Shown piece by piece: positions 1-64,000 of a stretch of 64,000 bases of DNA. Every line of letters starts with the position of its first letter. Positions within the stretch are counted from its first letter, which is position 1. The DNA is from Synechococcus sp. RedBA-s (GTDB lineage: Bacteria; Cyanobacteriota; Cyanobacteriia; PCC-6307; Cyanobiaceae). The DNA lies in NCBI RefSeq assembly GCF_024345495.1, contig NZ_JAGQBF010000008.1, positions 1 through 64,000 on the forward strand, written 5' to 3'. The notes under the pieces were generated by a model. The model made no database searches, was not told where the DNA came from, and worked only from the letters and a program-made list of their open reading frames with translations. A program made the position numbers and the translations under genes.

Positions 1-17
1 GAGGGAGGGAGGGTGAA

Positions 18-1064
18 TCACACGGCCGCCAGCTGGGGCTGTGGAACCTGGTTCAGGCCGATGGAGCGGAAGCCGTGACGCAGGGAAGCGGCCCCGATCA
101 GCTCCATGTTGGCCAGGGTGATGTTGTTGCGGCCCCAGCTGAAATTGGTGTGAAGGCCTTCGAACTCCAGCAGCATCGCTTCGGCGAAGCAGGCGAAGAG
201 CTGGCGCCTGGGATTGTCCATCTCAGCCACCTCCATCATCTGCCAGCCGATGTCCTGCCAGAACTCGACGATGCCGCCCTTGATCACGTGCACGCCGCCA
301 CCGGCCACCTTGGTGTCGAGATTCTTGGGGTAGCCCCCATCAATCATCAGACAGGGGGATCTGAGGCTGTCCGCCTCGATGCTCAAACCCTGGGGAAGGC
401 TGGCCACCCAGACCACCACGTCGGCTTGGGGCAGGGACTCCTCCAGGCTGAGGATGCGGCCGCCGCCCAGCTCGGCCTGCAGATCCAGCAGCGGCTGGGG
501 CTGGCGGGCAACCAGCAGCAGCTCAGCCACGCCTGTCTTTTGGCTCAGCCAGCGGCAGACAGCACTGCCGATGTCGCCGGTGGCCCCCACCACCGCCACC
601 TTGGCCTGGCTCAGATCGATGCCGAGGGCCGGTGCATTGAGTTCCACCTGCTGGGCTATCACCCAGGCGGTGTGGGTGTTGCCGGTGGTGAACCGCTCCC
701 ACTCCAGGGCGGTACTGCGTATCTGCTGGCTTTTGAGAAGGTTGAAATTCTCGAAGATGATCGAGGTGAATCCACCCAGGGCGGTGATATCGATCCCACT
801 CTTCTGGGCCAGCTCCATGGCGTTGAGCACCTTGCGCCGGGCGGTCTTGAAACGGCTGAGCATCTCGGGCACAAACACCGAATCGATGTAAGCGCCCTCG
901 ATGGTTTTGCCGGTTCGGCTGGTGATGCTGACGGTTTCCACCAACTGAGGTGGAGCCACGCACCAGAGGTCCAGGTCACCCTCGGCATACTCGGGAAAGC
1001 CCAGCTCAAGGGCCTTGGACCGTGCCTGCTCCAGGCTGGTGGAGTGACCAATCAGACCGAACAT
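18..1064 (-). CDS. aar: Long-chain acyl-[acyl-carrier-protein] reductase (AAR)
   Basis: Reduces fatty acyl-ACP (or acyl-CoA) with NADPH to a fatty aldehyde, the first step of cyanobacterial alkane synthesis. The protein opens with MFGLIGHST, the usual AAR start, so I place the start at 1064; an in-frame ATG at 1109 would add 15 residues. A Rossmann motif [10 protein letters not shown] lies in the middle. The C-terminal part has [14 protein letters not shown], which contains the cysteine reported to be the acyl-accepting residue in this family, and then NFSWGRN. The length, 348 aa, is normal. It lies 60 bp downstream of ado on the same strand, so the two probably form one operon. The stop is 17 bp from the window edge, so no terminator can be judged. 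Confidence 0.96.
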
Positions 1065-1124
1065 GCAGCTGAGGCGGGGCGAGATGGGGGCGGCTGTGGC
1101 CGACGACACATCCTGCCATGGGCT

Positions 1125-1886
1125 TCAGCCCAACAGAGCGGCGGTGGCCATCCTGGCGATTTCCCGGGTGGTGAAACCGATGTCGATGAGGGCCTCCTGG
1201 TAAGAAGTCATGAAGTCGGCCATCAGATCCTCCTGGTCCATGTGCAGCACAGCGGCATCACCAGCCACCTGCTCCAGCATCTTGCGCACCAGCGGCAGGT
1301 TGACCCGGTTGGCCTGCTCCAGCTCAGCCCGGGAGGTTTCGAGATTGGCCTTCAGCCACTCCTGGCCGTAATTGAGGTGGGTGTATTCGTCCTTGACCAC
1401 ACCTTCGGTGATCTTGCGGGCGAAGGGATCAGCAACAGGAATATAGATGTGATAGGCGGAGATGGCGAAAGCCTCAATCAAGATGGCCTGAATCAGCAGG
1501 CAGGTCACCACCTTCCCTTCGGCGAGGGCCGCCTGGAAGTTGCCGTGGAGTGGTGAGAAGAACTCCTTGGCAAAGTCCATGTCGGCGGTCACCGAGAGAT
1601 TGTTGGCACAGGCCGTGAATCCCTTCTTGTGCTTCAGCTCCATGCGGGCCAGCCGCGCCAGCTCTTCCGCCTGGTCGGGGATCAGACCACCAAGGGAGAT
1701 GTAGTTGTCGTGGGCTTCCTGTTCGCCCTCGATCACGATCGCGTTGATGCGGCTGTAGGCGTCCTTGTAGGTGCTGCTGCTGAAATCAGGCAGGTCCAGG
1801 TCCTGGTCATCGCTGCTGCCAACAGCAGGGGTGGAGAGAGGGGAATCGGCTGTGCTGACGGCGATGGTGGTCTCAAGGCTGGGCAT
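1125..1886 (-). CDS. ado: Aldehyde-deformylating oxygenase (ADO)
   Basis: Ferritin-like di-iron enzyme that converts Cn fatty aldehydes to Cn-1 alkanes plus formate. All six expected metal ligands are present, with spacing identical to the family: Glu55 (in EGEQEA), Glu83 and His86 (ELKH), Glu138 (IEAF), Glu167 and His170 (DEYTH). The protein is 253 aa; the first ~30 residues are a Ser/Thr/Asp-rich extension outside the fold, so a later start is possible, although only the ATG at 1886 is obvious. Followed directly by aar. The ado-aar gene order and strand agree with a typical cyanobacterial hydrocarbon operon. Confidence 0.97.
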
Positions 1887-1944
1887 GGCGTCGCCTGCGG
1901 AGGGATCAGTGATGGCGACTGTAACCAGGCCGGCCGGGATTGGT

Positions 1945-2739
1945 TCAGGGGCGGGGTGGCCAGCTGCTGGTGAGCAGATCCCCCAGCAGCGTCACCCAGC
2001 CATCCACCAGGGCTGTGTACAGGGCTTCCCCCAGTGCCGCATCAGCCCCACGAGCATCTCCCACCACGCCACTGGCGGAGAGATCAGCGGTCAGCCAGGC
2101 GGTGGGAACAGCCCCCTCCAGGCTCCAGCCCGGCGGCGGCGGCGGATCCAGTTGACCTCCCCTGGGCCGCTGGGGCCCCACCAGGTCGGGGGCCAGATGC
2201 AGCATCAGGCTCGTTTCGGCCAGGGCCGCATGCAGCCCCTCGCTGCGCTCCGGCTCCGGCACTAGCGCGGCCACCCCCGGCGGCCCACTCCAGAGGAAAC
2301 AGGGCATCACTGCCAGGCGGGGATGGGCAGCCCTGAGCTGCCGCGCCGCCACCTGCAGCAGGGCGATCTGGCCGCCGTGGGCGTTGAAGAGCACGAGGCG
2401 CTGGAACCCTGCCCGGGCCAGGTCGGCCCCTATGGCCATCACCACCTGCAGCAGCACCTCCGCCGGCAGGCTGAGGGTGCCGGGGAAGGCGCCATGCTCG
2501 GGGGAAAAGCCCAGCTGGAACAGCGGCAGCCGCCAGATCGGCAGTTCCGCAGGCAACCGCTCCAGCACGGCCTCAAGCACCCGTTCAGCGAAAATGGAAT
2601 CAGTGCCCAGGGGCAGCTGCGGACCGTGTTGCTCCACCGCCCCGAACGGCCAGATCACCGTGCTCCCCGGCCGGGAGGCGGCCTCCTGGGCGGCGATCCA
2701 GCTGAGCCCTTCGAAGGCGTGCTTGGCAGGTGTCCCCAT
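1945..2739 (-). CDS. Creatininase family protein
   Basis: Creatininase/MftE-like amidohydrolase fold, 264 aa from the chosen start. Recognisable motifs are [18 protein letters not shown] (metal-binding Glu-Gln-His), an acidic/His region around [19 protein letters not shown] and [14 protein letters not shown]. The family uses two metal ions (Zn or Mn) and hydrolyses C-N bonds; the substrate here is not known. In-frame starts at 2793 and 2877 would run into the divergent S1-domain gene at 2792, so I prefer the ATG at 2739, which gives [12 protein letters not shown]. It ends 59 bp upstream of ado and could be co-transcribed with ado-aar. Confidence 0.85.
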
Positions 2740-2791
2740 CCGCTCCACGGGCTGATCCTTACAGTGTGGTGCTGTCAGATCAACCTGGGCC

Positions 2792-4039
2792 ATGGCTGGA
2801 TCGCAGCGTCCCGTTCCTCCCGCAGGCCCCCGCCCCAAGCCGGCCGCTCCCACCAGGGCAGAGGCGCCGTTGCGCAAGCCGCCTCAGTTGATGTATCTCA
2901 GTCGCAAGGACGAGGAGGAGAAGGTGTCGTCGGTGGCCGGCGCTGTGCCGGCTGAGGCGACGGCTCCCCAGCCCGCCGCAGCCAGGGCCGACGATGACGA
3001 ACGCTTCGAAACGGCCAGCCTTGAGGGCATGACCATGGCTGACCTGATGGGGGCGGCTGATGGCCCCTCCCGTCAGGGCCGCTCCAGCCGCTCCGCCGGC
3101 AGTGCCCCTGCCGCTGCCACCACGTCCTCGCGGCCGGCCCGCACCGTCGACGACTTCGACTTCGACGAGGACGCCTTCCTCGCCGCGCTCGACGAGAATG
3201 AGCCCGTGGGGGCCACCGGCGATGTGGTCACCGGCACCGTGATCAGCGCCGAGAGCGATGGGGTCTACATCGACATCGGCGGCAAGGCGCCGGGCTTCAT
3301 GCCCAAGGCAGAGGCAGGCCTCGGGGTGATCGGCAACCTCAAGGAACGCTTTCCCAAGGGTCAGCCCGTGGAGGTGCTGGTCACCCGCGAGCAGAACGCC
3401 GATGGCATGGTCACGATCAGTGCCCGCGCCTTGGCCCTGCGCCAGAGCTGGGACAGGCTGAAGCAACTGGAGGCCGCCGGCAAGGTGGTGCAGGTGAAGG
3501 TGAGTGGCTTCAACCGCGGTGGCGTCACCTGTGACCTGGAAGGCCTCAGGGGGTTCATCCCCCGCTCCCAGCTCCTGAACGGCGAGAACCACGAGCAGCT
3601 GGTGGGCACCTCCTTTGCCGTGGCCTTCCTGGAGGTCAACGCGGACACCCGCAAGCTTGTGCTCTCCGAGAAGCGGGCCGCCAGTGCCTCCCTGCTGGCG
3701 GGGCTGGAGGTGGGGCAGCTCGTGGATGGTCAGGTGGTGTCGGTGAAGCCCTATGGCTTCTTCGTGGACCTCGGCGGGGTGAGCGGATTGCTGCACCAGT
3801 CGTCGATCACCGGTGTTCACCTGCGCGACATCCGTGAGGCCTTCAGCCAAGGGGAGCGGCTCAAGGCCCTGGTCACCCAGATCGATCCCTCCCGCGGCCG
3901 GATCGCCCTCAACACCGCCCTGCTCGAAACCCAGCCCGGTGAGCTGCTCACGGCCAAGGAGACGGTGATGGCCGAAGCGGAGGACCGGGCCAACCGGGCA
4001 CGCCTGCTGCTGCGTCAGCACGAGCAGGAGGCGGGATGA
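2792..4039 (+). CDS. S1 RNA-binding domain protein (ribosomal protein S1-like)
   Basis: 415 aa. The first ~130 residues are a low-complexity Pro/Ala/Ser extension ending in an acidic stretch (DDFDFDEDAF). Three S1 (OB-fold) repeats follow: VVTGTVISAESDGVYIDIGG at ~145, VVQVKVSGFNRGGVTCDL at ~230, and LVDGQVVSVKPYGFFVDLGG at ~313. Cyanobacteria have several S1-type proteins; three-repeat forms include rps1 and the mRNA-binding Nbp1. The long disordered N-terminus makes this a divergent paralogue rather than a textbook rpsA. Its stop overlaps the start of the Tab2-like gene by 4 bp (ATGA), so the two are translationally coupled. Divergent from the creatininase gene. Confidence 0.88.
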   Translation: MAGSQRPVPPAGPRPKPAAPTRAEAPLRKPPQLMYLSRKDEEEKVSSVAGAVPAEATAPQPAAARADDDERFETASLEGMTMADLMGAADGPSRQGRSSRSAGSAPAAATTSSRPARTVDDFDFDEDAFLAALDENEPVGATGDVVTGTVISAESDGVYIDIGGKAPGFMPKAEAGLGVIGNLKERFPKGQPVEVLVTREQNADGMVTISARALALRQSWDRLKQLEAAGKVVQVKVSGFNRGGVTCDLEGLRGFIPRSQLLNGENHEQLVGTSFAVAFLEVNADTRKLVLSEKRAASASLLAGLEVGQLVDGQVVSVKPYGFFVDLGGVSGLLHQSSITGVHLRDIREAFSQGERLKALVTQIDPSRGRIALNTALLETQPGELLTAKETVMAEAEDRANRARLLLRQHEQEAG

Positions 4040-4935
4040 ATCAGGCCGCCCCTCCAGCCCCTGGCACCCAGCTCTCCCTCGACTGGGAACTGGATTTCTT
4101 TTCCCGTCCGGTGCTCGATCCCGGCGGCAAGAAGCGCTGGGACCTGCTGATCACGGCCACCCCCGCCAAAGACAGCGGCCAAGCGCCCTTTCGCTGGGCG
4201 AAGAACTGTCCGGCCAACACGGTCAATTCGGTGTGGCTGCAGGGAGCCCTCAACGAGGCGCTGCTGGCAGCAGCGGAGCAGGGTCTGGGGGCTCCGCGGC
4301 GGCTGCGCTGCTGGCGGGCGACGATGCGCACCATGGTGCAGCGGGCCGCTGAGACCATCGGCCTTGAGGTGATCCCCAGCCGACGCTGTTATGCCTTGGT
4401 GGAATGGCTGAGTGAACGGGAACGGGAGGTGTACCCCGCCGAGGAGGGCTACATGGCCGGCCCCCTGGCGCCGCCGCCGTTGCCGATGCGCTCGCTGCCC
4501 CTGCCCCTGCCGGAGGCGGCCCGGGGCGATTCCTGGGACTGGGTCTCGCTGCCCCTTGGCGCCCTGCGTGAAGCGCCAGAGTGGGAGATCGGCTTTGAAG
4601 GGCTGTTTCCCCTGCCCGATGAACTGCCCGATGAGCTGGTGGTGCCGGGCCTGCGCCTGTTCAGCCGCACCCGCTCCCTGGCCATTGCCGGCTGGATCGC
4701 GGGCCTTGAGCCTGCCCGCCTGGAGATGGAAGGTGCCAATCTGGTGCTCGAAGCTGGCCTTGAAGACCGCTGGCGGCTGGCAACCTTGGCCAAAACCGAA
4801 GCAAGCGAGGTGACCGAAGCCTTCGCCGCCGCCCGCACGGCCGCCGCTGGTCTGCAGTTCATCGCCGTGCAGAGCGAGGCGCAATCCGAGCGTTTCGATG
4901 GCTTCTGGCTCCTGCGCGACATGCTCGATTGCTGA
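4036..4935 (+). CDS. Tab2/Atab2-like RNA-binding protein (DUF1092)
   Basis: 299 aa, cyanobacterial/plastid Tab2 family. It opens with the characteristic LDWELDFFSRPVLD and contains WDLLITATP, RCWRATMRTMVQRAA and the C-terminal GFWLLRDM. In algae and plants this family binds psaB or other photosystem leaders and activates translation; that role is family knowledge, not proven here. The gene is joined by an ATGA overlap to the preceding S1-domain protein and lies 12 bp before pgeF, forming a three-gene operon. Pairing an S1 RNA-binding protein with a Tab2-type translation factor suggests a common role in translation of specific mRNAs. Confidence 0.88.
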   Translation: MNQAAPPAPGTQLSLDWELDFFSRPVLDPGGKKRWDLLITATPAKDSGQAPFRWAKNCPANTVNSVWLQGALNEALLAAAEQGLGAPRRLRCWRATMRTMVQRAAETIGLEVIPSRRCYALVEWLSEREREVYPAEEGYMAGPLAPPPLPMRSLPLPLPEAARGDSWDWVSLPLGALREAPEWEIGFEGLFPLPDELPDELVVPGLRLFSRTRSLAIAGWIAGLEPARLEMEGANLVLEAGLEDRWRLATLAKTEASEVTEAFAAARTAAAGLQFIAVQSEAQSERFDGFWLLRDMLDC

Positions 4936-4947
4936 GCACGCCGTTCC

Positions 4948-5760
4948 GTGGCTGAAGCCGTCGATCCGCCTTTCGATCGCTTCGATCAGGGCTTCAACGC
5001 CCTCGATGGCTGGACCTGGGTGGGCACCTATGGCGGCTACTTCCTCCAGTGCGATCGGCTCTCAGAGTTCGAACACGGCTTCTTCACCCGCCAGTGGAGT
5101 GGGCGCGGTCCCCAGGAACTGGCGGCCGCCCTCAGCGCCGGTGTCTCGGTGCACCGCACCCGCCAGATCCACAGCCCCCTGGTGCTGGCGGCCACGGAGG
5201 CGATCGCTGAACCCTGGCCGGAGGGCGATGGGCTGGTGAGCGATGCCGCTGGCCAGTCGCTGTGGGTCTGCGGCGCCGACTGCACCCCGGTGCTGATCGC
5301 CGATCGGGCCCGGGGCTCGGTGGCGGCCTGCCATGCCGGCTGGCGCGGGGTGGCAGGCCGGATCCTGCCGGCTGCGATCGAAGCGCTGGAGCGCTCAGGC
5401 AGCCAGCGCCGTGATCTGCTGGTGGCCCTGGGCCCTGCCGTCCGTGGTGAGGCCTACCAAGTGCAACTGGATGTGGCCCTGCAGGTGGGCAAAGCCTGCT
5501 GCGCCCCGGGGGAAGATCCCGCCCAGAGCCTGATGGCGGCCGGAGCCCTGAAGCCCGATGATTCGCCCGACTCACCTGGGGATCGCTACCGCCTCGATAT
5601 CCGCCTGGCCGCCCATACCCAGCTGCTCAACGCCGGACTTGGGCCCGAGCAGCTCAGCCTTTGCCCTCTGTGCACGGTGGCGGAGCCGATGCTGTTTCAC
5701 TCCTGGCGCCGCGATCAGGTCAAGGCGGTTCAATGGAGCGGCATTGTGGCCCAGGGCTGA
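4948..5760 (+). CDS. pgeF: Peptidoglycan editing factor PgeF (laccase-domain protein)
   Basis: 270 aa, DUF152/YfiH family, once called polyphenol oxidase. Signatures are RQIHSPLV, CGADCTPVLI, CHAGWRGV and LGPAVRGEAYQV, which provide the conserved Cys/His site. In E. coli the enzyme removes L-Ser wrongly incorporated into peptidoglycan precursors. The start is GTG at 4948, 12 bp after the Tab2-like stop; no better ATG is in frame. The last 41 bp overlap the convergent FAD-protein gene tail to tail. Confidence 0.87.
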   Translation: MAEAVDPPFDRFDQGFNALDGWTWVGTYGGYFLQCDRLSEFEHGFFTRQWSGRGPQELAAALSAGVSVHRTRQIHSPLVLAATEAIAEPWPEGDGLVSDAAGQSLWVCGADCTPVLIADRARGSVAACHAGWRGVAGRILPAAIEALERSGSQRRDLLVALGPAVRGEAYQVQLDVALQVGKACCAPGEDPAQSLMAAGALKPDDSPDSPGDRYRLDIRLAAHTQLLNAGLGPEQLSLCPLCTVAEPMLFHSWRRDQVKAVQWSGIVAQG

Positions 5761-7396
5761 GCAGGCTGCAGGCCACTGCCTCCGCCACCCGGATGCCATC
5801 GATGCCCGCTGAGAGAATGCCACCGGCATAGCCGGCCCCTTCTCCTGCCGGGTACAGGCCACGGGTGTTCACGCTCTGCAGGTCCGGCCCTCGCGGAATC
5901 CTCACGGGTGAGGAGGTGCGCGTCTCGACGCCGGTGAGCAGGGCCTCGGCCATGGCGTAGCCGGGAATGCTGCGCTCGAAGGCCGGGATTGCCTCGCGCA
6001 GGGCCAGCACGGCGAACTCCGGCAAGCAGGCGCTCAGATCAGCCGGGGTGGTGCCCGGGGCGTAGGAGGGCTGGATCGTGCCCGGTGGCCGGCTCAGCCC
6101 CCGGCCCGAGAGAAAATCATCAAGCCGCTGGACAGGGGCTCTGTAGTTGCCGCCGCCCAGGGCAAAGGCCTTCGCCTCCCAGTGGCGCTGGAAGGCCACG
6201 CCGGCGAGGGGATCGTCAGGGCCCTGGCCGTAGGGGAGCAGATCTTCCAGCTCCAGGCCCACGACGATGCCGCTGTTGGCATTGCGCTCGTTGCGGGAGT
6301 GCTGACTCATGCCATTGGTCACCAGGTGTCCGGGCTCGGAGGCGGCGGCCACCACCAGGCCGCCGGGGCACATGCAGAAGCTGTAAACGCTGCGGCCATT
6401 GCCGAGGTGATGCACCAGCTTGTATTCCGCCGCCCCCAGCCGGGGATGGCCGGCGCAGGCCCCCCAGCGGGCCGCATCGATCAAGGACTGGGGATGCTCC
6501 AGGCGCACCCCGATCGAGAAGGGCTTGGGCTCCAGGCGTACCCCGTCGCGCTGGAGGCTGGCGAAGGTGTCGCGGGCGCTGTGGCCCACCGCCAGCACCA
6601 CATGGCGGGACGCCAGGCAGGAGCTATCGGCGAGCACCACGCCGCAGACCCTTTGCCCGCCAGAGTCGACCTCCGTGTCCAGGCGCACCACCTCGCTGCC
6701 GAAGCGGATCTCCCCGCCGAGGGCTTCGATGCGGCTGCGCAGGCCTCGCACCACCGTGGCCAGCTTGAAGGTGCCGATGTGTGGATGATGCAGGGTGAGG
6801 ATCTCGGGATTGGCCCCGCAGGCCACCAGCTCCTCCAGCACCTTGCGGCCCAGGTGGCGGGGGTCCTGTACCTGGCTGTAGAGCTTGCCGTCGGAGAAGG
6901 TGCCGGCTCCGCCCTCGCCAAATTGCACGTTCGAGTGCGGATCGAAAGGCCGCTGGCCCTTCCAGAAACCGAAAGTGTCGGCCGTTCGCTCCTTGATCGG
7001 TTTGCCTCGCTCCAGCAGCAGGGGCCGGAGCCCCATCTGGGCAAGCAGGAGTGCGGCGAAATAGCCGCAGGGCCCGGCGCCGACCACGATCGGGCGCTCA
7101 GGTCTCCGCGCCGCTCCAGGCTCCAGTTCGGCCACGAAGCGATAGGTGGTGTCGGGGGACGGCCGCAGATGGGGGTCCTGGCGCCAGCGCTGCAGTAGTC
7201 CCTTGGGATCGGCCACGTCAAGATCGAGGCTGTAGCTGAAGCGGATGGCGTCCTTGCGGCGGGCATCCACGCTGCGCCTCACCAGCTTCAGGCCCCGCAG
7301 AGCATGGGCCGGAAGCGCGAGCCGCTTCAGCACCGCCTGACGGAGTTCGTCGTCGGTGTGATCAAGGGGGAGCTTGAGTTCGCTCAGCCGCAGCAC
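5720..7396 (-). CDS. NAD(P)/FAD-dependent oxidoreductase, COG2509 type
   Basis: 558 aa. After a ~100-residue N-terminal domain (RRSVDARRKDAIRF) comes the dinucleotide-binding motif VVGAGPCGYFAALLLAQMG, then NVQFGEGGAGTFSDGKL, HPHIGTFKL, and near the C-terminus RGLYPAGEGAGYAGGI, which closes the FAD site. This is the uncharacterised FAD-dependent dehydrogenase family widespread in bacteria and plastids; no substrate is known. The gene overlaps pgeF by 41 bp at the 3' ends, with no room for a separate terminator. Confidence 0.88.
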   Translation of the reverse strand: MLRLSELKLPLDHTDDELRQAVLKRLALPAHALRGLKLVRRSVDARRKDAIRFSYSLDLDVADPKGLLQRWRQDPHLRPSPDTTYRFVAELEPGAARRPERPIVVGAGPCGYFAALLLAQMGLRPLLLERGKPIKERTADTFGFWKGQRPFDPHSNVQFGEGGAGTFSDGKLYSQVQDPRHLGRKVLEELVACGANPEILTLHHPHIGTFKLATVVRGLRSRIEALGGEIRFGSEVVRLDTEVDSGGQRVCGVVLADSSCLASRHVVLAVGHSARDTFASLQRDGVRLEPKPFSIGVRLEHPQSLIDAARWGACAGHPRLGAAEYKLVHHLGNGRSVYSFCMCPGGLVVAAASEPGHLVTNGMSQHSRNERNANSGIVVGLELEDLLPYGQGPDDPLAGVAFQRHWEAKAFALGGGNYRAPVQRLDDFLSGRGLSRPPGTIQPSYAPGTTPADLSACLPEFAVLALREAIPAFERSIPGYAMAEALLTGVETRTSSPVRIPRGPDLQSVNTRGLYPAGEGAGYAGGILSAGIDGIRVAEAVACSLLSPGPQCRSIEPP

Positions 7397-7688
7397 GGGG
7401 CCCGCCTGGTCCCTGGTGGGAGTGTCACTTGGAGTGGTATTTCAGCAGCCCGACCCCACAGGCGCCTGAGGACTGTCAGGCTGAAGCCACGACACAGTTT
7501 TTCAACGAGCGTTTTTCATGGGTCTTGCCCACTGCCCGCTCTGCGTTGGCCTGGCGGTTGTCAGCCTGGTACGTGCCGGCACGATGGGGGTGATGCTCTG
7601 GCGGCTCTGCAGCGGCGAACGCCAGCCACGGTTGCTCCTCAACGCGGCTTAGGGTCTGGGCCCGCAGTCGGATCCGAGCCCTGAAGCC
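7397..7688. other. Intergenic region with one possible 44-aa ORF
   Basis: Region between two divergent genes, so it must hold their promoters. The only coding candidate is an ATG at 7518 with a stop at 7650-7652: 44 residues starting MGLAHCPLCVGLAVVSLV, with a hydrophobic first half and a basic tail. No clear ribosome-binding site stands before it. I regard it as unproven. A short palindrome AGGCGCCT lies near 7464. Confidence 0.3.
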
Positions 7689-8429
7689 ATGGCATTGCAG
7701 GCCACTTACTTCGGTGCCAATGGCTGGCTGCTGGATTTTGGAGGCTGCCGAGTTCTGCTGGATCCCTGGCTGAGCGGACCACTGGAGTTCCCCCCTGGTC
7801 CCTGGTTCTTTCGCGCCGAGCTGAACCAGCCCTGGCCAGTGCCCGAAGGGATCGATCTGCTGCTGCTCACCCAGGGACTTCCGGACCACTGCCATCCAGC
7901 GACCCTGGCGCTGCTGGATTCCAGCTTGCCGGTGGTGGGCTCGGCGGGTGCGGCCACCAGAGCCAGCGACCTGGGCTTTCAGACAGTGCACAGCCTTGCT
8001 CCCGGTGAGCGGTTTGAGCACGGCGAGCTGACGATCATGGCCAGCGCTGGCGCTCCGGTGCCTCAGGTGGAGAACGGCTATCTGCTGCGCCATCCTGCCG
8101 GCAGCCTTTACGTGGAACCCCATGGCTTCCTCTCGCCTGAGCTGCCGGCTCAGCCGCTGGATGCGGTGATCACCCCGGTGCTGGATCTGGGCTTGCCCCT
8201 GGTGGGGGCCTTCGTCAAGGGGAGGCAGGTGCTGCCCCAGCTGCTGGAACGTTTCCAGCCCCGGGTGGTGCTGGCCAGCACCAGCGGTGGTGATGTGCGC
8301 TACGCGGGTGCACTGACCCGCATCCTCTGGCAGAAGGGCAGCATCGAGGAGGCGACTGAGGTTGCGGCGGCAGGCTCCCGGTTGATTGATCCGCGCCCTG
8401 GCGTGAGCTACGACCTGATGACGGCCTGA
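7689..8429 (+). CDS. Metallo-beta-lactamase-fold protein with degenerate metal site
   Basis: 246 aa. The N-terminus (YFGANGWLLDFGG, VLLDPWLSGPLEFPPGPWF) and overall pattern fit the UlaG-like branch of the MBL fold found in cyanobacteria and plants. Where active enzymes have HxHxDH, this protein has QGLPDH in LLTQGLPDHCH: the first two His are Gln and Leu, while Asp and the last His remain. Related plant and cyanobacterial proteins share this Gln-Leu-Asp-His pattern, so it looks like a family property rather than decay. A classical dinuclear zinc hydrolase activity is therefore doubtful. Start ATG at 7689. Confidence 0.82.
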   Translation: MALQATYFGANGWLLDFGGCRVLLDPWLSGPLEFPPGPWFFRAELNQPWPVPEGIDLLLLTQGLPDHCHPATLALLDSSLPVVGSAGAATRASDLGFQTVHSLAPGERFEHGELTIMASAGAPVPQVENGYLLRHPAGSLYVEPHGFLSPELPAQPLDAVITPVLDLGLPLVGAFVKGRQVLPQLLERFQPRVVLASTSGGDVRYAGALTRILWQKGSIEEATEVAAAGSRLIDPRPGVSYDLMTA

Positions 8430-8494
8430 GCCGCGTCACCCTTTGGACCAGCCCAGGCTGGATGGGTCGCTGGATGGATCACTCTCTCGTTCCT

Positions 8495-9367
8495 TCAGGG
8501 AATCTCCAGCAGTTCGTGCTCCACCATGAAAATATTGCCGTAGAGATTGGCGAGGATGTCTTTGCCGGCCTGGGTGAGTTCCAGGTAGGGGATGGAAGCC
8601 TTGATGTAAGGGAACACCTGACCCCAGTAGAAGGTGGGGTAGGCCTTGAGCAACTGGCCGGGATTTTCACAGCCCAGGGCCTTGTTCACGCCGGTTTCCT
8701 CGAACTCCCAGAACAGGGCCGGAATCTTGTTGAGGTAGCGGGGATCACTCAGCTGGCCGATCAGATCGGAGGCCCGCAACAGACCGGGCATGTGGGTGGT
8801 GCACTGGTGATCGGTGGAGGCGGGAACGGGAAAGCGGGTGAGCTCAATGTTGCGCTTGATCGCGTCAGCGTCGATCAGCCCATGGCCCCCGAAACGCTCT
8901 TCGATGAACAGTTTGCCGCGGTCAATGTGATAGGGCGTGAGAGAGGCACAGGTGGCCCCTTCCTTGAGACTCACCAATTCACCGTTGAGCCCACTGGCGT
9001 ACTGACCCCCTTTGTCATCACGACAGACTCCCTTGATGTAGCCGATGTCGTGGCAGAGGTGGGAAATCGTGAAATGCAGCCAGGCATCCGGGGTGATTCC
9101 GCCCTCGCGCAGATGCTTGCCATAGAGCATGTGCTGGCCCACCAGGGTGACCAGGATCGTGTGCTCGACATCGTGGTAGAGGGCGTCACCGGTGGCGATG
9201 TTCTCCAGCGCCATCGAAGCCGCCCAGGAGATGATCTCCTCGTATTCCCGCTTGAGCGTGCCGTAGGAGGCTCGGTAGGTGGTGATCAGACGTTGCTGCA
9301 CGTCGGCGATCATCAACCGGGTGGCGTTGAACATCGCGGCTGCTGACGGGCGCCCCGCCTGATTCAT
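8495..9367 (-). CDS. HD-domain phosphohydrolase-like protein
   Basis: 290 aa, cyanobacterial HD-domain family. Metal-binding His/Asp pairs are visible in YHDVEHT (~65-71) and HLCHDIGYIKG (~107-117), followed by DDKGGQY and a His in STDHQCTTHM. Such domains hydrolyse phosphomonoesters or cyclic nucleotides using divalent metals; the substrate is unknown. The C-terminus (PTFYWGQVFPYIKASI, NIFMVEHELLEIP) is well conserved in the group. The start at 9367 is only 34 bp from the best start of gor on the opposite strand, so the two genes share a very compact divergent promoter. Confidence 0.83.
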   Translation of the reverse strand: MNQAGRPSAAAMFNATRLMIADVQQRLITTYRASYGTLKREYEEIISWAASMALENIATGDALYHDVEHTILVTLVGQHMLYGKHLREGGITPDAWLHFTISHLCHDIGYIKGVCRDDKGGQYASGLNGELVSLKEGATCASLTPYHIDRGKLFIEERFGGHGLIDADAIKRNIELTRFPVPASTDHQCTTHMPGLLRASDLIGQLSDPRYLNKIPALFWEFEETGVNKALGCENPGQLLKAYPTFYWGQVFPYIKASIPYLELTQAGKDILANLYGNIFMVEHELLEIP

Positions 9368-9401
9368 CGCTCCAAGTTTGCCACCACCTTGGCGAGCTGT
9401 G

Positions 9402-10901
9402 ATGCCTGCATGGCAACCGATCGATCATCCTGAGGGCAGTGCAGCAGCTCCCGCCTTGACCACCATCGCTGATCCTGCCCCCAGCTCTGAGGCCCTCTCC
9501 GTTGCTGATCACGATCGTTTCGATCTGGTGGTGATCGGCGCGGGATCCGGGGGACTGGCTGCCGCCAAGCGTGCCGCCAGCCATGGGGCCAGGGTCGCGG
9601 TGATCGAGGGGGACCGGGTGGGAGGCACCTGCGTGATCCGCGGTTGCGTGCCCAAGAAACTGCTGGTGTACGGCTCGGCCTATCGGCACCTGCTGGCCGA
9701 TGCCGCCAGTTACGGCTGGAGCGTGGGCCAGAGCCACTGCGATCCATCGCGGCTGTTGGCGGCGGTGCGCGTCGAGGTGGATCGTCTCAATAACTTGCAC
9801 ATCGGCTTTCTCGAGCGCGCCGGGGTGGAGCTGGTGAGGGGCTGGGGCCGCTGTCTGGACGCCCATCACGTGGAAGTGGGCGGAGCCCCAGGCCACGCGA
9901 CTGACAGTTCGGATGGCCGCTCGGATGACCATCGGCGCCTGCTGCGCGGTGAACGCCTGCTGATCGCCACGGGAGGTCGCCCGCACCGTCCCTCGATTCC
10001 CGGAGCCGAGCTGGGCTGGATCAGTGATGACATGTTTCTGCTGGAGCGCCTGCCCCAGCGGGTGCTGATCGTGGGAGGCGGCTTCATTGCCTGTGAATTC
10101 GCCTGCATCCTGCGCGGCCTGGGGGTGGAAGTGGATCAGTTCGTGCGCGGGGATCATCTGCTGCGGGGCTTCGATCGGGAACTGAGTGCGGCGGTGCACG
10201 AGGGCATGGAGGCCGATGGCATCACCCTTCACTTCGCCCAGACCCTCACCGCCATCACCGCTGAGGCCGGTGATCTGATCGCCAGCACCTGTCAGGGTCG
10301 CCAGGAGCGCTGTGGCGGCGTGCTCCTGGCCACAGGGCGTCAGCCCTTCCTGGCCGGCCTCGACCTGGCGGCGGCGGGCGTGGTGGTGGAGGGCGGCCGC
10401 ATCCCGGTGGATGCCGACCAGCGCACCAACGTGCCCCACATCTTTGCGGTGGGCGATGTCACCGACCGCGTCAACCTCACCCCGGTGGCGGTGGATGAAG
10501 GTCGGGCCTTCGCCGACAGCGTCTACGGCGGGCGGCCCCGCCAGGTGGAGCACGACCTGGTGGCCAGTGCGGTGTTCAGCCAGCCGGAGCTGGCCACGGT
10601 GGGCCTGAGTGAGGAGAAGGCCGTGGCCCGGCTCGGTGCTGAGGGGGTGCGTCTGTACCGGGCTCGCTTCCGCTCCATGGCCCAGGCACTGCCCCAGCGT
10701 GGCCCCCGCTGCCTGCTGAAGCTGGTGGTGGAGGTGGCCTCGGGCCGCGTGCTGGGCTGCCACATGGTGGGCGAACACGCGGCCGAGATCATTCAGATGG
10801 CGGCGATCGCCATTGGCATGGGGGCCACCAAGGCCGACTTCGATCGCACCATGGCCCTCCATCCCACCGTGGCGGAGGAGTTCGTGACGCTGCCTGACTG
10901 A
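9402..10901 (+). CDS. gor: Glutathione-disulfide reductase
   Basis: Flavoprotein disulfide reductase using NADPH to regenerate glutathione. FAD motif VVIGAGSGGLAAA is followed by the redox pair in GGTCVIRGCVPKK (Cys-X4-Cys); the NAD(P) motif VGGGFIACEFA comes at mid-length; FAVGDVTDRVNLTPVA and the C-terminal dimer motif MALHPTVAEEF complete the family set. The frame is open from a TTG at 9378, but the ATG at 9402 is the better start. Either leaves ~35 or more residues before the FAD motif, so an even later start cannot be excluded. Confidence 0.93.
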   Translation: MPAWQPIDHPEGSAAAPALTTIADPAPSSEALSVADHDRFDLVVIGAGSGGLAAAKRAASHGARVAVIEGDRVGGTCVIRGCVPKKLLVYGSAYRHLLADAASYGWSVGQSHCDPSRLLAAVRVEVDRLNNLHIGFLERAGVELVRGWGRCLDAHHVEVGGAPGHATDSSDGRSDDHRRLLRGERLLIATGGRPHRPSIPGAELGWISDDMFLLERLPQRVLIVGGGFIACEFACILRGLGVEVDQFVRGDHLLRGFDRELSAAVHEGMEADGITLHFAQTLTAITAEAGDLIASTCQGRQERCGGVLLATGRQPFLAGLDLAAAGVVVEGGRIPVDADQRTNVPHIFAVGDVTDRVNLTPVAVDEGRAFADSVYGGRPRQVEHDLVASAVFSQPELATVGLSEEKAVARLGAEGVRLYRARFRSMAQALPQRGPRCLLKLVVEVASGRVLGCHMVGEHAAEIIQMAAIAIGMGATKADFDRTMALHPTVAEEFVTLPD

Positions 10902-11005
10902 GCCCAGTCCTGTTGGGTGGAGGTTTCAAGGCTGTCAGTGGATGGAAACAGCGGCAAAATTGATTACGTTCAAGCTGTTGCCTAGATCACGCACTGTTGT
11001 CAGCG

Positions 11006-11782
11006 ATGCCCGCTCTCGTTCTGCTCATCGACCAGGATCGGATCGGCCGTGATCGCCTGGCCACCCAGTTGCTGGAGGCTGGCTTCCAGGTGGCGGAGGC
11101 GGAGGATGGTCCCCAGGGACTAGCCCTGGCCCGGCAGCTCAATCCCCAGCTGATCGTGATGGATCTGTTGCTGCCGGGCCTCGATGGCCTAAGCGTTCTG
11201 CAGCGCTTGCGGCGGGATCAGCGCAGCAGTCGAACCCCCATCCTGCTGCTCACGGCCCTGGCCAGCCTCGGCGACAAGGTGCGGGGCTTCACCACCGGTG
11301 CTGACGACTATCTGACCAAGCCCTACGCCTCGGAGGAACTGCTGGCCCGACTCCAGGCGCTGCTGCGGGTCCGTGCCAGCACACCGCAGCAACTGCGGGC
11401 TGTTGAAGTGCTCCGCTACGGCCCCCTCACCCTGGTGCCGGAGAGCTGCGAAGCCCTCTGGCATGGGGAGCCGGTGCGGCTGACCCGCACCGAATTCGAA
11501 CTGCTGCACTGCCTGCTGCAACGCCATGGTCAGGTGGTGCCCTGGGCGGTGCTGCTTCGCGAGATCTGGGGCTACGGGCCTGACAACGATGTGGAATCCA
11601 TCCGCACCCACGTCCGCCACCTGCGCGCAAAGCTGGAGCCAGATCCCCACAGGCCGGTTCACATCAAAACGATCTACGGCATCGGCTACTGCCTCGACCT
11701 GCCCCTCGATGCCGCTGCGGGGTCTGCCGCCGGGACAGGAAGTCTTGTCCTGGTGGGGGAGTCCCCTCGCCGGAGAGCCTGA
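11006..11782 (+). CDS. OmpR/PhoB-family response regulator
   Basis: 258 aa. The receiver domain has the acidic pair in LLIDQDR, the phospho-acceptor Asp in VMDLLLPGLDG, the Thr in LLTAL and the Lys in TKPY. The C-terminal winged helix is typical: LTRTEFELLHCLL, EIWGYGPDNDVESIRTHVRHLR and IKTIYGIGYCL. It is not RpaA or RpaB by sequence. A ~25-residue Gly/Ser tail follows the wing. No sensor kinase lies nearby, so it is an orphan here. A TTG at 10997 would add three residues; ATG at 11006 is preferred. Confidence 0.9.
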   Translation: MPALVLLIDQDRIGRDRLATQLLEAGFQVAEAEDGPQGLALARQLNPQLIVMDLLLPGLDGLSVLQRLRRDQRSSRTPILLLTALASLGDKVRGFTTGADDYLTKPYASEELLARLQALLRVRASTPQQLRAVEVLRYGPLTLVPESCEALWHGEPVRLTRTEFELLHCLLQRHGQVVPWAVLLREIWGYGPDNDVESIRTHVRHLRAKLEPDPHRPVHIKTIYGIGYCLDLPLDAAAGSAAGTGSLVLVGESPRRRA

Positions 11783-11878
11783 GTAACATTGATCACACGA
11801 TCTGGTCACTCCTGCTCCCAGGGCCCAGCCTGGAAGCGCTTGGATGGTTCCAGGATTTTTCACCCATCCCGTCATCCT

Positions 11879-12025
11879 GTGAACGAAAGTTGCCCCTGGA
11901 TCGAAGCCTGCCTTGAGCGGGCGACCTGCCCGGTGATGACCGTGGCCAAGTCGAAGGGGAAAGGCTGCAAAGCCAAGAAGTGCTCCAACTGGAAGGGGGG
12001 TCGCTGCCGCTGTGGCCGCGACTGA
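11879..12025 (+). CDS. Small cysteine-rich protein
   Basis: 48 aa from a GTG start; the open frame could reach back to 11789, but the upstream residues look random. Seven cysteines sit in CPW, ACLERATCP, GCKAKKCSN and RCRCGRD, with a basic Lys/Arg run between. The spacing suggests metal binding, but I recognise no family. An internal ATG at 11936 would leave a 29-residue peptide with the last four Cys. It lies between the response regulator and ferritin, pointing to a metal or redox context at most. Confidence 0.42.
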   Translation: MNESCPWIEACLERATCPVMTVAKSKGKGCKAKKCSNWKGGRCRCGRD

Positions 12026-12039
12026 TCTCCCCCTCAGCC

Positions 12040-12618
12040 TCAGGCCACCCCGGCAGCGGCAGCTGCGGCCAGGGATTGATCCAGGATCATCAGGGCGCCA
12101 AAATCGGTGCCGCAATGCCGCACCTGGGCCAGTAGATGGGCCACTTCACTTTCAGCATCCACCTGGCTCTTGATCATCGGATCGAGAAAGATCGAACTGC
12201 GGTAGTCGCCGCAGCGCTCCGCCAGGCTGTAGAGCTGCTGCAGCGATGTGGTGACCTCCGCTTCCATCTCGAAGGCGGACATCAGCACATCCTCCACGTG
12301 GGTCCAGGTCTGCCGGGGCTGGGGCAAAGCGGACAGCTCTACCGGCTGGGAGCGAGCCACCAGGTAATCAACGAAAAGGCCGGCATGGGCACGCTCGCCA
12401 TCGGATTCAGCCGTGGCGAAGGCGGCAAAACCATTCAATTCCCGCTGGGTGAACCACACAGCCAAGGAGAAGTAAGTATAACTGGCCATCAACTCCATCT
12501 GCAGATGGTTGCAGAGGCCTTGGTGCAATTCGGCCTCCATCTCCTGGGCCACGGGCCGCCTTGGCAGCAGCGGCAGTGGATTCAGGCTGGTGGCGCTGGT
12601 CGTATTGCTGATCACCAT
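12040..12618 (-). CDS. ftn: Ferritin
   Basis: 192 aa iron-storage protein. After a ~24-residue leader come the four-helix signatures: HLQMELMASYTYFSLAVWF (helix A with ferroxidase Glu), ESDGERAHAGLFVDYL (helix B with Glu and His), EMEAEVTTSLQQLY (helix C with Glu) and KSQVDAESEVAHLL (helix D with Gln and Glu). This pattern fits prokaryotic ferritins, including the marine Synechococcus type, rather than haem-bacterioferritins. The upstream region 12619-12761 is AT-richer than its surroundings and presumably carries the promoter. Confidence 0.92.
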   Translation of the reverse strand: MVISNTTSATSLNPLPLLPRRPVAQEMEAELHQGLCNHLQMELMASYTYFSLAVWFTQRELNGFAAFATAESDGERAHAGLFVDYLVARSQPVELSALPQPRQTWTHVEDVLMSAFEMEAEVTTSLQQLYSLAERCGDYRSSIFLDPMIKSQVDAESEVAHLLAQVRHCGTDFGALMILDQSLAAAAAAGVA

Positions 12619-12761
12619 GGAGTCTCTCGCTTCGGCTCAGCTTACAAAGACAGCTGTGTTTTTCGCCAGGGCAGCCCGCCCCCCAGCGGCCTGCTGAACC
12701 GGCTGCCAGACCCCGTAGGCTCGGGGTCAGCAAAGCTTGATAACTCTTAACTCTTCATCCC

Positions 12762-13064
12762 ATGTCTGAGGATTGCCGCTGCCCTGGCGGCATGCCAACG
12801 GATCTGGCCGCCCTCAACCGCCTCTGCTGGTGCCTCGGGGTGCGCAGTCGCGGGGCTCTCCAGGCGCTCAGGAGCTGCTCCAACCCCCAGCTGCGAACCC
12901 GGCTGGAACATGACCTGCTGCAATTGCGTCTGCAGGCCAACACCCTCAGCCACCATGGCGAAACGCTGGCGGCGGCGCTGGATCCGCTGCACTGGCAGCT
13001 GGCGCTGCTGCGTGAGCTGATGCGCCGCAATCAGCTCCTGTTCGCGGTCTCCGCCCACAGCTGA
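12762..13064 (+). CDS. Conserved cyanobacterial hypothetical protein, helical
   Basis: 100 aa, not assigned to a family. The sequence is mostly alpha-helical with many Leu, His and Arg residues (LQLRLQANTLSHHGETL, LLRELMRRNQLLF). The short N-terminus has a Cys pair (CRCPGG) and further Cys residues at CWCLG. Divergent from ferritin with a 143 bp gap. Function unknown; the good codon pattern and clean start support a real gene. Confidence 0.6.
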   Translation: MSEDCRCPGGMPTDLAALNRLCWCLGVRSRGALQALRSCSNPQLRTRLEHDLLQLRLQANTLSHHGETLAAALDPLHWQLALLRELMRRNQLLFAVSAHS

Positions 13065-13151
13065 GTGGGTGGCCTCAGGGTCGTGGGCCTGCGCCCAGCG
13101 GGGACCACTCCAGTGCCGTTGTCGAGCAGCCCCTGCGCGCCCTAGACAGGA

Positions 13152-14471
13152 ATGGTGAGATCAGATGTCATGAGTTCGTCGAGCCCGTCGCAGCACCACC
13201 AGATCCTGATCGTCGGCGGCGGCGCGGCGGGGATCACGGTGGCAAGCCAGTTGCTGCTGGCCCGCAGCGGCCTTGACGTGGCCATCCTTGAGCCCAGCAG
13301 CGATCACTACTACCAGCCCGGCTGGACCCTGGTGGGCGGTGGGGTGATGACCCAGGAGCAGACCCGCCGCGATGAGGCCGGGCTGATTCCCGCCGGCTGC
13401 ACCTGGATCCGCGCCGCCGCCGCTGGTTTTGAGCCGGAGTCCAACCGGGTGATCACCAGCACCGGCGAGGCCATCAGTTACGACGCCCTGGTGGTGGCCA
13501 CCGGCCTGCAGCTGCGCTGGGAGCGGGTGAAGGGGCTCGAGCAAGCCCTCGGCCGCCATGGAGTCACCAGCAACTACTCCAAGGAGCACCTCCCCTACAC
13601 CTGGGAGACCATTCGAGCGTTCAAGGGCGGCACCGCGATCTTCACCTTCCCCGACACGCCGATCAAGTGCGCCGGGGCCCCGCAGAAGATCATGTACATG
13701 GCCGACGACATCTTCAAGGCCACCAGCGGCGTGGGGGTGAACACCCAGGTGATCTTCGCCACCGCCGGTCCCGGCCTCTTCGGTGTTCCGGTCTATGCCC
13801 GGGTGTTGAAGAAGGTGGTGGAGCAGCGGGGCATTCAGGTGCTGCTGCGCCACAACCTCAGGGAGATCAGGGCCGAGGAGCAAGTGGCGGTCTTTGAGGT
13901 CAGTGACGCAGAGGGGAACACCTCCAGCACGGAGATTCCCTTCTCAATGATCCATGCGGTGCCACCGATGTCGGCGCCGGAACTGATTGCCCAGAGCCCG
14001 CTGGCCACCAATGCCCCCGGGGGCTGGGTGGAGGTTGACAAGTTCAGCACCCAGCACGTGCGTTATCCCAATGTCTTCTCCCTGGGAGATGTGTCGTCGC
14101 TGCCCACCTCCAAAACCGCCGGTGCGGTGCGGGGCGAGGCACCGGTGCTGGTGGCCAATCTGCTGTCCCAGCTGGACGGCAAACCGCTGCAGGCTCGCTA
14201 CGACGGCTACAGCGTCTGCCCACTGATCACCGGCTACGGCAGGGTGGTGATGGCGGAGTTCGACTACGACCTCCAGCCCGTGAGCTCCTTCCAGATCGAC
14301 CCAACCCGCGAGCGCTGGAGCATGTGGCTGATGAAGACCAAGGGCCTGCCCTGGATCTACTGGAACCGGATGCTCAAGGGGCAACCCCACGAGAGCCGCT
14401 ATCTCAAGCCCTTCAAGCCCCTGGCCAAGGCCCTCGGACTGGCCTACAAAGGCGAACCAGCCGCCAGCTGA
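13152..14471 (+). CDS. sqr: Sulfide:quinone oxidoreductase, type II
   Basis: 439 aa membrane-associated FAD enzyme that oxidises sulfide and passes electrons to quinone. N-terminal ILIVGGGAAGITVASQLL binds FAD; DHYYQPGWTLVGGG follows. The two catalytic cysteines of type II enzymes are visible in PIKCAGAPQKIMY and YSVCPLITGYG, and the closing FAD motif is VFSLGDVSSLPTSKT. The pattern is close to mitochondrial SQOR. An alternative ATG at 13170 would drop six residues. In an oxygenic cyanobacterium this is probably for sulfide detoxification or persulfide metabolism rather than bulk anoxygenic photosynthesis. Confidence 0.92.
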   Translation: MVRSDVMSSSSPSQHHQILIVGGGAAGITVASQLLLARSGLDVAILEPSSDHYYQPGWTLVGGGVMTQEQTRRDEAGLIPAGCTWIRAAAAGFEPESNRVITSTGEAISYDALVVATGLQLRWERVKGLEQALGRHGVTSNYSKEHLPYTWETIRAFKGGTAIFTFPDTPIKCAGAPQKIMYMADDIFKATSGVGVNTQVIFATAGPGLFGVPVYARVLKKVVEQRGIQVLLRHNLREIRAEEQVAVFEVSDAEGNTSSTEIPFSMIHAVPPMSAPELIAQSPLATNAPGGWVEVDKFSTQHVRYPNVFSLGDVSSLPTSKTAGAVRGEAPVLVANLLSQLDGKPLQARYDGYSVCPLITGYGRVVMAEFDYDLQPVSSFQIDPTRERWSMWLMKTKGLPWIYWNRMLKGQPHESRYLKPFKPLAKALGLAYKGEPAAS

Positions 14472-15305
14472 TCAGCCGCCGCTGCTGCGGGCCAGCTCAT
14501 CGAGCTGCTGCTGCATCTCCGCCACCACCCGGGCGTAGCAGCTCTGCACGTAGTCGCGGTCGCGGCTGGCGGCATGGCCGCTGCGCTCGAAGCGGATCGG
14601 CCGGCAGACCCGGGTGTGGATCCGAGCCGGCAGGGGCAGGTTGGGCAGTGGGCCCACGGCAAGACCCCAGGGCAGGCCGAGATAGAGGGGAAACACCTCC
14701 GGGTCGATGCCGAAGAGCCAGGGCAGGCCGCGCTCATGCCAGCGCTTCATCGGCTTGTAGCAGTCTTCGAGCACGACCAGGGTGTCGTGGCTGCCCCAGG
14801 AGATCAACGGCACGATCGGTACGTCATGCCAGAGGGCCAGCCGGATGAAGCCGGTGCGTCCCATGAACTCAATGCTCTGGCGCTTGCGGTGAGGCCGGAA
14901 GGCATCCTGGCCGCCGCCGGGGAACACCAGCAGGCTGTCGCCCCGCTCCAGAACGGCCATCGCCCCCCGCGGGTAATAGGGGATCGCCCCGGTCTGGGCC
15001 GCCAGGTGCGCCGCCTGGGGAAACACCTGCCACACCTTGGGGTGGGCCAGGCCATACACCCGTCGCTCCAGGCCGTAGCGCCGGAACCAGTCGAGCATCA
15101 GCATCGGCAGATCGGGGCTGGCCAGCCCGCCGTTGTGGGATCCCACCAGCAGCATCTGGCCTGCGCCTGGGATCTGCTCCCAGCCACTGGTGCTCACCCG
15201 GAAATAGTGGCGGTAGAGCCATTCCCAGAGTGGCATCAGACGCCGGATCACCCGTGGATCGCGCTCGGCCCCAGGTTCAGGTCCCGCGCCAGGGCCTTCT
15301 CGCAT
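14472..15305 (-). CDS. Phospholipid/glycerol acyltransferase family protein
   Basis: 277 aa, LPLAT/PlsC fold. Acceptor and catalytic blocks are VGSHNGGLASPDLPML (HN in place of HxxxxD, with Asp nearby), IPYYPRGAM, LVFPGGGQDAFRPH and IPLISWGSHDTL. It resembles the diacylglycerol-acyltransferase-like/DUF branch that covers plant phytyl-ester synthases and cyanobacterial homologues. The frame is open to 15569, but the ATG at 15305 (MREGPGAG) is the likely start because upstream residues are low-complexity. Convergent with sqr, with stops adjacent. Confidence 0.82.
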   Translation of the reverse strand: MREGPGAGPEPGAERDPRVIRRLMPLWEWLYRHYFRVSTSGWEQIPGAGQMLLVGSHNGGLASPDLPMLMLDWFRRYGLERRVYGLAHPKVWQVFPQAAHLAAQTGAIPYYPRGAMAVLERGDSLLVFPGGGQDAFRPHRKRQSIEFMGRTGFIRLALWHDVPIVPLISWGSHDTLVVLEDCYKPMKRWHERGLPWLFGIDPEVFPLYLGLPWGLAVGPLPNLPLPARIHTRVCRPIRFERSGHAASRDRDYVQSCYARVVAEMQQQLDELARSSGG

Positions 15306-15464
15306 GGAAGTGGATCTTGAGCTTGACCCGACCTTAGGGGCAGTGAGTCGCGCCGCCGGAAGGAGCTCTGGCGTGTCGCTCTGTCGAGGTTCAGACTGAC
15401 TTCGGAGCTGGCCGCTGGGCCCCCAGGCCTGCTGGTCCGGCGCCCTGCGCAGCCGTTGCTTGCC

Positions 15465-15896
15465 ATGACCGTACCGATCGATCGCGCCCTGCGCCTGCGG
15501 GCCCTGTGGCTGGCCTGGCTGCTGTGCATGCTCTTTCACGTGGATCTGGGCCTGATGCCCCTGTTCCACGGTCTCTCACCGGAGATCGAGAGCCATATGA
15601 GCCAGCCGCAGCTGCCGCTGCTGTTCAGCGGAATGATGATCTACTTCCTCGTGCCGGTGGCGGCCCTGGTGTTGCTGGCCTACAGCGCCAGTGACCCCCA
15701 GCGTCCCCAGCGCTGGCAGGGCTGGCGGCGGCCACATTTCTGGCTGAGCGTGGTATACACGGTCACGAATGTGCCGCACCTGGCAGCCGACATCCTGGTG
15801 CCCGATTCGCGCGCGGATCAGGTGGCCCTGATGCTGGTGCTGGTGCTGATCGGACTGCTGATCAACTGGGAGGCCTGGCGCTGGTGGCGCGATTAG
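15465..15896 (+). CDS. Four-helix membrane protein, unknown function
   Basis: 143 aa from the ATG at 15465 (a TTG nine bases earlier is also in frame). Four hydrophobic segments are visible: [57 protein letters not shown] and [16 protein letters not shown]. Conserved-looking His residues sit in helices one and three. I do not recognise the family. Its stop overlaps the convergent cysK stop by 4 bp. Confidence 0.68.
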
Positions 15897-16903
15897 CCCT
15901 CAACCGGGGCCAGACCGGCGGCATCAAAGACCCCCTCGAACAGCACCGAGCTGAGGTAACGCTCCCCGGAGTCGGGCAGGACCACCACGATCGTCTTGCC
16001 GGCGAAGGCCTCCTCGGCCGCCAGCCGCAGGGCAGCCACGGTGGCGGCCCCGCAGGAGATACCCGCCAGGATTCCCTCCTCACGCATCAGTCGCCTGGCC
16101 ATAGCCACGGCTTCCTGGTCGCTCACGGACTCCACCCGGTCCACCAGGTTGAGGTCGAGGTTCTGCGGCACGAAGCCGGCACCGATCCCCTGGATCTTGT
16201 GCGGCCCCGGCTGGGGCGGCTCACCAGCCCTGGCCTGGGCGATCACCGGGCTGTTCAGCGGCTCCACCGCCACCGAGACCAGGGCCTGGCCCCGGGTGGT
16301 CTTGAAGTAGCGGCTAACGCCGCTGATGGTGCCGCCGGTGCCCACCCCCGCCACCAGCACATCCACCTGGCCATCGGTGTCGTCCCAGATTTCCGGGCCG
16401 GTGGTGTCGTGGTGGATCTGGGGGTTGGCCGGGTTGGCGAACTGCTGCAGCAGCACGTAGCGCTCGGGATCGGAAGCGGCGATCTCATGGGCCCGGCCCA
16501 CGGCACCGGTCATGCCGAGTTTGCCCTCGGTGAGTACGAGCCTGGCGCCGTAGGCAGTGAGCAGCTTGCGCCGCTCCAGGCTCATCGACTCCGGCATCGT
16601 CAGGGTGAGGGGGATCCCCCGGGAGGCGGCCACGAAGGCCAGGGCGATGCCGGTGTTACCGCTGGTGGGCTCGATCAGCTCCTTGCCAGGACCGAGCAAT
16701 CCATCCTTCTCCGCCTGCCAGATCATGGCGGCGCCGATGCGGCACTTGACTGAATAGGCGGGGTTGCGACCTTCGATCTTGGCCAGAACGGTGGCGCGGC
16801 TATCACCGACCACCCGGTTCAGCTTCACCAGGGGGGTGCGACCGATGCTCAGGCTGCTGTCAGCAAAAATCGACGCCATGGACGACACGGGAACTGCGGG
16901 CAC
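15893..16903 (-). CDS. cysK: Cysteine synthase A (O-acetylserine sulfhydrylase)
   Basis: 336 aa PLP enzyme making cysteine from O-acetylserine and sulfide. [11 protein letters not shown] is followed by the PLP lysine in AYSVKCRIG, the substrate loop [11 protein letters not shown], the phosphate-cup [10 protein letters not shown] and [10 protein letters not shown]. Close to sqr and thus in a sulfur-handling neighbourhood, although not in an operon with it. A start at M9 (MASIFADSS) would also be plausible. Confidence 0.95.
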
Positions 16904-16927
16904 CCTCGCACCCTCAGGCGGTGAAGA

Positions 16928-18010
16928 TCAATTGGCCTGCCTGGCCTGAACGGCGGTCTGTCGCCAATGCCGCCAGATCTGAACCGCTAGCAGGAGCACC
17001 AGCACCGGAAGCACCACCACCAGGGTGAAGGAACGCAGGGGTGAGGCCAGGGCTGGAATGGTGAGAGGAAGAATCTGTTCCACCAGGTAGAGCCCGTAGA
17101 GGCCCACAAGCAGTACCCCCTCTCTCCGGGAAATCACCCCGCCCGTCCAGAAGATGGGAAGCAGGGCCAGGGTGGTGGCCACCATGATCGGCAGATCGCG
17201 TTGGATCATGACCGGGTCGACATTCAGGCCGCGCGATCCTGAGATGAAGGCACAGCCACCAAGGATCACCAACTGGTTGAGCAGGTTGCTGCCCACCACG
17301 TTGCCGATGGCGAGATCAGCTTTGCCCTTCAGGGCCGCCATGATCGAAGTGACCAGTTCAGGCATCGAGGTGCCGGCCGCCACGATCGTGAGGCCGATCA
17401 GTGTTTCACTCACCCCCAGGCTCAGGGCGATGGCGATAGCCCCCTTAACAAGGATCTGAGAGCCCCAGACCAGCAGGGCAAGGCCGGCCGCCAACCGGAT
17501 CAGGGCCGGTCTGTAGCCCCCTTCTGCGTCGGATGGATCGATCTCATCTCCACCAGATTCACCTTCCTCGCGAGCCGTGCGGGTTTCCCAGACGGTGTTG
17601 ATCACCACGGCGGTGAGCAGGGCCAGGCCGGCCTGCCAGGTCACCCGGCCTGCGGAGGCCATGCCCCAGACCGCCATCGACACGGCCAGTAGCACCGGTA
17701 CATCCCGGCGGATCAAGCGGCTGTGCACCCTCAGGGGCAGGATCACGGCGCTGATGCCCAGCACCACCAGCACATTGAAGATGTTGCTGCCCACCACGTT
17801 GCCCACTGCAATATCGTCTGCGCCCTGCAGCGTGGAGAGCAGGCTGACGAACAGCTCGGGGGCGCTGGTGCCCATCGCCACAACCGTGAGACCGATCACC
17901 AGCTGGGGAATACCCAGCAGCAGGGCCAGAGCCACCGATCCCTGGACGAACAGTTCGCCGCCTCCGAAAAGCAGCAGGATGCCCACCACCACCTCGATCA
18001 CACTCAGCAT
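16928..18010 (-). CDS. Calcium/sodium antiporter, CaCA family (YrbG-like)
   Basis: 360 aa with about ten membrane helices arranged as two inverted repeats. Each repeat carries the family alpha motif: GTSAPELFVS with GNVVGSNIFN in the first half and GTSMPELVTS with GNVVGSNLLN in the second. A charged cytosolic loop (REEGESGGDEIDPSD) separates the halves. Predicted to exchange Ca2+ (or other cations) for Na+ or H+ across the plasma membrane. Confidence 0.91.
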   Translation of the reverse strand: MLSVIEVVVGILLLFGGGELFVQGSVALALLLGIPQLVIGLTVVAMGTSAPELFVSLLSTLQGADDIAVGNVVGSNIFNVLVVLGISAVILPLRVHSRLIRRDVPVLLAVSMAVWGMASAGRVTWQAGLALLTAVVINTVWETRTAREEGESGGDEIDPSDAEGGYRPALIRLAAGLALLVWGSQILVKGAIAIALSLGVSETLIGLTIVAAGTSMPELVTSIMAALKGKADLAIGNVVGSNLLNQLVILGGCAFISGSRGLNVDPVMIQRDLPIMVATTLALLPIFWTGGVISRREGVLLVGLYGLYLVEQILPLTIPALASPLRSFTLVVVLPVLVLLLAVQIWRHWRQTAVQARQAN

Positions 18011-18294
18011 GGTGGGCTCCCCCAGGACACACCACAGAGTCTGCCTTGTGATTGCAACCGTGCCAAATCAGGCCCTGACTCCAGGTGCTGATGATCCTGG
18101 CCTCCGTGGGCCAACGACCACCTCCGGATCAGTCCAATCGCCCTGGCGGTCAGTGTTGCCACTGCCTGGATCGGATGTCACAACCTGGTCCCATCAGCGG
18201 CCTGGTCCTGACCTGAGATGCGCTTCCCTCTTTGGTTTACCCCATCACTTGCAGGGACCGTGTGGCTGTTGCCCGTCCTAGGAGCAGGTCGAAG

Positions 18295-19424
18295 CAGATC
18301 AGTTCACAACGCAGCAACGGTGATGTCTTTGGCGGTGTCACTGCAGCTGGTGGTGACCCTGCTCATGGCCTTTGCCTTTGGCGTGGCCTCTGGTGCCGGG
18401 GCGATTTCTGCCCTATGGGGTGCGGTGCTGGTGGGTCTGTTCGCCGCTCTCTTCGGCGGCACTCCCACCCTGATCTCGGAGCCCACCGGTCCGATGACGG
18501 TGGTGATGACAGCGGCGATCATCTGGTTCACGCCCTCCCAGGTGAAGTGTCTTGTGCCTCCCCTGTTGGTGGCGCTGGTGATCGGCACCGTGCCCTCGCT
18601 CACGCTGCTCAATGGCGGCCGAGGCGCTGAGCTGGAGGGCCTCCGCCGCATCGGCGAAATCCCCAGCGGATTCCCCCCAGCTGGGGATGCCCCACTTTGA
18701 GCCCGGCCTGTTTCAGCTGATGGTGATCGATGCCCTGGTGCTGATGGTGGTGATTCTGGGAGCCTCAGGCCTGGCGGCCTCGATCCCGATGGCGGTGCTG
18801 GCCGGCATTGCCCTCAAGGTGCGCATCGACATCATCGACTGGAGCTTCCTGCGCCGCGCCCACCACGTCTCGATCAAGGGGGCAGTGATCATGCATGGGG
18901 TGATCCTGCTCACCATGCTGGTAGATCTGATTGCGGCGGTGGGCATCTTTGTGGCCAACATTCTCACGATCGAGAAGATGAGCACACTCGAAACCAAGTC
19001 GGTGAAGGTGATCAGCACCGCCGATGACGATCTCAATCTGCCGGAGAACGAGAAGGCACTGCTGGATCAAGGAGGTGGCAAGGTGCTGCTGTTCCAGTAG
19101 ATCGGTCCGATGAAGATGAACTTAAGTCTGGCCAAGACCATCTCCCGAGAGCACAATGCCATGTAGGAGTGTGAGGCGATCGTCGCTGATCTCAGTGAGG
19201 TCTCACACATGGGCATGACAGCCTCGCTGGCCCTGGAGAACGCCGTCAAGGAAGCCCTGGAAAAGGAACTCAATGTTGATGTGGTGGGGGCTGAAGGCAG
19301 CACCCTCAAGCGTCTCAGGAGTTTGAAGGTGTATAGCCTGCTGCCCCACGATCATGTGGAGATGAGCCGGGCGGAAGCCCTTGCCGATGCCGTGAATTCT
19401 CGGTCACAGATCGGCATGGTCTGA
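18295..19424 (+). pseudogene. bicA: Decayed SulP-family bicarbonate transporter (bicA pseudogene)
   Basis: Stretches of BicA appear in order but in three frames. First frame: NGDVFGGVTAA near 18319-18348. Second frame: FAFGVASGAGA, GAVLVGLFAALFGGTPTLI, SEPTGPMTVVMTA, then directly IIWFTPSQ and PPLLVALVIGTV, skipping roughly 90 residues, to RRIGEIPSGFP. The shift to the third frame occurs near the C-run at 18672. Third frame: FEPGLFQLMVIDALVL, a further skip of ~75 residues, VVILGA, PMAVLAGIALKV, DIIDWSFLRRAH and the STAS part. In-frame TAG stops lie at 19098-19100 and 19164-19166, after which REHNAM and HMGMTASLALENAV remain readable. It cannot make a functional transporter. Confidence 0.9.
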
Positions 19425-19992
19425 AGCCATCCGGGTCCGCCCGGTGAGGGAGCAGCAGATCTCCGTTGGCCATCGGGATGGCCTGAGCGAGGGATTTGAA
19501 CTTATTCAGACTTTTGGTCACGGTCACGCGGGTGAGGCCGGTGAGCTCAGCAATCACCTGATGGGTCAGGTTCATGTCCTCCAGCGAGAGACTGTGGCCG
19601 AGGCTGTTGACCCGCCCGAACTGGGCGGCCAGCCAGCGCAACATGGTCAGCAGGCGGTCATCGGCCTTGCGGATCCGGCTGATGCGCATGATCTCCATCG
19701 AGCGGCTGATTTGGCGCTTGAGCGCATCATGCCGTTCCACGTCCGTTGGCGAATGGCCCTCAAGGGAGACATGGGAGATTGTGGTGGTTTCATTGCGGCA
19801 CTCGAACGTGGCCTGGCTACCGAGTATGAGATCTCCGGGCCCCCAGAGCATCAGCGTGATCAGCTCGGTGTCTTCATTCCAGGTGACCTGGCGGACATAG
19901 CCATCACTGATGCACCAGGCCATCCCAGCCGGTAGCACCGAGTTGGGCTTGAGTTGCAGCGATGGACAGGGTCCAGGCATGGGTGGAGGCAT
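19315..19992 (-). CDS. CRP/FNR-family transcriptional regulator
   Basis: 225 aa as an open frame. The N-terminal half shows part of a cyclic-nucleotide-type beta-roll (GYVRQVTWNEDTELITLMLWGPGD); the C-terminal half has a winged helix with NLTHQVIAELTGLTRVTVTK as recognition region. The N-terminus is shorter than in typical CRP proteins; the start is uncertain (a later M at ~19923 is possible). The last ~40 residues are not regulator-like and run 110 bp antisense into the bicA remnant, so the original stop may have been lost. The factor may once have controlled bicA; that is inference. Confidence 0.7.
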   Translation of the reverse strand: MPPPMPGPCPSLQLKPNSVLPAGMAWCISDGYVRQVTWNEDTELITLMLWGPGDLILGSQATFECRNETTTISHVSLEGHSPTDVERHDALKRQISRSMEIMRISRIRKADDRLLTMLRWLAAQFGRVNSLGHSLSLEDMNLTHQVIAELTGLTRVTVTKSLNKFKSLAQAIPMANGDLLLPHRADPDGFRPCRSVTENSRHRQGLPPGSSPHDRGAAGYTPSNS

Positions 19993-20209
19993 CTCTGGAC
20001 ATCGACACAGCAGGGGAAATCATCCGAAAACTGAACAAAGCGCGGTTTGAAAACGAACCGGCCTGGAAGGGTTCCTTCTGGTGTGGGGCAAACGTAGAGC
20101 CGTCCCAATCCCTTTGGGACCCCGCTTCAGACAGCATCGACAATTCCCCGGATCAGCCGCGTTAATCAGTCGAGCTCGGGCTGCTTGGCCGTCTGGGCTC
20201 AGACAGACC

Positions 20210-20239
20210 AAAACCACCGATACCCAAAGGCATCGGTGG
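20210..20239 (-). terminator. Rho-independent terminator
   Basis: Read on the minus strand: an 8-bp perfect stem CCACCGAT/ATCGGTGG (20232-20239 with 20214-20221) around a 10-nt loop, followed by TTTTGG. It lies 60 bp downstream of the 49-residue gene on the same strand and fits as its terminator. A second, T-less hairpin (GTCCCAA/TTGGGAC) occurs at about 20100-20120. Confidence 0.6.
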
Positions 20240-20299
20240 CGAGGAGCTGTGGAATTGGTTGGGGCTGGAGAGCGCTGCGCAAACCCGGCGTTTCGGCTC

Positions 20300-20449
20300 T
20301 CAGCGCCGGCTCGATCGGCTGATGCGCACAGGGACCAGAACCGGTTGCATCATGCCGCCGCCACCGCTGTCGTCATCGGAGTCGGTGGTGAGCCAGAACG
20401 CCAGACCGAAGAGCGCGAGAACGCTGGAGACAAGCAGCAGTTCGGCCAT
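20300..20449 (-). CDS. Small single-pass membrane protein (49 aa)
   Basis: Starts MAELLLVSSVLALFGLAFWL, one clear transmembrane helix, then an acidic DSDDD patch, a GGGG linker and a basic tail rich in Arg/Ser. Size and layout resemble the many small thylakoid or plasma-membrane proteins of cyanobacteria, but I cannot name it. Support comes from the intact frame, the typical membrane topology and the terminator at 20210-20239. It sits alone between the regulator and the COG0523 GTPase gene. Confidence 0.55.
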   Translation of the reverse strand: MAELLLVSSVLALFGLAFWLTTDSDDDSGGGGMMQPVLVPVRISRSSRR

Positions 20450-20524
20450 CGGTCGGGCTCGTAGTTGGCACAATCTAGCCAGATTCCATGGCCTTGAAGT
20501 GCCCGATGCTGCGGTCGGGCCGCC

Positions 20525-21682
20525 TCAGGCGAATCCCTTGCCCGCGTCCTTGGCCACACAGGCCTGGAGCTGGCGGCGCAGGCGCTGGTGGTCGAGATCC
20601 TTGCCGATCAGCACCAGCTGGTTCTTGCGCTCGCCAGTCCAGTCGCTGTCGTCGATGGAGAAGCGCTTGCCGGCCAGGTGAAAGACATGACGGCGTTCGC
20701 TCTCGTTGAACCAGAGGATGCCCTTGGCCCGGAACACCTCCGTGGGCAGCTGATTGTCGAGGAAGTTCTGGAACTTGCGCAGGGCGAAGGGCCCTTCGCT
20801 GGCGAAGGAGAGGGAGGTGAAGCCCTCAATGGCGAGGTGGTCGGCCGGATGCTCGCCGGAACCTGAGGAGTGGTCGTGATCGTGGGAGTGGCTGTGGCTG
20901 TGGCTGTGATCGTGGTCATGGCTGTGGTCGTCGTCGTGGGCGCAGTGGCCATGGTCGTGGTCACAGTCGCCGTGGTCGAGTTCAGGGGTGGGGTCGCCTG
21001 TGGCCACCACCCGATCGGATTCGAACAGACCCACGCTCAGCAGCAGCGGCAGGGCCACATCTCCTTTGACTGAGCGCAGGATGCGAGCGTCGGGTTTGAG
21101 GTTGCGCAGCAGGCTCTCCAGTTGCAGCAGCTGGGGCTCCGGCACCAGATCGCACTTGTTGAGCATCAGGATGTCGCCGTAGATCACCTGCGCCCGGCCC
21201 ACCTCGCTCTCGAAGCTGCTGGCTTCGAAGTTTTCGGCATCAATCAGGGTGATGATCGAATCCAGGCGGGTGCTGTCGCGCAGCTCACTGCCCAGGAAGG
21301 TCATCGCCACCGGCAGGGGGTCAGCCAGGCCCGTGGTTTCCACCACCAAATAATCCACGGGTTCGGGGCGCTCGAGGATCCGCTCCACCGCCTCCAGCAG
21401 CTCGCCGTTGATCGAGCAGCAGATGCAGCCATTGCTGAGCTCCACCATGTCTTCGCTGGTGGCGATGATCAGGTCATTGTCGATGCCGATTTCACCGAAC
21501 TCATTGACCAGTACAGCGGTCTTCAGTCCGCTCTGGTTGCTGAGGATGTGGTTGAGCAAGGTGGTTTTGCCGGCACCGAGGAAGCCCGTGAGGATCGTCA
21601 CCGGCAGACAGGTGGGGCTTGGATCCTCGATCCCCTCCATGGCGGCAGAGGACGCGGGACGAGCAGAGGCAGTGCGAGTCAT
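20525..21682 (-). CDS. COG0523 (CobW/ZNG-like) GTP-binding metallochaperone
   Basis: 385 aa from the ATG at 21682; the frame is open further upstream but without family sequence. Walker A GFLGAGKTT, switch region NEFGEIGIDN, the metal-binding CxCC in NGCICCS, ETTGLADP and NKCD define a COG0523 G3E GTPase. Between residues ~270 and 310 lies a His/Asp-rich loop with many HDH and HSH repeats, typical of Zn-linked members. The C-terminal CobW_C domain includes FRAKGILWFNE. It stands just downstream of the porin on the same strand and belongs by content to the zinc island; no Zur box is visible directly before it. Confidence 0.92.
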   Translation of the reverse strand: MTRTASARPASSAAMEGIEDPSPTCLPVTILTGFLGAGKTTLLNHILSNQSGLKTAVLVNEFGEIGIDNDLIIATSEDMVELSNGCICCSINGELLEAVERILERPEPVDYLVVETTGLADPLPVAMTFLGSELRDSTRLDSIITLIDAENFEASSFESEVGRAQVIYGDILMLNKCDLVPEPQLLQLESLLRNLKPDARILRSVKGDVALPLLLSVGLFESDRVVATGDPTPELDHGDCDHDHGHCAHDDDHSHDHDHSHSHSHSHDHDHSSGSGEHPADHLAIEGFTSLSFASEGPFALRKFQNFLDNQLPTEVFRAKGILWFNESERRHVFHLAGKRFSIDDSDWTGERKNQLVLIGKDLDHQRLRRQLQACVAKDAGKGFA

Positions 21683-21887
21683 CACGGGCAAGAGGGGGCG
21701 GTAGTCGCCTGGTTCGGGCAGTCTGGCGCCAAGGCCGTCGATGGGGCACGGATGCTCGCGATGGTGACCGCCCCGCAACCCTGGCCTCCCCCAGAGCCCT
21801 GTCGGATGAACCAATCAGCCTGTCCCAGCCGATGACAACATCATCACCACGCTGCTTTGCCCGTCAGTCCTGGTCCAGCGGTTGGGC

Positions 21888-23504
21888 TCAGAACGAGAAG
21901 CTGGTCTTGACCAACCCGCCCAGTTGGCGGAACGAGCTGTCGCTGGGGGTGTCCTGGCCGAGGGGACGGCTCAGATAGAACAACGCCGGGGTGATCGAAA
22001 TGTTGTCGGTGACCTGGAACTTGTACCACCACTCCCAGACAAAATTGCCGTCATCGGGGCTGTCGCCTCCAATCAGAGCCGTGGCAAAGACCGGCTGACC
22101 CACCGCCATGCCGAGGGCATTTCCCTTCCAGAAGACGTCGCTCCATTCCAGACCCACCATCCACGACTGGCTGGTGCTCAGATCGCCATCCACATCCTGG
22201 CCGTCATAGGAGATGGTGTTGATCCCCCAGCCGGCGCTGATCGATGGGAGCCAACCTGAGGTTGACGGCTGCCAGTAGCCGCTGATTCCGAAAGCATTGG
22301 TTCGGCTACCGGGGGTGTCGAAAGCGGAGGCCGTGAACGGTGTGGTTCCAGGTACCTCCACCCCGGACTGAATGTAGGAATAAATCGCGGCAAGAGCCCA
22401 CTGCTCCTGGCTGTAGCCGATCTGAGCGGTGCCGGTACCGCCGCTGGCTTCAGTACCGATCCCCCCCTGGCTCGGGTTGCCCGAGTTGCCGTTGGCCGCG
22501 ACATAGTTGCCACTGACACTGAAGCCACCGCTCTGCCACCAGAGGCCGGCGCCGGGGCCGAGGTTCTTGTTGTAAGCCGCCGGCGCACCGTTGAGGGTGA
22601 GCACATTCAAAATCGTATCGGCTGGATACACGCTGGGCCAAAGGGCAAGCATGTCTTCCTGGCCGACGCGGCCGCCGAGGGTGGCCGTGAAACCGCTGCC
22701 GATCGGGAATTGGTAGTAGAGCTTGTCAATCCCGAGAGAATCGGGACCTGAGGCTTCCTCGAATGCGACCTCAAGGGTGGAGAGACCGCCGGTGGGACCA
22801 GCCCCGCCGAAGGCCGAGTCGCCGAAGTTGCCTGCGCGAAGAATTGTACGCAGGAGGTCCTTGCCCGTGAAGCTTGTGTCGAGCGAGAGTTGGAGGTCGT
22901 AGGAGAAGGTGGTGGCCCCCACCTCGGCGCGAGCAGAGTTGACCTCTTCCCGAGCACTGCCGCTGAAGGCATTAGCCCCCACCACGAACGTGGCCAGCCC
23001 ACTTAACTTGGTGGTGGTGGAGAACTGGTTGGCCTCCAGCTCACCCACCTTGGCTTCGAGGTTGTCGACCCGGCCGCGCAGGATGGCGAGTTCCTTCTCG
23101 AACTCCTTGAGCAGACGGCGCAGCTCGTCGGTCACTTCGGTGATCCGATCGAGGCAGGCGTTGAGCAGAGCGGCGGCTTCCCAGCGGCTCAGCGGCTTCT
23201 TGCCGCGGAAGGTGCCATCGGGATAGCCAGCGACGCAGCCGTAGCGCTCGATCAGGTTCGAGAGCGCCTGATAGGCCCACTCGGTGGGCTGCACGTCAGA
23301 GAACTGGCTGATGCTGGTGACCTGATCCTGACGGCTGGAGCTGGAGCCAGAGCTGTAGCGCTGAATCGCTTCGAGATTGAGGTCAGCGGCCCTGGCCCCA
23401 GCCACTGGACTCAGCAGCAGCAGCGGGCCCAGCATGGCGGCGACGGCTGGACCGGCGGGGCCAGAGCACTGGAGCCAGCAGAGGGGTACGAATGAACTGG
23501 GCAC
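21888..23504 (-). CDS. SLH-domain outer-membrane porin (Som / iron-uptake-porin type)
   Basis: 538 aa from a GTG at 23504: signal peptide ending GARA before ADLN, an SLH segment (FSDVQPTEWAYQALSNLIER, GYPDGTFRGKKPLSRWEAAA), a coiled coil (EFEKELAILRGRVDNLEAK) and a beta-barrel ending in Phe (VKTSFSF). An ATG at 23558 is possible, but that would put the Zur-like box inside the coding sequence. Cyanobacterial Som porins move small solutes and ions; one marine Synechococcus porin is zinc-responsive. The location within the znu island and the box upstream support metal regulation. Confidence 0.88.
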   Translation of the reverse strand: MPSSFVPLCWLQCSGPAGPAVAAMLGPLLLLSPVAGARAADLNLEAIQRYSSGSSSSRQDQVTSISQFSDVQPTEWAYQALSNLIERYGCVAGYPDGTFRGKKPLSRWEAAALLNACLDRITEVTDELRRLLKEFEKELAILRGRVDNLEAKVGELEANQFSTTTKLSGLATFVVGANAFSGSAREEVNSARAEVGATTFSYDLQLSLDTSFTGKDLLRTILRAGNFGDSAFGGAGPTGGLSTLEVAFEEASGPDSLGIDKLYYQFPIGSGFTATLGGRVGQEDMLALWPSVYPADTILNVLTLNGAPAAYNKNLGPGAGLWWQSGGFSVSGNYVAANGNSGNPSQGGIGTEASGGTGTAQIGYSQEQWALAAIYSYIQSGVEVPGTTPFTASAFDTPGSRTNAFGISGYWQPSTSGWLPSISAGWGINTISYDGQDVDGDLSTSQSWMVGLEWSDVFWKGNALGMAVGQPVFATALIGGDSPDDGNFVWEWWYKFQVTDNISITPALFYLSRPLGQDTPSDSSFRQLGGLVKTSFSF

Positions 23505-23529
23505 GTTGGCAGCACGACAACAGCGGGAA

Positions 23530-23544
23530 TGATAATCGTTCTGA
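23530..23544 (-). promoter_or_regulatory. Zur-box-like operator before the porin gene
   Basis: Plus-strand sequence TGATAATCGTTCTGA: a 7-1-7 inverted repeat with a perfect left half (TGATAAT) and an imperfect right half (GTTCTGA). It fits the TGATAAT-N-ATTATCA pattern known for cyanobacterial Zur/Fur proteins. It lies 26 bp upstream of the preferred GTG start of the porin. Fur cannot be excluded from sequence alone; context favours Zur. Confidence 0.6.
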
Positions 23545-23600
23545 TCCATGAGCTCCATTGGAGCGGATGGATAGGGCTTGCTCCGATCGATTGGACCTGC

Positions 23601-24365
23601 TCAGATCGACTGGATCAGGGCCTGCACCTGTTGGGCGGTCTTGATCGGTTGCTCCGGGGGCATCGTTGTGGGCCACACCGGCAACAGAGCGGCCATGGCG
23701 ACGCTGAGCCGGCGGCTCAGGGCTGGATCGCTGGCCTGCAGTGCCGGGGCGATGCCTTGTTGGAGCTGATCGGCGTAGCGCACGAAGCCGCGGGAGTCTT
23801 GGTATTCGATGGTTTCAGCGAAGCGCCCCTCGGTGATCGAGGCCGCGTATTCGCTGCTGGCGCTCTCGAGGAGTTGACGGATCACGGCCACCACGAAGGC
23901 CGGATCGCTGCGCTTGGCCTGCGGCAGTGCCGCCAGGGCCCTGTCGATGCCTTCCTCTGCGGCGTTGAAGGCAGCCTCGGTCTGCGGCGAGGTAGGAGCG
24001 CTCTGAATCAGATCCAGCAGGGTGTTGAGCTGCTGTTTGAAGCCGGGGGCGCCGTACTGGCTCAGCGCCGGCTCGAGATCTCCGTAGAGCTCCTCCACAG
24101 GATGGCCGATGTGCTTCTCGGCCGCGGGGTAATCCTTCAGTTCCATCAGTTCTCGGGCCACCAGCAGATGGCCCTTCATCAGACCGAGCACGGCGGCATA
24201 GCTAATGGGATCCTCACCGCTCACCTCGCCCCCTTCGCCTCCCTCTCCGCCCTCTCCGCTGCCCCCCTGAGAGGTGGGCCTTGGCGACTGGCCACAGGCC
24301 ACCGCGACTGCGGCCGTTGAGGTCACGGCCAGAAACAGCTGAATGGCTCGGCGCCTTGGAATCAC
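23601..24365 (-). CDS. Lipoprotein of unknown function in the znu cluster
   Basis: 254 aa. The N-terminus (PRRRAIQLFLAVTSTAAVA then VACGQS) is a lipoprotein signal with Cys24 as the lipidated residue. It is followed by a Gly/Glu tandem repeat (GEGGEGGEGGE). The rest is predicted helical, with GLMKGHLLVARELMELKDY, a conserved-looking GHPVEELYGDLEP and IEYQDSRGFVRYADQL. I recognise no domain with certainty. It lies 85 bp downstream of the multicopper oxidase on the same strand, so the two may act together at the cell envelope. Confidence 0.7.
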   Translation of the reverse strand: MIPRRRAIQLFLAVTSTAAVAVACGQSPRPTSQGGSGEGGEGGEGGEVSGEDPISYAAVLGLMKGHLLVARELMELKDYPAAEKHIGHPVEELYGDLEPALSQYGAPGFKQQLNTLLDLIQSAPTSPQTEAAFNAAEEGIDRALAALPQAKRSDPAFVVAVIRQLLESASSEYAASITEGRFAETIEYQDSRGFVRYADQLQQGIAPALQASDPALSRRLSVAMAALLPVWPTTMPPEQPIKTAQQVQALIQSI

Positions 24366-24450
24366 GGGACTGTCGTCGTTGACTGGAGCGCATCGTGCCC
24401 CCGCGGCAGCGGTGCAGCTGACCAGAAGTGACCCGCTCGGGTGAGCAAAG

Positions 24451-25440
24451 CTACCGACCTCTGGCTTCCACGCGGAACTGCCCCATACAGCCCCGCTCGG
24501 CGATCTGATCCTGATGGGGATGAAACATGTAGTGGCCCGGATCGCGGTAGCTGAACTCGAGGATGTGGCGCTCAGCCATCCCCATCGTGATCACGTCGGT
24601 GATCTCATCGGCACGGGTGGAGTAGCCCCCCCTGAACAGCTCGAAGAGGTTGGCGTGCAGATGAAAGGTCAGCGGACCGTCCCACTCCACCATGTTGAGC
24701 AGATAGAGGCGAATCCGTTGTCCCTGGGAAATGGCGATGGGCTGATCGCGATAGAGATTGGGCCGGCCATTGAAGGCATAGAGATCATTGCGGCCCGCAC
24801 CCTTGAGGTCGTAGCCGCCCATCACCAGCACCATCTCATCGGCTGCCGGCCTTGGGGATGGGGGATCCACGATCAGCAGGCCGTAGAGCCCCTTGCTCAC
24901 ATGGCGCGTCACCGGCGCCACATGGCAGTGGTAGGGGAAGAGGCCAAAGGGTTCCGCGTCGAATTCATAGACCGTGCTGCCGCCGCGACGCACTGGGCGG
25001 ATGCCATCCATGGCCGCGGGGTGGATGCCATGGAAATGAAGACTGTGGGAGGTGCTGTCCTCGTTGCGAAAGCGGACGCGCAGCCGCTCACCGGCCTGGG
25101 CCCGCAGGGTGGGACCCGGCACCCGTCCGTTCACGGCCCAGGCCTTGAAGGTCACCGCCTCGTTGAGCTTCAGCAGCGTGGTGCTGGCCGTGAGATCGAA
25201 CTCCCGCACCCGGCGGCCGTTCTCCATGAGCACACGGCCGCTGTCGAACTCGCGCAACCCCCCAGGCGCCGGCGGTTGAGGAGCGACCTCGTGCCCCAAC
25301 CCCTCTGGACTTCCACCTCGCTTCAGCAGCAGCTGCCCCAGGCCCAGAGCCAGGGCAGCGCCGCCCAGCGGCAGCAGCTCACGCCGCCTCCACAGGCGCG
25401 TCTGGCCTGAATCCGATGGGGTGGCCATGGCGGGGAGCAT
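24451..25440 (-). CDS. Tat-exported two-domain multicopper oxidase
   Basis: 329 aa. A twin-arginine signal (RRRELLPLGGAALALG) is followed by two cupredoxin domains. Copper-ligand motifs: HSLHFHG (~134), YHCHVAPVTRHVSKGLYG (~173), FHLHANLFE (~258) and FHPHQDQIAERGCMG (~309). The type 1 Cys-His pair appears to lie in domain one (YHCH), whereas domain two has HPH instead of HCH, which places it among two-domain oxidases of the laccase/nitrite-reductase-like group. Substrate unknown; metal oxidation is one possibility. It is 63 bp downstream of znuA and could share its transcript. ATG at 25428 is an alternative start. Confidence 0.85.
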   Translation of the reverse strand: MLPAMATPSDSGQTRLWRRRELLPLGGAALALGLGQLLLKRGGSPEGLGHEVAPQPPAPGGLREFDSGRVLMENGRRVREFDLTASTTLLKLNEAVTFKAWAVNGRVPGPTLRAQAGERLRVRFRNEDSTSHSLHFHGIHPAAMDGIRPVRRGGSTVYEFDAEPFGLFPYHCHVAPVTRHVSKGLYGLLIVDPPSPRPAADEMVLVMGGYDLKGAGRNDLYAFNGRPNLYRDQPIAISQGQRIRLYLLNMVEWDGPLTFHLHANLFELFRGGYSTRADEITDVITMGMAERHILEFSYRDPGHYMFHPHQDQIAERGCMGQFRVEARGR

Positions 25441-25503
25441 CCAGCTCCATCCTCAGCCCGCTGCCACCCCTGGCTGGTGTGACCAATGGCACCTGGCAGG
25501 GTC

Positions 25504-26559
25504 TCAGTTGATCCGCGACCACGCCTGCGTCAGGGCCTCACCCCCCTGGCGGTCGCAGCGGCCGCCCCAGCCCTCGACGATCGTGCAGGTGTTGCGCACC
25601 AGGGTGGCCATCAGGCTGAGGGGACCCTCGGGGCCCATCGCCAGGCCATCGGCGGCCAGGGGCACAGCTGCGATCGGAACACCGCTGAGTTCGCTGATGC
25701 GCTGGAGGGTTCTGGCTGGAGGGCTCTGCTCGGCGAACAGACGGGGGGTGGAGCCAGCCCGAAGGTTGTCGACCACCTGCCGGAAGGCGTCGGGGCGCAG
25801 GGCCTCACTGGTGCTGGTGGCATCCACCAGGGGCAGCTCATCAAGGCCGTAGGCCAGAGCCAGGCTGGCAAAAGCGCGGTGGCTGCTGGCCAGGGGAGGC
25901 CAGGGCTTGGGGAGGGCATTGAACTGTTTACGGTTCCAGGCATCGAGGTGGTCGAGCTGCTCGGCCATGGCCCTGGAGCGCCGTTGGATGCCCTCGGCGG
26001 CAGGGGGATCGAGGCGGCTGAGCTGGTCTGCGATCACCGCCGCCATGGCTGCCGCCTGGCGCGGGTTGTGCCACACGTGGGGGTCGAAATCGCCGTGGTC
26101 GTGCTCAGCTTCGTGGTTGTGCTCACCTACGGGTTGTCCGCTACCTTCCGGCGTGAGCCTGAGGGGCTGGGGCACGGCTTTCTCGGAAATCGCTACCGCC
26201 CCCGACAGGGACTCCAGGGCGGGGGTGAGGTCGTAGCCACTGATCAACAGCAGCCTGGCGCCGGTGATCTGGGCCTTCTGGTCGGGTCTGAGCCGGAAGT
26301 CGTGGGGATCATCCGCCGGCTGCAGCAGGCAGCCCACCGCCAGCTCGCCGGCGGCCAGTCGCTGGGTCAGATCGCAGAGCACGCCATCGGCTGCCACCAC
26401 CTGGGGCTGGCCGCCGGCGAGCTGGCCCACGGGGGATGAGCTGCCCGGCACTCGGCTGCAGGCCGGAAGCGAGACCCCAAGGCCGCCGAAGAGCAGGAGC
26501 AGCGCCAAGGTGAGCGGTTTGCGCTGATGGTGGAGCCGTGAGCCAGGAAACAGGGCCAC
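25504..26559 (-). CDS. znuA: Zinc ABC transporter, substrate-binding protein ZnuA
   Basis: 351 aa from a GTG at 26559. The signal is lipoprotein-like (LALLLLFGGLGVSLPACS). Zinc-site features: DDPHDFRLRP, a His/Glu-rich loop (EHNHEAEHDHGDFD) before DPHVWHNPRQA, ASSHRAFA and the late Asp/Glu region SEALRPD. The His loop marks a ZnuA rather than a Mn-binding protein. An ATG at 26598 is in frame but overlaps the Zur-like box at 26583-26597, so I reject it as start. Divergent from znuC. Confidence 0.92.
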   Translation of the reverse strand: MALFPGSRLHHQRKPLTLALLLLFGGLGVSLPACSRVPGSSSPVGQLAGGQPQVVAADGVLCDLTQRLAAGELAVGCLLQPADDPHDFRLRPDQKAQITGARLLLISGYDLTPALESLSGAVAISEKAVPQPLRLTPEGSGQPVGEHNHEAEHDHGDFDPHVWHNPRQAAAMAAVIADQLSRLDPPAAEGIQRRSRAMAEQLDHLDAWNRKQFNALPKPWPPLASSHRAFASLALAYGLDELPLVDATSTSEALRPDAFRQVVDNLRAGSTPRLFAEQSPPARTLQRISELSGVPIAAVPLAADGLAMGPEGPLSLMATLVRNTCTIVEGWGGRCDRQGGEALTQAWSRIN

Positions 26560-26582
26560 GGGCCAAAGACAACGATCAAGAA

Positions 26583-26597
26583 CGATAACAGTTCTCA
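26583..26597. promoter_or_regulatory. Zur-box-like operator between znuA and znuC
   Basis: CGATAACAGTTCTCA, a 7-1-7 inverted repeat matching TGATAAT-N-ATTATCA at most positions and sharing its core with the box before the porin. It lies 24 bp upstream of the preferred znuA start and 99 bp upstream of znuC, so one site could control both directions. Confidence 0.62.
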
Positions 26598-26695
26598 TTT
26601 CTGATGGTGTCAGCGACTGCCGTCCTCGGGATCGACGGCTTCTTCAGGTCTTGGTCCTCGGTAGGTTGCGATGAGTTGTCCCTCTGCCGGATCCG

Positions 26696-27391
26696 ATGGC
26701 CCTCGAGGCCCGTCATCTCAGCGTGCGCCGCGGCGAGGGACTGGCCCTGGAGGACATCAGCTTCTGCCTGGAACCCGGCACCCTCACCGCCCTGGTGGGA
26801 CCCAATGGCGCCGGCAAGAGCACCCTGCTCCAGGCGATCGAAGGCCAGATCCCCCTGGTCTCCGGTGAACTCCTGCTCGATGGCGCAGCGCTCACGCCCC
26901 GCCTGGCCCGGCGCCAGCTGGCCCTGATGCCCCAGCGGGGGGAAATTGCCTGGCACTTTCCGATCAGTGTGCGCGAGCTGGTGGGTCTGGGCCGGCTGAT
27001 GGCGGCACGCCCCGGCTGCTGCGCCGTTGAGGCGGCCCTGCAGCGGGTGGGAATTGATGCCCTGGCCTCCCGCCGCCTGGATCAACTCTCCGGCGGCCAG
27101 CAGCAACGGGCCCTGCTGGCCCGCCTGCTGGTGCAGCCCGCCTCGGTGCTGCTGTTGGATGAGCCCTGCGCGGCCATTGATCCCCCCTCCCGCACCCAGT
27201 TGCTGCAGGTGATGGGCCAGCTGCGCGATGCCGGCTTCACCCTGCTGGTGAGCAGCCACGACTGGGGCCATGACCTCGATGCCTACGACCGCGTGCTGGT
27301 GATCGACCGAAAGCTGCTGGCTGATGGCCCTCCGGCCTCAGTGCGTCACTCTCTCGGCGACCTGCGCCTGGGGAACCATTGCTGCGGCTGA
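26696..27391 (+). CDS. znuC: Zinc ABC transporter, ATP-binding protein ZnuC
   Basis: 231 aa ABC ATPase. Walker A GPNGAGKST, Q-loop region MPQRGEI, signature LSGGQQQR, Walker B VLLLDEP, H-loop SSHDWG. The short, Zn/Mn-type ABC ATPase fits with ZnuA and ZnuB. It ends 11 bp from the stop of zur, which lies in the opposite direction; znuB continues on the plus strand behind zur. Confidence 0.93.
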   Translation: MALEARHLSVRRGEGLALEDISFCLEPGTLTALVGPNGAGKSTLLQAIEGQIPLVSGELLLDGAALTPRLARRQLALMPQRGEIAWHFPISVRELVGLGRLMAARPGCCAVEAALQRVGIDALASRRLDQLSGGQQQRALLARLLVQPASVLLLDEPCAAIDPPSRTQLLQVMGQLRDAGFTLLVSSHDWGHDLDAYDRVLVIDRKLLADGPPASVRHSLGDLRLGNHCCG

Positions 27392-27402
27392 TGCTGACCT
27401 GC

Positions 27403-27816
27403 TCAGGCGTCCGACGGGGCGGACTGGCTGCAGCGGGAACAGCGGCCGAAGTATTCCAGAGTGTGGAACAGCAGCTCGAAGCCATGGGCCGTCTCGGGCT
27501 GGGGCTGGATGCCATGCATCGGGCAGTGGTCCAGCGGCAGGGTCAGACCGCAGGACACGCAGGTGAGGTGATGGGTGTCCCGCTCCCGGGGGGCATAGAG
27601 GGCCTCACCGCTGGGCAGGTGGCGGCAGCGGGCCAGACCCAGGCGCTGGAGCTGGCGCAGGTGCCGGTAGACCGTGGCCAGTCCGATCGCCTGGCCGTTG
27701 AGTCGCAGCCGCTGGTGCAGCTCCTGACCGGAGAGTTCCTCGCTGCTGTCGCGCAACATCGCCAGCACACTCACCTGTTTGGCGTTGAGCTGCTGGCTGA
27801 CCGCCTCGGAATCCAT
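27403..27816 (-). CDS. zur: Fur-family regulator, likely zinc sensor Zur
   Basis: 137 aa. DNA-binding half: LSGQELHQRLRLNGQAIGLATVYRHLRQL; the GLATVYRHL helix is the Fur-family recognition element. Metal half: HHLTCVSCG and GRCSRCSQ form the CxxC...CxxC structural zinc site; His residues in DTHHLTC, DHCPMH and HTLEYFG could form the sensory site. The assignment to Zur rather than Fur or PerR rests mainly on its place between znuC and znuB. The start is the ATG at 27816, only 26 bp from the znuB start at 27843. Confidence 0.9.
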   Translation of the reverse strand: MDSEAVSQQLNAKQVSVLAMLRDSSEELSGQELHQRLRLNGQAIGLATVYRHLRQLQRLGLARCRHLPSGEALYAPRERDTHHLTCVSCGLTLPLDHCPMHGIQPQPETAHGFELLFHTLEYFGRCSRCSQSAPSDA

Positions 27817-27842
27817 CGGTGTCTGCCCCTGGGCTGGATCCT

Positions 27843-28685
27843 ATGCAGACCGCCCCAGCCCCCTCGCCCTGCAGCAGCCCGATGACCGTCACCTGGTGGA
27901 TGCTCCCCCTGGCCCTGGCCCTGCTCAGCGGCCTGCTCTGTCCCTTGGCGGGCACCCTGTTGCTGGTGCAGGGACGCCTGTTCCAGGCCAATCTGATCTC
28001 CCATGCGGTGCTGCCCGGACTGGCGGTGGCCCTGGCGCTGGGCCTCGATCCAGGCCTGGGCGGGGTGGTGAGCGGAGTGGCCGGCGCCCTGCTGGCGGAG
28101 CGCTTCAGCCGTCCCGCCAGCTCTGGCGGCCGTGGCGATGAGGCGGTGCTGAACACGGTGCTGGCCGGATTTCTGGGCCTTGGAGTGCTGCTGATTCCTC
28201 TGTTGCGCATCCGGGTGAACCTTGAAGCGGTGCTCTTCGGTGATCTGCTCGCGGCCGGACTGCCGGATCTGCTGCGCACCGGTCTGTCACTGCTGGTGGT
28301 GCTAGGGCTACTCAGCTTCCGCTACCGCCAGCTGGTGTTTCTGGGCGTGGATCCCCTCGGGGCGGCCAGCTCCGGGCTGGCGGTGGGGCGCCTGCGCCTG
28401 CTGCTCACCTTCGTGACTGCCCTGACGGTGGTGAGTGCCATGACGGCCGTCGGGGTGGTGCTGGTGATCGCCCTGATGGGGGCACCGGCGCTGCTGGCCC
28501 TGGAGGGAGCGATCAGCCTGCGGCAGGCCCTTTGGCGGGCCTCCCTGATCGGGGCCCTGCTGGCCGGCTGCGGCTTTCTGCTGGCGATCCAACCGGCCAT
28601 CAACCTACCTCCCGGGCCCCTGATCGGCGTGCTGAGCCTGCTGCTGCTGCCCCTGGTGCTGCGACGGCGAGATTCAGCCGGGTGA
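27843..28685 (+). CDS. znuB: Zinc ABC transporter, membrane protein ZnuB
   Basis: 280 aa, ABC-3 family permease with about eight helices. Typical blocks are LLCPLAGTLLLVQGRLFQA, ISHAVLPGLAVALALG, GDLLAAGLPDL, YRQLVFLGVDP and ALMGAPALLALEGA. A GTG at 27819 would start 2 bp from zur; ATG at 27843 or the ATG at 27882 (MTVTWWML) are better. The last 12 bp overlap the convergent gene. Forms the ZnuABC importer with znuA and znuC, importing Zn2+ across the plasma membrane. Confidence 0.91.
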   Translation: MQTAPAPSPCSSPMTVTWWMLPLALALLSGLLCPLAGTLLLVQGRLFQANLISHAVLPGLAVALALGLDPGLGGVVSGVAGALLAERFSRPASSGGRGDEAVLNTVLAGFLGLGVLLIPLLRIRVNLEAVLFGDLLAAGLPDLLRTGLSLLVVLGLLSFRYRQLVFLGVDPLGAASSGLAVGRLRLLLTFVTALTVVSAMTAVGVVLVIALMGAPALLALEGAISLRQALWRASLIGALLAGCGFLLAIQPAINLPPGPLIGVLSLLLLPLVLRRRDSAG

Positions 28686-30056
28686 GAGCCAGCTCACCTG
28701 CCGCACCGGCCCCTTGAGCAGGGTCAGCTCCAGGCTGGTGGCATCGATCAGGGCCGCCTGGGGTTCCGCTCGGGAGGTGTCCGGCGCCGGTCCTGACGCT
28801 TGCAACGGCCGTAGGGCCAGCAACAAGCGGTCGGTGGTGGGGTCGTAGCTCAGGCCGGTGCCCGGCTCCAGTTCCCAGCCCTCCAGCCGTTGCCGACGTT
28901 CGCCGCCCCCGCGGCTGAGGGCCAGCAGGGTCAGCTCGGGCCGCTCAATTCCATCCAGCAGCAGGGCCCAGACCCGCTCGCCTCCCCTGGAGCAGGCACT
29001 GGCCAGCAGGGCTTCCGAACCCAGCCAGAGGGTTCTGGGCGCCTGGGCCGGCTCCACCAGCTCCAGGGAGCGGCGGAAGTCGGGCCAGTGGCGACTGAGC
29101 AGGGCCCGGCCCGCCACCGGGCAGAAACTGCTCAGATCCCGGCTGCCAGGCAGCAGCTGGCGGCGCTCCGGAAGTGGCGGCAAGCTCCTCAGCGCCAGAC
29201 CATCGGCCTCGGGCACCACCAGGGCTCCCCCCTGGGGCACCAGCGCAATGGGTCCGCGCGGATCCAGCTCCAGACGGCGACGGCTGCCGTTGCGCTCCCA
29301 CAGCACCACCTCCTCCTGGGGGAGCTCGCCGCCCGGGGCCTGAGCGGCCGCCTGCACCAGCAGATCGCCGTTGATGTTGCTGCTCAGATTGGCGAACACG
29401 AAGCTCTCGGAACTGAAGGGCTCCAGCTCCCCGACCTGGGCTGGAGCCAGTTCGCTGGAGCGTTGGGCCAGGTGCCGGCGCTTCAGCTCCAGCTTCCAGA
29501 CCCGGTGGTCCCCCTGCAGGTCGCGGCTGACCACGCCAAGCCCTGAGCCATCACCGAGGGCCACGGTCTGGGGGATGGCGGGCCATATGGGGGTGAGGGG
29601 CACCCAGGCCCCCTCGGCTGTGCGTAGTCGCACCTGTTCGCCTCCGGGCACGGGCACCACGGCCAGCAGGTCGGGGCGGGGATCCCAGAACCAGCGCTGG
29701 GGGGGCAGGGCCAGCCCCCGCTGGTCGCGACCCTCCAGCCGCAACTGCAGGGGCTCTTCGATGCGGGAGCCAACGGCGGGCAGCAGCAGCAGCGGATTGC
29801 CCTCCCCCTGAATGCTGAAGGGCAGAGAGGGTTGCAACTGGCTGTCCGAGGCCACGCTGGACGGCTGCATCGGCCGGCTGAAGCGCAGGCTCAGGGCTGC
29901 TGGTCCGGAGCTGGCGCTGGCCTGGCGCAACTCCAGCAGGCGTGGTGGCCGGTGCCAGAGCACTTGCTGCTGCAGCAGGGCCACGGCCGCAGCGGCGATC
30001 AGCATCAGCCTCAGCCTCTTCTGCCGGCGCCACCAGCGCAGGGGAGACCTGCTCAT
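28674..30056 (-). CDS. Membrane-anchored protein of unknown function
   Basis: 460 aa. One N-terminal helix (LRLMLIAAAAVALLQQQVLW) and a large extracytoplasmic part, probably beta-rich, with propeller-like repeats such as LLAVVPVPGGEQVRL, VVSRDLQGDHRVWKLEL and GLSYDPTTDRLLLAL. The early part (AALSLRFSRPMQPSSV) resembles an Ig-like bacterial domain. No known function. Its ATG at 30056 overlaps the stop of the TIGR03943 gene by 4 bp, so it is the last gene of a four-gene operon. In-frame sequence upstream of 30056 is a shadow of that gene. Confidence 0.68.
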   Translation of the reverse strand: MSRSPLRWWRRQKRLRLMLIAAAAVALLQQQVLWHRPPRLLELRQASASSGPAALSLRFSRPMQPSSVASDSQLQPSLPFSIQGEGNPLLLLPAVGSRIEEPLQLRLEGRDQRGLALPPQRWFWDPRPDLLAVVPVPGGEQVRLRTAEGAWVPLTPIWPAIPQTVALGDGSGLGVVSRDLQGDHRVWKLELKRRHLAQRSSELAPAQVGELEPFSSESFVFANLSSNINGDLLVQAAAQAPGGELPQEEVVLWERNGSRRRLELDPRGPIALVPQGGALVVPEADGLALRSLPPLPERRQLLPGSRDLSSFCPVAGRALLSRHWPDFRRSLELVEPAQAPRTLWLGSEALLASACSRGGERVWALLLDGIERPELTLLALSRGGGERRQRLEGWELEPGTGLSYDPTTDRLLLALRPLQASGPAPDTSRAEPQAALIDATSLELTLLKGPVRQVSWLSPG

Positions 30057-30748
30057 GGCTCCAGCGGCTGGCGGGGCCTGGGGATCGGCTGCACAAGCCT
30101 GGCTTCCACCACGCTGCGCTGGCGCTCGCCCATCGTTTCGCTCACCATCACCCCCTCTAGGCGCAGCCACTGGTCGGCCCGCGGTTGCGGCTGGTCGGCG
30201 GGCCAGCGCACCGGCAGCCCCACCGGCACGGCATCCACCAGGCAGCAGCGCACCAACAGGCGGGCCAGGTGCGGCTCCTCGCCGGGCATGGGCAGAACGA
30301 AACCGCTGATGCGCACCGCATCTCCTGCATAGAGCCGGGGGTCCGGTTCGCTGCGCAGCAAGCGCACCCAGTCGGTGAGGCTGCGCTGGGCGGGGGGGAG
30401 CACGAAGCTCAGGCCCGGCTCCTCCAGCAGGTTGGCCTGGCGGTTGGCGGCCAGATCGGCGAAGGACGGCCTGGGGGGCAGGGCCAGCACCGCCAGGGCC
30501 GCGCCGATGCTCAGCAGCGACGTCCAGCGGCCACTGACGCGGCTGCCATCGCGCCAGTGGCCGCTGATCTCCACTCCGGCCAGCAGCAGCAGCAGGATCC
30601 CGCTGCCCCACACCAGCGGATGGAACACGGCCCGCAGCAGCAGATCAAGCCGTCCGCTCAGGGCGCTCTGCAGCAGTGCAACGCCCCACAGCGCCAGGGC
30701 CAGAGCCTTGAGCCGGCCAGGGCTCAGAGCAGAAGTAAATTGACCCAT
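30053..30748 (-). CDS. TIGR03943-family protein, partner of the permease
   Basis: 231 aa. Two N-terminal membrane segments (ALALALWGVALLQSALSG and LVWGSGILLLLLAGVEI) precede a soluble domain with VRISGFVLPMP, LARLLVRCCLVDAVPVG and WLRLEGVM. This architecture is typical of the TIGR03943 family, which is usually encoded next to a DUF318-type permease and often near metal-related genes. Its start overlaps the permease gene by 25 bp. It may form a complex with the permease; the transported substrate is not established. Confidence 0.83.
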   Translation of the reverse strand: MGQFTSALSPGRLKALALALWGVALLQSALSGRLDLLLRAVFHPLVWGSGILLLLLAGVEISGHWRDGSRVSGRWTSLLSIGAALAVLALPPRPSFADLAANRQANLLEEPGLSFVLPPAQRSLTDWVRLLRSEPDPRLYAGDAVRISGFVLPMPGEEPHLARLLVRCCLVDAVPVGLPVRWPADQPQPRADQWLRLEGVMVSETMGERQRSVVEARLVQPIPRPRQPLEP

Positions 30749-31719
30749 TGACCGATCAGCAACACCACCAGGGACGCCGCCCCTGCCGTGAGCAGGATGG
30801 CGCGGGGCCGCAGCAGGATGCCGAATAGCCCCACCAGCTTGAGGTCCATCACCGGCCCCAGCAGCAGGAAGGCCAGCACCGCCCCAGGGGTGACTTGGGC
30901 GGCAAAACCCAGGGCCAGAAAGGCATCCACGCTGGAGCACACCGACACCACCAGGCTGAGCAGCATCAGGCTCAGGATCGAGAGGGTGGGGGTGCCGCCC
31001 ACGGCGATCAGCCACTGGCGCGGCACCACGGTCTGTACCAGCGCGGCGATCGCGCAACCCATCACCAGCAGCAGGGCCAGCTCCAGAAACTCGCTGCCGC
31101 CGTGGGAGAGCACCTGGCCCAGGGGGGGACGGCGGCTGGATCCGCCCAGGGCGGGGACGGCAGCGCCGGCCGGCACTCCGATCAGGCCACTGCGCCGCTC
31201 CAGCAGCGTCACCTCCCCCAGGGGCTGGCTCAACCGCCGCTCCTCCAGCAGGGCCGGCTGCAGCAGTTCGTGCTCGGGCAGAAGCCGCAGCAGCGTGGCC
31301 AGGCACACCGCGATCAGCAGAGCCCCCAGGGGCCGTGCCGCCAGCAGCCAGGGTTGGTCGGGAAAGGCCGCCCAGGTGCTGGCCAGCACGATCGGATTGA
31401 GCACCGGCGCCGCGAACAGAAAGCCCAGGGCAGTGGCGATCGGGGCTCCCTTCACCAGCAGATGCCGGGCCATGGGCACGTTGCCGCACTCACAGGCGGG
31501 TAAGGCAAAGCCCAGGGCCGCGCCGCTCAGGGGTCCCAGCAGCGGGTGGGCAGGCAGGTCCCGCACCCATTTCCCCCCGGGGCTGATCCAGCGGGCGAGG
31601 GTCGAGAGGGCCACCCCGATCAGGAGAAAGGGCATCGCCTCCACCAGCAGGGCCTGAAACAGGGCCCAGGTGGTGGCCAGCCGCTCCACCGCAATCACGG
31701 CCGCCCCTGGGCGAACCAC
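30724..31719 (-). CDS. DUF318-type permease (YraQ/ArsP-like)
   Basis: 331 aa, about eight to ten helices in two similar halves. Half one carries PACECGNVPMARHLLVKG, a Cys-x-Cys motif usual in the family; half two carries VVSVCSSVDAFLALGFA and GPVMDLK. Members export metalloids or are linked to metal stress; the presence of zinc genes nearby suggests a divalent-metal role here. The GTG start at 31719 overlaps the end of the QueD paralogue by 25 bp, so translation of the two is probably coupled. Confidence 0.86.
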   Translation of the reverse strand: MVRPGAAVIAVERLATTWALFQALLVEAMPFLLIGVALSTLARWISPGGKWVRDLPAHPLLGPLSGAALGFALPACECGNVPMARHLLVKGAPIATALGFLFAAPVLNPIVLASTWAAFPDQPWLLAARPLGALLIAVCLATLLRLLPEHELLQPALLEERRLSQPLGEVTLLERRSGLIGVPAGAAVPALGGSSRRPPLGQVLSHGGSEFLELALLLVMGCAIAALVQTVVPRQWLIAVGGTPTLSILSLMLLSLVVSVCSSVDAFLALGFAAQVTPGAVLAFLLLGPVMDLKLVGLFGILLRPRAILLTAGAASLVVLLIGQWVNLLLL

Positions 31720-32066
31720 TCGAGGGAGGCCTCGTAGCTGGCGGCATTGCGCTTGTTCTCGCGCGCCTCCACTTTCCAGCAGCCGCTGAGGCCGCCGTCG
31801 CGGTCGCGCAGCAGCCCACTGGCCCAGCCCCAGACCAGCTCAGCGCTGCTCTCCATGCCCACATTGGTCATCACACGCAGGTCGAGGGCTCCTTGATCAT
31901 GCAAGTTGCGCCATTGCTCCAGCAGTGGGTCATCGACGTTGACCAGGAAGGTGTGATCAAACTGCCCGGCCAGTTGGCCCTCCAGCGTCTTGAGGCCCGA
32001 GAAATCCACCACGAAGCCGTTGGCATCCAGCTCTCTGGCCCGGAACCAGCAGGTGAACAGGGCCAT
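31695..32066 (-). CDS. QueD/PTPS paralogue lacking the zinc-binding segment
   Basis: 123 aa, closely related to the intact queD at 40976-41443. It keeps [51 protein letters not shown] and the C-terminal Glu region, but the N-terminus goes directly from MALFTC to WFRAREL. The 32 residues that carry the catalytic Cys and all three zinc His in the intact copy are missing. The loss equals exactly one unit between two 9-bp repeats (GCAGGTGAA). The frame is intact. It cannot act as a normal zinc-dependent QueD. It is the first gene of the operon with the permease, TIGR03943 and the 460-aa protein. Confidence 0.85.
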   Translation of the reverse strand: MALFTCWFRARELDANGFVVDFSGLKTLEGQLAGQFDHTFLVNVDDPLLEQWRNLHDQGALDLRVMTNVGMESSAELVWGWASGLLRDRDGGLSGCWKVEARENKRNAASYEASLEWFAQGRP

Positions 32067-32251
32067 CGCCGGGATGGGAGAGGATCGCAGCAGCCGGACG
32101 ACACAAGGTCTAAACCGGATAAGAAAGGCCACTCTGAGGGGCAGCGCCACGACCAAGGCGCAATCAATTCCCACATCTGGCTCGTTCCTCTCCGTTTCAT
32201 CCAGCTGCTGGAACTGCTAACGAGGTGATCGCTGAGTTGGCGATGACTGGC

Positions 32252-32968
32252 TCAGCGGGAGGGCAGAGCCTTGAGGGCTTCGCCAGATCCCATCACAACA
32301 AGCAATTCGCCCTCTTTGAGGACATGGGACGCGGGGGGGTTCACAGTCAGCTGGTTCTCAGGGCCGACAGCCAGGACAGTGACGTTGTGGTTCTTGCGCA
32401 AGTTCAGTTCACGCAGAGACTGGTCCACGAAGGCCTTTGGTACACGAATCTCCTCGATGCTGTTGCGATCATCGAGCCGCAGCCGTTCCAGCATGTTCGG
32501 ACGCACGAGCTCCAGGCCAAGCCGGTGGCCCTGCATTTTTGATGGATAGACGACCCGATCGGCTCCGACGCGCTGGAGCATTTTCATGTGAATATCACTG
32601 GTTGCACGGGAAATCACCTGCTTCACCTTCGTCCCATCACTGTGTTTCGCGATCAACGTGGCAGTGATGCTCGCCTCGATAGGTTCGCTGATCGCTACCA
32701 CGACAGTGTCAACTTCGAGAGCCCCTGCTTCGCGGAGTGCTTCCTCATCGGTGCAGTCCACCACCCTGGCTTCGATTGAGGGATCGATCAGGCGCATCGC
32801 ATCAATAGCCCGCTGACTGGCATCGATGGCCAACACCGTTGCACCGTTATGAATAAGTTCGTCGCAGACCGCTGATCCAAACCGGCCAATACCGATTACG
32901 GCAAAGGTTCCAAACGACGTCGATCCATCGGGGGGGGCCCATTGCCACCACGCATTGCTTGATGCCAT
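32252..32968 (-). CDS. ktrA: K+ uptake regulatory subunit, KtrA/TrkA type
   Basis: 238 aa. The RCK_N domain begins FGTFAVIGIGRFGSAVCDEL (Rossmann GxGxxG) with an acidic residue at the end of strand two (AIDAS), then AISEPIEASI. The RCK_C domain follows from about 160 (IRVPKAFVDQSLRELNL, EGELLVVMGSGEALKAL). It binds nucleotides in the cytosol and gates KtrB. It lies 11 bp downstream of the TrkH-family gene on the same strand. Confidence 0.91.
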   Translation of the reverse strand: MASSNAWWQWAPPDGSTSFGTFAVIGIGRFGSAVCDELIHNGATVLAIDASQRAIDAMRLIDPSIEARVVDCTDEEALREAGALEVDTVVVAISEPIEASITATLIAKHSDGTKVKQVISRATSDIHMKMLQRVGADRVVYPSKMQGHRLGLELVRPNMLERLRLDDRNSIEEIRVPKAFVDQSLRELNLRKNHNVTVLAVGPENQLTVNPPASHVLKEGELLVVMGSGEALKALPSR

Positions 32969-32979
32969 CGGTTCACACC

Positions 32980-34404
32980 TCAGATGAAGACCTCTTCGCG
33001 GGGGTAGCCGACCCTGGACGGGGGTCTGCTGCCGTAGAGGGCTGAGAGCAACAGCATGATGCCCAGCCGTCCGACAAACATCCCCACCATCAGCACCAAC
33101 TGACCCCAGCGGTTAAGGTTAGCGGTCACCCCGACATCAAGTCCGACGGTGCCGAAGGCCGACATACAGGTGAACAGCTTCTCAAGGAAGCTGTAGGCCT
33201 GGGCAGTAGGTTCTCCTCCCGCCGTTGGTCCAAGACCGAGCACGAGCGTCATCAAGATCACGAACAGGCCGGAGGCCAGGGCCACCCCCACGGCCTTGAG
33301 CACGATATCTCCGGGGATCTGATGTTTGCGGATGATCACCTCCTTGCGTCCTTCAAGGGTTGAGCGGGTGGCACCCATCAGCACCGCGAAGGTGGTGGTC
33401 TTGATGCCACCGCCTGTGCCCCCAGGGCTGGCACCGATGAACATCAGCACGATCATCAGCAAAAGGCCAGCATCGGAGAGCGTCTCGATTGAGAGCGGCA
33501 CCGTGTTGAAGCCGGCTGTGCGGGTGGTGATCGACTGAAAAATGGTGACCTGCAACTTTTCCCAGAGGGGGAGGGTCGACATGACCCCATCGGGCGCGAA
33601 CTGTTCGGTGAACAGCAGCCCCAAGGCCCCGAGCCCGATCAGCAGCAGGGTGCTGCGCAGCACCAAGCGCGTGTGCAGACTCAGGCGACGGATCCGTTGG
33701 AGCCGGAAGCGTTTCTCCCAGAGGTCGTTGGTGACGCGCCAACCGATGCCGCCGGTGACGATCAGGCTGCCGATCACGCCATTGACGACCGGATTGGCCT
33801 TGTAGCCCACCAGGTTGTCGCTCCAGAGTCCGAAGCCAGCGTTGTTGTAGGCGCTGATGCAATGAAACATCGCCGCCCAAAGCCTCTCGCCATGGTTGCT
33901 GATGTCGGTGAACCCGAAGCTGTAGAGAATCACGGTGCCGACCCCCATCACACAGCCGGCGGTGATCAGGATCTGATGGAAGGTGGGGCCGATGCCTCCG
34001 ACGCCGAACTCATCGAGAGCCCGGCCCTTGTCGAGGCGTAGACGCAGGCCGGAGCGACCCTGCACGAAACCCTGAAGAAAGGTGGTGATCGCCATCAGGC
34101 CGAGCCCGCCGGTGATGATCAGCCCGGCCAGGGTCACCTGTCCAAAGAACGTGAGGTCCTTGCCCACGTCAATGATCGAAAGACCCGTCACCGTGATCGC
34201 CGAGGTCACGGTGAACAAGGCCTGCCAGAGCCCCACTTCATCGCTGGAGCAGAGCGGCGAGGCCAGCAGAAGGGTTCCAGAGGCAATCACCAAAGCCCCG
34301 GTCACCACCGTGAACTGCGGCACCGTGAGCCGATGGCGCCAGCGCATCAAGCCTTTCCCCAGACGATCCAGCGACTGAGAGGTCATCGAACCAGGGAATC
34401 TCAT
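32980..34404 (-). CDS. ktrB: TrkH-family K+ transporter membrane subunit (KtrB type)
   Basis: 474 aa, TrkH/KtrB fold of four M1-P-M2 repeats. Pore-loop glycines can be seen in TVTGLSIIDV, AYNNAGFGLW, TRTAGFNTVP and FGTVGLDVG. Also GASPGGTGGGIKTTT, the gating-loop region typical of KtrB. Usually Na+-driven K+ uptake, important for osmotic adaptation. The start may instead be the ATG at 34386. Operon: antiporter, ktrB, ktrA. Confidence 0.92.
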   Translation of the reverse strand: MRFPGSMTSQSLDRLGKGLMRWRHRLTVPQFTVVTGALVIASGTLLLASPLCSSDEVGLWQALFTVTSAITVTGLSIIDVGKDLTFFGQVTLAGLIITGGLGLMAITTFLQGFVQGRSGLRLRLDKGRALDEFGVGGIGPTFHQILITAGCVMGVGTVILYSFGFTDISNHGERLWAAMFHCISAYNNAGFGLWSDNLVGYKANPVVNGVIGSLIVTGGIGWRVTNDLWEKRFRLQRIRRLSLHTRLVLRSTLLLIGLGALGLLFTEQFAPDGVMSTLPLWEKLQVTIFQSITTRTAGFNTVPLSIETLSDAGLLLMIVLMFIGASPGGTGGGIKTTTFAVLMGATRSTLEGRKEVIIRKHQIPGDIVLKAVGVALASGLFVILMTLVLGLGPTAGGEPTAQAYSFLEKLFTCMSAFGTVGLDVGVTANLNRWGQLVLMVGMFVGRLGIMLLLSALYGSRPPSRVGYPREEVFI

Positions 34405-34446
34405 CTGTGGGCGGCCAACCTACCGGAGTGATCCATCCTTGGAGCC

Positions 34447-35613
34447 TCAGATTGGCGGCAGAATCCCTTTGAATCGAGTGCGTCTTGCCAGGCGGCGCTC
34501 CAGCAGCAGCAGTCCCAGCACCGTGGTCACGGTCACCATGATCACCAGGGCGGAGAACTGGGTCGGGTTGATCACCCCGGCGCTTAGAGCCGTGGTGGCG
34601 AACACCAGGCCGGGCAAGCCCCGGGGGATCAGCCCGAACACCACCAGCCAGCGGTCGACCCCGGCGGCGCGATCCGCCGCCGTGACCCCCAGGCCGCAGA
34701 GGAGCTTGCTGAGCACCGCCATCACCACCAGGGCGGCTGCCAGGCTCCAGGCCGCCGGCTCCAGCAGGGTGTCCGCCGAAATCCGCATCCCGACGCTGAT
34801 GAAGAACAGGGGCAGGAACACATCCGAGAGCACCGAGAGTGTGCGGGAGACGTCCGCCTCGGGCGGACTGAGGCGAGCCAGCAGGATCCCACCCCAGAGG
34901 GCCCCCAGAAGGGAGGTGAGGCCACTGGCTTCCCCCAGCCACGAGGAGGCGATCAGCACGATCAGAATCGCCAGGGGCGTGGTGGGCCGTTCGGGCCGGT
35001 GACGCGCCCACAGCCCAACGGCCAGAGAGATCAGGGCCGCCAGGGCGAAACCCAGGAGCGGTCCGGGTCCTGCCAGGCCCGAATGTCCCATCGGCAGGCC
35101 AGCACTGGCCATCGCCACCGAGAGAAGCGCGATCGCCGGCAGGTCGTCGAGTACCGAGACGCCCACCAGGAGGCGGCCGGAGGGGGTCTGGAGAGCATTC
35201 CCCAGTGCCAGCACCCGCAGGGTCACCCCCGTTCCGGTGGCGCTGAGCACCGCCAGGCAGAGCAGGGTTTCAGGCGTGGCCATGCCGAACAACTGGTGCA
35301 GGGGCCAGTAGGCCAGCAGGGGGGCCAGGAAACTGATCCCCACCGTTCGCAGAATGCTGGCGCCGCGTGAGGTCAGCAGATCGCCCCTGACCTCCAGACC
35401 CACCTGAAAGAAAAGGGTGAGCACCCCCAGCTCGGTGATGCCGCTGAGCGGTTTGATGGCGTCAAACGGCAACACTGTGTTGCCCAGGATGAACCCCACC
35501 AGCAGCTCCAGCACGATGGTGGGCACGGCCCACGCCACCAGCCGACCAGCTGACACGCGGGCGATCAACACCCCCGTGAGCAGGATCAGCAGGGTGGTGA
35601 GCAGCGTCGGCAT
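34447..35613 (-). CDS. Cation:proton antiporter (CPA2/NhaP-KefB type)
   Basis: 388 aa, about twelve helices. ELGVLTLFFQVGLEV is the conserved signature of monovalent cation:proton antiporters; SATGTGVTLRVLA and VGVSVLDDLPAIALL (Asp-Asp of the ion site) follow; LPLFFISVGMRI is in the second half. No C-terminal RCK domain is fused. It lies 42 bp upstream of ktrB, in the same direction, suggesting joint control of K+/Na+/H+ balance. Divergent from the P-type ATPase with a 44 bp gap. Confidence 0.9.
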   Translation of the reverse strand: MPTLLTTLLILLTGVLIARVSAGRLVAWAVPTIVLELLVGFILGNTVLPFDAIKPLSGITELGVLTLFFQVGLEVRGDLLTSRGASILRTVGISFLAPLLAYWPLHQLFGMATPETLLCLAVLSATGTGVTLRVLALGNALQTPSGRLLVGVSVLDDLPAIALLSVAMASAGLPMGHSGLAGPGPLLGFALAALISLAVGLWARHRPERPTTPLAILIVLIASSWLGEASGLTSLLGALWGGILLARLSPPEADVSRTLSVLSDVFLPLFFISVGMRISADTLLEPAAWSLAAALVVMAVLSKLLCGLGVTAADRAAGVDRWLVVFGLIPRGLPGLVFATTALSAGVINPTQFSALVIMVTVTTVLGLLLLERRLARRTRFKGILPPI

Positions 35614-35657
35614 TGTGGTGTGGACCTTAAGGTGACCTGGATTTCAGCCTGTCACCG

Positions 35658-38420
35658 GTGAGCCGCCCTGTTTCGCCTGCCTGGCACAGCCTCGCTCCCC
35701 AGGATTGCCTCCGAGAACTTCAGGCCAGCTCCGAGGGCCTGAGCACCGCCCAGACCGCTGAGCGGCTGGCCCGGCTGGGGCCCAACAAGCTGGAGCTGGC
35801 CCCCGGCCGCAGCAACCTGCGGATCCTCTGGGACCAGCTCAGCAACGTGATGCTGATCATGCTGCTGGCCGTGGCCGCCGTGTCGGCCGCGATCGCCTTC
35901 CAGGCGCAGAAGTTCCCGAAGGACGCGATCGCCATTGTGCTGATTGTGGGCCTCAACGCGCTGCTGGGCTACATCCAGGAAAGCCGTGCCCAGACCGCCC
36001 TGCTGGCCCTGCGCGAGATGGCCCAGCCCCTGGTCACCGTGCGACGTGACGGCCATTGGGATCGGATCTCCAGCGAACAACTGGTGCCCGGCGATCTGAT
36101 CCGCCTGGAGGCAGGCGATCGGGTGCCCGCTGATGCCCGATTGCTGGAAGTGGCCGAACTGGGCCTGCGCGAGGCGGCCCTCACCGGCGAGGCCGAGGCC
36201 GTGTTCAAGAAGGCGGATCTTGTGCTGGAGGCCTCCACGCCGGTGCTGGAGCGGCAGAACTGCCTGTTCCAGGGCACCGAAGTGGTGCGGGGGCGGGGCA
36301 CGGCGGTGGTGACCGCCACCGGCATGGGCACGGAACTGGGCCAGATCGCCGAGCTGATCAACACCGCCGGGGGTGAAACCACCCCGCTGCAGGAACGGCT
36401 CGATGGACTCGCCAACGTTCTTGTGGTTTCAGCGCTGGTGCTGGTGGCTTTGGTGGTGCTGGGCGGTTGGCTGCTGGGCCAGCCGTTGCTGGGCCTGCTG
36501 GAGGTGGCGCTGAGCATGGCCGTGGCGATCGTGCCGGAGGGCCTGCCCGCCGTGATCACCGTCACCCTGGCGATCGGCACCCAGCGCATGGTGCAGCGGG
36601 CCGCCCTGATCCGCCGCCTGCCGGCGGTGGAGGCCCTCGGCTCGGTCACGGTGATCTGTACCGACAAGACCGGCACCCTCACCTTGAACCGCCAGGTGGT
36701 GGAGGAGCTGCGCTGCGGCAGCCAGTCGATCGCCGTCAGCGGCCAGGGCTACGACCCCCACGGTTCCTTCACCCCGGCCGAGCTCGCACCTCCTCAGGGA
36801 GCCGTGGCGGGCATTACCGCTGGAGCCAGGGATCTGCTGCTCTCAGCCGGTTTGCTCTGCAGTGACGCCGAACTCAAGAAGGCCGAGGACGGCAGCTGGG
36901 ATGTGCTGGGCGATCCCACCGAAGGCGCCCTGGTGGTGGCCGCCGGCAAGGCCAAGCTGGATGGCTTCGCCCTCCGCAGCCAGTACGAACGCAAGGCCGA
37001 AATTCCCTTCAGCTCGGAGCGCCAGCTGATGGCGGTGTGGGTGCAAGACAGCGACGGCACCCTCCAAACGCCTCTCGGGTCGGTGGCGAGCGGCTCCCAC
37101 ACCCTGCTGATCACCAAGGGGGCACCGGAGGTGATCCTCGGCAGCTGCGACCGCTGGATCGGCGGCGCCGGTGTTGAGGGGCTCAGCGATTCCCAGCGGC
37201 AGTGGTGGGTGGAGCAGGGGCGGAGCCTCGCCGCCTCCGGCCTGCGGGTGCTCGCCTTCGCCTGCGCCCCCCATCACACCAGCCCCGAACAGTCGCTGGA
37301 TCACCAGGTGCTGCTCGGACTGATGGCCCAGCTCGATCCGGCCCGGCCGGAAGTGGCCGTGGCCGTGGCCCGCTGCCGGGAAGCCGGCATCCGGCCGGTG
37401 ATGATCACCGGCGACCATCCGCTCACCGCCCGGGCCATCGGCCAGAACATCGGGCTAGTGGACGGTGACGCGGAGGTGGTGCTGGGCCGCGAGCTGGAGC
37501 AGTTCAACGATGTCCGGCTTCAGGAAGTAGTCAACCGCTGCAGCGTCTATGCCCGGGTGCCGCCCGAGCAGAAGCTGAGGATCGTGAAGGCCCTGCAGGC
37601 CAACGGCCAGGTGGTGGCGATGACCGGCGACGGTGTCAACGACGCCCCGGCCCTGAAGCAGGCCCACATCGGCGTGGCGATGGGCATCACCGGCACCGAG
37701 GTGAGCAAGGAGGCCTCCGACATGGTGCTGCTCGACGACAACTTCGCCACGATCGTCAACGCGGTGGAGGAGGGGCGGCTCGTGTATGCCAACATTCGCC
37801 GCTTCGTGAAGTACATCCTCGGCAGCAACGTCGGTGAGCTGATCACGATCGCCTCAGCGCCGCTGCTCGGCCTGGTGGGCTCTCCCCTCTCGCCGCTCCA
37901 GATCCTCTGGATGAATCTGGTGACCGATGGTGTGCCCGCCCTGGCCCTGGCCCTGGAGCCCGGCGAGGAAGGTCTGATGCAACGGCCTCCAGCTGAACCC
38001 GGGGAGTCGATCTTCGCCAGAGGGATCGGTAGTTACATTCTGCGAATCGGGGTGGTGTTTGCGATCCTCACGATCGTGCTGATGGTCTACGCCTTCCGGG
38101 CCGGGGCTCCATGGCAGACGATGGTGTTCACCACCCTCTGCCTGGCCCAGATGGGCCATGCCCTGGCCGCCCGCAGTGATCTGCCGCTCGTGCAGGTGAA
38201 TCCGTTCTCCAACCTCTGGCTGATCGGGGCTGTGGTGCTTACCTCCGCCCTGCAGATGGCCCTGCTCTACGTGCCCGTGTTATCGAACTTCTTCGAGACG
38301 ACGCCCCTTAGCCTCCCGGATCTAGCCATCTGCGTAGGGTTCAGCTTCCTGTTCTTCCTCTACCTGGAGCTGGAGAAGGTCTGGCGGCTGTGGCGCCGCC
38401 GCGCCCATGCCGATGCCTGA
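35658..38420 (+). CDS. P2-type cation-transporting ATPase (Ca2+ ATPase-like)
   Basis: 920 aa. Actuator motif LTGEAEAV, M4 motif [11 protein letters not shown], phosphorylation site CTDKTGTLT, nucleotide-binding KGAPEVIL, hinge MITGDHP and [18 protein letters not shown]5-M6 have LGSNVGELI and [16 protein letters not shown]. The pattern is the Pma1/PacL group of bacterial P2 ATPases, which pump Ca2+ and sometimes Na+ or Mn2+. Starts at GTG 35658; no ATG is nearby. Its 3' end overlaps the dedA start by 14 bp. Confidence 0.92.
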
Positions 38421-39105
38421 GCTGCTGGTCGGCTCCCTTGTCCAGGCGGGACGGTTGCAGCAGTGGGCCGAAGCGTTTCTCACGCTGATCGGTGACACGG
38501 TCGAGACCAATCCCGCTCAGGGCTATCTGTTGATCGGCCTGGCGCTGCTCCTCGAGAACGTGATACCGCCGATTCCCTCAGAGCTGGTGATGCCCCTGAG
38601 CGGCTTTCTGATTCAGCAGGGCAAGCTCCAGTTCATTCCCGTGGTGGGCGCCGCCTTGACCGGCACCGTGCTCGGGGCCTGGTTCTGGTACGGGATTGGT
38701 CGCCTGGTGAATGAGCAACGACTGGAACATCTGATCGGTCGCCATGGCCGTTGCCTCGGCCTCAAGCCTGCTGATCTGGCTCTCAGCAGGCGCTGGTTTT
38801 CTCGCCATGGAGCGGCGGTGGTGTTCTGGGGTCGACTGGTTCCTGGTATCAGGCCATTCGTTTCGATACCTGCCGGCATTGAACTGATGCCTCAACGGTC
38901 GTTTCTGTTCTGGACCAGTGCAGGAAGCCTGCTCTGGATCCTGGCACTCGTCAGTGCTGGCTTCCTGCTGGGGGACAACTACCGCCAGATCCTGGTCTGG
39001 ATTGCGCCCTTCACCAGCCTCATGATCCGCCTTCTGCTCGTGCTCATCGCTGTGGTAACGATCTGGATCGGGGCCCGTGCCCTTCAGCGAAACTCCAGAC
39101 CGTGA
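38407..39105 (+). CDS. DedA-family membrane protein
   Basis: 232 aa. Family motifs: ALLLENVIPPIPSELVMPLSGFL (Glu in the first membrane block), LGAWFWYGIGRL, and FWGRLVPGIRPFVSIPAG (conserved Arg in the second block). DedA proteins act as lipid scramblases or transporters for undecaprenyl-phosphate and phosphatidylethanolamine and matter for membrane energetics. Overlaps the ATPase gene by 14 bp; a second ATG lies 6 bp on. Confidence 0.88.
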   Translation: MPMPELLVGSLVQAGRLQQWAEAFLTLIGDTVETNPAQGYLLIGLALLLENVIPPIPSELVMPLSGFLIQQGKLQFIPVVGAALTGTVLGAWFWYGIGRLVNEQRLEHLIGRHGRCLGLKPADLALSRRWFSRHGAAVVFWGRLVPGIRPFVSIPAGIELMPQRSFLFWTSAGSLLWILALVSAGFLLGDNYRQILVWIAPFTSLMIRLLLVLIAVVTIWIGARALQRNSRP

Positions 39106-39149
39106 AGGCTCCCCGGAGGCAGGCCTATTCAGAGGAGATCTGGATCGAA

Positions 39150-39419
39150 TCACTCAGCTCCTGACTGTTCCTTCACCGGCCGACCGTCGCGCTCGCTGAA
39201 GCCGCTTGGGTCGACCAGGATTGGAATTCCGGCTAGCACCAAAGCGATGAGAAGCATGGTAAAGACGCTGAGCCAGAAGCCCAGTCCCCGATGATTCATT
39301 ATTCCAAGCACAGGGTGACCACACCCCACGCAGATCATCGAGCCCTTCCCCAGACTCCCTTTGGTGATCATGCGGCAGCCACAACGTTGACAGGGCACGA
39401 CAGATGGAGGCACCAACAC
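39150..39419 (-). CDS. Small zinc-ribbon membrane protein
   Basis: 89 aa from a GTG. A zinc-ribbon (CQRCGCRM ... ICVGCG) at residues 10-34 is followed by one transmembrane helix (WLSVFTMLLIALVLAGIPIL) and an acidic tail. No family recognised. Probably anchored with the ribbon on the cytosolic side. The frame is clean, and the two CxxC pairs spaced as in zinc ribbons make it a credible gene. Confidence 0.6.
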   Translation of the reverse strand: MLVPPSVVPCQRCGCRMITKGSLGKGSMICVGCGHPVLGIMNHRGLGFWLSVFTMLLIALVLAGIPILVDPSGFSERDGRPVKEQSGAE

Positions 39420-39571
39420 CCCTCAGACCATTGCAGCTCAGCCGTGACATCTGCTGATTCAACCGCAACCAAAAAATGGAAAATCGATGCCCTGCCTTCA
39501 TCGATCAACAATTCATTGCTGGCTCGCTGGGTCGTTGCATCTATCATTGTGATCCATTAGCCCTGGCTTGA

Positions 39572-40867
39572 TCACTTCATCTCAAGAGGCATTACCAGAA
39601 TCTTGTCAACGCGCTTTCCATCCATATCCATCACCTCAAAGCGATATCCTTGCCAGTTGAAATGGTCGGATGCCTTGGGGATGCGCTCCAGTGCATGAAT
39701 CACGAATCCAGCCATGGTGTGATACTGCCGCTGTTCATCTGAGCCGAGCAGTTTGCTGCCGATTCGATCATCAAAATCATTGATGTCGAGGCTGCCGTCC
39801 ACCAGCCAACTGCCATCATCGCGGATCACGAATGAAGGCTCCTCCTCGTCTTCCAACGCTGGCAGGTCCCCGACGATGCCCTCCATCAGATCGTTGAGCG
39901 TCACGAGACCCTCCACCCCACCGAACTCATCAGTGACCAGGGCGATGTGAATGCCGGTGCGTTTGAACTGCTCTAACACCGTGAGGGACCGGATCGATTC
40001 CGCCACATAGAGCGGCGGCTGGCAAAGCGCTTCCAGATCAATGGGGTCGCTGCCCAGTTGGGCGGTGAGCAGGCTTCGCACTCGAACGATACCGAGGCAG
40101 TCGTCCAGACTGCCTCGGCCTACCGGGAAACGGGAGTGGTTCGACTCCTTAACCTCAGTGAGATTCCACTCCAGGGATGACTCCAGATCCAGCCAACGGA
40201 TCTCAGTGCGCGGCGTCATCATTGTCTTGATCGTGCGATCTCCCAGTCGCAACACCCGTTGCACCATGTCATGCTCACTTTCCTCGAAGACACCGGAATC
40301 GGCACCCTGGCGGATCAGGGCTTTGATTTCCTCCTCGGTGACGTCGGGTTCAGCGGAGGGGTCCACGTTCAGGAGTCTCAGCAGAGCATCAGTGGAGATG
40401 CCGAGCAGGTGCACTGCCGGGGCACTCATTCTGGAGAGTGTGCGCATGGCGGGGGCGATGCGGCAGGCGATCCGCTCCGGATTGGCCAAGGCAATCCGCT
40501 TGGGCACCAACTCGCCGATCACCAGGGAGAGGTAGGTGATCAGGGCCACCACCAGCGTGACACTTAATCCTTCGCTATAGGGCTGCAGCGCCTTGATGCC
40601 ATCGAAGATGGGCCTGAGATGCTGCGCCACCGTGGACCCGGCAACGGCACCGCTGAGGATGCCGATCAGGGTGATGCCGATCTGCACCGTCGAGAGGAAA
40701 TCGTTAGGCGATTCCGCCAGGCGAAGGGCCGCTTGAGCAGGGCGGTTCCCTTTCTCGGCCAACTGCTGCAGCCGCAGCTTCCGGGCTGAAACTACGGCGA
40801 TTTCAGAGCCTGAGAAGATCCCGTTGGCGATGATCAGCAACAGGATGAATAGGATCTCGAACGCCAA
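39572..40867 (-). CDS. CNNM/CorC-type hemolysin family protein
   Basis: 431 aa. DUF21 membrane domain ([37 protein letters not shown] with the conserved Glu-Leu-Val-Pro-Lys), two CBS domains ([36 protein letters not shown]) and a C-terminal CorC/HlyC domain ([30 protein letters not shown]). Family members move or sense Mg2+ or Co2+. The start appears to be a TTG at 40867. Confidence 0.9.
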
Positions 40868-40975
40868 GCAGTGATGAAGACCCAGTCGAGGTCAATAATC
40901 TACTGGTTGGATCAGGCCTCATCCTGGTTGTTGCGGTGGCAGCCCAGTTGGGGCCAGCCAGCCGCTCCACACCCT

Positions 40976-41443
40976 TCACTGCCGGTCCTGGGCGAACCAC
41001 TCGGGGGTGGCCTCATAGCAGGCGGCATTGCGCTCGTTCTCACGCGCCTCCACCTTCCAGCAGCAGCTGCGGCCGTCGTCGCGGGCGCGCAGGAGCTCGT
41101 TGGCCCAGCCCCAGACCAGCTCCGCGCTGCTCTCCATCCCCACGTTGGCCATCACGCGCAGGTCGAGGGCTCCTTGATCATGCAACGAGCGCCACTGCTC
41201 CAGCAGCGGGTCATCGGCATTCACCAGGAAGGTGTGATCAAACTGCCCGGCCAGTTGGGCCTCCAGCGTCTTGAGGCCCGAGAAATCCACCACGAAACCA
41301 TTGGCATCCAGCTCTCTGGCCCGGAACCAGCAGGTGAAGCTGCGGCTGTAGCCGTGCACGAAGCGGCAGTGGCCCCGGTGCCGCCACTGGCGGTGACAGC
41401 AGGGGTAACCGCTGAACTGTTTCGAGCAGGTGAACAGGACCAT
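40976..41443 (-). CDS. queD: 6-carboxytetrahydropterin synthase QueD (PTPS family)
   Basis: 155 aa. The catalytic Cys and zinc ligands are in [15 protein letters not shown] and [35 protein letters not shown] and the late Glu (WKVEARENE) complete the site. Makes CPH4 from dihydroneopterin triphosphate for queuosine or related pterin pathways. This is the intact member of the duplicated pair in the window; the partner lies at 31695-32066. Starts at ATG 41443; 42 bp from the divergent hisIE. Confidence 0.9.
41330..41434. repeat. 9-bp direct repeats flanking the QueD zinc segment
   Basis: GCAGGTGAA occurs at 41330-41338 and 41426-41434, exactly 96 bp apart. In the shorter paralogue there is only one copy (32049-32057), with matching flanks on both sides. 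This is the footprint of a slipped-strand or recombination deletion of 32 codons. Confidence 0.9.
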
Positions 41444-41485
41444 CGCCGGGATGGGAGAGGATCGCAGCAGCCGGACTCCTCTTCC

Positions 41486-42184
41486 TTGGAGGCATCATTT
41501 CAGCCCCCCAGCCCGATCGGGGCAGACCCCGCCGCCTGGTTGGATCAGCTGCGCTTCGATGGAGCCGGCCTGGTTCCTGCCATCGCCCAGGACTGGCTCG
41601 ATGGTGCGGTGCTGATGCTGGCCTGGATGAACCGGGAGTCGATCAAGCAGACCCTGGCCACGGGCGAAGTGCACTACTGGAGTCGCTCCCGGGCCGAGCT
41701 GTGGCACAAGGGCGCCACCAGTGGCCATCTGCAGCGGCTGAAGGGCCTCCGCTACGACTGTGACAGCGACGTGATGCTGCTGACGGTGGAGCAGGTGGGG
41801 GATGTGGCCTGCCACACGGGAACGCGCAGCTGCTTCTTCACGCCCGCTCCGCCCCAGGCGATCAGCACCCCAGCGCTGACCGACCCACCGGCCGATGCCT
41901 GCACTGAGCTGGCGCGGCAGATCCAGGATCGTCGTGATAACCCGGTGGAGGGGAGCTACACCAACCGTCTGCTGGCGGGGGGCGACAACCGCATCCTCAA
42001 AAAGATCGGTGAGGAGAGTGCCGAGTTCGTGATGGCCTGTAAGGACGACGAGGCCGATGGCATCGCCGGGGAGGCGGCCGATCTGATCTTTCACCTCCAG
42101 GTGGCCCTGGCCCACCACGGGGTCGAGTGGCGCCGGGTGCTGGAGATGCTTGCCGCCCGCCGTGGCGCTCCGCGCCGGAGTTGA
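41486..42184 (+). CDS. hisI: Bifunctional phosphoribosyl-AMP cyclohydrolase/phosphoribosyl-ATP pyrophosphatase
   Basis: 232 aa; HisIE fusion, steps two and three of histidine synthesis. HisI part: [32 protein letters not shown] and [10 protein letters not shown], with the zinc-binding Cys. HisE part from ~140: [20 protein letters not shown] and [20 protein letters not shown] with the NTP-PPase-type acidic residues. The start is uncertain: TTG at 41486 is the best in-frame choice, since sequence further upstream is antisense to queD. Confidence 0.92.
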
Positions 42185-42223
42185 GGCCGCGAATAGGGTC
42201 GAAACACTTCAGCTAGTCCCCCC

Positions 42224-42580
42224 TTGCCTCCTTCGCCCCAGGACAGCCCCGCCAACTGCGGAGGACGCCCGCCGCTGCTGGCCACCGGCGTCGCCCCCCT
42301 GGGGATCATCTCGATCGGGATTGTTCCCATGGGAGTGGTTGCGATTGGCGTGGTGCCGATGGGGGTGATCAGCCTCGGGGCCGTCTCGATGGGTCTGGTA
42401 TCGGCGGCGGTGGTGAACATGGGGGTGCTCACCGCCGGGGTCACCACCATGGGCGTGTGGTGGGCCGGCCTCGAGGGCCATGGACTGGTGCAACTGAACG
42501 CTCCCGCCAAGCCCCCCGTACCTCTGACGGTGGAGCCGGCCCGCTCCCCTGGCCACCAACACGAGCAACGCACGCCCTAG
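42224..42580 (+). CDS. Protein with hydrophobic five-residue repeats
   Basis: 118 aa from a TTG. Residues ~20-80 form about twelve tandem five-residue units with Gly at position three and two hydrophobic residues after it: PLGII, SIGIV, PMGVV, AIGVV, PMGVI, SLGAV, SMGLV and so on. It differs from the A(D/N)Lxx pentapeptide family but could form a similar beta-helix or pack in the membrane. The C-terminus is Pro/His-rich. Function unknown. No ATG is well placed, so the start is uncertain. Confidence 0.6.
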   Translation: MPPSPQDSPANCGGRPPLLATGVAPLGIISIGIVPMGVVAIGVVPMGVISLGAVSMGLVSAAVVNMGVLTAGVTTMGVWWAGLEGHGLVQLNAPAKPPVPLTVEPARSPGHQHEQRTP

Positions 42581-43347
42581 GGCGGCGGCCCGAAGCGGCT
42601 TGGTTGCTGGTAGAGCCAGCGCACTGTTGCGCGGTCGCGGGCACTGAGGCTGAGCTTCGGCTGGGCACCGGGCACCGCCGCCATGGCATCGCCAAGCTCA
42701 TCGCTGTGGCCCCAGAGACCGATGGCGTGTCCCAGTTCATGCAGCGCCGTGGCCTGCAGGGCCTCCAGGCGCTGATCGGGGCTGAGCAACACCAGCACAC
42801 GGGGCTCAGGGCGCCAGGCCCCCTGGCGCTCCACCTCCAGCAGCTCCAGGAGGGCGCGGCCATGGCTGGCCCGTCGGCGGCCCTGAGCATCCAGGAGCGG
42901 AGGCCGTCGCCGATGGATCAGGATCTGGGCCCGGGCGGGATCGCTCACCATCACCAGGCTGAGTTCTGAGCCCCAGCTGGCCAGGGCGCCGTCGACCGCC
43001 TGCTGCCAGCGCTGCTCAAAGCGAAGGCCGGGGCCGGGCTCCCCCAGGGGTTGCACCCATATGCACCAGCGATCAAGCCTGGGCCAGCCCAGCGGTGTGG
43101 TCTCCAGCAGGTGGCGGTAGTCGGGGGCTGTGGGAGACGGGGCTGCTGGAGCTGCTGCTGCTGGGCTTGGGCTGTGAGCTGAGCCGTCTGGCCCTTGGGG
43201 CAGCGGCCTGATGGGGCGGCTGGAGGTGGCCATAGGGCAGCTCTGCTCACCATGGCGATCAGCCCCAACAGGGTCGGCATTGGCCAACGGAGCGGCCAGT
43301 AGCAGCGCGATCAGCACCAGGCGCCGAATGGTGGAGGAACTGGGCAC
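42577..43347 (-). CDS. Secreted matrixin-like zinc metalloprotease
   Basis: 256 aa from a GTG. Signal peptide IRRLVLIALLLAAPLANADP, a Pro/Ala/Ser-rich linker, then a small metzincin-type domain. The zinc-binding helix is TALHELGHAIGLWGHSDELG (HExxHxxGxxH), and a Met-turn candidate DAMAAVP follows. The conserved catalytic Glu is present. It probably acts in the periplasm or outside. Its 3' end overlaps the repeat-protein gene by 4 bp, tail to tail. Confidence 0.85.
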   Translation of the reverse strand: MPSSSTIRRLVLIALLLAAPLANADPVGADRHGEQSCPMATSSRPIRPLPQGPDGSAHSPSPAAAAPAAPSPTAPDYRHLLETTPLGWPRLDRWCIWVQPLGEPGPGLRFEQRWQQAVDGALASWGSELSLVMVSDPARAQILIHRRRPPLLDAQGRRRASHGRALLELLEVERQGAWRPEPRVLVLLSPDQRLEALQATALHELGHAIGLWGHSDELGDAMAAVPGAQPKLSLSARDRATVRWLYQQPSRFGPPP

Positions 43348-43356
43348 GCAGCCCCC

Positions 43357-43863
43357 TCAGCCCGGCAGCCCGACGCCGCGGGCCATCAGGGTGGCCAGCA
43401 GGGGGATGGTGGCGAAGCCCACCAGCTCGATGTTGAGAATCCAGCCCAGACGGGTGGCCAGGCCCTGGCTCACCTGGGGCAGCTCGCCCTTGCGCAGCGG
43501 CAGAGCCCAGAGGATGTAGGTGACCGTGGGATACAGCGAGAGGGCGCCCACCGTGAGATAAACCCCCACCTTCCACCAGAACAGCGGATTTTCGGTGTAG
43601 AAGCTGCTGCCCTGGCCGTAGTGCAGCACCCGCAGGATGCCGCTGAGCAGCACCAGCAGAGCCGCGATGCCGTACACGATGTCGGTGATGACCATGGTGA
43701 TGGCCACGGAGCGATCAGGGTCCGGCCGGATCAGGCGGCGCTCCAGCACCAGCGCCCCGAAGCAGACCATGAAACTGAGGTAGTGGACATAGGCCACGGC
43801 GGCACTGGGCAGCACACCGGTAGGCAACAGTAAGGCGGCGGGCAGATGAACCAGGGCTGTCAT
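43357..43863 (-). CDS. DUF2214 family membrane protein
   Basis: 168 aa, four helices. [41 protein letters not shown] and [13 protein letters not shown] are characteristic of the DUF2214 family common in cyanobacteria. Conserved His in helix one (YVHYLSF). No known function. Starts with ATG 43863, overlooked by the promoter region of the sigma-factor gene. Confidence 0.83.
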
Positions 43864-44074
43864 GGACAGGATTTTGCTTGGTGTGGGCCAAGACAGTAGC
43901 GAGGGAGGCCCGGAAGTGAGTCGTCAGCTGAGCGGGCCGATCTGGCGGCCTGTCTTGAAACCACATTCAAAATCAAGTCCGAATACCGAAGCAAGTTGGA
44001 AGTTGGAAGCCTTTCTGATGATTCTGGCTGAAATGAATTTTCGGCCTAAATTCATTACAGCTTCGGGGTTGAAC

Positions 44075-44998
44075 ATGGCTAGCTCGTTGAGTTCCTTTCT
44101 CGGAGAGATCGGTCGTCATCAATTGCTCACCCCAAATCAGGAGCTCACCCTCGGGCGCAAGGTCCAAGCGATGGTCGCGCTCCATGAGCGATGCACCCAG
44201 GCCGGTGGCAGCGGTGAAGCCTGCGAGTACAGCGATGTGGAGCGCCGCACGATCCGCACGGGTGAGCTGGCCAAGGATCAGATGATCACCGCGAATCTTC
44301 GCCTGGTGGTGAACCTTGCCAAGCGATATCAGGGCAAAGGACTGGATTTGCTCGATCTGATCCAGGAGGGGACTTTGGGTCTTGTGCGGGCTGTGGAGAA
44401 GTACGACCCCACTCGTGGTCACCGGTTCAGCACCTATGCCTACTGGTGGATCCGCCAGGGACTGAACCGCGCCCTCTCCACCCAGAGCCGCACGATTCGT
44501 ATCCCGGTGAATGTGAACGAAAAGCTCACTAAGTTGCGCGCCGCCAAGGCACGGCTCCTGCAGGCCAATGGCCTGAGCGCCTCAGCCAAGGAGCTGGCCG
44601 TCAGCATGGGTCTTCCGCTCTCGGAGGTGGAAGACCTGCTCTCCTGTGAACTGCGCAGTGTCACGGTCAGCCTCCAAGGGGCGGTCAGATCCAAGTCGGA
44701 TCCCACCGAATTGGTGGATGTGCTGCCCAGTGATGAAATGCCCCCGATGGAGCGGGCAGAGCTGGCTGAGCGCAGCGCCTCGGTGTGGACATTGCTTGAG
44801 AGTTCAAGTCTCACTCCACGCGAGCGCACGGTGGTGATCCTGCGCTTCGGGCTTGATGGCAGCCACGAATGGCGCACCCTGGCGGAGGTGGCCCGCCAGC
44901 TGGGCTGCAGCCGTGAGTATTGCCGCCAGGTGGTGCAACGCGCCCTGCGTAAGTTGCGCAAGGCCGGTGTACAGAGCGGCCTTGTGGAAGCGGGATAG
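44075..44998 (+). CDS. Group 2 sigma-70 family RNA polymerase sigma factor
   Basis: 307 aa from ATG 44075. Region 1.2: [20 protein letters not shown]. Region 2: [58 protein letters not shown] (promoter -10 melting and recognition). Region 4: [15 protein letters not shown] and [20 protein letters not shown] for -35 binding. It lacks the long N-terminal extension of SigA, so it is an alternative, non-essential type, used by cyanobacteria in light, nutrient or stress responses. The 210 bp upstream, relatively AT-rich, presumably hold its promoter. Confidence 0.91.
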
Positions 44999-45093
44999 GG
45001 CCGGATCACCGTCCGAAAGGGGACTGAAACCGTCCTTGCCCGCTCAGGCTCGGTTGATGATGATGGCCGTGTCCGCTGCTCCCTGAGTGAGCC

Positions 45094-45516
45094 ATGGCCC
45101 CAATCGACGCCAGCCTGTACGACTTCTCTGATGGATCCGCTTCAGGGCGCGGCTCAGACTCTGGAGATCAGACCACCGTTGAGACGGAAGTGCTGGAGAG
45201 CACGGTCATCGACGAAGGGCTGCTTAAGAGGCTGCTGCGCAAGGCGGGTCGTGCCATTGCCCTGCCGGCCCTGGAATGCCTGGAGCTGCTGCTTGATGGC
45301 AGCACCCCCAACCAGGTGCGGCTGACCATGCTCGCCGCCCTCACTTATCTGCTGCTGCCCTTCGATCTCATTCCCGATTTCATTCCCGCCGCAGGCTTCA
45401 GCGATGATCTGGTGGCGCTCACGGCCCTGCTGGGCCTCACCGGGCGCCATCTCACCCCAGACATCCGCTCCAGGGCCCGGCGCAAGCTGGATCGCTGGTT
45501 CCCCCCCGGCCGTTGA
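45094..45516 (+). CDS. YkvA-like DUF1232 protein
   Basis: 140 aa. The C-terminal half is a DUF1232 domain: ALTYLLLPFDLIPDFIPAAG and DDLVALTALLGL. The N-terminal ~60 residues are acidic and of unclear fold. Family members are small membrane-associated proteins of unknown role. The stop overlaps the following start (TGATG). Confidence 0.82.
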   Translation: MAPIDASLYDFSDGSASGRGSDSGDQTTVETEVLESTVIDEGLLKRLLRKAGRAIALPALECLELLLDGSTPNQVRLTMLAALTYLLLPFDLIPDFIPAAGFSDDLVALTALLGLTGRHLTPDIRSRARRKLDRWFPPGR

Positions 45517-45878
45517 TGCCCGATCCCAGCAGCTCACCCGCCAGAACGGCTCCTGCTGAGCGCTCCTTCCTCAGCGACCAGCAGCTGGAGGACCTCCAGA
45601 CCTTCCTCAAGGACTGGCTGCGCCACCAGGGACGCACCCAGGCGGATCTGAGGCGGGCCCTGCAGGCCGAGTCGATTCGGATGCCGGTGCTGCTGGACAC
45701 CCTTCAGCAGCTGCATGCCCAGGGGGGGGTCAGTGCCCTGGCCGCGAGGCTCTGCAACATCGAGGAGCTGTGGCACCGGCAGGAGGGCGATGGGGCCTAC
45801 TCCGACGAGGCTGGAGAGATTTCCCAGGACCAGCTGGATCTGCTTCTTGAGGAGATCCGACAGGACCGGCGGATCTAG
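45516..45878 (+). CDS. Conserved cyanobacterial hypothetical protein
   Basis: 120 aa, no domain recognised. The middle part, LEDLQTFLKDWLRHQGRTQADLRRAL and RMPVLLDTLQQL, looks like a compact helical, possibly HTH-like fold; the tail is acidic (EISQDQLDLLLEEI). Overlaps the DUF1232 gene stop by one base. A TTG three bases upstream would add one residue. Confidence 0.62.
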   Translation: MPDPSSSPARTAPAERSFLSDQQLEDLQTFLKDWLRHQGRTQADLRRALQAESIRMPVLLDTLQQLHAQGGVSALAARLCNIEELWHRQEGDGAYSDEAGEISQDQLDLLLEEIRQDRRI

Positions 45879-45917
45879 CGCCCGGAGGGCAGAGTGGCAG
45901 GAGCCACGCAGCCCTCC

Positions 45918-46169
45918 ATGGCATCCACTTCCCCCAAGATCCTGGCGATGGCGGTCCTCGCCCTGCTCGCCCTGGCCCCATCAACCCTCAAGGCCCAGAG
46001 CTTGCGCTACAACCTTGGTCCCGGCAGCCGGGTGGGCGTGCCCACCCAGGTGGAGCCCACTGATTGCGTCACCGATCCCAAGGATGGGGCGGTGACCTGC
46101 GACACCAAGCTCAAGAACCCTCCGGGCGAGTCTCCCGCTCGCCCCCAGTTCGAACCCTTTAACAATTGA
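45918..46169 (+). CDS. Small secreted protein, unknown function
   Basis: 83 aa from ATG 45918. Signal peptide KILAMAVLALLALAPSTLKAQ; the mature part is Gly/Pro-rich with one Cys pair (TDCVTD ... VTCDTK) that could form a disulfide. The stop overlaps the psiE-like start by one base (TGATG). A GTG eight codons upstream is also in frame. Confidence 0.58.
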   Translation: MASTSPKILAMAVLALLALAPSTLKAQSLRYNLGPGSRVGVPTQVEPTDCVTDPKDGAVTCDTKLKNPPGESPARPQFEPFNN

Positions 46170-46660
46170 TGGCCAGATTCTCCGGCCTCTTTGATGACGA
46201 AGCGTTCCTGGCGCTCGTCGATCGTTTTGAGCGGCAACTGGCCAAGGCGCTCTCGATTCTGCTCTGCGTGGTGCTGATCGCCGCCTCCACTCAGCTGATT
46301 GTTCGGGTCTGGCAGGAGTTCTTCAACCCCAGCACCGGTTGGCTAGGCAACGATCTGATCAAAATCCTCGGTGATGTGCTCACCGTGTTGATTGCCCTAG
46401 AGGTGCTGCAGAACGTCACCGCCTACCTGCGCCACCACGTGGTGCAGATCGAGCTGGTGCTGCTCACCGCCCTCACCGCCGTGGCGCGGAAGGTGATCGT
46501 GCTCCAGCCCGGCGCCGAGGACAAACCCCTGCTGCTGGCAGGACTGGGGATCACGGTGTTGAGCCTCTCGGCGGGGTACTGGCTGGTGCGTTCCTCCACG
46601 CTCATGGAGAAGGCGTCCAGAAGAGGGCGAGCCAAAGTGTTCCGGGATCCGGATCAGTAG
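46169..46660 (+). CDS. PsiE-family protein
   Basis: 163 aa, four helices, phosphate-starvation-inducible PsiE family: LLCVVLIAASTQLIVRVWQE, DLIKILGDVLTVLIALEVLQ, YLRHHVVQIELVLLTALTAV with the conserved His pair, and LGITVLSLSAGYWLV. Function unknown; no Pho box sought successfully. The last 59 bp overlap the convergent Nif11-cupin gene. Confidence 0.8.
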   Translation: MARFSGLFDDEAFLALVDRFERQLAKALSILLCVVLIAASTQLIVRVWQEFFNPSTGWLGNDLIKILGDVLTVLIALEVLQNVTAYLRHHVVQIELVLLTALTAVARKVIVLQPGAEDKPLLLAGLGITVLSLSAGYWLVRSSTLMEKASRRGRAKVFRDPDQ

Positions 46661-47141
46661 CCACCACCCGGTGGCGACGTCGGGGGGCGATCAGCAGGCT
46701 GTCGCCCACCGCCAGATCCCGTGTCCCGGCCTCATCCTCGAAGCGCAGGCGGGCACTGCCACGCAGCAGCAGCACCCATTCGCTCTGCGGCTGCTCGCAC
46801 CACTGGCCGCTGGCTGTGCTGTGGGCGCAGGAGTGAATCCGCTCCAGGCGCAGGTCGGGGCTCTTCAGCAGCACGTCCAGCCGTTCCTCCCCCGCCGGCG
46901 GACAGGGGCTTTGCAGCAGGTTGCCCGCTCCGACGAGCTTCCCTGTCTGCAGGTCTGCGACCGGTTCGCCCCAGCGCTTGCCGATGTCATAGCCCTGCGC
47001 CCGGGCCAGGGCCACCACCTCGTGGTGACTGGAGCAGCCCGCCAGGGCCGCACGCAGCTCGGGCTGTGCCTCGCTCTGGGCCACAAAGGCGTTGAGCTGG
47101 CGAACTTTCTCGAGAAAGGTCTGCAGCTGCTCCTCGGCCAT
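46602..47141 (-). CDS. Nif11-domain and cupin-domain fusion protein
   Basis: 179 aa. Residues 1-55 form a Nif11-like domain (EEQLQTFLEKVRQLNAFV ... HHEVVALARAQGYDIG), the type found in precursor leader peptides and nitrogen-fixation-associated proteins. After ~20 linker residues a cupin follows: LERIHSCAHSTASGQWCEQP, EWVLLLRGSARLRF and GDSLLIAPRRRHRV, with few of the usual metal His. Thus the Nif11 part is not followed by a peptide core but by an enzyme-like or binding domain. No RiPP-modifying gene is nearby. Convergent overlap with the psiE-like gene. Confidence 0.72.
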   Translation of the reverse strand: MAEEQLQTFLEKVRQLNAFVAQSEAQPELRAALAGCSSHHEVVALARAQGYDIGKRWGEPVADLQTGKLVGAGNLLQSPCPPAGEERLDVLLKSPDLRLERIHSCAHSTASGQWCEQPQSEWVLLLRGSARLRFEDEAGTRDLAVGDSLLIAPRRRHRVVATDPDPGTLWLALFWTPSP

Positions 47142-47150
47142 GGCGGGCGC

Positions 47151-47630
47151 TCAGTCGGAGGGCAGGTCCTTGACCATACGGAAGCGGCGAAAGGGCACGG
47201 AGCCGATGTTGAGTTCCTCGATCCAGTCGACGCTCCAGCCCTCCCGCTCGAACAGGGGGCGCGAGAGAAAGCTGGCTTCCGTGCGCAGTCGACGGCTGCC
47301 GTAGCCCCGCGCCAGGGCCTCGAGGGCACGGAGTAAGGCCGTGGAGCGGCCCTGGCGGCTGGCCCTGCCACGGCAGTAGAGCAAAGAGATGCGATCGGCG
47401 GGCTCCAGCACCGCGAAGGCCTCGATCACGGCACCATCCCGGGAGCAGCTGGCCAGGCCGATGCCCTGCGCCAGGATCGTGTCGAGAGGGGAGCGCTCCA
47501 GCACCACATCCGCCCAGGCCTTCACCTGCTCGGGGCTGTAGAGCTGTGGGGCCTGGCTGAGCACCGCGTCGCGGTACACCTCACGCACCGCCTCAAGGTC
47601 GTGGGGGCTGAGGGGTCGCTGGCTGTGCAT
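47151..47630 (-). CDS. GNAT-family N-acetyltransferase
   Basis: 159 aa. The N-terminus HDLEAVREVYRDAVLSQAP, core strand AVIEAFAVLEPADRISLLYC and acetyl-CoA loop GRASRQGRSTALLRALEALA fit the GNAT fold (Q/RxxGxG/A-like). The C-terminal strand FLSRPLFEREGWSVDW is typical. Substrate unknown. It is 9 bp upstream of the Nif11-cupin gene and on the same strand, so the pair may be co-transcribed. Confidence 0.85.
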   Translation of the reverse strand: MHSQRPLSPHDLEAVREVYRDAVLSQAPQLYSPEQVKAWADVVLERSPLDTILAQGIGLASCSRDGAVIEAFAVLEPADRISLLYCRGRASRQGRSTALLRALEALARGYGSRRLRTEASFLSRPLFEREGWSVDWIEELNIGSVPFRRFRMVKDLPSD

Positions 47631-47796
47631 GGGCTGGCCCCTGGCTGGCTGCTGGGAGGGTATCGAGGCGGCCCAACGAATTGAGACAACTTTGTTTCAG
47701 CGCCTGCCCCTGGCCTGGTGCCGCCTGGCCCGCTGCATAGCGTGGTGTCAGGTTCAGCGTTTGGCCGTGTCAACACGGTGAGCGCCGGGGAACGCC

Positions 47797-48030
47797 ATGG
47801 CAGGCTCACGACCGCCCAGCATCGGTGAACTGGAGGCGGGCTTTTCGGCCTACTGCCAGGCCCTGCGTCGTCTGGTGGCCGACGGCCGCAGTCTGGAGCG
47901 CATCGAGCTCACCCTCTGCTGGCATCACCTCAGTGCCCTGCACAGCTCCCTGCCCCGGCGCTACCGCTCACCGCAGGATCTCTACGACCGTTACCTGCGC
48001 GCCCTGAAGGCTGACAAACCAGCAGACTGA
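47797..48030 (+). CDS. Small cyanobacterial protein (resembles DUF3136)
   Basis: 77 aa. IGELEAGFSAYCQALRRL, RIELTLCWHHLSALHSSLP and SPQDLYDRYLRAL form three likely helices. The pattern agrees with my recollection of DUF3136 proteins in marine Synechococcus; function unknown. 24 bp upstream of the cytochrome gene, possibly co-transcribed. Confidence 0.65.
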   Translation: MAGSRPPSIGELEAGFSAYCQALRRLVADGRSLERIELTLCWHHLSALHSSLPRRYRSPQDLYDRYLRALKADKPAD

Positions 48031-48054
48031 CACTCCTGGCGCCCCAGCCCCCGG

Positions 48055-48441
48055 ATGACTTTGCTTCAGACCATCTCCAGCGGCCCCTCGGCCTGGCGCC
48101 GCTGGCTGGGGTTCCTGGCCTTGTTCGGCCTTGTGCTGCTGCTCTGGTGGCCCCAGCCGGCCTGGGGCGCGTCCGGCGAGAGCCTGTTTGCCAACCATTG
48201 CGCCGGGTGCCACATCAATGGCGGCAACATCCTGCGTCGCGGCAAGACCCTCAAGCTCAAGGCCCTGGAGCGCAACGGCATCACCGGCCCCGAGGCCATC
48301 GCCGCCATTGCCGCAGCCGGCCTCGGCCAGATGTCGGGCTACGGGGAGGTGCTGGGCCCAGGGGGACCGCAGGCGGTGGCCGACTGGGTGTGGCAGCAGG
48401 CCCAGCTCAACTGGCCCGCAGCGACGAAACCCGCGGCCTGA
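48055..48441 (+). CDS. Cytochrome c6-like c-type cytochrome
   Basis: 128 aa. A hydrophobic signal segment (WLGFLALFGLVLLLWWPQPAWG) precedes the mature protein, which has one haem motif CAGCH and a likely Met ligand in LGQMSGYGEVLG; VADWVWQQAQ is the last helix. It resembles cytochrome c6 (PetJ) or the c6B/c6C group; the loop IRRGKTL-like sequence (ILRRGKTLKLKAL) is more like the low-potential c6C types. It works in the thylakoid lumen or periplasm. Confidence 0.85.
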   Translation: MTLLQTISSGPSAWRRWLGFLALFGLVLLLWWPQPAWGASGESLFANHCAGCHINGGNILRRGKTLKLKALERNGITGPEAIAAIAAAGLGQMSGYGEVLGPGGPQAVADWVWQQAQLNWPAATKPAA

Positions 48442-48456
48442 GAGTTGGCGCTGAGA

Positions 48457-48726
48457 TCAGAAGGCCTGAATCCAGGGGTAGACCTCCACGCCAGTCCAGA
48501 TCCCCTGGCGCCAGTACACATCGCCCTTCACCAGGGCTTCCACCTGCTCCTGGCTCTCGGCTTCATAGAGGCCGAACACCCTGGTGGTGCAGGCGGTGGG
48601 CCCGAGGGTGAGCAGCACTCCCTGCTCCTTCTGCTGGCGCAGCCCGGCCAGATGCTCCTCGCGGAAGGGCCCCCGCCGTTCAAGAACGTCAGGGCTGTAG
48701 GTGCCCCAGAGAACGAATTTGGCCAT
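48457..48726 (-). CDS. YciI-family protein
   Basis: 89 aa, small alpha/beta ferredoxin-like fold. It starts MAKFVLWGTYSPDVLERR, with RPFREEHLAGL-like His/Asp region and GLYEAESQEQVEALVKGDVY, the typical YciI pattern. Function unknown in this branch. Stops 15 bp from the end of the convergent cytochrome gene. Confidence 0.83.
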   Translation of the reverse strand: MAKFVLWGTYSPDVLERRGPFREEHLAGLRQQKEQGVLLTLGPTACTTRVFGLYEAESQEQVEALVKGDVYWRQGIWTGVEVYPWIQAF

Positions 48727-48783
48727 CGGCTGTCGCTAATCTCCCTAGCACTCTGACTGCAGACCCGGCGCAGCCCAAGCGCC

Positions 48784-49170
48784 TCAGCTCTGAAGGCCCC
48801 GGCCAAGGAGCAGGTCGCGGGCGCCGTTGACCAGCTGCATGGTGTCGTGCTGGCCGCCACGGTCGGGATGGTGCTCGGCCGCGGCCAGCTTCCAGGCGCG
48901 GGTCACAGCGGTGGCTGTGATGCGGCCGCAGCGCGGCAGGTGCAGCCGTTGCCGGGCCACGATGGAGTCCAGGTCGGGGTGCTTGCCAAGGGGCCCCCAA
49001 TCGGCCTTGCTGAGGGCTGGATTGCGTTTCTTGCCGCCCCTGGCCTGGCCCTTGGCGCGGCCAGAAGTGGCCCGAGTGGCTTGGCTGGATCCGAATCCCT
49101 TGCGCGGCTCCTGCTGAACGGGTCGGGCGCGGGCCAGGGGAGAGTCAGGTTTGTGCAGGGTCTGGGGCAT
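48784..49170 (-). CDS. J-domain protein
   Basis: 128 aa. The first ~60 residues are basic and disordered (RAKGQARGGKKRNP). The C-terminus holds a short DnaJ-like domain with the essential HPD in AEHHPDRGGQHDTMQLVNGA, preceded by TAVTRAWKLAA. It would stimulate DnaK. Small single J-domain proteins like this are common in cyanobacteria; partner unknown. Confidence 0.78.
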   Translation of the reverse strand: MPQTLHKPDSPLARARPVQQEPRKGFGSSQATRATSGRAKGQARGGKKRNPALSKADWGPLGKHPDLDSIVARQRLHLPRCGRITATAVTRAWKLAAAEHHPDRGGQHDTMQLVNGARDLLLGRGLQS

Positions 49171-49395
49171 GGCTGTAGCTGATCGTGAACCCAGCCTGAT
49201 GCATCACCGAGCAGCCTTGGGTGTTCATCTGCCAACACTGATTACTGAAAAGCAACTGGCTGTCAAGCTTCTGAAATACTCCTTTACGTTGGCAAGGCTT
49301 CCGGGTTTGCTCCGGGTCACCGTCACACTTCGATCAACCATCTGAGGCTTCAAGTCAATCGGGGCCCAGCCAATCCAGAGAACTCGTTGTTACCC

Positions 49396-49581
49396 ATGAC
49401 TCTTCACCAAGGCCAGATGGTCCGGCTCACCACCAGCCCTGACCACACCTATCAAGTGATCAATATCGACGCCGACACCAGCACCTGCTGGGTGCGCCGC
49501 TGGCCCCTCTCCCGCCATGGCTCGCCACCCTTTGCCCTGTCGCTGGATCAACTCCAGCAGCTCGAGGCCGCCACCGTCTGA
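49396..49581 (+). CDS. Small conserved hypothetical protein
   Basis: 61 aa from ATG 49396. Beta-rich SH3-like look: GQMVRLTTSPDHTYQVINID, CWVRRWPLSRHGSPPFALSL. No function known. The start is preceded by little SD signal; an in-frame TTG at 49387 exists. Upstream 49171-49395 (225 bp, AT-richer) has no credible gene. Confidence 0.6.
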   Translation: MTLHQGQMVRLTTSPDHTYQVINIDADTSTCWVRRWPLSRHGSPPFALSLDQLQQLEAATV

Positions 49582-49665
49582 TCCATCCACCGCCGCTGAC
49601 CTCCACTCGCACCTGAGCTGCACACGCGCTTGACCTCCAATTTCCAACTCCAGGGAGACCCCGTT

Positions 49666-49785
49666 GTGATTCCCATCCGTTATCTGATCTGCTCCCGCCT
49701 GCTGGGCACTACCACCCGCCTGCTGCTGCTGCTGGGGGCGATCTCCGCCAGCCTCGGCGAATGGCTGCTCCACAGCGTTCTCTGA
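49666..49785 (+). CDS. Tiny membrane protein upstream of feoA (39 aa)
   Basis: GTG start with a good ribosome-binding site (GGGAGA, 49652-49657, 8 nt spacing). The product has an amphipathic N-terminus (IPIRYLICSRLLG) and one helix TRLLLLLGAISASLGEWLL. It lies 52 bp before feoA on the same strand, so co-transcription is likely. I cannot assign it to FeoC or any known family. Confidence 0.48.
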   Translation: MIPIRYLICSRLLGTTTRLLLLLGAISASLGEWLLHSVL

Positions 49786-49837
49786 ACGCCGCACTGCTTG
49801 AGTGCACCCAGCCGTTGAAGCAGCCCTGAACCAGGAC

Positions 49838-50122
49838 ATGAACCTGGCCGACGCGCCCCTCGCTCAGCCGCTGGAGCTGCTCACTCTCCCCAGCCATCCC
49901 AACCTGAAGGCACGGCTGCGGGCCATGGGGGTGAAGCCGGGTTGCCAGTTACTGGTGATGCGCCGGGGCAGCCCAGGCGGCATCCTGCACCTGCGCATGG
50001 GCCTGCTCGATTTCATGCTGCGTCGCTCAGATGCCTCCGAGATGGAGGCGCGGCCCCTCAGCTCATACCGAGACGAAGCCCTCCCTGGTACAGGAGGAAG
50101 GCCATCACCCAGGCCAGGCTGA
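49838..50122 (+). CDS. feoA: Ferrous iron transport accessory protein FeoA
   Basis: 94 aa. SH3-like FeoA domain: LTLPSHPNLKARLRAMGVKPG, QLLVMRRGSPGGILHLRMG and LLDFMLRRSDA. It is thought to assist FeoB. A GTG at 49802 is in frame but the ATG at 49838 fits the family. The last 65 bp overlap the 3' end of feoB, which is read from the other strand, unlike the usual feoAB operon. Confidence 0.88.
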   Translation: MNLADAPLAQPLELLTLPSHPNLKARLRAMGVKPGCQLLVMRRGSPGGILHLRMGLLDFMLRRSDASEMEARPLSSYRDEALPGTGGRPSPRPG

Positions 50123-51866
50123 AGGACCACAGCAGCGACAGCGCCACGAAGCGACCGCTGTGGCTTTCCCTCAGCTGCACCGCCACCGTCGAGAGGCAGG
50201 GGGTGTAGAGGAGGGTGAACATCATGAAACTCAGGGCCTGCAGCGGCCGGATCGCCCCCACCACCGCGCTGGCCAGGGCGCTCTCGCGGGTGGCATAGAT
50301 CACCGCCATGGCCCCCAACAGGATTTCCTTGGCAATGAAGCCGAAGATCAGCGAGATCGTCAGCTCAGGGTTCATGCCAATCGGCCCCAGCAACGGCTGC
50401 ACCAGCCTGCCGATCTGACCCGCCAGTGACTGGCCGGAGAGGTGATCCACCCCCGGGGGGAGGTTGTTCAGCAGCCAGATGGCGATCACCCCGAGGATGA
50501 TGAAGCGGCGGGTAGTGAAGAAGAACGTCACCATTTCAAGCCAGGCGCGGCTGAACACCGTGCCCAGGCTGGGGGCCCGATACGGGGGCAACTCCAAGAC
50601 AAAGCCCCCCTGGCTGGGGAACACCCCCTTGAACAACAGGGCCGTGAGCACGGCGGCACCAAAGCTGACCACATAAAAGCCGAAGATCACCGCCCCCGCG
50701 GCCCACCAGGGCCTGGGGAAGAAGGCGCCGGCCATGAACACGAACACCGTCAGCCTGGCCTGACAGAGCGAAAACGGAATCATCAGCATCGCCAGCCAGC
50801 GCTGGGGCCGGTCGCGAATCACCCGGGTGCCCATGATCGCCGGCACATTGCAACCGAAGCCCATGATCTGCAGCACAAAGCTGCGGCCATCGAGCCCCAG
50901 CCAGTGCATCACCCCATCCATCAGAAAGGCCGAGCGGGCCAGATAGCCCGAGTCTTCGATCAGGGCGATCATCATGTAAAAGAGAAAGATGATCGGCATG
51001 AAGCTGATCACCGTGGTGGCGCCCATCCACAGCCCCTCGCTGAGCAGCCGGCTGAAGAAATCAGGCAGGTCCAGGGATTCCAGGGCCGGTTGCAGCAGCT
51101 GGGCCTCGAGGCCGTCGAACAGGCTGGCCAGCCAGGCCTGGATCGGCCCGCCCACGGCATAGATCAGCTGGAACACCGCCAGCATCACCACAAAGAAGCT
51201 GAGCAGGCCCAGCAGGGGGTGCAGCAACAGCCGATCGAGGCGGTCGCGACCGGGATCCGGATTGGGTTGGTCGTGGCCGGCGATGCAGCTGGCCACCAGC
51301 CGGGCCTGGTGCTCCTCCAGCTCCGTTTCAGGCAGCAGGCGAGTGGGGGCCGGCACCAGCTGGGCAAAGCCGTGGATGCGCTCCAGCAGCGTGTCGAGCC
51401 CCTGGCCCTGGCGGGCACTGATCACCAGCACCGGCAAGCCCAGGTCGGCAGCCAGGCGCTGGTGGTCGATGCGGACGCCGAAGCGCCGGGCCTCATCGCC
51501 CATGTTCAAGGCCAGGAGCAGAGGCAGCCCGGTGGCCTGCAACTCCAGGGCCAGCCGCAGCTGAGTGTCGGCATGGCTGGCATTGAGCACCACCACCGCC
51601 AGATCCGGACGGGTGGCGCTGAGGAAGCGGCGCACGATCGCCTCATCCTCACTGCTGCCGAGCAGGTCGTGGATGCCAGGCAGATCGATCAGGTCGTAGG
51701 GGCGGCCGCAGCTGTCGGCGGGCAGGGATCCGCGCAGCAGATCCACTGTGAGCCCGGGCCAGTTGGCCACCCTGGCGTGGCCGCCGGTGAGCTTGTTGTA
51801 AAGCGTCGACTTGCCGGTGTTGGGCATCCCCAGCAGGGCCACCTGCACCGCCGTGGCGCTGGTCAT
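50058..51866 (-). CDS. feoB: Ferrous iron transporter FeoB
   Basis: 602 aa. N-terminal G domain: G1 [10 protein letters not shown]3 DLPGIHDL, G4 LNMGD. The membrane part has the FeoB Gate motifs [15 protein letters not shown] and [16 protein letters not shown] plus [17 protein letters not shown]. Imports Fe2+ across the plasma membrane with GTP/ATP hydrolysis. Shorter than E. coli FeoB (about 770 aa), mainly because the helical insert and loops are small. Preceded by a methyltransferase gene with a 4 bp overlap and convergent with feoA. Confidence 0.94.
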
Positions 51867-52516
51867 GGCCGGGGAGAAGGCCCCGCCGCGTCCTCGCGGC
51901 GGAACACCAGCAACCGGTTGTTAGCGGGCATGGGCAGATCATCGATGGCCTGCAATCCACAGCCGGCAGCCAGTCCGCTGATCTCCCGGGCATCGCGCAC
52001 GCCCATGGCGGGATCGAGGCTGCGCAGGTGTTGATCGAAGGCGGCGTTGCTGGCACTGGTGTGACGGCCCCCGTCATGGAAGGGGCCGTAGAGCAGCAGC
52101 AGGCCCGAAGCCCTGAGCACCCTGGCGCTGCCCTCCAGCAGGGAGGGCACGGCACTCCAGGGCATGATGTGCGCCGTGTTGGCGCTGAAGACCGCATCGA
52201 AGGGGCCCGCAGGCCAGTGGGGCTGGAGCACATCCAGTTCAGCGGGGGCCAGCAGCCACCCCAGCTGACCGCTGGCCTGACCCTCGAGCTGGCAGCGGCG
52301 GCGCAGATCAGCCAGGTTGATGGCCCGGTCGCTGGGCTGCCACACCACCTGCAGGTGCCGGCAGAGGTGCACGGCGTGCTGGCCGGTGCCGGAGCCCACC
52401 TCCAGCACCCGCTGCCCCTGCTGCAGCCACTGGCGCAGCGCCGCCAGGATCGGTTCCTTGTTGCGTTCGCAGGCCTCGGAGAAGGGCAGGGCCATGGGGG
52501 AGTCGTCCGGGACCAT
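51863..52516 (-). CDS. DUF938-type SAM-dependent methyltransferase
   Basis: 217 aa from ATG 52516. FSEACERNKEPILAALRQWL is the DUF938 start signature; VLEVGSGTGQHAVHL is the SAM-binding loop; SANTAHIMPW and LLLYGPFHDGGRHTSASN follow. The substrate is unknown. Overlaps the feoB start by 4 bp (ATGA), so both are in one transcript. A later ATG at 52495 is possible. Confidence 0.88.
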   Translation of the reverse strand: MVPDDSPMALPFSEACERNKEPILAALRQWLQQGQRVLEVGSGTGQHAVHLCRHLQVVWQPSDRAINLADLRRRCQLEGQASGQLGWLLAPAELDVLQPHWPAGPFDAVFSANTAHIMPWSAVPSLLEGSARVLRASGLLLLYGPFHDGGRHTSASNAAFDQHLRSLDPAMGVRDAREISGLAAGCGLQAIDDLPMPANNRLLVFRREDAAGPSPRP

Positions 52517-52524
52517 GGGCGGTT

Positions 52525-53355
52525 TCAGGCGTCGAGGGCCCGGCGCAGACCGGCGATGAATCCAGCGGCGGCGGCAGCGGGATCGGAGCCCTGCTGGTGG
52601 GCTGCTGCCATCACCTTCACCAGGGCACTGCCGACGATCGCTCCATCGGCGCCCCAATCGCGCACTTGCCGGGCCTGCTCGGGGCCCGAGATGCCGAAGC
52701 CCACCGCCACCGGCCTGGGGCCGAGGCCCTTGAGCTGCTGCACCAGATCACCCACCCGGCTCTCCAGGCTGGTGCGCACACCGGTGACCCCCGTGACACT
52801 CACCAGATAAGTGAAGCCGCGGCTGGCCTCAGCAATCCGCGCCATCCGCTCCGCAGGGGTGGTGGGTGCCACCAGCAGCACCAGGTCGAGGCCGTGACTA
52901 GTGGCGATCGGCGAGAGGCGCTCCGCTTCCTCCAGGGGTAGGTCGGGCACCACTAGCCCGGCGGCACCGGCGGCGGCGGCGTCGCGGCAGAAGGCTTCGA
53001 GACCGCGGTTGAGCAGTGGGTTGGTGTAGGTGAAGAGCACCACGGGCAGGCTCAGCTCACCCTTCAAGCTGGCGAGCATCTCCAGCACAGCGCCGGGGGT
53101 GGTGCCGGCGGCGAGGGCCCGACCGGCAGCGGCCTGGATCACCGGCCCGTCGGCCAGGGGATCGCTGTAGGGAATCCCTAGCTCGATCAGGTCACTGCCC
53201 TCGGCCTCCAGGGCCAGCAGGGTGGCGCGGGTGGTGGACAGGTCGGGATCGCCCGCCATCAGGAAGGGCATCAGGGCGCAGCGCCCCTGCTGCTGGAGCC
53301 CAGCGAAGCGCCGCTGGATCGGGGTGATGGCGAGGGTGGCGGGAGCGGCGCTCAT
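52525..53355 (-). CDS. trpA: Tryptophan synthase alpha chain
   Basis: 276 aa TIM barrel, cleaves indole-3-glycerol phosphate. Catalytic residues lie in [19 protein letters not shown] (Glu and Asp). [24 protein letters not shown] and [13 protein letters not shown] bind substrate phosphate. Downstream of ndhL and the DUF3007 gene in the conserved cyanobacterial order ndhL-DUF3007-trpA. Confidence 0.96.
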
Positions 53356-53397
53356 CGGGGCCGTGCGGCGGAGGCGGGCAGCCCTGAGCCTATGGGG

Positions 53398-53733
53398 TCA
53401 GGCTGTGGCGTCGTCCTGCCACTGGCCGATCTCCCGCAACAGCTTCTCCTGCTCCACAGGGGTGAGGGCGTCGAATTCCTTCTGCAGTTCCTCGGTGGTG
53501 AGGGCATCGAAGGCAGCGCGGTAGCGACGACGCTGCTCCATGAAACTCATCTTGCCGGTAACCACCCGCAGCAGGTAGGAGCCCGTCCAGCCCATGACCA
53601 GCAGGATCAGCAGGGCCTCGGCGGCAATGCCGGCTGAAAAACCCTCGAATCCCGCAGCCTTGAAGCCCGCGTAGCCCACTCCACCGGCGAGGAAAACCCC
53701 GAGCCCGATCAGCAGCGCCTGACCCCGCTTCAT
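53398..53733 (-). CDS. DUF3007 family membrane protein
   Basis: 111 aa. Two helices ([19 protein letters not shown] and [20 protein letters not shown]) followed by a cytosolic helical tail ([28 protein letters not shown]). Typical DUF3007 protein of cyanobacteria and plastids; function unknown, but the constant link to ndhL suggests a thylakoid role. Start overlaps ndhL by 4 bp (ATGA). Confidence 0.86.
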
Positions 53734-53966
53734 TCCCCCTGACCCGCCATGCGCAGGTTCAGGAAGGGCGCGAACAGGATCAGGCCGGGGAAGAACAGGA
53801 ACACAAGGCCGTAGACCGCCGTGCGCTCGATCTTGCCCATCACGGTCCAGCGCTTGTGCATCCAGGCGTAGAGGGCCAGGGGCACCACCACCAGGTAGGC
53901 ACCGCCCAGCAGCAGATAGGCGCCCAGCACCAGCAGAGTGTCAGGGGAGATCGACCCAAGATCCAT
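53730..53966 (-). CDS. ndhL: NAD(P)H-quinone oxidoreductase subunit L
   Basis: 78 aa from ATG 53966. [20 protein letters not shown] and [19 protein letters not shown] are membrane helices; [13 protein letters not shown] is the connecting loop typical of NdhL. Subunit of the cyanobacterial NDH-1 complex in thylakoids for cyclic electron flow and respiration. The frame extends upstream to 54023 but without family sequence. Confidence 0.92.
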
Positions 53967-54041
53967 GGTCAAGGAGCTCAGCAACCCGGGGAACGGCACG
54001 ACCGTGGAGGCAATGTGACGCAAACCTAGGATCCCTTGGCC

Positions 54042-54125
54042 GGGGGCATGGCGAAATTGGTAGACGCAGCGGACTTAAAATCCGCAGACGGCAACGTTGT
54101 GGGGGTTCAAGTCCCCCTGCCCCCA
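54042..54125 (+). tRNA. tRNA-Leu (anticodon UAA)
   Basis: Acceptor stem GGGGGCA/TGCCCCC with discriminator A at 54125; D-loop with AAATTGGTAGACGC; anticodon stem GCGGA/TCCGC around the loop CTTAAAA gives UAA; a long variable arm (class II); T-arm GGGGGTTCAAGTCCCCC. 84 nt, no CCA encoded. It has no group I intron, in contrast with the intron-bearing tRNA-Leu(UAA) of many other cyanobacteria. Confidence 0.96.
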
Positions 54126-54584
54126 TCGCTCAGATCGCTCAGATTGCTTACAGGACAGAAGCCGCTGCAAAGTGGCCGATGGACAGGCTGCGGAACTTCC
54201 CCCTCACAGGAACGGATCCGGCTGAAGGGCACCTTTACCCAGCAGAACCAGCACGTCCCTGCGGCGTCGTTACGGGCTCAGAAGTTTCCTCAGCCCACTC
54301 CCTGCGCCTGGGCTGGTTCAGTTTCTCGCGTCCACGTCATCTGTTCAGACGCAACGCATCAAGCGGGCGTTGGCATGACCTGATGCAGGACTCGGAAGGG
54401 GCCTTTGTTCACCTCTACGATCAGATTCAGGCCTTCGTGATGGGGATCAACAACTCCGCCCGGCAGACCACACCAACCAGCTCTGGTGTACTGAATCAGC
54501 CCTGACTGACCCAGTGACCCTGAGGTCCGCCTCTCACCTGTTGGCTGCCCTTGCCGTTCTCCTCCAGCCGTCCGCTCCTCCGTC
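54126..54584. other. Non-coding stretch downstream of tRNA-Leu
   Basis: No convincing gene. One open frame on the plus strand (54179-54505) gives a peptide without recognisable domain; its last third (HDLMQDSEGAFVHLYDQIQA) looks protein-like and may be a worn gene remnant. The sequence next to the tRNA contains a repeated CGCTCAGAT but no clear terminator. Confidence 0.4.
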
Positions 54585-54854
54585 TTGCCATTGGGCTGGT
54601 CGGCCCTCTCCTCAGCCGGGGTGCTGCTGATCTGTCTGTTCACGGTGGGGACTCTGATCTGGCTGGCGGAGCACCGCACCAACCCGGACAATTTCCCCTG
54701 TCATTCCCTGCGCGGAGCGGGTAATGGCATGTGGTTCGCCCTCGTCACCCTCACCTCCGTGGGCTATAGCGACTGGGCCCCGGTGGCGCCGGCTCCACTC
54801 CCAAAACTGGCGCTGATGGATCGTGCGCAACTGTCATGCTTACTCAAAGTCTGA
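54585..54854 (+). pseudogene. Truncated ion-channel gene (K+ channel pore remnant)
   Basis: The frame contains one membrane helix (AGVLLICLFTVGTLIWLAEH) and a pore helix with selectivity filter, GMWFALVTLTSVGYSDWAP, where VGYSD stands for the VGYGD of K+ channels. The second transmembrane helix and all downstream domains are absent; the frame ends in unrelated residues 50 bp before a mobile element. Cyanobacterial channels of this form are usually two-helix or GluR0-like. Probably non-functional. Confidence 0.68.
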
Positions 54855-54906
54855 GATAACAGCCTATAAACCATGAAAGTGACTGTCGAGCTGTACGAAA
54901 AGGAGA

Positions 54907-55682
54907 CTTGATTAGGTAGCAAGCTCCGTCAGCTGACTTTGTCGCCTAGCCTGGTATGTGCGTACCAGTGGTGACTGCCATGGCCATGAGTCGGATTCAG
55001 TTCCAGGCCGGCCTGTCGCTGCCAAGGTTCATCGAGCTCTACGGCACCGAGGAGAAATGCGTAGCCCTTGGGCTTCTGCGAAGCAGTAGCAGCCTTGGTT
55101 CAGGCGCGCTGGCCTGATGGCTTCCGTTGCCGCCGCTGTGAGGGCAAGGAGTACGGACTGATCCACGGCAGGCGCCACAAGCGATATCAATGCCGGAGCT
55201 GCCGTCATGAGGCCACCCTCACGGCCGGAACCATCCTGGGGGCGACCAAGTTGCCTTTGACCACCTGGTTTCTCGCTTTCTACCTGGTGGGCCAGGCCAA
55301 GACACTGGCATCTCCTCACTCGCTCTGAGGCGCCATCTCGGCGTGAACTACCGCACGGCATGGCTGGCTCACAACAAGATCATGCAGGCAATAGTCGGTT
55401 GCCTGCATCAATCTGTGGTAGGGAAAGGACGCTATCCCAATGAACTGCCAGAATTCCGTTGGATCAACACGGTGCAGAGCAACTTGAAAACCAGCTTCAG
55501 TGGCACCTTCCATGCCCTGAAATTTGGTAAGTACGCTGATCGCTACCTCGGTGCCTTAAACTACCGCTTCAACCGGCTCTTCAACTTGGCAGCGATGACC
55601 GATCGTGTGTTTCATGTCATCTGCAGCTGCGGAGCTCGGCCGAAACGTATCTTGAGGAGTGCGGAGCAGCTACCTAATCAAG
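54907..55682 (+). mobile_element. Internally deleted IS1595-type insertion element
   Basis: Terminal inverted repeats: CTTGATTAGGTAGC at 54907-54920 and its reverse complement at 55669-55682, with partial identity continuing inward (CTCCG). Between them are parts of an ISXO2-like transposase. At ~776 bp it is shorter than the usual ~1 kb of complete elements. No 8-bp target duplication is visible. It lies just after the channel remnant and may have helped to break it. Confidence 0.8.
54980..55677 (+). pseudogene. IS1595-family transposase remnant
   Basis: In order: SRIQFQAGLSLPRFIELYG from an ATG at 54980; after a frameshift QARWPDGFRCRRCEG ... CRSCRHEATLTAGT (zinc ribbon); LTTWFLAFYLVGQAKT; a second frameshift near 55299; SSLALRRHLGVNYRTAWLAH and NKIMQA. 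Directly after that comes the C-terminal part (PNELPEFRWINTV, NLKTSFSGTFHALKFGKYA, YRFNRLFNL). The middle, which holds the first catalytic acidic residues of the DDE-type domain, is missing. Inactive. Confidence 0.82.
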
Positions 55683-55806
55683 ACCATGGATGCCGCCTGT
55701 CGGCCAATGTAAATTCACAAAGTTTTTCTTACAATGTACTCGAGGCTGTTTAATACGATTAAGGAGTGGATATTCGAGTCGAGCTAGATATTCCTAATTC
55801 TCAAAT

Positions 55807-56208
55807 CTAATAATTATCACCATACTTCACATCGGTTTTAGCATTCATAAGTTCAACGGTTGTTTGATAACCCTGAGCAACCGTATATTCGTGCTGTAGG
55901 CCTATGCTTCTGAGTGCTTCTACGTCGTAGCTTGGAGCAGTAATCCAACTAAAGCCTTTTCCAAAGGTATTGTCAGGGTTAACGACATACCAATGGCATG
56001 CAGTGTCGGGAACAGAGACTGAACATTTCGTCCAATCGTTATCCCACTGGGGCACCTGTACAAATGTAAGTATCGCAAATAAGAAACTGAAAATGGCGGG
56101 AAACACGGAAAACCAGCAATATTTCCAAATGTAACACGCCCTGGCCTGCCCCGTTTCCTCTTGGTCGGCGCTGATCAACCAGCCCTCAAGAAGCCTCAGA
56201 CGCTCCAA
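55807..56208 (-). CDS. AT-rich gene of unknown function, possibly foreign
   Basis: 133 aa if translation starts at the TTG at 56208; the frame is open further to 56352, but that part lies antisense to the SRAP remnant. One membrane helix (WFSVFPAIFSFLFAILTFVQ), then a soluble tail with Trp/Cys (WDNDWTKCSVSV, TACHWYVVNP). Base composition is clearly more AT-rich than neighbours and codons end often in A or T. No family recognised. It stands between an IS remnant and broken genes, fitting recent transfer. Confidence 0.5.
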   Translation of the reverse strand: MERLRLLEGWLISADQEETGQARACYIWKYCWFSVFPAIFSFLFAILTFVQVPQWDNDWTKCSVSVPDTACHWYVVNPDNTFGKGFSWITAPSYDVEALRSIGLQHEYTVAQGYQTTVELMNAKTDVKYGDNY

Positions 56209-56322
56209 GGGACCAGCTGCACCCGTACGTGGCTGGTCATGGCTTCCGGCAGGGTGGTTGCCCTGCCAGGGGGCAGTCCACGCAGATTGGGAGCAGCCCA
56301 GCCGGATCCACAGGCGTCGCTG

Positions 56323-56781
56323 ATGTGTGGCCGCTACTCGCCTCACCTCCACGATCGATCAGTTGCTGCCAAGGCTCAAGGGTCCGCTGACGGGGGGGTT
56401 CCTCGAGCACTACCAGGCGCGTCAGCAAGTGCGGACCGGTGAACCGCTGCTGATCCAGCGGCTGCAGCAGGGGAGGCCTGAGGTGGGCTACGCCCAGTGG
56501 GGTCTGGTCCCCAGCTGGCTGAAGGACACAAGCGGCAAAAGCCGCCCGATCAATGCCCGCAGCGAAACCGTGAGTCAGAAGCCGTTCTTTCGCGGTCCGT
56601 GGCGCCATCACCGCTGCCTGCTGCCGGCCAATGGCTTCTACGAATGGATACCGTCACCAGAAGGGGAAGGCCATGGCCCCAAAGGGAAGAAGCAGCCCGA
56701 TGGATGGGAAGAGGGCTGGAAGCGCTGATTGACCTGTGGGATCCCACCGGCTGGGAGGCTATTCCTGTCGACTGGTTGTGA
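56323..56781 (+). pseudogene. SRAP (HMCES/YedK-like) gene, broken
   Basis: Starts MCGRYS with the catalytic Cys2, then shifts frame by one base at about 56341 to LTSTIDQLLPRLKGPL. The main part reads YAQWGLVPSWLKD, NARSETVSQKPFF and CLLPANGFYEW. After KKQP the frame jumps to DGWEEGW, and WDPTGWEAIPVDWL, the usual C-terminal end, is in another frame; about 100 residues are missing. SRAP proteins crosslink abasic sites in single-stranded DNA. Not functional here. Confidence 0.78.
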
Positions 56782-56999
56782 TCTGCCCGAGTGGTCAACT
56801 CTGCTGTTACCGAGGGGGTTGCATGCTTCAGGAGTTGGATCCGAACCGTTGTGCCGCCTCGGCATAGTCGGCCTCGAACTCAAACCCTCCCTGCTCCAAC
56901 CCCAGTTCACAGCAGGCCGCTGATCTCGCTGAGGCAGGCCAGCTCGGGTGCCGTGAAGGTCTCGCTCAGCGTCTCCAGGCTGTAGGTCACCTCCGGCTG

Positions 57000-57521
57000 G
57001 TTCACCGGCAGGCCCTTCTGACCGATCGCGGCCACCGCCACCGCATCGAGCCCATCCACTGGCAGGAGCTGGAAGGCCTCGCCAGGGATCCGGACTGGCT
57101 GCAGCGAGGCGAGAACCTGCTGTTACTCGGCCCCAGCGGTGTCGGCAAGACCCACATGGCCAGCGGCATCGCCCTGGCCCGGATCGGCCTGGATCAGCCC
57201 TGCCGCTTCTATCCCGCCACCGCCCTGGTGCAGGAGTTGCAGAAGACCCGCTCCGACTACGCACTGCCGGCAGCACTGCAACGGCTGGATCGCTACCCCC
57301 TGCTGTTGATCGATGATGTCGGCTACGTGCGGCGCTCGATCCTGATCACCTCCAACCAGCCGTTCAGCGCCTGGGAGGAGATCTTTCCCAGCAGCTCCAT
57401 GACAGTGGCAGCAGTGGGACGGCTGGTGCACCACTGCCGAATCGTGGAGATCAAAGGCGACAGCCACCTCCGAGCGCAGGCCGCCAGCCGGGCTCTGGTC
57501 AAAAGCCAGGGCGAGGAGTAA
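57000..57521 (+). pseudogene. IS21-family IstB ATPase remnant
   Basis: From about 57042: RIEPIHWQELEGLARDPDWL, then Walker A LLLGPSGVGKTHMASG, PATALVQELQKTRSDY, Walker B LLLIDDVGYV and LITSNQPFSAWEEIFP. The beginning of the protein is missing, and ~20 residues between DDVGYVRR and SILITSNQ are deleted. No istA and no element ends are visible. The minus strand at ~56850-57000 has short peptide-like stretches that I cannot assign. Confidence 0.78.
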
Positions 57522-57672
57522 TTGTCGCCCGGCGACAGGCTGGTGCCGAACTCGCCAGGTGCTGGTGGAGAAACGCCCGCTGCCGGCAGACCGTGGTGTT
57601 AGTTGGCAAGCCGATCCACCGCAGCGGCGCCGGCTCCAGAGTGGGTTCAGCTGCCCTGAGCAAGGAGACGCC

Positions 57673-57855
57673 ATGACCACGACCCTGGAGAGACCAACCA
57701 CGCTGCAGTGCGCCTGCCCGGGCTGTCACTGCACGGTGCATGGGGACACAGCAATCCGCAGCGACACCTTGCTCTTCTGCAGCGACGCCTGCGCCACGGG
57801 GCACCCCAACGGCGAGCCCTGCCACGCCGGCTGCGGCTGCGAATGCCATGGGTGA
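57673..57855 (+). CDS. Bacterial metallothionein (SmtA/BmtA family)
   Basis: 60 aa from ATG 57673, with AAGGAG 5-6 bases upstream. Ten Cys and several His: CACPGCHC at 13-20, FCSDACATGH at 35-44, CHAGCGCECHG at 50-60. This is the SmtA pattern, which holds four Zn2+ (or Cd2+) in a Cys/His cluster. The stop overlaps the CDGSH gene by 8 bp. No SmtB-type or Zur-type operator is obvious in the 150 bp upstream. Confidence 0.93.
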   Translation: MTTTLERPTTLQCACPGCHCTVHGDTAIRSDTLLFCSDACATGHPNGEPCHAGCGCECHG

Positions 57856-58117
57856 GCCTGCTTCGCCCTTTGTCGGTCCGATTCCCCTGGAGCTGCCAGC
57901 CGGCGTGCACCAGCTCTGCCGCTGCGGCCGCAGCCGCCATGGCTGGTTCTGTGATGGCGCCCACCTCGGCACCGGCTGGGTGTCGCGCGAGCTGCGGCTC
58001 GAGCAGGCCAGCACGGTGATGATCTGTGGCTGCGCCCATTCCCACCACTACCCGCTCTGCGATGGCTGCCACGCCAAGCCAGCGGTCAGCAGAACCTGGT
58101 GGAAATGGTGGGCCTGA
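57848..58117 (+). CDS. Tandem CDGSH iron-sulfur protein
   Basis: 89 aa with two CDGSH-type 2Fe-2S motifs: CRCGRSRHGWFCDGAH (residues ~24-39) and CGCAHSHHYPLCDGCH (~60-75), in each a Cys-x-Cys, a third Cys and a final His ligand. Type 3 (tandem) CDGSH protein, soluble, likely involved in Fe-S or redox handling. The second motif has CDGCH, where Ser is replaced by Cys. Start overlaps the metallothionein stop by 8 bp, so they are translated from one mRNA. Confidence 0.9.
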   Translation: MGEPASPFVGPIPLELPAGVHQLCRCGRSRHGWFCDGAHLGTGWVSRELRLEQASTVMICGCAHSHHYPLCDGCHAKPAVSRTWWKWWA

Positions 58118-58147
58118 GCGGGTCTCGATCGTCGGGACCGCTGCCGC

Positions 58148-60442
58148 TCAGCTGAGGCACTCCGCCAGCTTGGTGTAACGCCTACGGCCCAGGTGGTTCT
58201 TGACGGCCATTGCCAGGGCTTTCTTCTGGCCCACCAGCACCACCAGCTGCTTGCCTCTGGTGATGCCGGTGTACACCAGGTTGCGTTGCAGCATCGCGTA
58301 GTGCTGGGTCAGCAAGGGGATCACCACGGCGGGGTATTCGCTGCCCTGGCTCTTGTGGATCGTGCAGGCATAGGCGGGCACGAGGTTGTCGAGTTCGCCC
58401 CAGCCGTAGGTCACCTCCCGGCTGTCAAAACGCACCGTCAATTCACTGGCATCGGCGTCGATCGTTTCCACCCTGCCCACATCGCCGTTGAACACCTCCT
58501 TCTCGTAGTCGTTGGCCACCTGCATCACCTTGTCGGCCGGGGCAAAGCGCCAGCCGAATCGCTCCACCTGCTCTGTGGGGTCGGGGTTGAGCAGCTGCTG
58601 TAACTCGATGTTGAGCGACCTTGAGCCACAGCCACCGCGGGCCATCGGGCAGAGCACCTGCACCTGGGCGATTGGATCGAGGCCAAAGCGGGCCGGGATG
58701 CGTTCGCCCACCACCTTGAGGATCAAGGCCACCGCCTGCTCGGGCGTTTCGGCGGGAAGAAAATAGAAGTCGGTAGTGGCCTCAGCCGGCGGCGGCCGCA
58801 GATCGGGGATGGTGCCGGCGTTGATGGCGTGGGCGGTGGTGATGATGCGGCTGGAGGCCGCCTGGCGGAACACCTCCGTGAGCCGGGCCACCGGCAGGGC
58901 GCCGCTGTTGATCAGATCAGCCAGCACCTGGCCGGGCCCCACTGAGGGCAGCTGGTCCACATCACCCACCAACAGCAGGGCCGCCTCGGGCGGGAGGGCA
59001 TCCAGCAGGGAGGCCATCAACGGCACATCCACCATCGAGGTCTCATCCACCACCAGCAGATCGCACTCCAGCGGTAGCTCGGCCTTGCGCTTGAAGCCAA
59101 AGGCCGCCGGATCGAACTCCAGCAGCCGATGGATCGTCTTGGCTTCCAGCCCGGTGGTTTCGCCCATCCGCTTGGCGGCCCGGCCGGTAGGGGCGCAGAG
59201 CAGGATGCGCAACTTCTTGGCGGCCAGGATGCGCAGGATGGCGTTGATCAAGGTGGTCTTGCCCACCCCCGGTCCGCCGGTGATCACCAGCACCTTGCTG
59301 GAGATGGCCTGCTCCACCGCTGCCTTCTGGCTGGCGGCGAGCTCCAGGCCCAGCCGTTGCTCCACCCACGGGACAGCTTTCGCTGCATCGATGGCTCCCC
59401 AGAGCGGAGCGCCCACCGCCAGCGCCTGGAGGGACAACGCGATCCGCCGTTCATCGCGGTGCAAGTTGGACAGGAAGATGGCCGGCTCACCGGCCAGGGT
59501 GTCGGCCACCACCGAGCCCTCGCTCAGCTCCAGATCCAGGGCGCACTCGATCAGGCCGCTCTCCAGGGGCACCCGCTTGGTGGCGCCGGTCTCATCAAGG
59601 GGCCCACTGGGCCGCTCGACGGCCAGCAGCTCACCGGCCAGCTTGAGCAGCTCGGCGGTGGGCAGGCCGCAGTGGCCATCACCGCTGGCCTCCAGCAGGG
59701 CATAGCTGACGCCAGCCCTCAGGCGGATCATCGCCTCGGGTTCGATACCCAGCCGGGCGGCGATCGCATCAGCAGTGCGGAAGCCGATGCCGCGGATGTC
59801 ACGGGCCAGGCGGTAAGGGTTCTCCGCCATCACCTGCACGGCGTCATTGCCGTATGTCTTGAAGATCCGCACGGCCCGGGCGGTGCCGACGCCCTGGCTG
59901 TGCAGGAAGACCATGATTTCGCGCACCACCTTCTGATCCGCCCAGGCCTGGCTGATCCGCTGGCCCCGCACCGGGCCGATGCCGGGCACCTCCCGCAGCC
60001 GCTCGGGGGCCTGCTCGATCACCTCGAACACCTGATCGCCGAACACCGCCACGAGCTTGCTGGCGTAGATCGGGCCGATGCCGCGGATCATCCCCGAACC
60101 CAGGTACTTCTCGATGCCTTCTGCGGTGGTGGGCGCTGAGGCCTTGAGGAAGGAGGCCTTGAACTGCTGGCCATGCTCTCGGCTGTTCACCCAGGTGCCG
60201 CTCACCGTCACCCATTCACCGGCGCTGATCTCGGCGGCATGACCTACCACCGTCACCAGGTCGCGGTGGCCGCGCGCCTTGATGCGCAGCACGCAGAAGC
60301 CGTTCTCGGCGTTATGGAAGGTGACGCGCTCGATCGATCCGGCCAGCACCTCGGTGGGCTGCGGGCTGGCCGGGGCCGGATCGATAGGAGTCGGGCGTGC
60401 CAGAGCAGGGCCATCCGGTGGGTTCACCCTTGCAGAAGGCAA
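58148..60442 (-). CDS. recD2: RecD2-like ATP-dependent DNA helicase
   Basis: 764 aa from a TTG; GTG at 60427 is an alternative. N-terminal OB-like domain (GSIERVTFHNAENGFCVLRI), HhH-type repeats (MIRGIGPIYASKLV, VPGIGPVRGQRIS, IRGIGFRTADAIAARLG), then the SF1B helicase: Walker A ITGGPGVGKTTL, motif Ia CAPTGRAAKRMGE, Walker B LLVVDETSMVD, LLVGDVDQLPSVGPG and the C-terminal TIHKSQGSEYPAV. RecD2 acts alone, without RecBC, in DNA repair and replication-fork maintenance. Confidence 0.93.
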   Translation of the reverse strand: MPSARVNPPDGPALARPTPIDPAPASPQPTEVLAGSIERVTFHNAENGFCVLRIKARGHRDLVTVVGHAAEISAGEWVTVSGTWVNSREHGQQFKASFLKASAPTTAEGIEKYLGSGMIRGIGPIYASKLVAVFGDQVFEVIEQAPERLREVPGIGPVRGQRISQAWADQKVVREIMVFLHSQGVGTARAVRIFKTYGNDAVQVMAENPYRLARDIRGIGFRTADAIAARLGIEPEAMIRLRAGVSYALLEASGDGHCGLPTAELLKLAGELLAVERPSGPLDETGATKRVPLESGLIECALDLELSEGSVVADTLAGEPAIFLSNLHRDERRIALSLQALAVGAPLWGAIDAAKAVPWVEQRLGLELAASQKAAVEQAISSKVLVITGGPGVGKTTLINAILRILAAKKLRILLCAPTGRAAKRMGETTGLEAKTIHRLLEFDPAAFGFKRKAELPLECDLLVVDETSMVDVPLMASLLDALPPEAALLLVGDVDQLPSVGPGQVLADLINSGALPVARLTEVFRQAASSRIITTAHAINAGTIPDLRPPPAEATTDFYFLPAETPEQAVALILKVVGERIPARFGLDPIAQVQVLCPMARGGCGSRSLNIELQQLLNPDPTEQVERFGWRFAPADKVMQVANDYEKEVFNGDVGRVETIDADASELTVRFDSREVTYGWGELDNLVPAYACTIHKSQGSEYPAVVIPLLTQHYAMLQRNLVYTGITRGKQLVVLVGQKKALAMAVKNHLGRRRYTKLAECLS

Positions 60443-60563
60443 GACAATCAGGGCGCACCGTGTCGGCTGCCGTACTGGGACGCAGAAACAAGGGTTAGAG
60501 GCCCCTGGGCATCACGACGTCAGCGCATGGCTGCCAGCCTGGGCACCACTCGGCTGCGGTTGC

Positions 60564-61952
60564 TTGCCCCTCGTTTCCACCACCCTTCGGCCCCTGCCGT
60601 GCACGCCTGCGGTGAGCGGTGTGCTCGAGACCCTTGCCTTCCTGCGAGATCCTGATTTCGCCCGTTCACGCTTCGAGCGCTATGGGGATGTCTACGAAAC
60701 CAGCCTGCTGGGGCAACGCACCGTGTTCATTCGCGGCGGACAGGCGATCGGCGACCTGTTCGCCCAGGGTGAGGCGGTCCAGGGCTGGTGGCCAGACAGT
60801 GTGCGGGAGCTGCTGGGGCCGCTGTCGCTGGCCAACCGCAACGGTGTCGATCACAAGGCCCGCCGTCGGGTGGTGGGGCAGCTGTTCGCCTCTGCTGCCC
60901 TGAGGCGGTATAGCCCGGCGATCGTGGCGCTGGTGGAGGCGCTCAACCAGGAGCTGCTAGGCGCGGATGCGCCCGTCGCCCTGGTGCCAAAGCTGCGGCG
61001 CTTTGCCTTCAGCGTGATCGCCAGCACGGTGCTGGGCCTCGATGCTGTTGATCGCGAGGCCCTGTTCGTGGATTTCGAGATCTGGTGCCAGGGCCTGTTC
61101 TCCCTCCCTTTCGCCTTGCCAGGCAGTCCATTCGCGAGAGCCCGTCAGGCTCGCAAGCGCCTGTTGCTGCGTCTGGGCTCTGTGCTCCAGAAGGCCGAGG
61201 CCGCCGCTGCCTCCGGAACGCCCCTCGCCGCCGGCGGCCTCGATCTGCTGGCCGGAGGACTGGATGAAGCCGGTCTCCCCCTGGCCGACGACGACGTGGC
61301 GGAGCAGCTGCTGCTGCTGCTGTTTGCTGGCTACGAAACCACCGCCTCCTCGCTGAGTTGTCTGCTTTTGACCCTGCTCCAGCATCCCGCTGAACTGGCT
61401 TGGCTGCAGGAAGAACTCGACAGCTTGGCTTGGCCAGCTCCGGAGGGGGAAGCGGTGACCGCCTACGACGCCCTGCGCGCCCCACGTCTTGATGCGGTGG
61501 TGAAGGAAGTGATGCGGCTGACCCCGCCGGTGGGGGGCTTCTTTCGCCGCACACGGGAGCCCATCGCCCTTGCCGGTGTGCTGGTGCCGGCCGATCGGGT
61601 CGTGCAGGTGAGCATTGCCGCCAGCCAGCGCCACGGCGCAGATCCGGAGGATCTGGCGGCCTTTCGGCCCCAGCGGCATCTGGACGGAGACGAAACAGTG
61701 ACACTGCTGCCCTTTGGAGGGGGTGAGCGGGTCTGCCTGGGCAAGGCGCTGGCGGAGCTGGAAATCCGGCTGTTGGCGGTGGGGCTGCTCAAACAGCTCA
61801 CCCTGGAGATGGAGCTGGATCAGGACCTGACGCTGGCCGTCATCCCCAGCCCTTCCCCGAAGGAAGGCCTGCTGGTGCGCCCACGCCGCAGAGTCACTGC
61901 TGCCGATCTCGTTCGCAGCGGTGGTGCTGGATCCGATGAGCAGCTGGGGTAG
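60564..61952 (+). CDS. Cytochrome P450, CYP120-like
   Basis: 462 aa from TTG 60564 (start uncertain; GTG at 60612 is possible). RPLPCTPAVSGVLETLAFLRDPDF aligns by eye with the CYP120A1 start. I-helix LLFAGYETTASSLS, ExxR in LDAVVKEVMRLTPPVGG, and haem loop PFGGGERVCLGKALAELE with the Cys ligand. Synechocystis CYP120A1 hydroxylates retinoids; that is the likely activity type. No ferredoxin gene nearby. The reading frame upstream of 60564 is the shadow of recD2. Confidence 0.9.
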   Translation: MPLVSTTLRPLPCTPAVSGVLETLAFLRDPDFARSRFERYGDVYETSLLGQRTVFIRGGQAIGDLFAQGEAVQGWWPDSVRELLGPLSLANRNGVDHKARRRVVGQLFASAALRRYSPAIVALVEALNQELLGADAPVALVPKLRRFAFSVIASTVLGLDAVDREALFVDFEIWCQGLFSLPFALPGSPFARARQARKRLLLRLGSVLQKAEAAAASGTPLAAGGLDLLAGGLDEAGLPLADDDVAEQLLLLLFAGYETTASSLSCLLLTLLQHPAELAWLQEELDSLAWPAPEGEAVTAYDALRAPRLDAVVKEVMRLTPPVGGFFRRTREPIALAGVLVPADRVVQVSIAASQRHGADPEDLAAFRPQRHLDGDETVTLLPFGGGERVCLGKALAELEIRLLAVGLLKQLTLEMELDQDLTLAVIPSPSPKEGLLVRPRRRVTAADLVRSGGAGSDEQLG

Positions 61953-61976
61953 CCCTCAGCCAGAAACTTCCCACAA

Positions 61977-62243
61977 TTGATTGGCCATGGGCTCAACGCC
62001 CTGGAGCAGGAAGCCAACCCATGGCTGGACCGCCATTGGCTGCAGAACCTCAACCTTGATCAGCACCTGCCTATGGAATCAGGCAGCGCTGATGCGGGAA
62101 TGATCGTGGCCGGCTGGCAGTACCAGCAACAGCCGGAGGAGGTGGCCGCCGAACTGCTGCGGGTGCTGCGCCCCGGCGGCCAGCTGATCGTGGCGTTCTC
62201 CAACCGGATGCTCTTCCAGAAGGCCCCGGCCCTGGACCGATGA
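61977..62243 (+). pseudogene. SAM-dependent methyltransferase remnant
   Basis: Middle part of a type 11 methyltransferase: VGHGLN-like IGHGLNALEQEANPWLD, HWLQNLNLDQHLPMESGSAD, WQYQQQPEEVAAELLRVLRP and GGQLIVAFSNRMLFQKAPA. The N-terminal SAM-binding glycine motif is missing. Just before the stop the frame shifts; in the next frame LWTDDDDWHHFVLS continues to a stop at ~62275. Broken at both ends, so most likely non-functional. Confidence 0.72.
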
Positions 62244-62263
62244 CGACGACTGGCATCACTTCG

Positions 62264-62318
62264 TTCTCAGTTAATGACATGCACCTGGGAAACTGAGAAC
62301 AACGAGTAACAGTTCTCT
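62264..62318. repeat. Inverted repeat and promoter motif before a small gene
   Basis: GTTCTCAGTT (62264-62273) pairs with AACTGAGAAC (62292-62301), a perfect 10-bp stem with an 18-nt loop; GAGAAC pairs again with GTTCTC at 62313-62318. GTAACAGTTCTCT (62307-62319) recurs as GTTACAGTTCTCT before hli. Could be a terminator for the region to the left or an operator; T-tracts are absent. Confidence 0.55.
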
Positions 62319-62348
62319 ACACTAAGGTGGGGAAAAGAGCTTCCATCA

Positions 62349-62576
62349 TTGAACGACCTCCTGGCTGCCGTCAATCTGATCTGTTTTGCGGTCATCGGAG
62401 GGGGAGCCTTTGCGTTGATGAGCCAGAATCTGCGCGGCTCCGCTCAGCTGGCTTCCTCTCAGACAAGTAGTTCCAAGCCTAGGCGCCACCCCGAAGCCCC
62501 CGAGCCCGGCGAGGAGATGTTGTACGTCGACCTCAGCCGGGAGCGGCTAGAAGATCTGTATCAGCAGGCGTCGTAA
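62349..62576 (+). CDS. Small membrane protein, unknown function
   Basis: 75 aa from a TTG. LLAAVNLICFAVIGGGAFALM is a transmembrane helix; a Ser/Pro linker and an ordered end, EEMLYVDLSRERLEDLYQ, follow. Resembles small conserved proteins of marine Synechococcus, but no name is known to me. The repeat-rich region 62264-62318 is directly upstream. Confidence 0.55.
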   Translation: MNDLLAAVNLICFAVIGGGAFALMSQNLRGSAQLASSQTSSSKPRRHPEAPEPGEEMLYVDLSRERLEDLYQQAS

Positions 62577-62872
62577 GCCGTCGGCAAGTCGGTTAATTGA
62601 TCAAAAGACTTCCACCGATTTAATCATTTGAAAGCATAGATAAATAAGATTTGTACAGCATTGACTGTGCAAACTCTTTTCTAGCATTAGTTTATATTTA
62701 GCCTAAGCCGTCCTTCTATCAACTACCCAGCACGGAAGGCAGGTCAGTGCTGAGGCCAATCGAAAGCTTAAGCATGGCCTATTCCCTATCGGCCATTTCT
62801 CCCTCAAGCAAAGACAATGAAACCAATAGGGGGGCACTCAGGGAAAGGCGAGCAGAGTGACGTTTCTCAGTT
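62577..62872. other. AT-rich intergenic region
   Basis: About 300 bp markedly AT-richer than the window average, especially 62590-62710. No open frame of interest and no tRNA-like fold seen. Such islands in picocyanobacteria often hold small RNAs; I see no match to a known one. Confidence 0.4.
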
Positions 62873-63052
62873 TCATGTGGAGAGCCTGCAGCCCAGCTGG
62901 ATTTCACCCTGATCGAGCAGTCGTCCGAGCCTCAGCGCCGTGGCCTCCTCCACTCGGGAGAAGCTGTCTTGCTGATGGGTGAGCCAGGAGAGCTCTTGGG
63001 GAGTGATGACCCCGCTGGAGAGAGATTTGAGAAAGAGCTGTCCGACCGTCAT
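62873..63052 (-). CDS. Small cyanobacterial protein with HLR1-like upstream site
   Basis: 59 aa from ATG 63052; the frame continues to 63184, but only the last part looks real. TVGQLFLKSLSSGVITPQEL, WLTHQQDSFSRVEEATALRL and GRLLDQGEIQLGCRL form likely helices and a conserved end. Function unknown. An HLR1-like motif lies 5 bp upstream of the start, and the divergent neighbour is a high-light-inducible protein gene, suggesting common light control. Confidence 0.62.
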   Translation of the reverse strand: MTVGQLFLKSLSSGVITPQELSWLTHQQDSFSRVEEATALRLGRLLDQGEIQLGCRLST

Positions 63053-63056
63053 GGCT

Positions 63057-63074
63057 TTTGTAACGGAACGTAAA
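63057..63074 (-). promoter_or_regulatory. HLR1-like RpaB site (small-gene side)
   Basis: On the minus strand TTTACGTTCCGTTACAAA: two 8-mers of the form (G/T)TTACA(T/A)(T/A) spaced by CC, with one mismatch (G for A) in the first. It ends 5 bp before the ATG at 63052, a position where bound RpaB would block transcription or initiation. Confidence 0.55.
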
Positions 63075-63216
63075 GAGTCTGCCTGATCCGTGGCCCCGCC
63101 CGTGGCCTCTGAAGCCAAAGGCTCTTTCCTCGTTGGCCACCTAACCAGGCTCCGCTTGCAGCTGGGGTCATCCAAGGTTGGCACTAGGGCCTGAGCCGCC
63201 CTGCTGGGGTGCAGAA

Positions 63217-63234
63217 GTTACATGCATCTACATT
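63217..63234 (+). promoter_or_regulatory. HLR1-like RpaB site before hli
   Basis: GTTACATGCATCTACATT: half sites GTTACATG and TCTACATT separated by CA, two mismatches from the HLR1 consensus. A -10-like TAATCT lies at 63241-63246 and the hli start is at 63279. HLR1 elements in front of hli genes are the known target of RpaB. Confidence 0.65.
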
Positions 63235-63278
63235 CCGCAATAATCTGTTACAGTTCTCTCATCTCCTGCGATCGCCTC

Positions 63279-63548
63279 ATGGCCCAAGCCACCGCCACAG
63301 CCCCCAGCGCCCTTGATCGCGCCACCATTCGCGGAGCCACAGTCACCACCGAGGAAGGCGGTCGCCTCAATGCCTTCGCCACGGAGCCCCGCATGGAAGT
63401 GGTGGGTGCCGAGCGTGGTTGGGGCTTCCATGAGCGCGCCGAGAAGCTGAATGGCCGCATGGCCATGCTGGGTTTCATTGCACTACTGGCCACCGAATTC
63501 GCCCTGGGTGGTGAGGCCTTCACCCGCGGGCTGCTGGGCATCGGTTGA
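63279..63548 (+). CDS. hli: High-light-inducible protein (Hlip)
   Basis: 89 aa from ATG 63279. The single chlorophyll-binding helix has the CAB motif in [20 protein letters not shown] (ExxNxRxAM). The N-terminal ~50 residues are soluble ([37 protein letters not shown]), longer than in the smallest Hlips. It binds chlorophyll and carotenoid in the thylakoid and protects photosystem II assembly in strong light. Preceded by an HLR1-like site. Confidence 0.93.
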
Positions 63549-64000
63549 ATCAACTGCCGAGATTTGTTCGACACAATCCAAAGAAGATTCTAATGGAAAG
63601 TTCCCTTTCGATCAGCAGAGAGTTCTTTGTCGAAGCCCATTCAAGGGCAATTGACAGCTGCACGGAACTTTAAGACCTCCGCAAAGTCTCCAAATCACTT
63701 CTGAGAGCTTGGCAGCTCCCTGCCCACCCCATTGACTGAGACCCATGCTTTTGCAAGGGTGCTCAGACTTGTGTCGGGCAGTCAGGGCGTCCGCACCGCC
63801 CGGGCGGCGCGGATCAAGCGAGAGTCGCGCATCTCCGCGTCCTGCAACATCTATGGCCCGGCCAGCATCAGCAAGCTTGAAGGCAGCCAGTAGGGACATT
63901 TCTATCTCTACTTTCTTCGCAGTTCGTGGTGAAAGAAATCACTTTGCTTGCATCAAAGTTGGCGACTGCCAGCTGCCCTCGCCGGGCGGCACACAGGCCA
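63549..64000. other. Right end: no certain gene
   Basis: Open frames exist on both strands but none is convincing. Plus: GTG 63759 to TAG 63891-63893, 44 residues ending RESRISASCNIYGPASISKL, which reads like a real protein but lacks a ribosome-binding site. Minus: 63612-63899, antisense to it. The end of the window may cut a further gene. Confidence 0.35.

Follow-up and report, generated by a model that had tools for sequence, protein, structure and literature searches.

A short, still open queD-like gene that is very probably a young pseudogene bordering a rearranged block of genes in Synechococcus sp. RedBA-s

The short queD-like gene of Synechococcus sp. RedBA-s is very probably a young, still open pseudogene, a decaying duplicate that borders a rearranged block of genes. 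It lies in the window, by which we mean the whole stretch of 64,000 nucleotides analysed here, part of a 61-contig draft assembly. Purifying selection has been lost on the branch of the short copy, and its counterparts in three related genomes, Synechococcus 1G10, Cruz-7E5 and J7-Johnson, are disrupted.

Structure of the two queD-like copies

Nucleotide alignment of both genes and their flanks confirms the second, closely similar queD copy of the preliminary description, at 31695-32066 beside 40976-41443, both on the minus strand. It also bears out the exact extent of the loss: a single 96-bp gap, lying between two 9-bp repeats, separates the short open reading frame (123 amino acids) from the intact gene (155 amino acids). 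The following features are present at the two copies:

30053-30760, minus strand: TIGR03943 family putative permease subunit (NCBIfam)
30724-31698, minus strand: ArsP_1/DUF318-type permease (Pfam); its GTG start overlaps the stop of the short queD; subject to purifying selection
31695-32066, minus strand: short queD-like copy, very probably a decaying duplicate; 123 codons, without codons 4-35 of the intact copy (alignment, omega about 1, remnants in relatives)
32049-32057, minus strand: single TTCACCTGC remaining at the deletion point (alignment of both copies)
32067-32099, minus strand: duplicated queD leader, 33 bp (GTCCGGCTGCTGCGATCCTCTCCCATCCCGGCG)
40976-41443, minus strand: intact QueD-like PTPS gene, 155 amino acids (Pfam PTPS, 82 bits); strongly conserved
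41330-41338, minus strand: TTCACCTGC repeat, second in gene direction (alignment of both copies)
41426-41434, minus strand: TTCACCTGC repeat, first in gene direction (alignment of both copies)
41444-41476, minus strand: leader of the intact queD, the same 33 bp as at 32067-32099

In the intact gene, TTCACCTGC repeats (GCAGGTGAA on the plus strand) bound the missing segment at 41330 and, 96 bp away, at 41426; a single copy is left at 32049. The repeat is exact in 8 of the 9 intact queD copies of the genus, and the 96-bp deletion is accounted for by it. Residues 4-35 are gone from the short copy, as had been described for its zinc-site segment; they include the nearly invariant H17, C26 and H30, and with these three absent the short copy does not qualify as a QueD/PTPS enzyme. 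D69, H70 and the C-terminal half are retained, and the frame is open. Such a precise, in-frame loss of the zinc site looks designed, and is explained by the 9-bp repeat together with redundancy after duplication.

Outside the gap, the two copies differ at 33 of 354 nucleotides. Their homology extends 33 bp 5' of the ATG and about 35 bp beyond the stop codon, into the permease start, so the duplicated segment is larger than the queD gene. The TGA of the short reading frame overlaps the GTG start of the permease (GTGA), an overlap shared by most intact queD-permease pairs. Promoter scans found none at either queD copy.

The queD-permease junction in related genomes

We compared nine genomes of the genus, RedBA-s and eight others. 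Each contains one intact queD beside hisIE. In five of them, Cyanobium sp. CZS48M, WH 5701, CS-1329, BSA11S and G004, the genes hisIE, queD, permease and TIGR03943 follow one another without a gap. The same order is found in a same-family outgroup and in several more distant named relatives, and on this ground we take queD abutting the permease to be the ancestral arrangement. The short gene had been presented as heading a permease operon; the overlap stands, while the position would be a leftover of the ancestral order and not a new association. The cyanobacterial hisIE-queD-permease-TIGR03943 cluster was also found on CALPNT020000052.1, a record labelled as a Bifidobacterium breve MAG, which is for that reason probably mislabelled or contaminated.

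In the remaining four genomes, RedBA-s, 1G10, Cruz-7E5 and J7-Johnson, an ion-transport block of 7-9 kb splits queD from the permease. In the window it is arranged as follows:

32100-32251: about 150 bp from the ktrA stop to the duplicated leader; not found here in relatives, and a joint unlike that of 1G10, Cruz-7E5 and J7-Johnson
32252-40940: block between the queD copies with ktrA, trkG, CPA2 antiporter, Ca-type P-ATPase, dedA, a small ORF and a corC-like gene; present in 4 of the 9 genus genomes
40941-40975, minus strand: decayed piece of the permease start, 3' of the intact queD stop (alignment); also in the three other block-bearing genomes

The distance between queD and the permease is 7-8 kb in 1G10 and Cruz-7E5, and the pair is split over two contigs in J7-Johnson. 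The relatives' blocks contain ktrA, trkG, the Ca-type P-ATPase, dedA, usually the small ORF, and the corC-like gene. Orthologues of the block genes are absent from the five block-free genomes, where identity reaches 69% for the best ktrA-like protein and 32-33% for the best corC-like ones; we read these proteins as paralogues. The CPA2-type cation/proton antiporter gene of the window (34447-35613) was matched in neither the 1G10 nor the Cruz-7E5 block, a comparison in which the corresponding part of the J7-Johnson block is missing from its contigs.

The permease-side queD of 1G10, Cruz-7E5 and J7-Johnson is a remnant in which about 100 bases can be recognised, with indels or frameshifts and stops. 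A 3' deletion in the remnant joins a queD-internal GTGATGG to the GTGATGG at the permease start, a short direct repeat. In all three strains this deletion joins what is left of queD, in frame, to the N-terminus of the permease. Examination of relatives for a short QueD 5' of the permease, as proposed in the preliminary description, gave two results: stop-bearing remnants occur in these three genomes, and a truncated form in none of 19 named relatives, all 19 of which have the N-terminal segment.

The joint 3' of the intact queD, with its decayed permease start, is common to all four block-bearing genomes. The left joint is not: the window keeps the leader and start codon after the unplaced sequence of about 150 bp, whose matches are limited to the duplicated leader and to weak, short stretches in other places. 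Because this joint differs from that of the three relatives, their remnants may stem from another event than the short copy.

The window's arrangement could in principle stem from an assembly that wrongly joined mixed strains, some carrying the block and some lacking it. The genome is a draft of 61 contigs, and the 3' part of the short copy groups with a block-free sister. However, three other genomes, all of named strains and none a metagenome bin, carry a queD remnant at this position; the 9-bp repeat is too short to mislead a normal assembly, and the private substitutions of the short copy are absent from every other genome. We regard an artefact of this kind as extremely unlikely.

In the gene tree the short copy groups with Cyanobium sp. 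CZS48M and CS-1329; the intact copy falls among all the others (support 99). The differences between the short and the intact copy are unevenly spread, with 6 in the first 161 bases and 30 in the last 238 (Fisher p = 0.002, an optimistic value as the split point was picked after viewing the sites). The simplest reading of this mosaic is that the short copy would be the resident one, the 3' part of the intact copy being of other origin and the 5' part duplicated or converted.

We infer that the block entered by recombination, duplicating queD at its edges; such a route could, for example, combine a homologous crossover with an illegitimate one. The permease-side queD would then have become redundant, lost its zinc-site segment by deletion between the 9-bp direct repeats, and drifted, with no functional product expected. 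Loss of the block in some lineages, via recombination between the queD copies, is equally possible. The Cruz-7E5 type is not supported by dS as a recent donor of the block: against that strain, block dS is 0.14-0.46, similar to that of most flanking genes (0.36-0.68). The locus forms a small natural series, from an intact pair through a separated pair with an open short copy to a separated pair with remnants. It is suited to the study of gene-block entry and decay at the queD-permease junction in Cyanobium/Synechococcus.

Selection on the short copy

On three trees, we fitted a codon model in which the short branch had its own omega. The short-branch omega was 0.74, 0.83 and 0.64, above a background of 0.06-0.08 (p = 0.0008, 0.0004 and 0.0003) and not different from 1 (p = 0.78, 0.85 and 0.60). 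Only about 15 private substitutions of the short copy enter these estimates, so the error on omega is wide and leaves room for weak constraint. Five intact control branches gave omega values of 0.03-0.11, each significantly below 1. The permease remains conserved, with dN/dS of 0.001/0.095 against Cyanobium sp. CZS48M.

Of the 89 positions at which all nine intact copies agree, the short copy alters 5 (A76V, N115S, R125L, C142S and P147L). Leave-one-out counts for the intact copies themselves are 0-2 in eight of the nine; the distant BSA11S alters 6 of 95.

Young decay and a zinc-free derivative kept for a new role had been set side by side in the preliminary description, with stops in close relatives named as a sign of plain decay. 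The dN/dS comparison proposed there places the short branch at neutrality, above a background of about 0.07, and stop-bearing remnants occupy the same place in relatives. The decay arm is upheld by both observations, and the derivative loses ground for want of purifying selection on the short branch (omega 0.64-0.83).

Against decay, it can be argued that the frame is open, has a start codon and ends in a stop that overlaps the permease start, as one would also expect had the product or coupled translation been kept. The short reading frame could act as a translation-coupling leader, in which ribosomes ending it restart at the overlapping permease GTG, so that length and frame matter and the amino acids do not. 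The GTGA overlap, which the short copy shares with most intact pairs, agrees with this, as does the open frame; an omega near 1 fits selection on the frame alone. However, such a leader is destroyed in 1G10, Cruz-7E5 and J7-Johnson while the permease stays conserved. Openness needs no selection either: in simulation, 15 random substitutions leave no stop with a probability of about 0.54, and the open frame is for that reason weak evidence for use. We consider a coupling leader unlikely. In this reading an enzyme gene would have turned into a leader ORF, the function of its protein being lost and its 123-codon frame held only through selection on the frame and on the position of the stop.

Family membership, zinc and known systems

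Both proteins belong to the PTPS superfamily by the Pfam gathering score of PF01242 (22.4 bits), with 82.2 bits for the intact and 45.7 bits for the short protein, the latter matching from profile position 33 on. Against the NCBIfam QueD profile (6-carboxytetrahydropterin synthase, TIGR03367), they reach 39.9 and 25.2 bits, both under the cut-off of 89.25 bits. As even the intact protein falls far below it, 'QueD' should rather be named 'QueD-like PTPS protein', judging by these profiles. QueD and PTPS enzymes usually have an HGH motif. The intact QueD-like family reads HGY in the alignment, with a conserved 22-residue segment. The third position of the motif is presumably a zinc ligand; with a tyrosine there, the metal site and substrate of the family may differ from those of QueD. 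Elsewhere in the genome, contig 35 (70-1056) encodes a 328-amino-acid protein with two PTPS domains in tandem, which at 112.1 bits exceeds the QueD cut-off and is more likely to be the true QueD of Synechococcus sp. RedBA-s.

Near the queD locus are a zinc ABC transporter (25504-28685) and, at 20525-21814, a COG0523 gene. We scanned the window with a cyanobacterial-type palindrome, which may not be that of the clade, and with a motif from the two best sites; neither gave a Zur box at queD or the permease. The best two Zur-like boxes are at 26584 (znuA/znuC) and 23531 (5' of a porin gene), and by upstream box neither the short copy nor the permease would belong to a Zur regulon. Two exact matches to GATAAYNGTTCT, at 23531-23542, 5' of an outer-membrane porin-like gene, and at 26584-26595, between znuA and znuC, are candidate Zur boxes of this clade.

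The preliminary description was correct in its general statement that Zur regulons contain QueD paralogues, which occur in some of them and keep their zinc residues (PMC2770081). For the short copy, with no Zur-like box at queD or the permease, and with those paralogues retaining their zinc residues, Zur control of the locus is unsupported. This bears on a further possibility, in which the short protein, derived from QueD and free of zinc, would have taken on a new role, for example as a decoy subunit or within a zinc-sparing response. Zinc-importer genes and the COG0523 gene within 12 kb would suit such a role, as would the Zur-regulated paralogues themselves. Yet the protein is under no purifying selection, the conserved residues N115, R125, C142 and P147 are altered, no Zur-like box lies near the short copy, the known paralogues differ in keeping the zinc site, and no truncated form exists among the 19 named relatives. 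We therefore judge this role very unlikely. The likeness to Zur-regulated QueD paralogues is that of a second PTPS-family gene near zinc transport genes; here it has no near Zur-like box, its zinc site is deleted and its protein is not under selection.

For the pseudogene reading, two recombination systems offer comparisons. Homology-facilitated illegitimate recombination, as described in PMC3240628, would yield one homologous and one non-homologous joint. Just such a pair is suggested by the mosaic of the short and intact copies together with the unrelated sequence of 150 bp at the left joint, although a series of recombination steps could lead to a like result. PMC3784515 describes merodiploids that arise through natural transformation, with inserted segments flanked by duplicate gene fragments. 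At the queD locus the copies are diverged and partly deleted, and we infer the mechanism of entry; the likeness lies in a block set between direct copies of a resident gene, one of which is redundant.

Follow-up and report, generated by a model that had tools for sequence, protein, structure and literature searches.

A conserved HLR1-like site and linkage to hli mark an orphan 59-amino-acid gene of Synechococcus sp. RedBA-s as a candidate light-stress gene

Genes and HLR1-like sites at the locus

The window (the whole 64,000-nucleotide stretch of DNA that was analysed) is contig C60 of a 2.72-Mb genome. Candidate sites were scored, to a maximum of 16, against the published HLR1 consensus KTTACAWW-N2-KTTACAWW as it is given in a passage of PMC13421787. 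The 59-aa gene (P0001; 62873-63052, minus strand) belongs to an orphan family of the window's taxonomic family and is preceded on its own strand by the HLR1-like site TTTACGTTCCGTTACAAA (63057-63074), which scores 15/16. This site ends 4 bp from the ATG; a preliminary description of the locus had placed it 5 bp from the start codon, a figure that is corrected here. Upstream of the site lie a predicted -10 hexamer, CAGACT (63076-63081, minus strand), the position of which is conserved in aligned relatives, and, across an 18-bp spacer at a -35-like distance, CCACGG (63100-63105, minus strand).

The divergently oriented hli gene (63279-63548, plus strand) encodes an 89-aa HliA/HliB-like protein. 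Its HLI/CAB helix is matched by phrog_178 (E 3.2e-14), while PF00504 gives 20.0 bits, below the cut-off of 22.3, and the Psb34 equivalog NF033486 is missed, with 33.8 bits against a cut-off of 45. The product resembles HliA/HliB, as these are described in a passage of PMC9458560, in its HLI helix, its NGRxAM motif and its Psb34-resembling N-terminus, and differs from them in scoring below the Pfam and Psb34 model cut-offs. Upstream of hli, the distal HLR1-like site GTTACATGCATCTACATT (63217-63234, plus strand; 14/16) is followed in 10-bp phase by a proximal half-site pair, GCAATAATCTGTTACAGT (63237-63254, plus strand), and the last half-site of this second pair contains a -10-like TACAGT (63249-63254). 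The hli promoter is thus a row of four half-sites at 10-bp spacing. Both motifs of the preliminary description, TTTACGTTCCGTTACAAA upstream of the 59-aa gene and GTTACATGCATCTACATT upstream of hli, were confirmed in sequence and in position; the pair said to face hli is present at 63217-63234, but it is part of this longer array. In the close relative L052 this four-step array recurs with better half-sites, and the window genome's hli paralogue on contig C11 has three half-sites, TTTACGTTCC GCAACAATGT GTTACAATAA. Just 3' of hli, at 63593-63740 on the plus strand, is a relative of a 60-aa protein encoded on contig C61 (L046:1525-1704); the copy beside hli is broken by an in-frame TAA at 63671-63673, and an HLR1-like site precedes the start of the C61 copy by 9 bp.

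On the other side of the 59-aa gene is orf75 (62349-62576, plus strand), a small protein gene with a TTG start and a hydrophobic N-terminal stretch. Its HLR1-like site, GTAACAGTTCTCTACACT (62306-62323, plus strand), scores 12/16, and the corresponding upstream sites reach at least 12 in 23 of 26 loci. Every one of the 25 orf75 loci that score at least 11 has a TANNNT after the motif; the one remaining locus was dropped for a lower score. Judged by sequence, orf75 is the third gene of the cluster with a conserved HLR1-like site. A paralogue on contig C27 shows the same arrangement.

Frequency of HLR1-like sites in the genome

A search of the whole 2.72-Mb genome with KTTACRN4KTTACA returned a single perfect match, the TTTACGTTCCGTTACAAA site. 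With up to one mismatch there were nine matches, including both reported sites, and eight with the reversed-pattern control. One of the remaining matches lies 27 bp before a short hli on contig C5, another, which falls at the end of a different reading frame, lies 9 bp before the first ATG of the orf75 relative on C27, and a third precedes the 60-aa reading frame on C61 by 9 bp; the other four are inside longer reading frames. Scoring against the full consensus was carried out on both strands of a 464-kb sample made up of the window and 20 stretches of 20 kb (400 kb) from the same genome. This sample contained one site scoring at least 15, three scoring at least 14 and ten scoring at least 13, against one, one and eight in the reversed sequence, and the reported pair accounts for the one site at 15 or above and for two of the three at 14 or above. 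Two sites of at least 13 occurred together in none of 5177 sampled 178-bp windows, taken at an 89-bp step that misses the reported pair itself.

Across the genome as a whole, the motif is thus not enriched over the reversed control at these thresholds, but the copies placed in promoters precede hli and small-protein genes. The preliminary description had made its reading depend on the background frequency of equally good motifs; these proved rare in the genome, and the reading was not refuted. Among 61 genomes of the family, exact TTTACRTTCCGYWACA occurs six times, against once for the reversed control; four of the six occurrences are directly before small-family genes and one is before the C11 hli paralogue.

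Conservation of the promoter of the 59-aa gene

We compared 83 loci, consisting of the best 80 of 140 relatives from named genomes and the three copies in the window genome. After the motif had been seen, the loci were split by N-terminal sequence into branch A (MTVG and like; n = 49) and the rest (n = 34). A score of at least 12 within 45 bp of the ATG was found in 44 of the 49 branch A loci and in 0 of the 34 others, counts that are not independent because the loci are related and branch A was defined with the motif already in view. Judged against other 45-bp stretches of the same locus, 40 of the 49 branch A loci stand out at p < 0.01. On the protein tree, which is built on few columns and leaves many forks unresolved, presence or absence of the motif is explained by 6 changes, where shuffled labels require 24.7. 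The window genome's third copy (L048) and the Prochlorococcus copies are without the site.

Of the 44 branch A loci with the motif, 32 have exactly 4 bp between its end and the ATG. In 33 thinned, motif-aligned sites a -10-like CAGAAT is held in common, with its last T in 32/33 and a G upstream in 31/33. At the -35-like place, 25 of 44 loci have CCRCG, which is present in 2.1% of random 9-mers. In the relatives this CCRCGG-like element lies 17-18 bp from the -10-like CAGAAT and is unlike TTGACA; a similar CCACG also precedes the orf75 promoter. Five branch A loci fall below a score of 12 (L054, L100, L106, L115 and L124), and the last four of these carry a GTAAC...GTTACA form, which reads as an inverted repeat rather than an HLR1.

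Linkage of the small gene to hli

An HLI-type helix is encoded within 800 bp of the small gene at 33 of 49 branch A loci, against 4 of 34 others. The linkage takes two forms: at 29 branch A loci a short hli lies downstream on the same strand as the small gene, and in the window, L052, L076 and L079 a longer hli is divergent from it. The window lineage lacks the downstream hli, and there the link to hli is made by the divergent gene only. The downstream hli genes have sites of their own. Within 100 bp upstream, a score of at least 12 is reached in all 28 measurable cases and of at least 13 in 22 of the 28 (L092, the 29th, was dropped for unread bases), against 0.34% and 0.13%, respectively, of background 100-bp windows. 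In L057, L059, L070 and L073, three or four HLR1 half-sites in succession, spaced by exactly 10 bp, lie between the small gene and the downstream hli.

Predicted structure of the 59-aa protein

Of the 151 genomes of the window's taxonomic family that were searched, 119 encode the 59-aa family, often as two or three copies each. A wider sample of 244 genomes from the phylum gave 23 with a match, every one of them from that taxonomic family. Searched as a single sequence, the 59-aa protein had no match in Pfam, NCBIfam, PHROGs or the sequences of solved structures. A phage origin of the small gene was considered and set aside, with no match in the phage collection and no PHROGs family. The family profile also matched beta-ketoacyl-ACP synthase III (best E 0.027), which we count as chance; this enzyme is absent from the 16 rows of the fold search, and the matched stretch lies inside a much larger protein.

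The AlphaFold2 model of the 59-aa protein (pLDDT 93.7, pTM 0.74) is composed of three helices and a small strand pair. Its best structural match is the crystal structure of Synechocystis CdgR, 8hja, over residues 1-60 (TM 0.75 on the query, Foldseek E 0.068). Compared with 8hja from residue 1, the model gives a Z of 8.3 with 57 residues aligned at an rmsd of 3.6, the next row having a Z of 3.4. For small helical folds, Z values near 8 can be produced by an arrangement that is simply common. The two sequences are 21-23% identical and similar in pattern. When free-standing cyanobacterial relatives of the CdgR N-terminal domain (62-73 aa) were included in the profile, 21 of 51 members of the small family scored above the best shuffled decoy (hhalign Prob 61). 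With the CdgR N-terminal domains alone as the profile, no small-family member rose above the shuffled decoys, and in the reverse search with the small-family profile no CdgR did.

The predicted fold is like that of the N-terminal domain of CdgR/ComFB (Slr1970, Alr3277), and the 59-aa protein is unlike these proteins in being without the ComFB domain; PF10719 is absent from it in Pfam and was found in 0 of the 151 family genomes. Homology between the 59-aa protein and the CdgR/ComFB N-terminal domain is suggested by the model and, in part, by the profile comparison as probable but unproven. CdgR/ComFB binds c-di-GMP and c-di-AMP, as stated in a passage of PMC12313861. As the 59-aa protein has no ComFB domain, it would not be expected to bind these nucleotides.

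Other cyanobacteria have a free-standing family of about 65 aa (L248-L261) that resembles the CdgR N-terminal domain; the one member scanned had no Pfam family over cut-off. None of these 14 relatives has a good HLR1 close to its ATG, so that RpaB control would not be a property of the wider group.

RpaB and the proposed control of the cluster

RpaB is encoded in the window genome, where it scores 395.9 bits with NF045944 against a cut-off of 330. Nine OmpR-type DNA-binding regulators were matched in the genome and three of these were scanned with the RpaB model, which a second regulator, L162 (G000:C39), also passes, with 361.4 bits. According to passages of PMC13421787 and PMC6331805, repressing HLR1 sites lie at -38 to +23 relative to the transcription start, and RpaB is released on a shift to high light. 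If transcription of the 59-aa gene starts, as predicted, 6-8 bases after CAGACT, near 63068-63070, we infer that TTTACGTTCCGTTACAAA would span about -6 to +12. The repressor position proposed in the preliminary description fits the -38 to +23 zone, though relative to a predicted -10 only.

The window genome shares with the RpaB/HLR1 regulon of Synechocystis PCC 6803 and Synechococcus elongatus PCC 7942 the consensus, the predicted position at the core promoter, hli genes as putative targets and the RpaB gene. It differs in that its putative targets include two small protein families without an assigned function and in that its half-sites occur in phased runs of three or four. We consider it probable, from the sequence evidence, that RpaB controls the region as a block of small light-stress genes, repressed in low light and released in high light. 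In low light, RpaB would sit on the HLR1 half-sites over the predicted start of the 59-aa gene, and likewise on the core promoters of hli and orf75, where it would block RNA polymerase; on a shift to high light RpaB would leave, and the 59-aa gene, hli and orf75 would be switched on together.

The product of the 59-aa gene would be part of the high-light response, as a small helical protein that is probably soluble. It probably works alongside HLI proteins, since most close relatives encode it just upstream of a short hli with its own HLR1. The small gene's site is kept in many related species, which makes the gene a good candidate for a new light-stress gene, and the proposal to that effect in the preliminary description gains support from the conserved site at fixed distance, the linkage to hli in two arrangements, the HLR1-like sites of the 28 measurable downstream hli genes and the RpaB gene. 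Control by RpaB on HLR1 is already known; what is new is the small gene, its link to hli and the possible CdgR-type fold. A nameless family can now be placed, for a conserved promoter-based reason, in the light-stress response next to hli. Two further linked candidate targets, the short downstream hli and orf75, are named, and together with a possible structural relative of known biology they mean that a few simple bench tests could give the family its first function. No light-response data on the 59-aa family were found in the literature at the level of titles, abstract openings and passages, though such data may still exist. As a more speculative proposal, which we hold with considerable doubt, picocyanobacteria may have kept or re-used a CdgR-like N-terminal helical domain as a free-standing protein of 57 aa, multiplied to two or three copies per genome, of which one branch would be RpaB-controlled beside hli, as a light-stress adaptor replacing a second-messenger receptor.

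Alternative readings of the conserved site

RpaB may bind these sites with the one before the small gene serving mainly as a landing or nucleation site for the neighbouring hli, the small protein being a housekeeping product. The hli just downstream at 29 branch A loci would suit such an arrangement, as would the persistence of family branches without the site (0/34 with the motif), from which it follows that the small protein can do without light control. In 32 of 44 loci, however, the motif sits a fixed 4 bp from the small gene's own ATG, with a conserved -10-like hexamer upstream of it; the motif is kept where there is no hli within 1500 bp (for example L068, L080 and L083-L085), and the downstream hli genes have separate HLR1-like sites. 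We therefore regard a landing-site role as unlikely, and control of the small gene itself by RpaB as the better reading.

Less likely still is recognition of the small-gene element, as a GTTAC-rich or inverted-repeat site, by a regulator other than RpaB. The four weak branch A loci with the GTAAC...GTTACA inverted repeat point that way, and in the alignment the first half-site is less strictly kept than the second, but in the window and most relatives the half-sites are repeated directly at a spacing of 10 bp, in agreement with the RpaB consensus, and sites of this type also precede hli, the short hli and orf75. The NtcA site is GTA-N8-TAC, and NtcA was rejected as a regulator of the small-gene element, where the spacing would be N10.

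The conserved block could also be an RNA or translation-start element of a short leader, as it falls within the predicted leader and within a few bases of the ATG, where no ribosome-binding sequence is obvious. This is highly improbable given that the motif is found at other distances elsewhere. It stands 22-28 bp upstream of orf75 and about 20-45 bp upstream of hli genes, and even at the small gene it is 17-18 bp from the ATG in L074, L075, L077, L078 and L081.

Chance matches in AT-richer intergenic DNA, which would agree with the near-equal number of near-matches in the genome-wide reversed control, are scarcely credible beside two sites of at least 14 within 178 bp, with one other such site in 464 kb, and conservation across loci with varied flanks; at the small-gene site chance is refuted by the conservation footprint across relatives (44/49 branch A loci).
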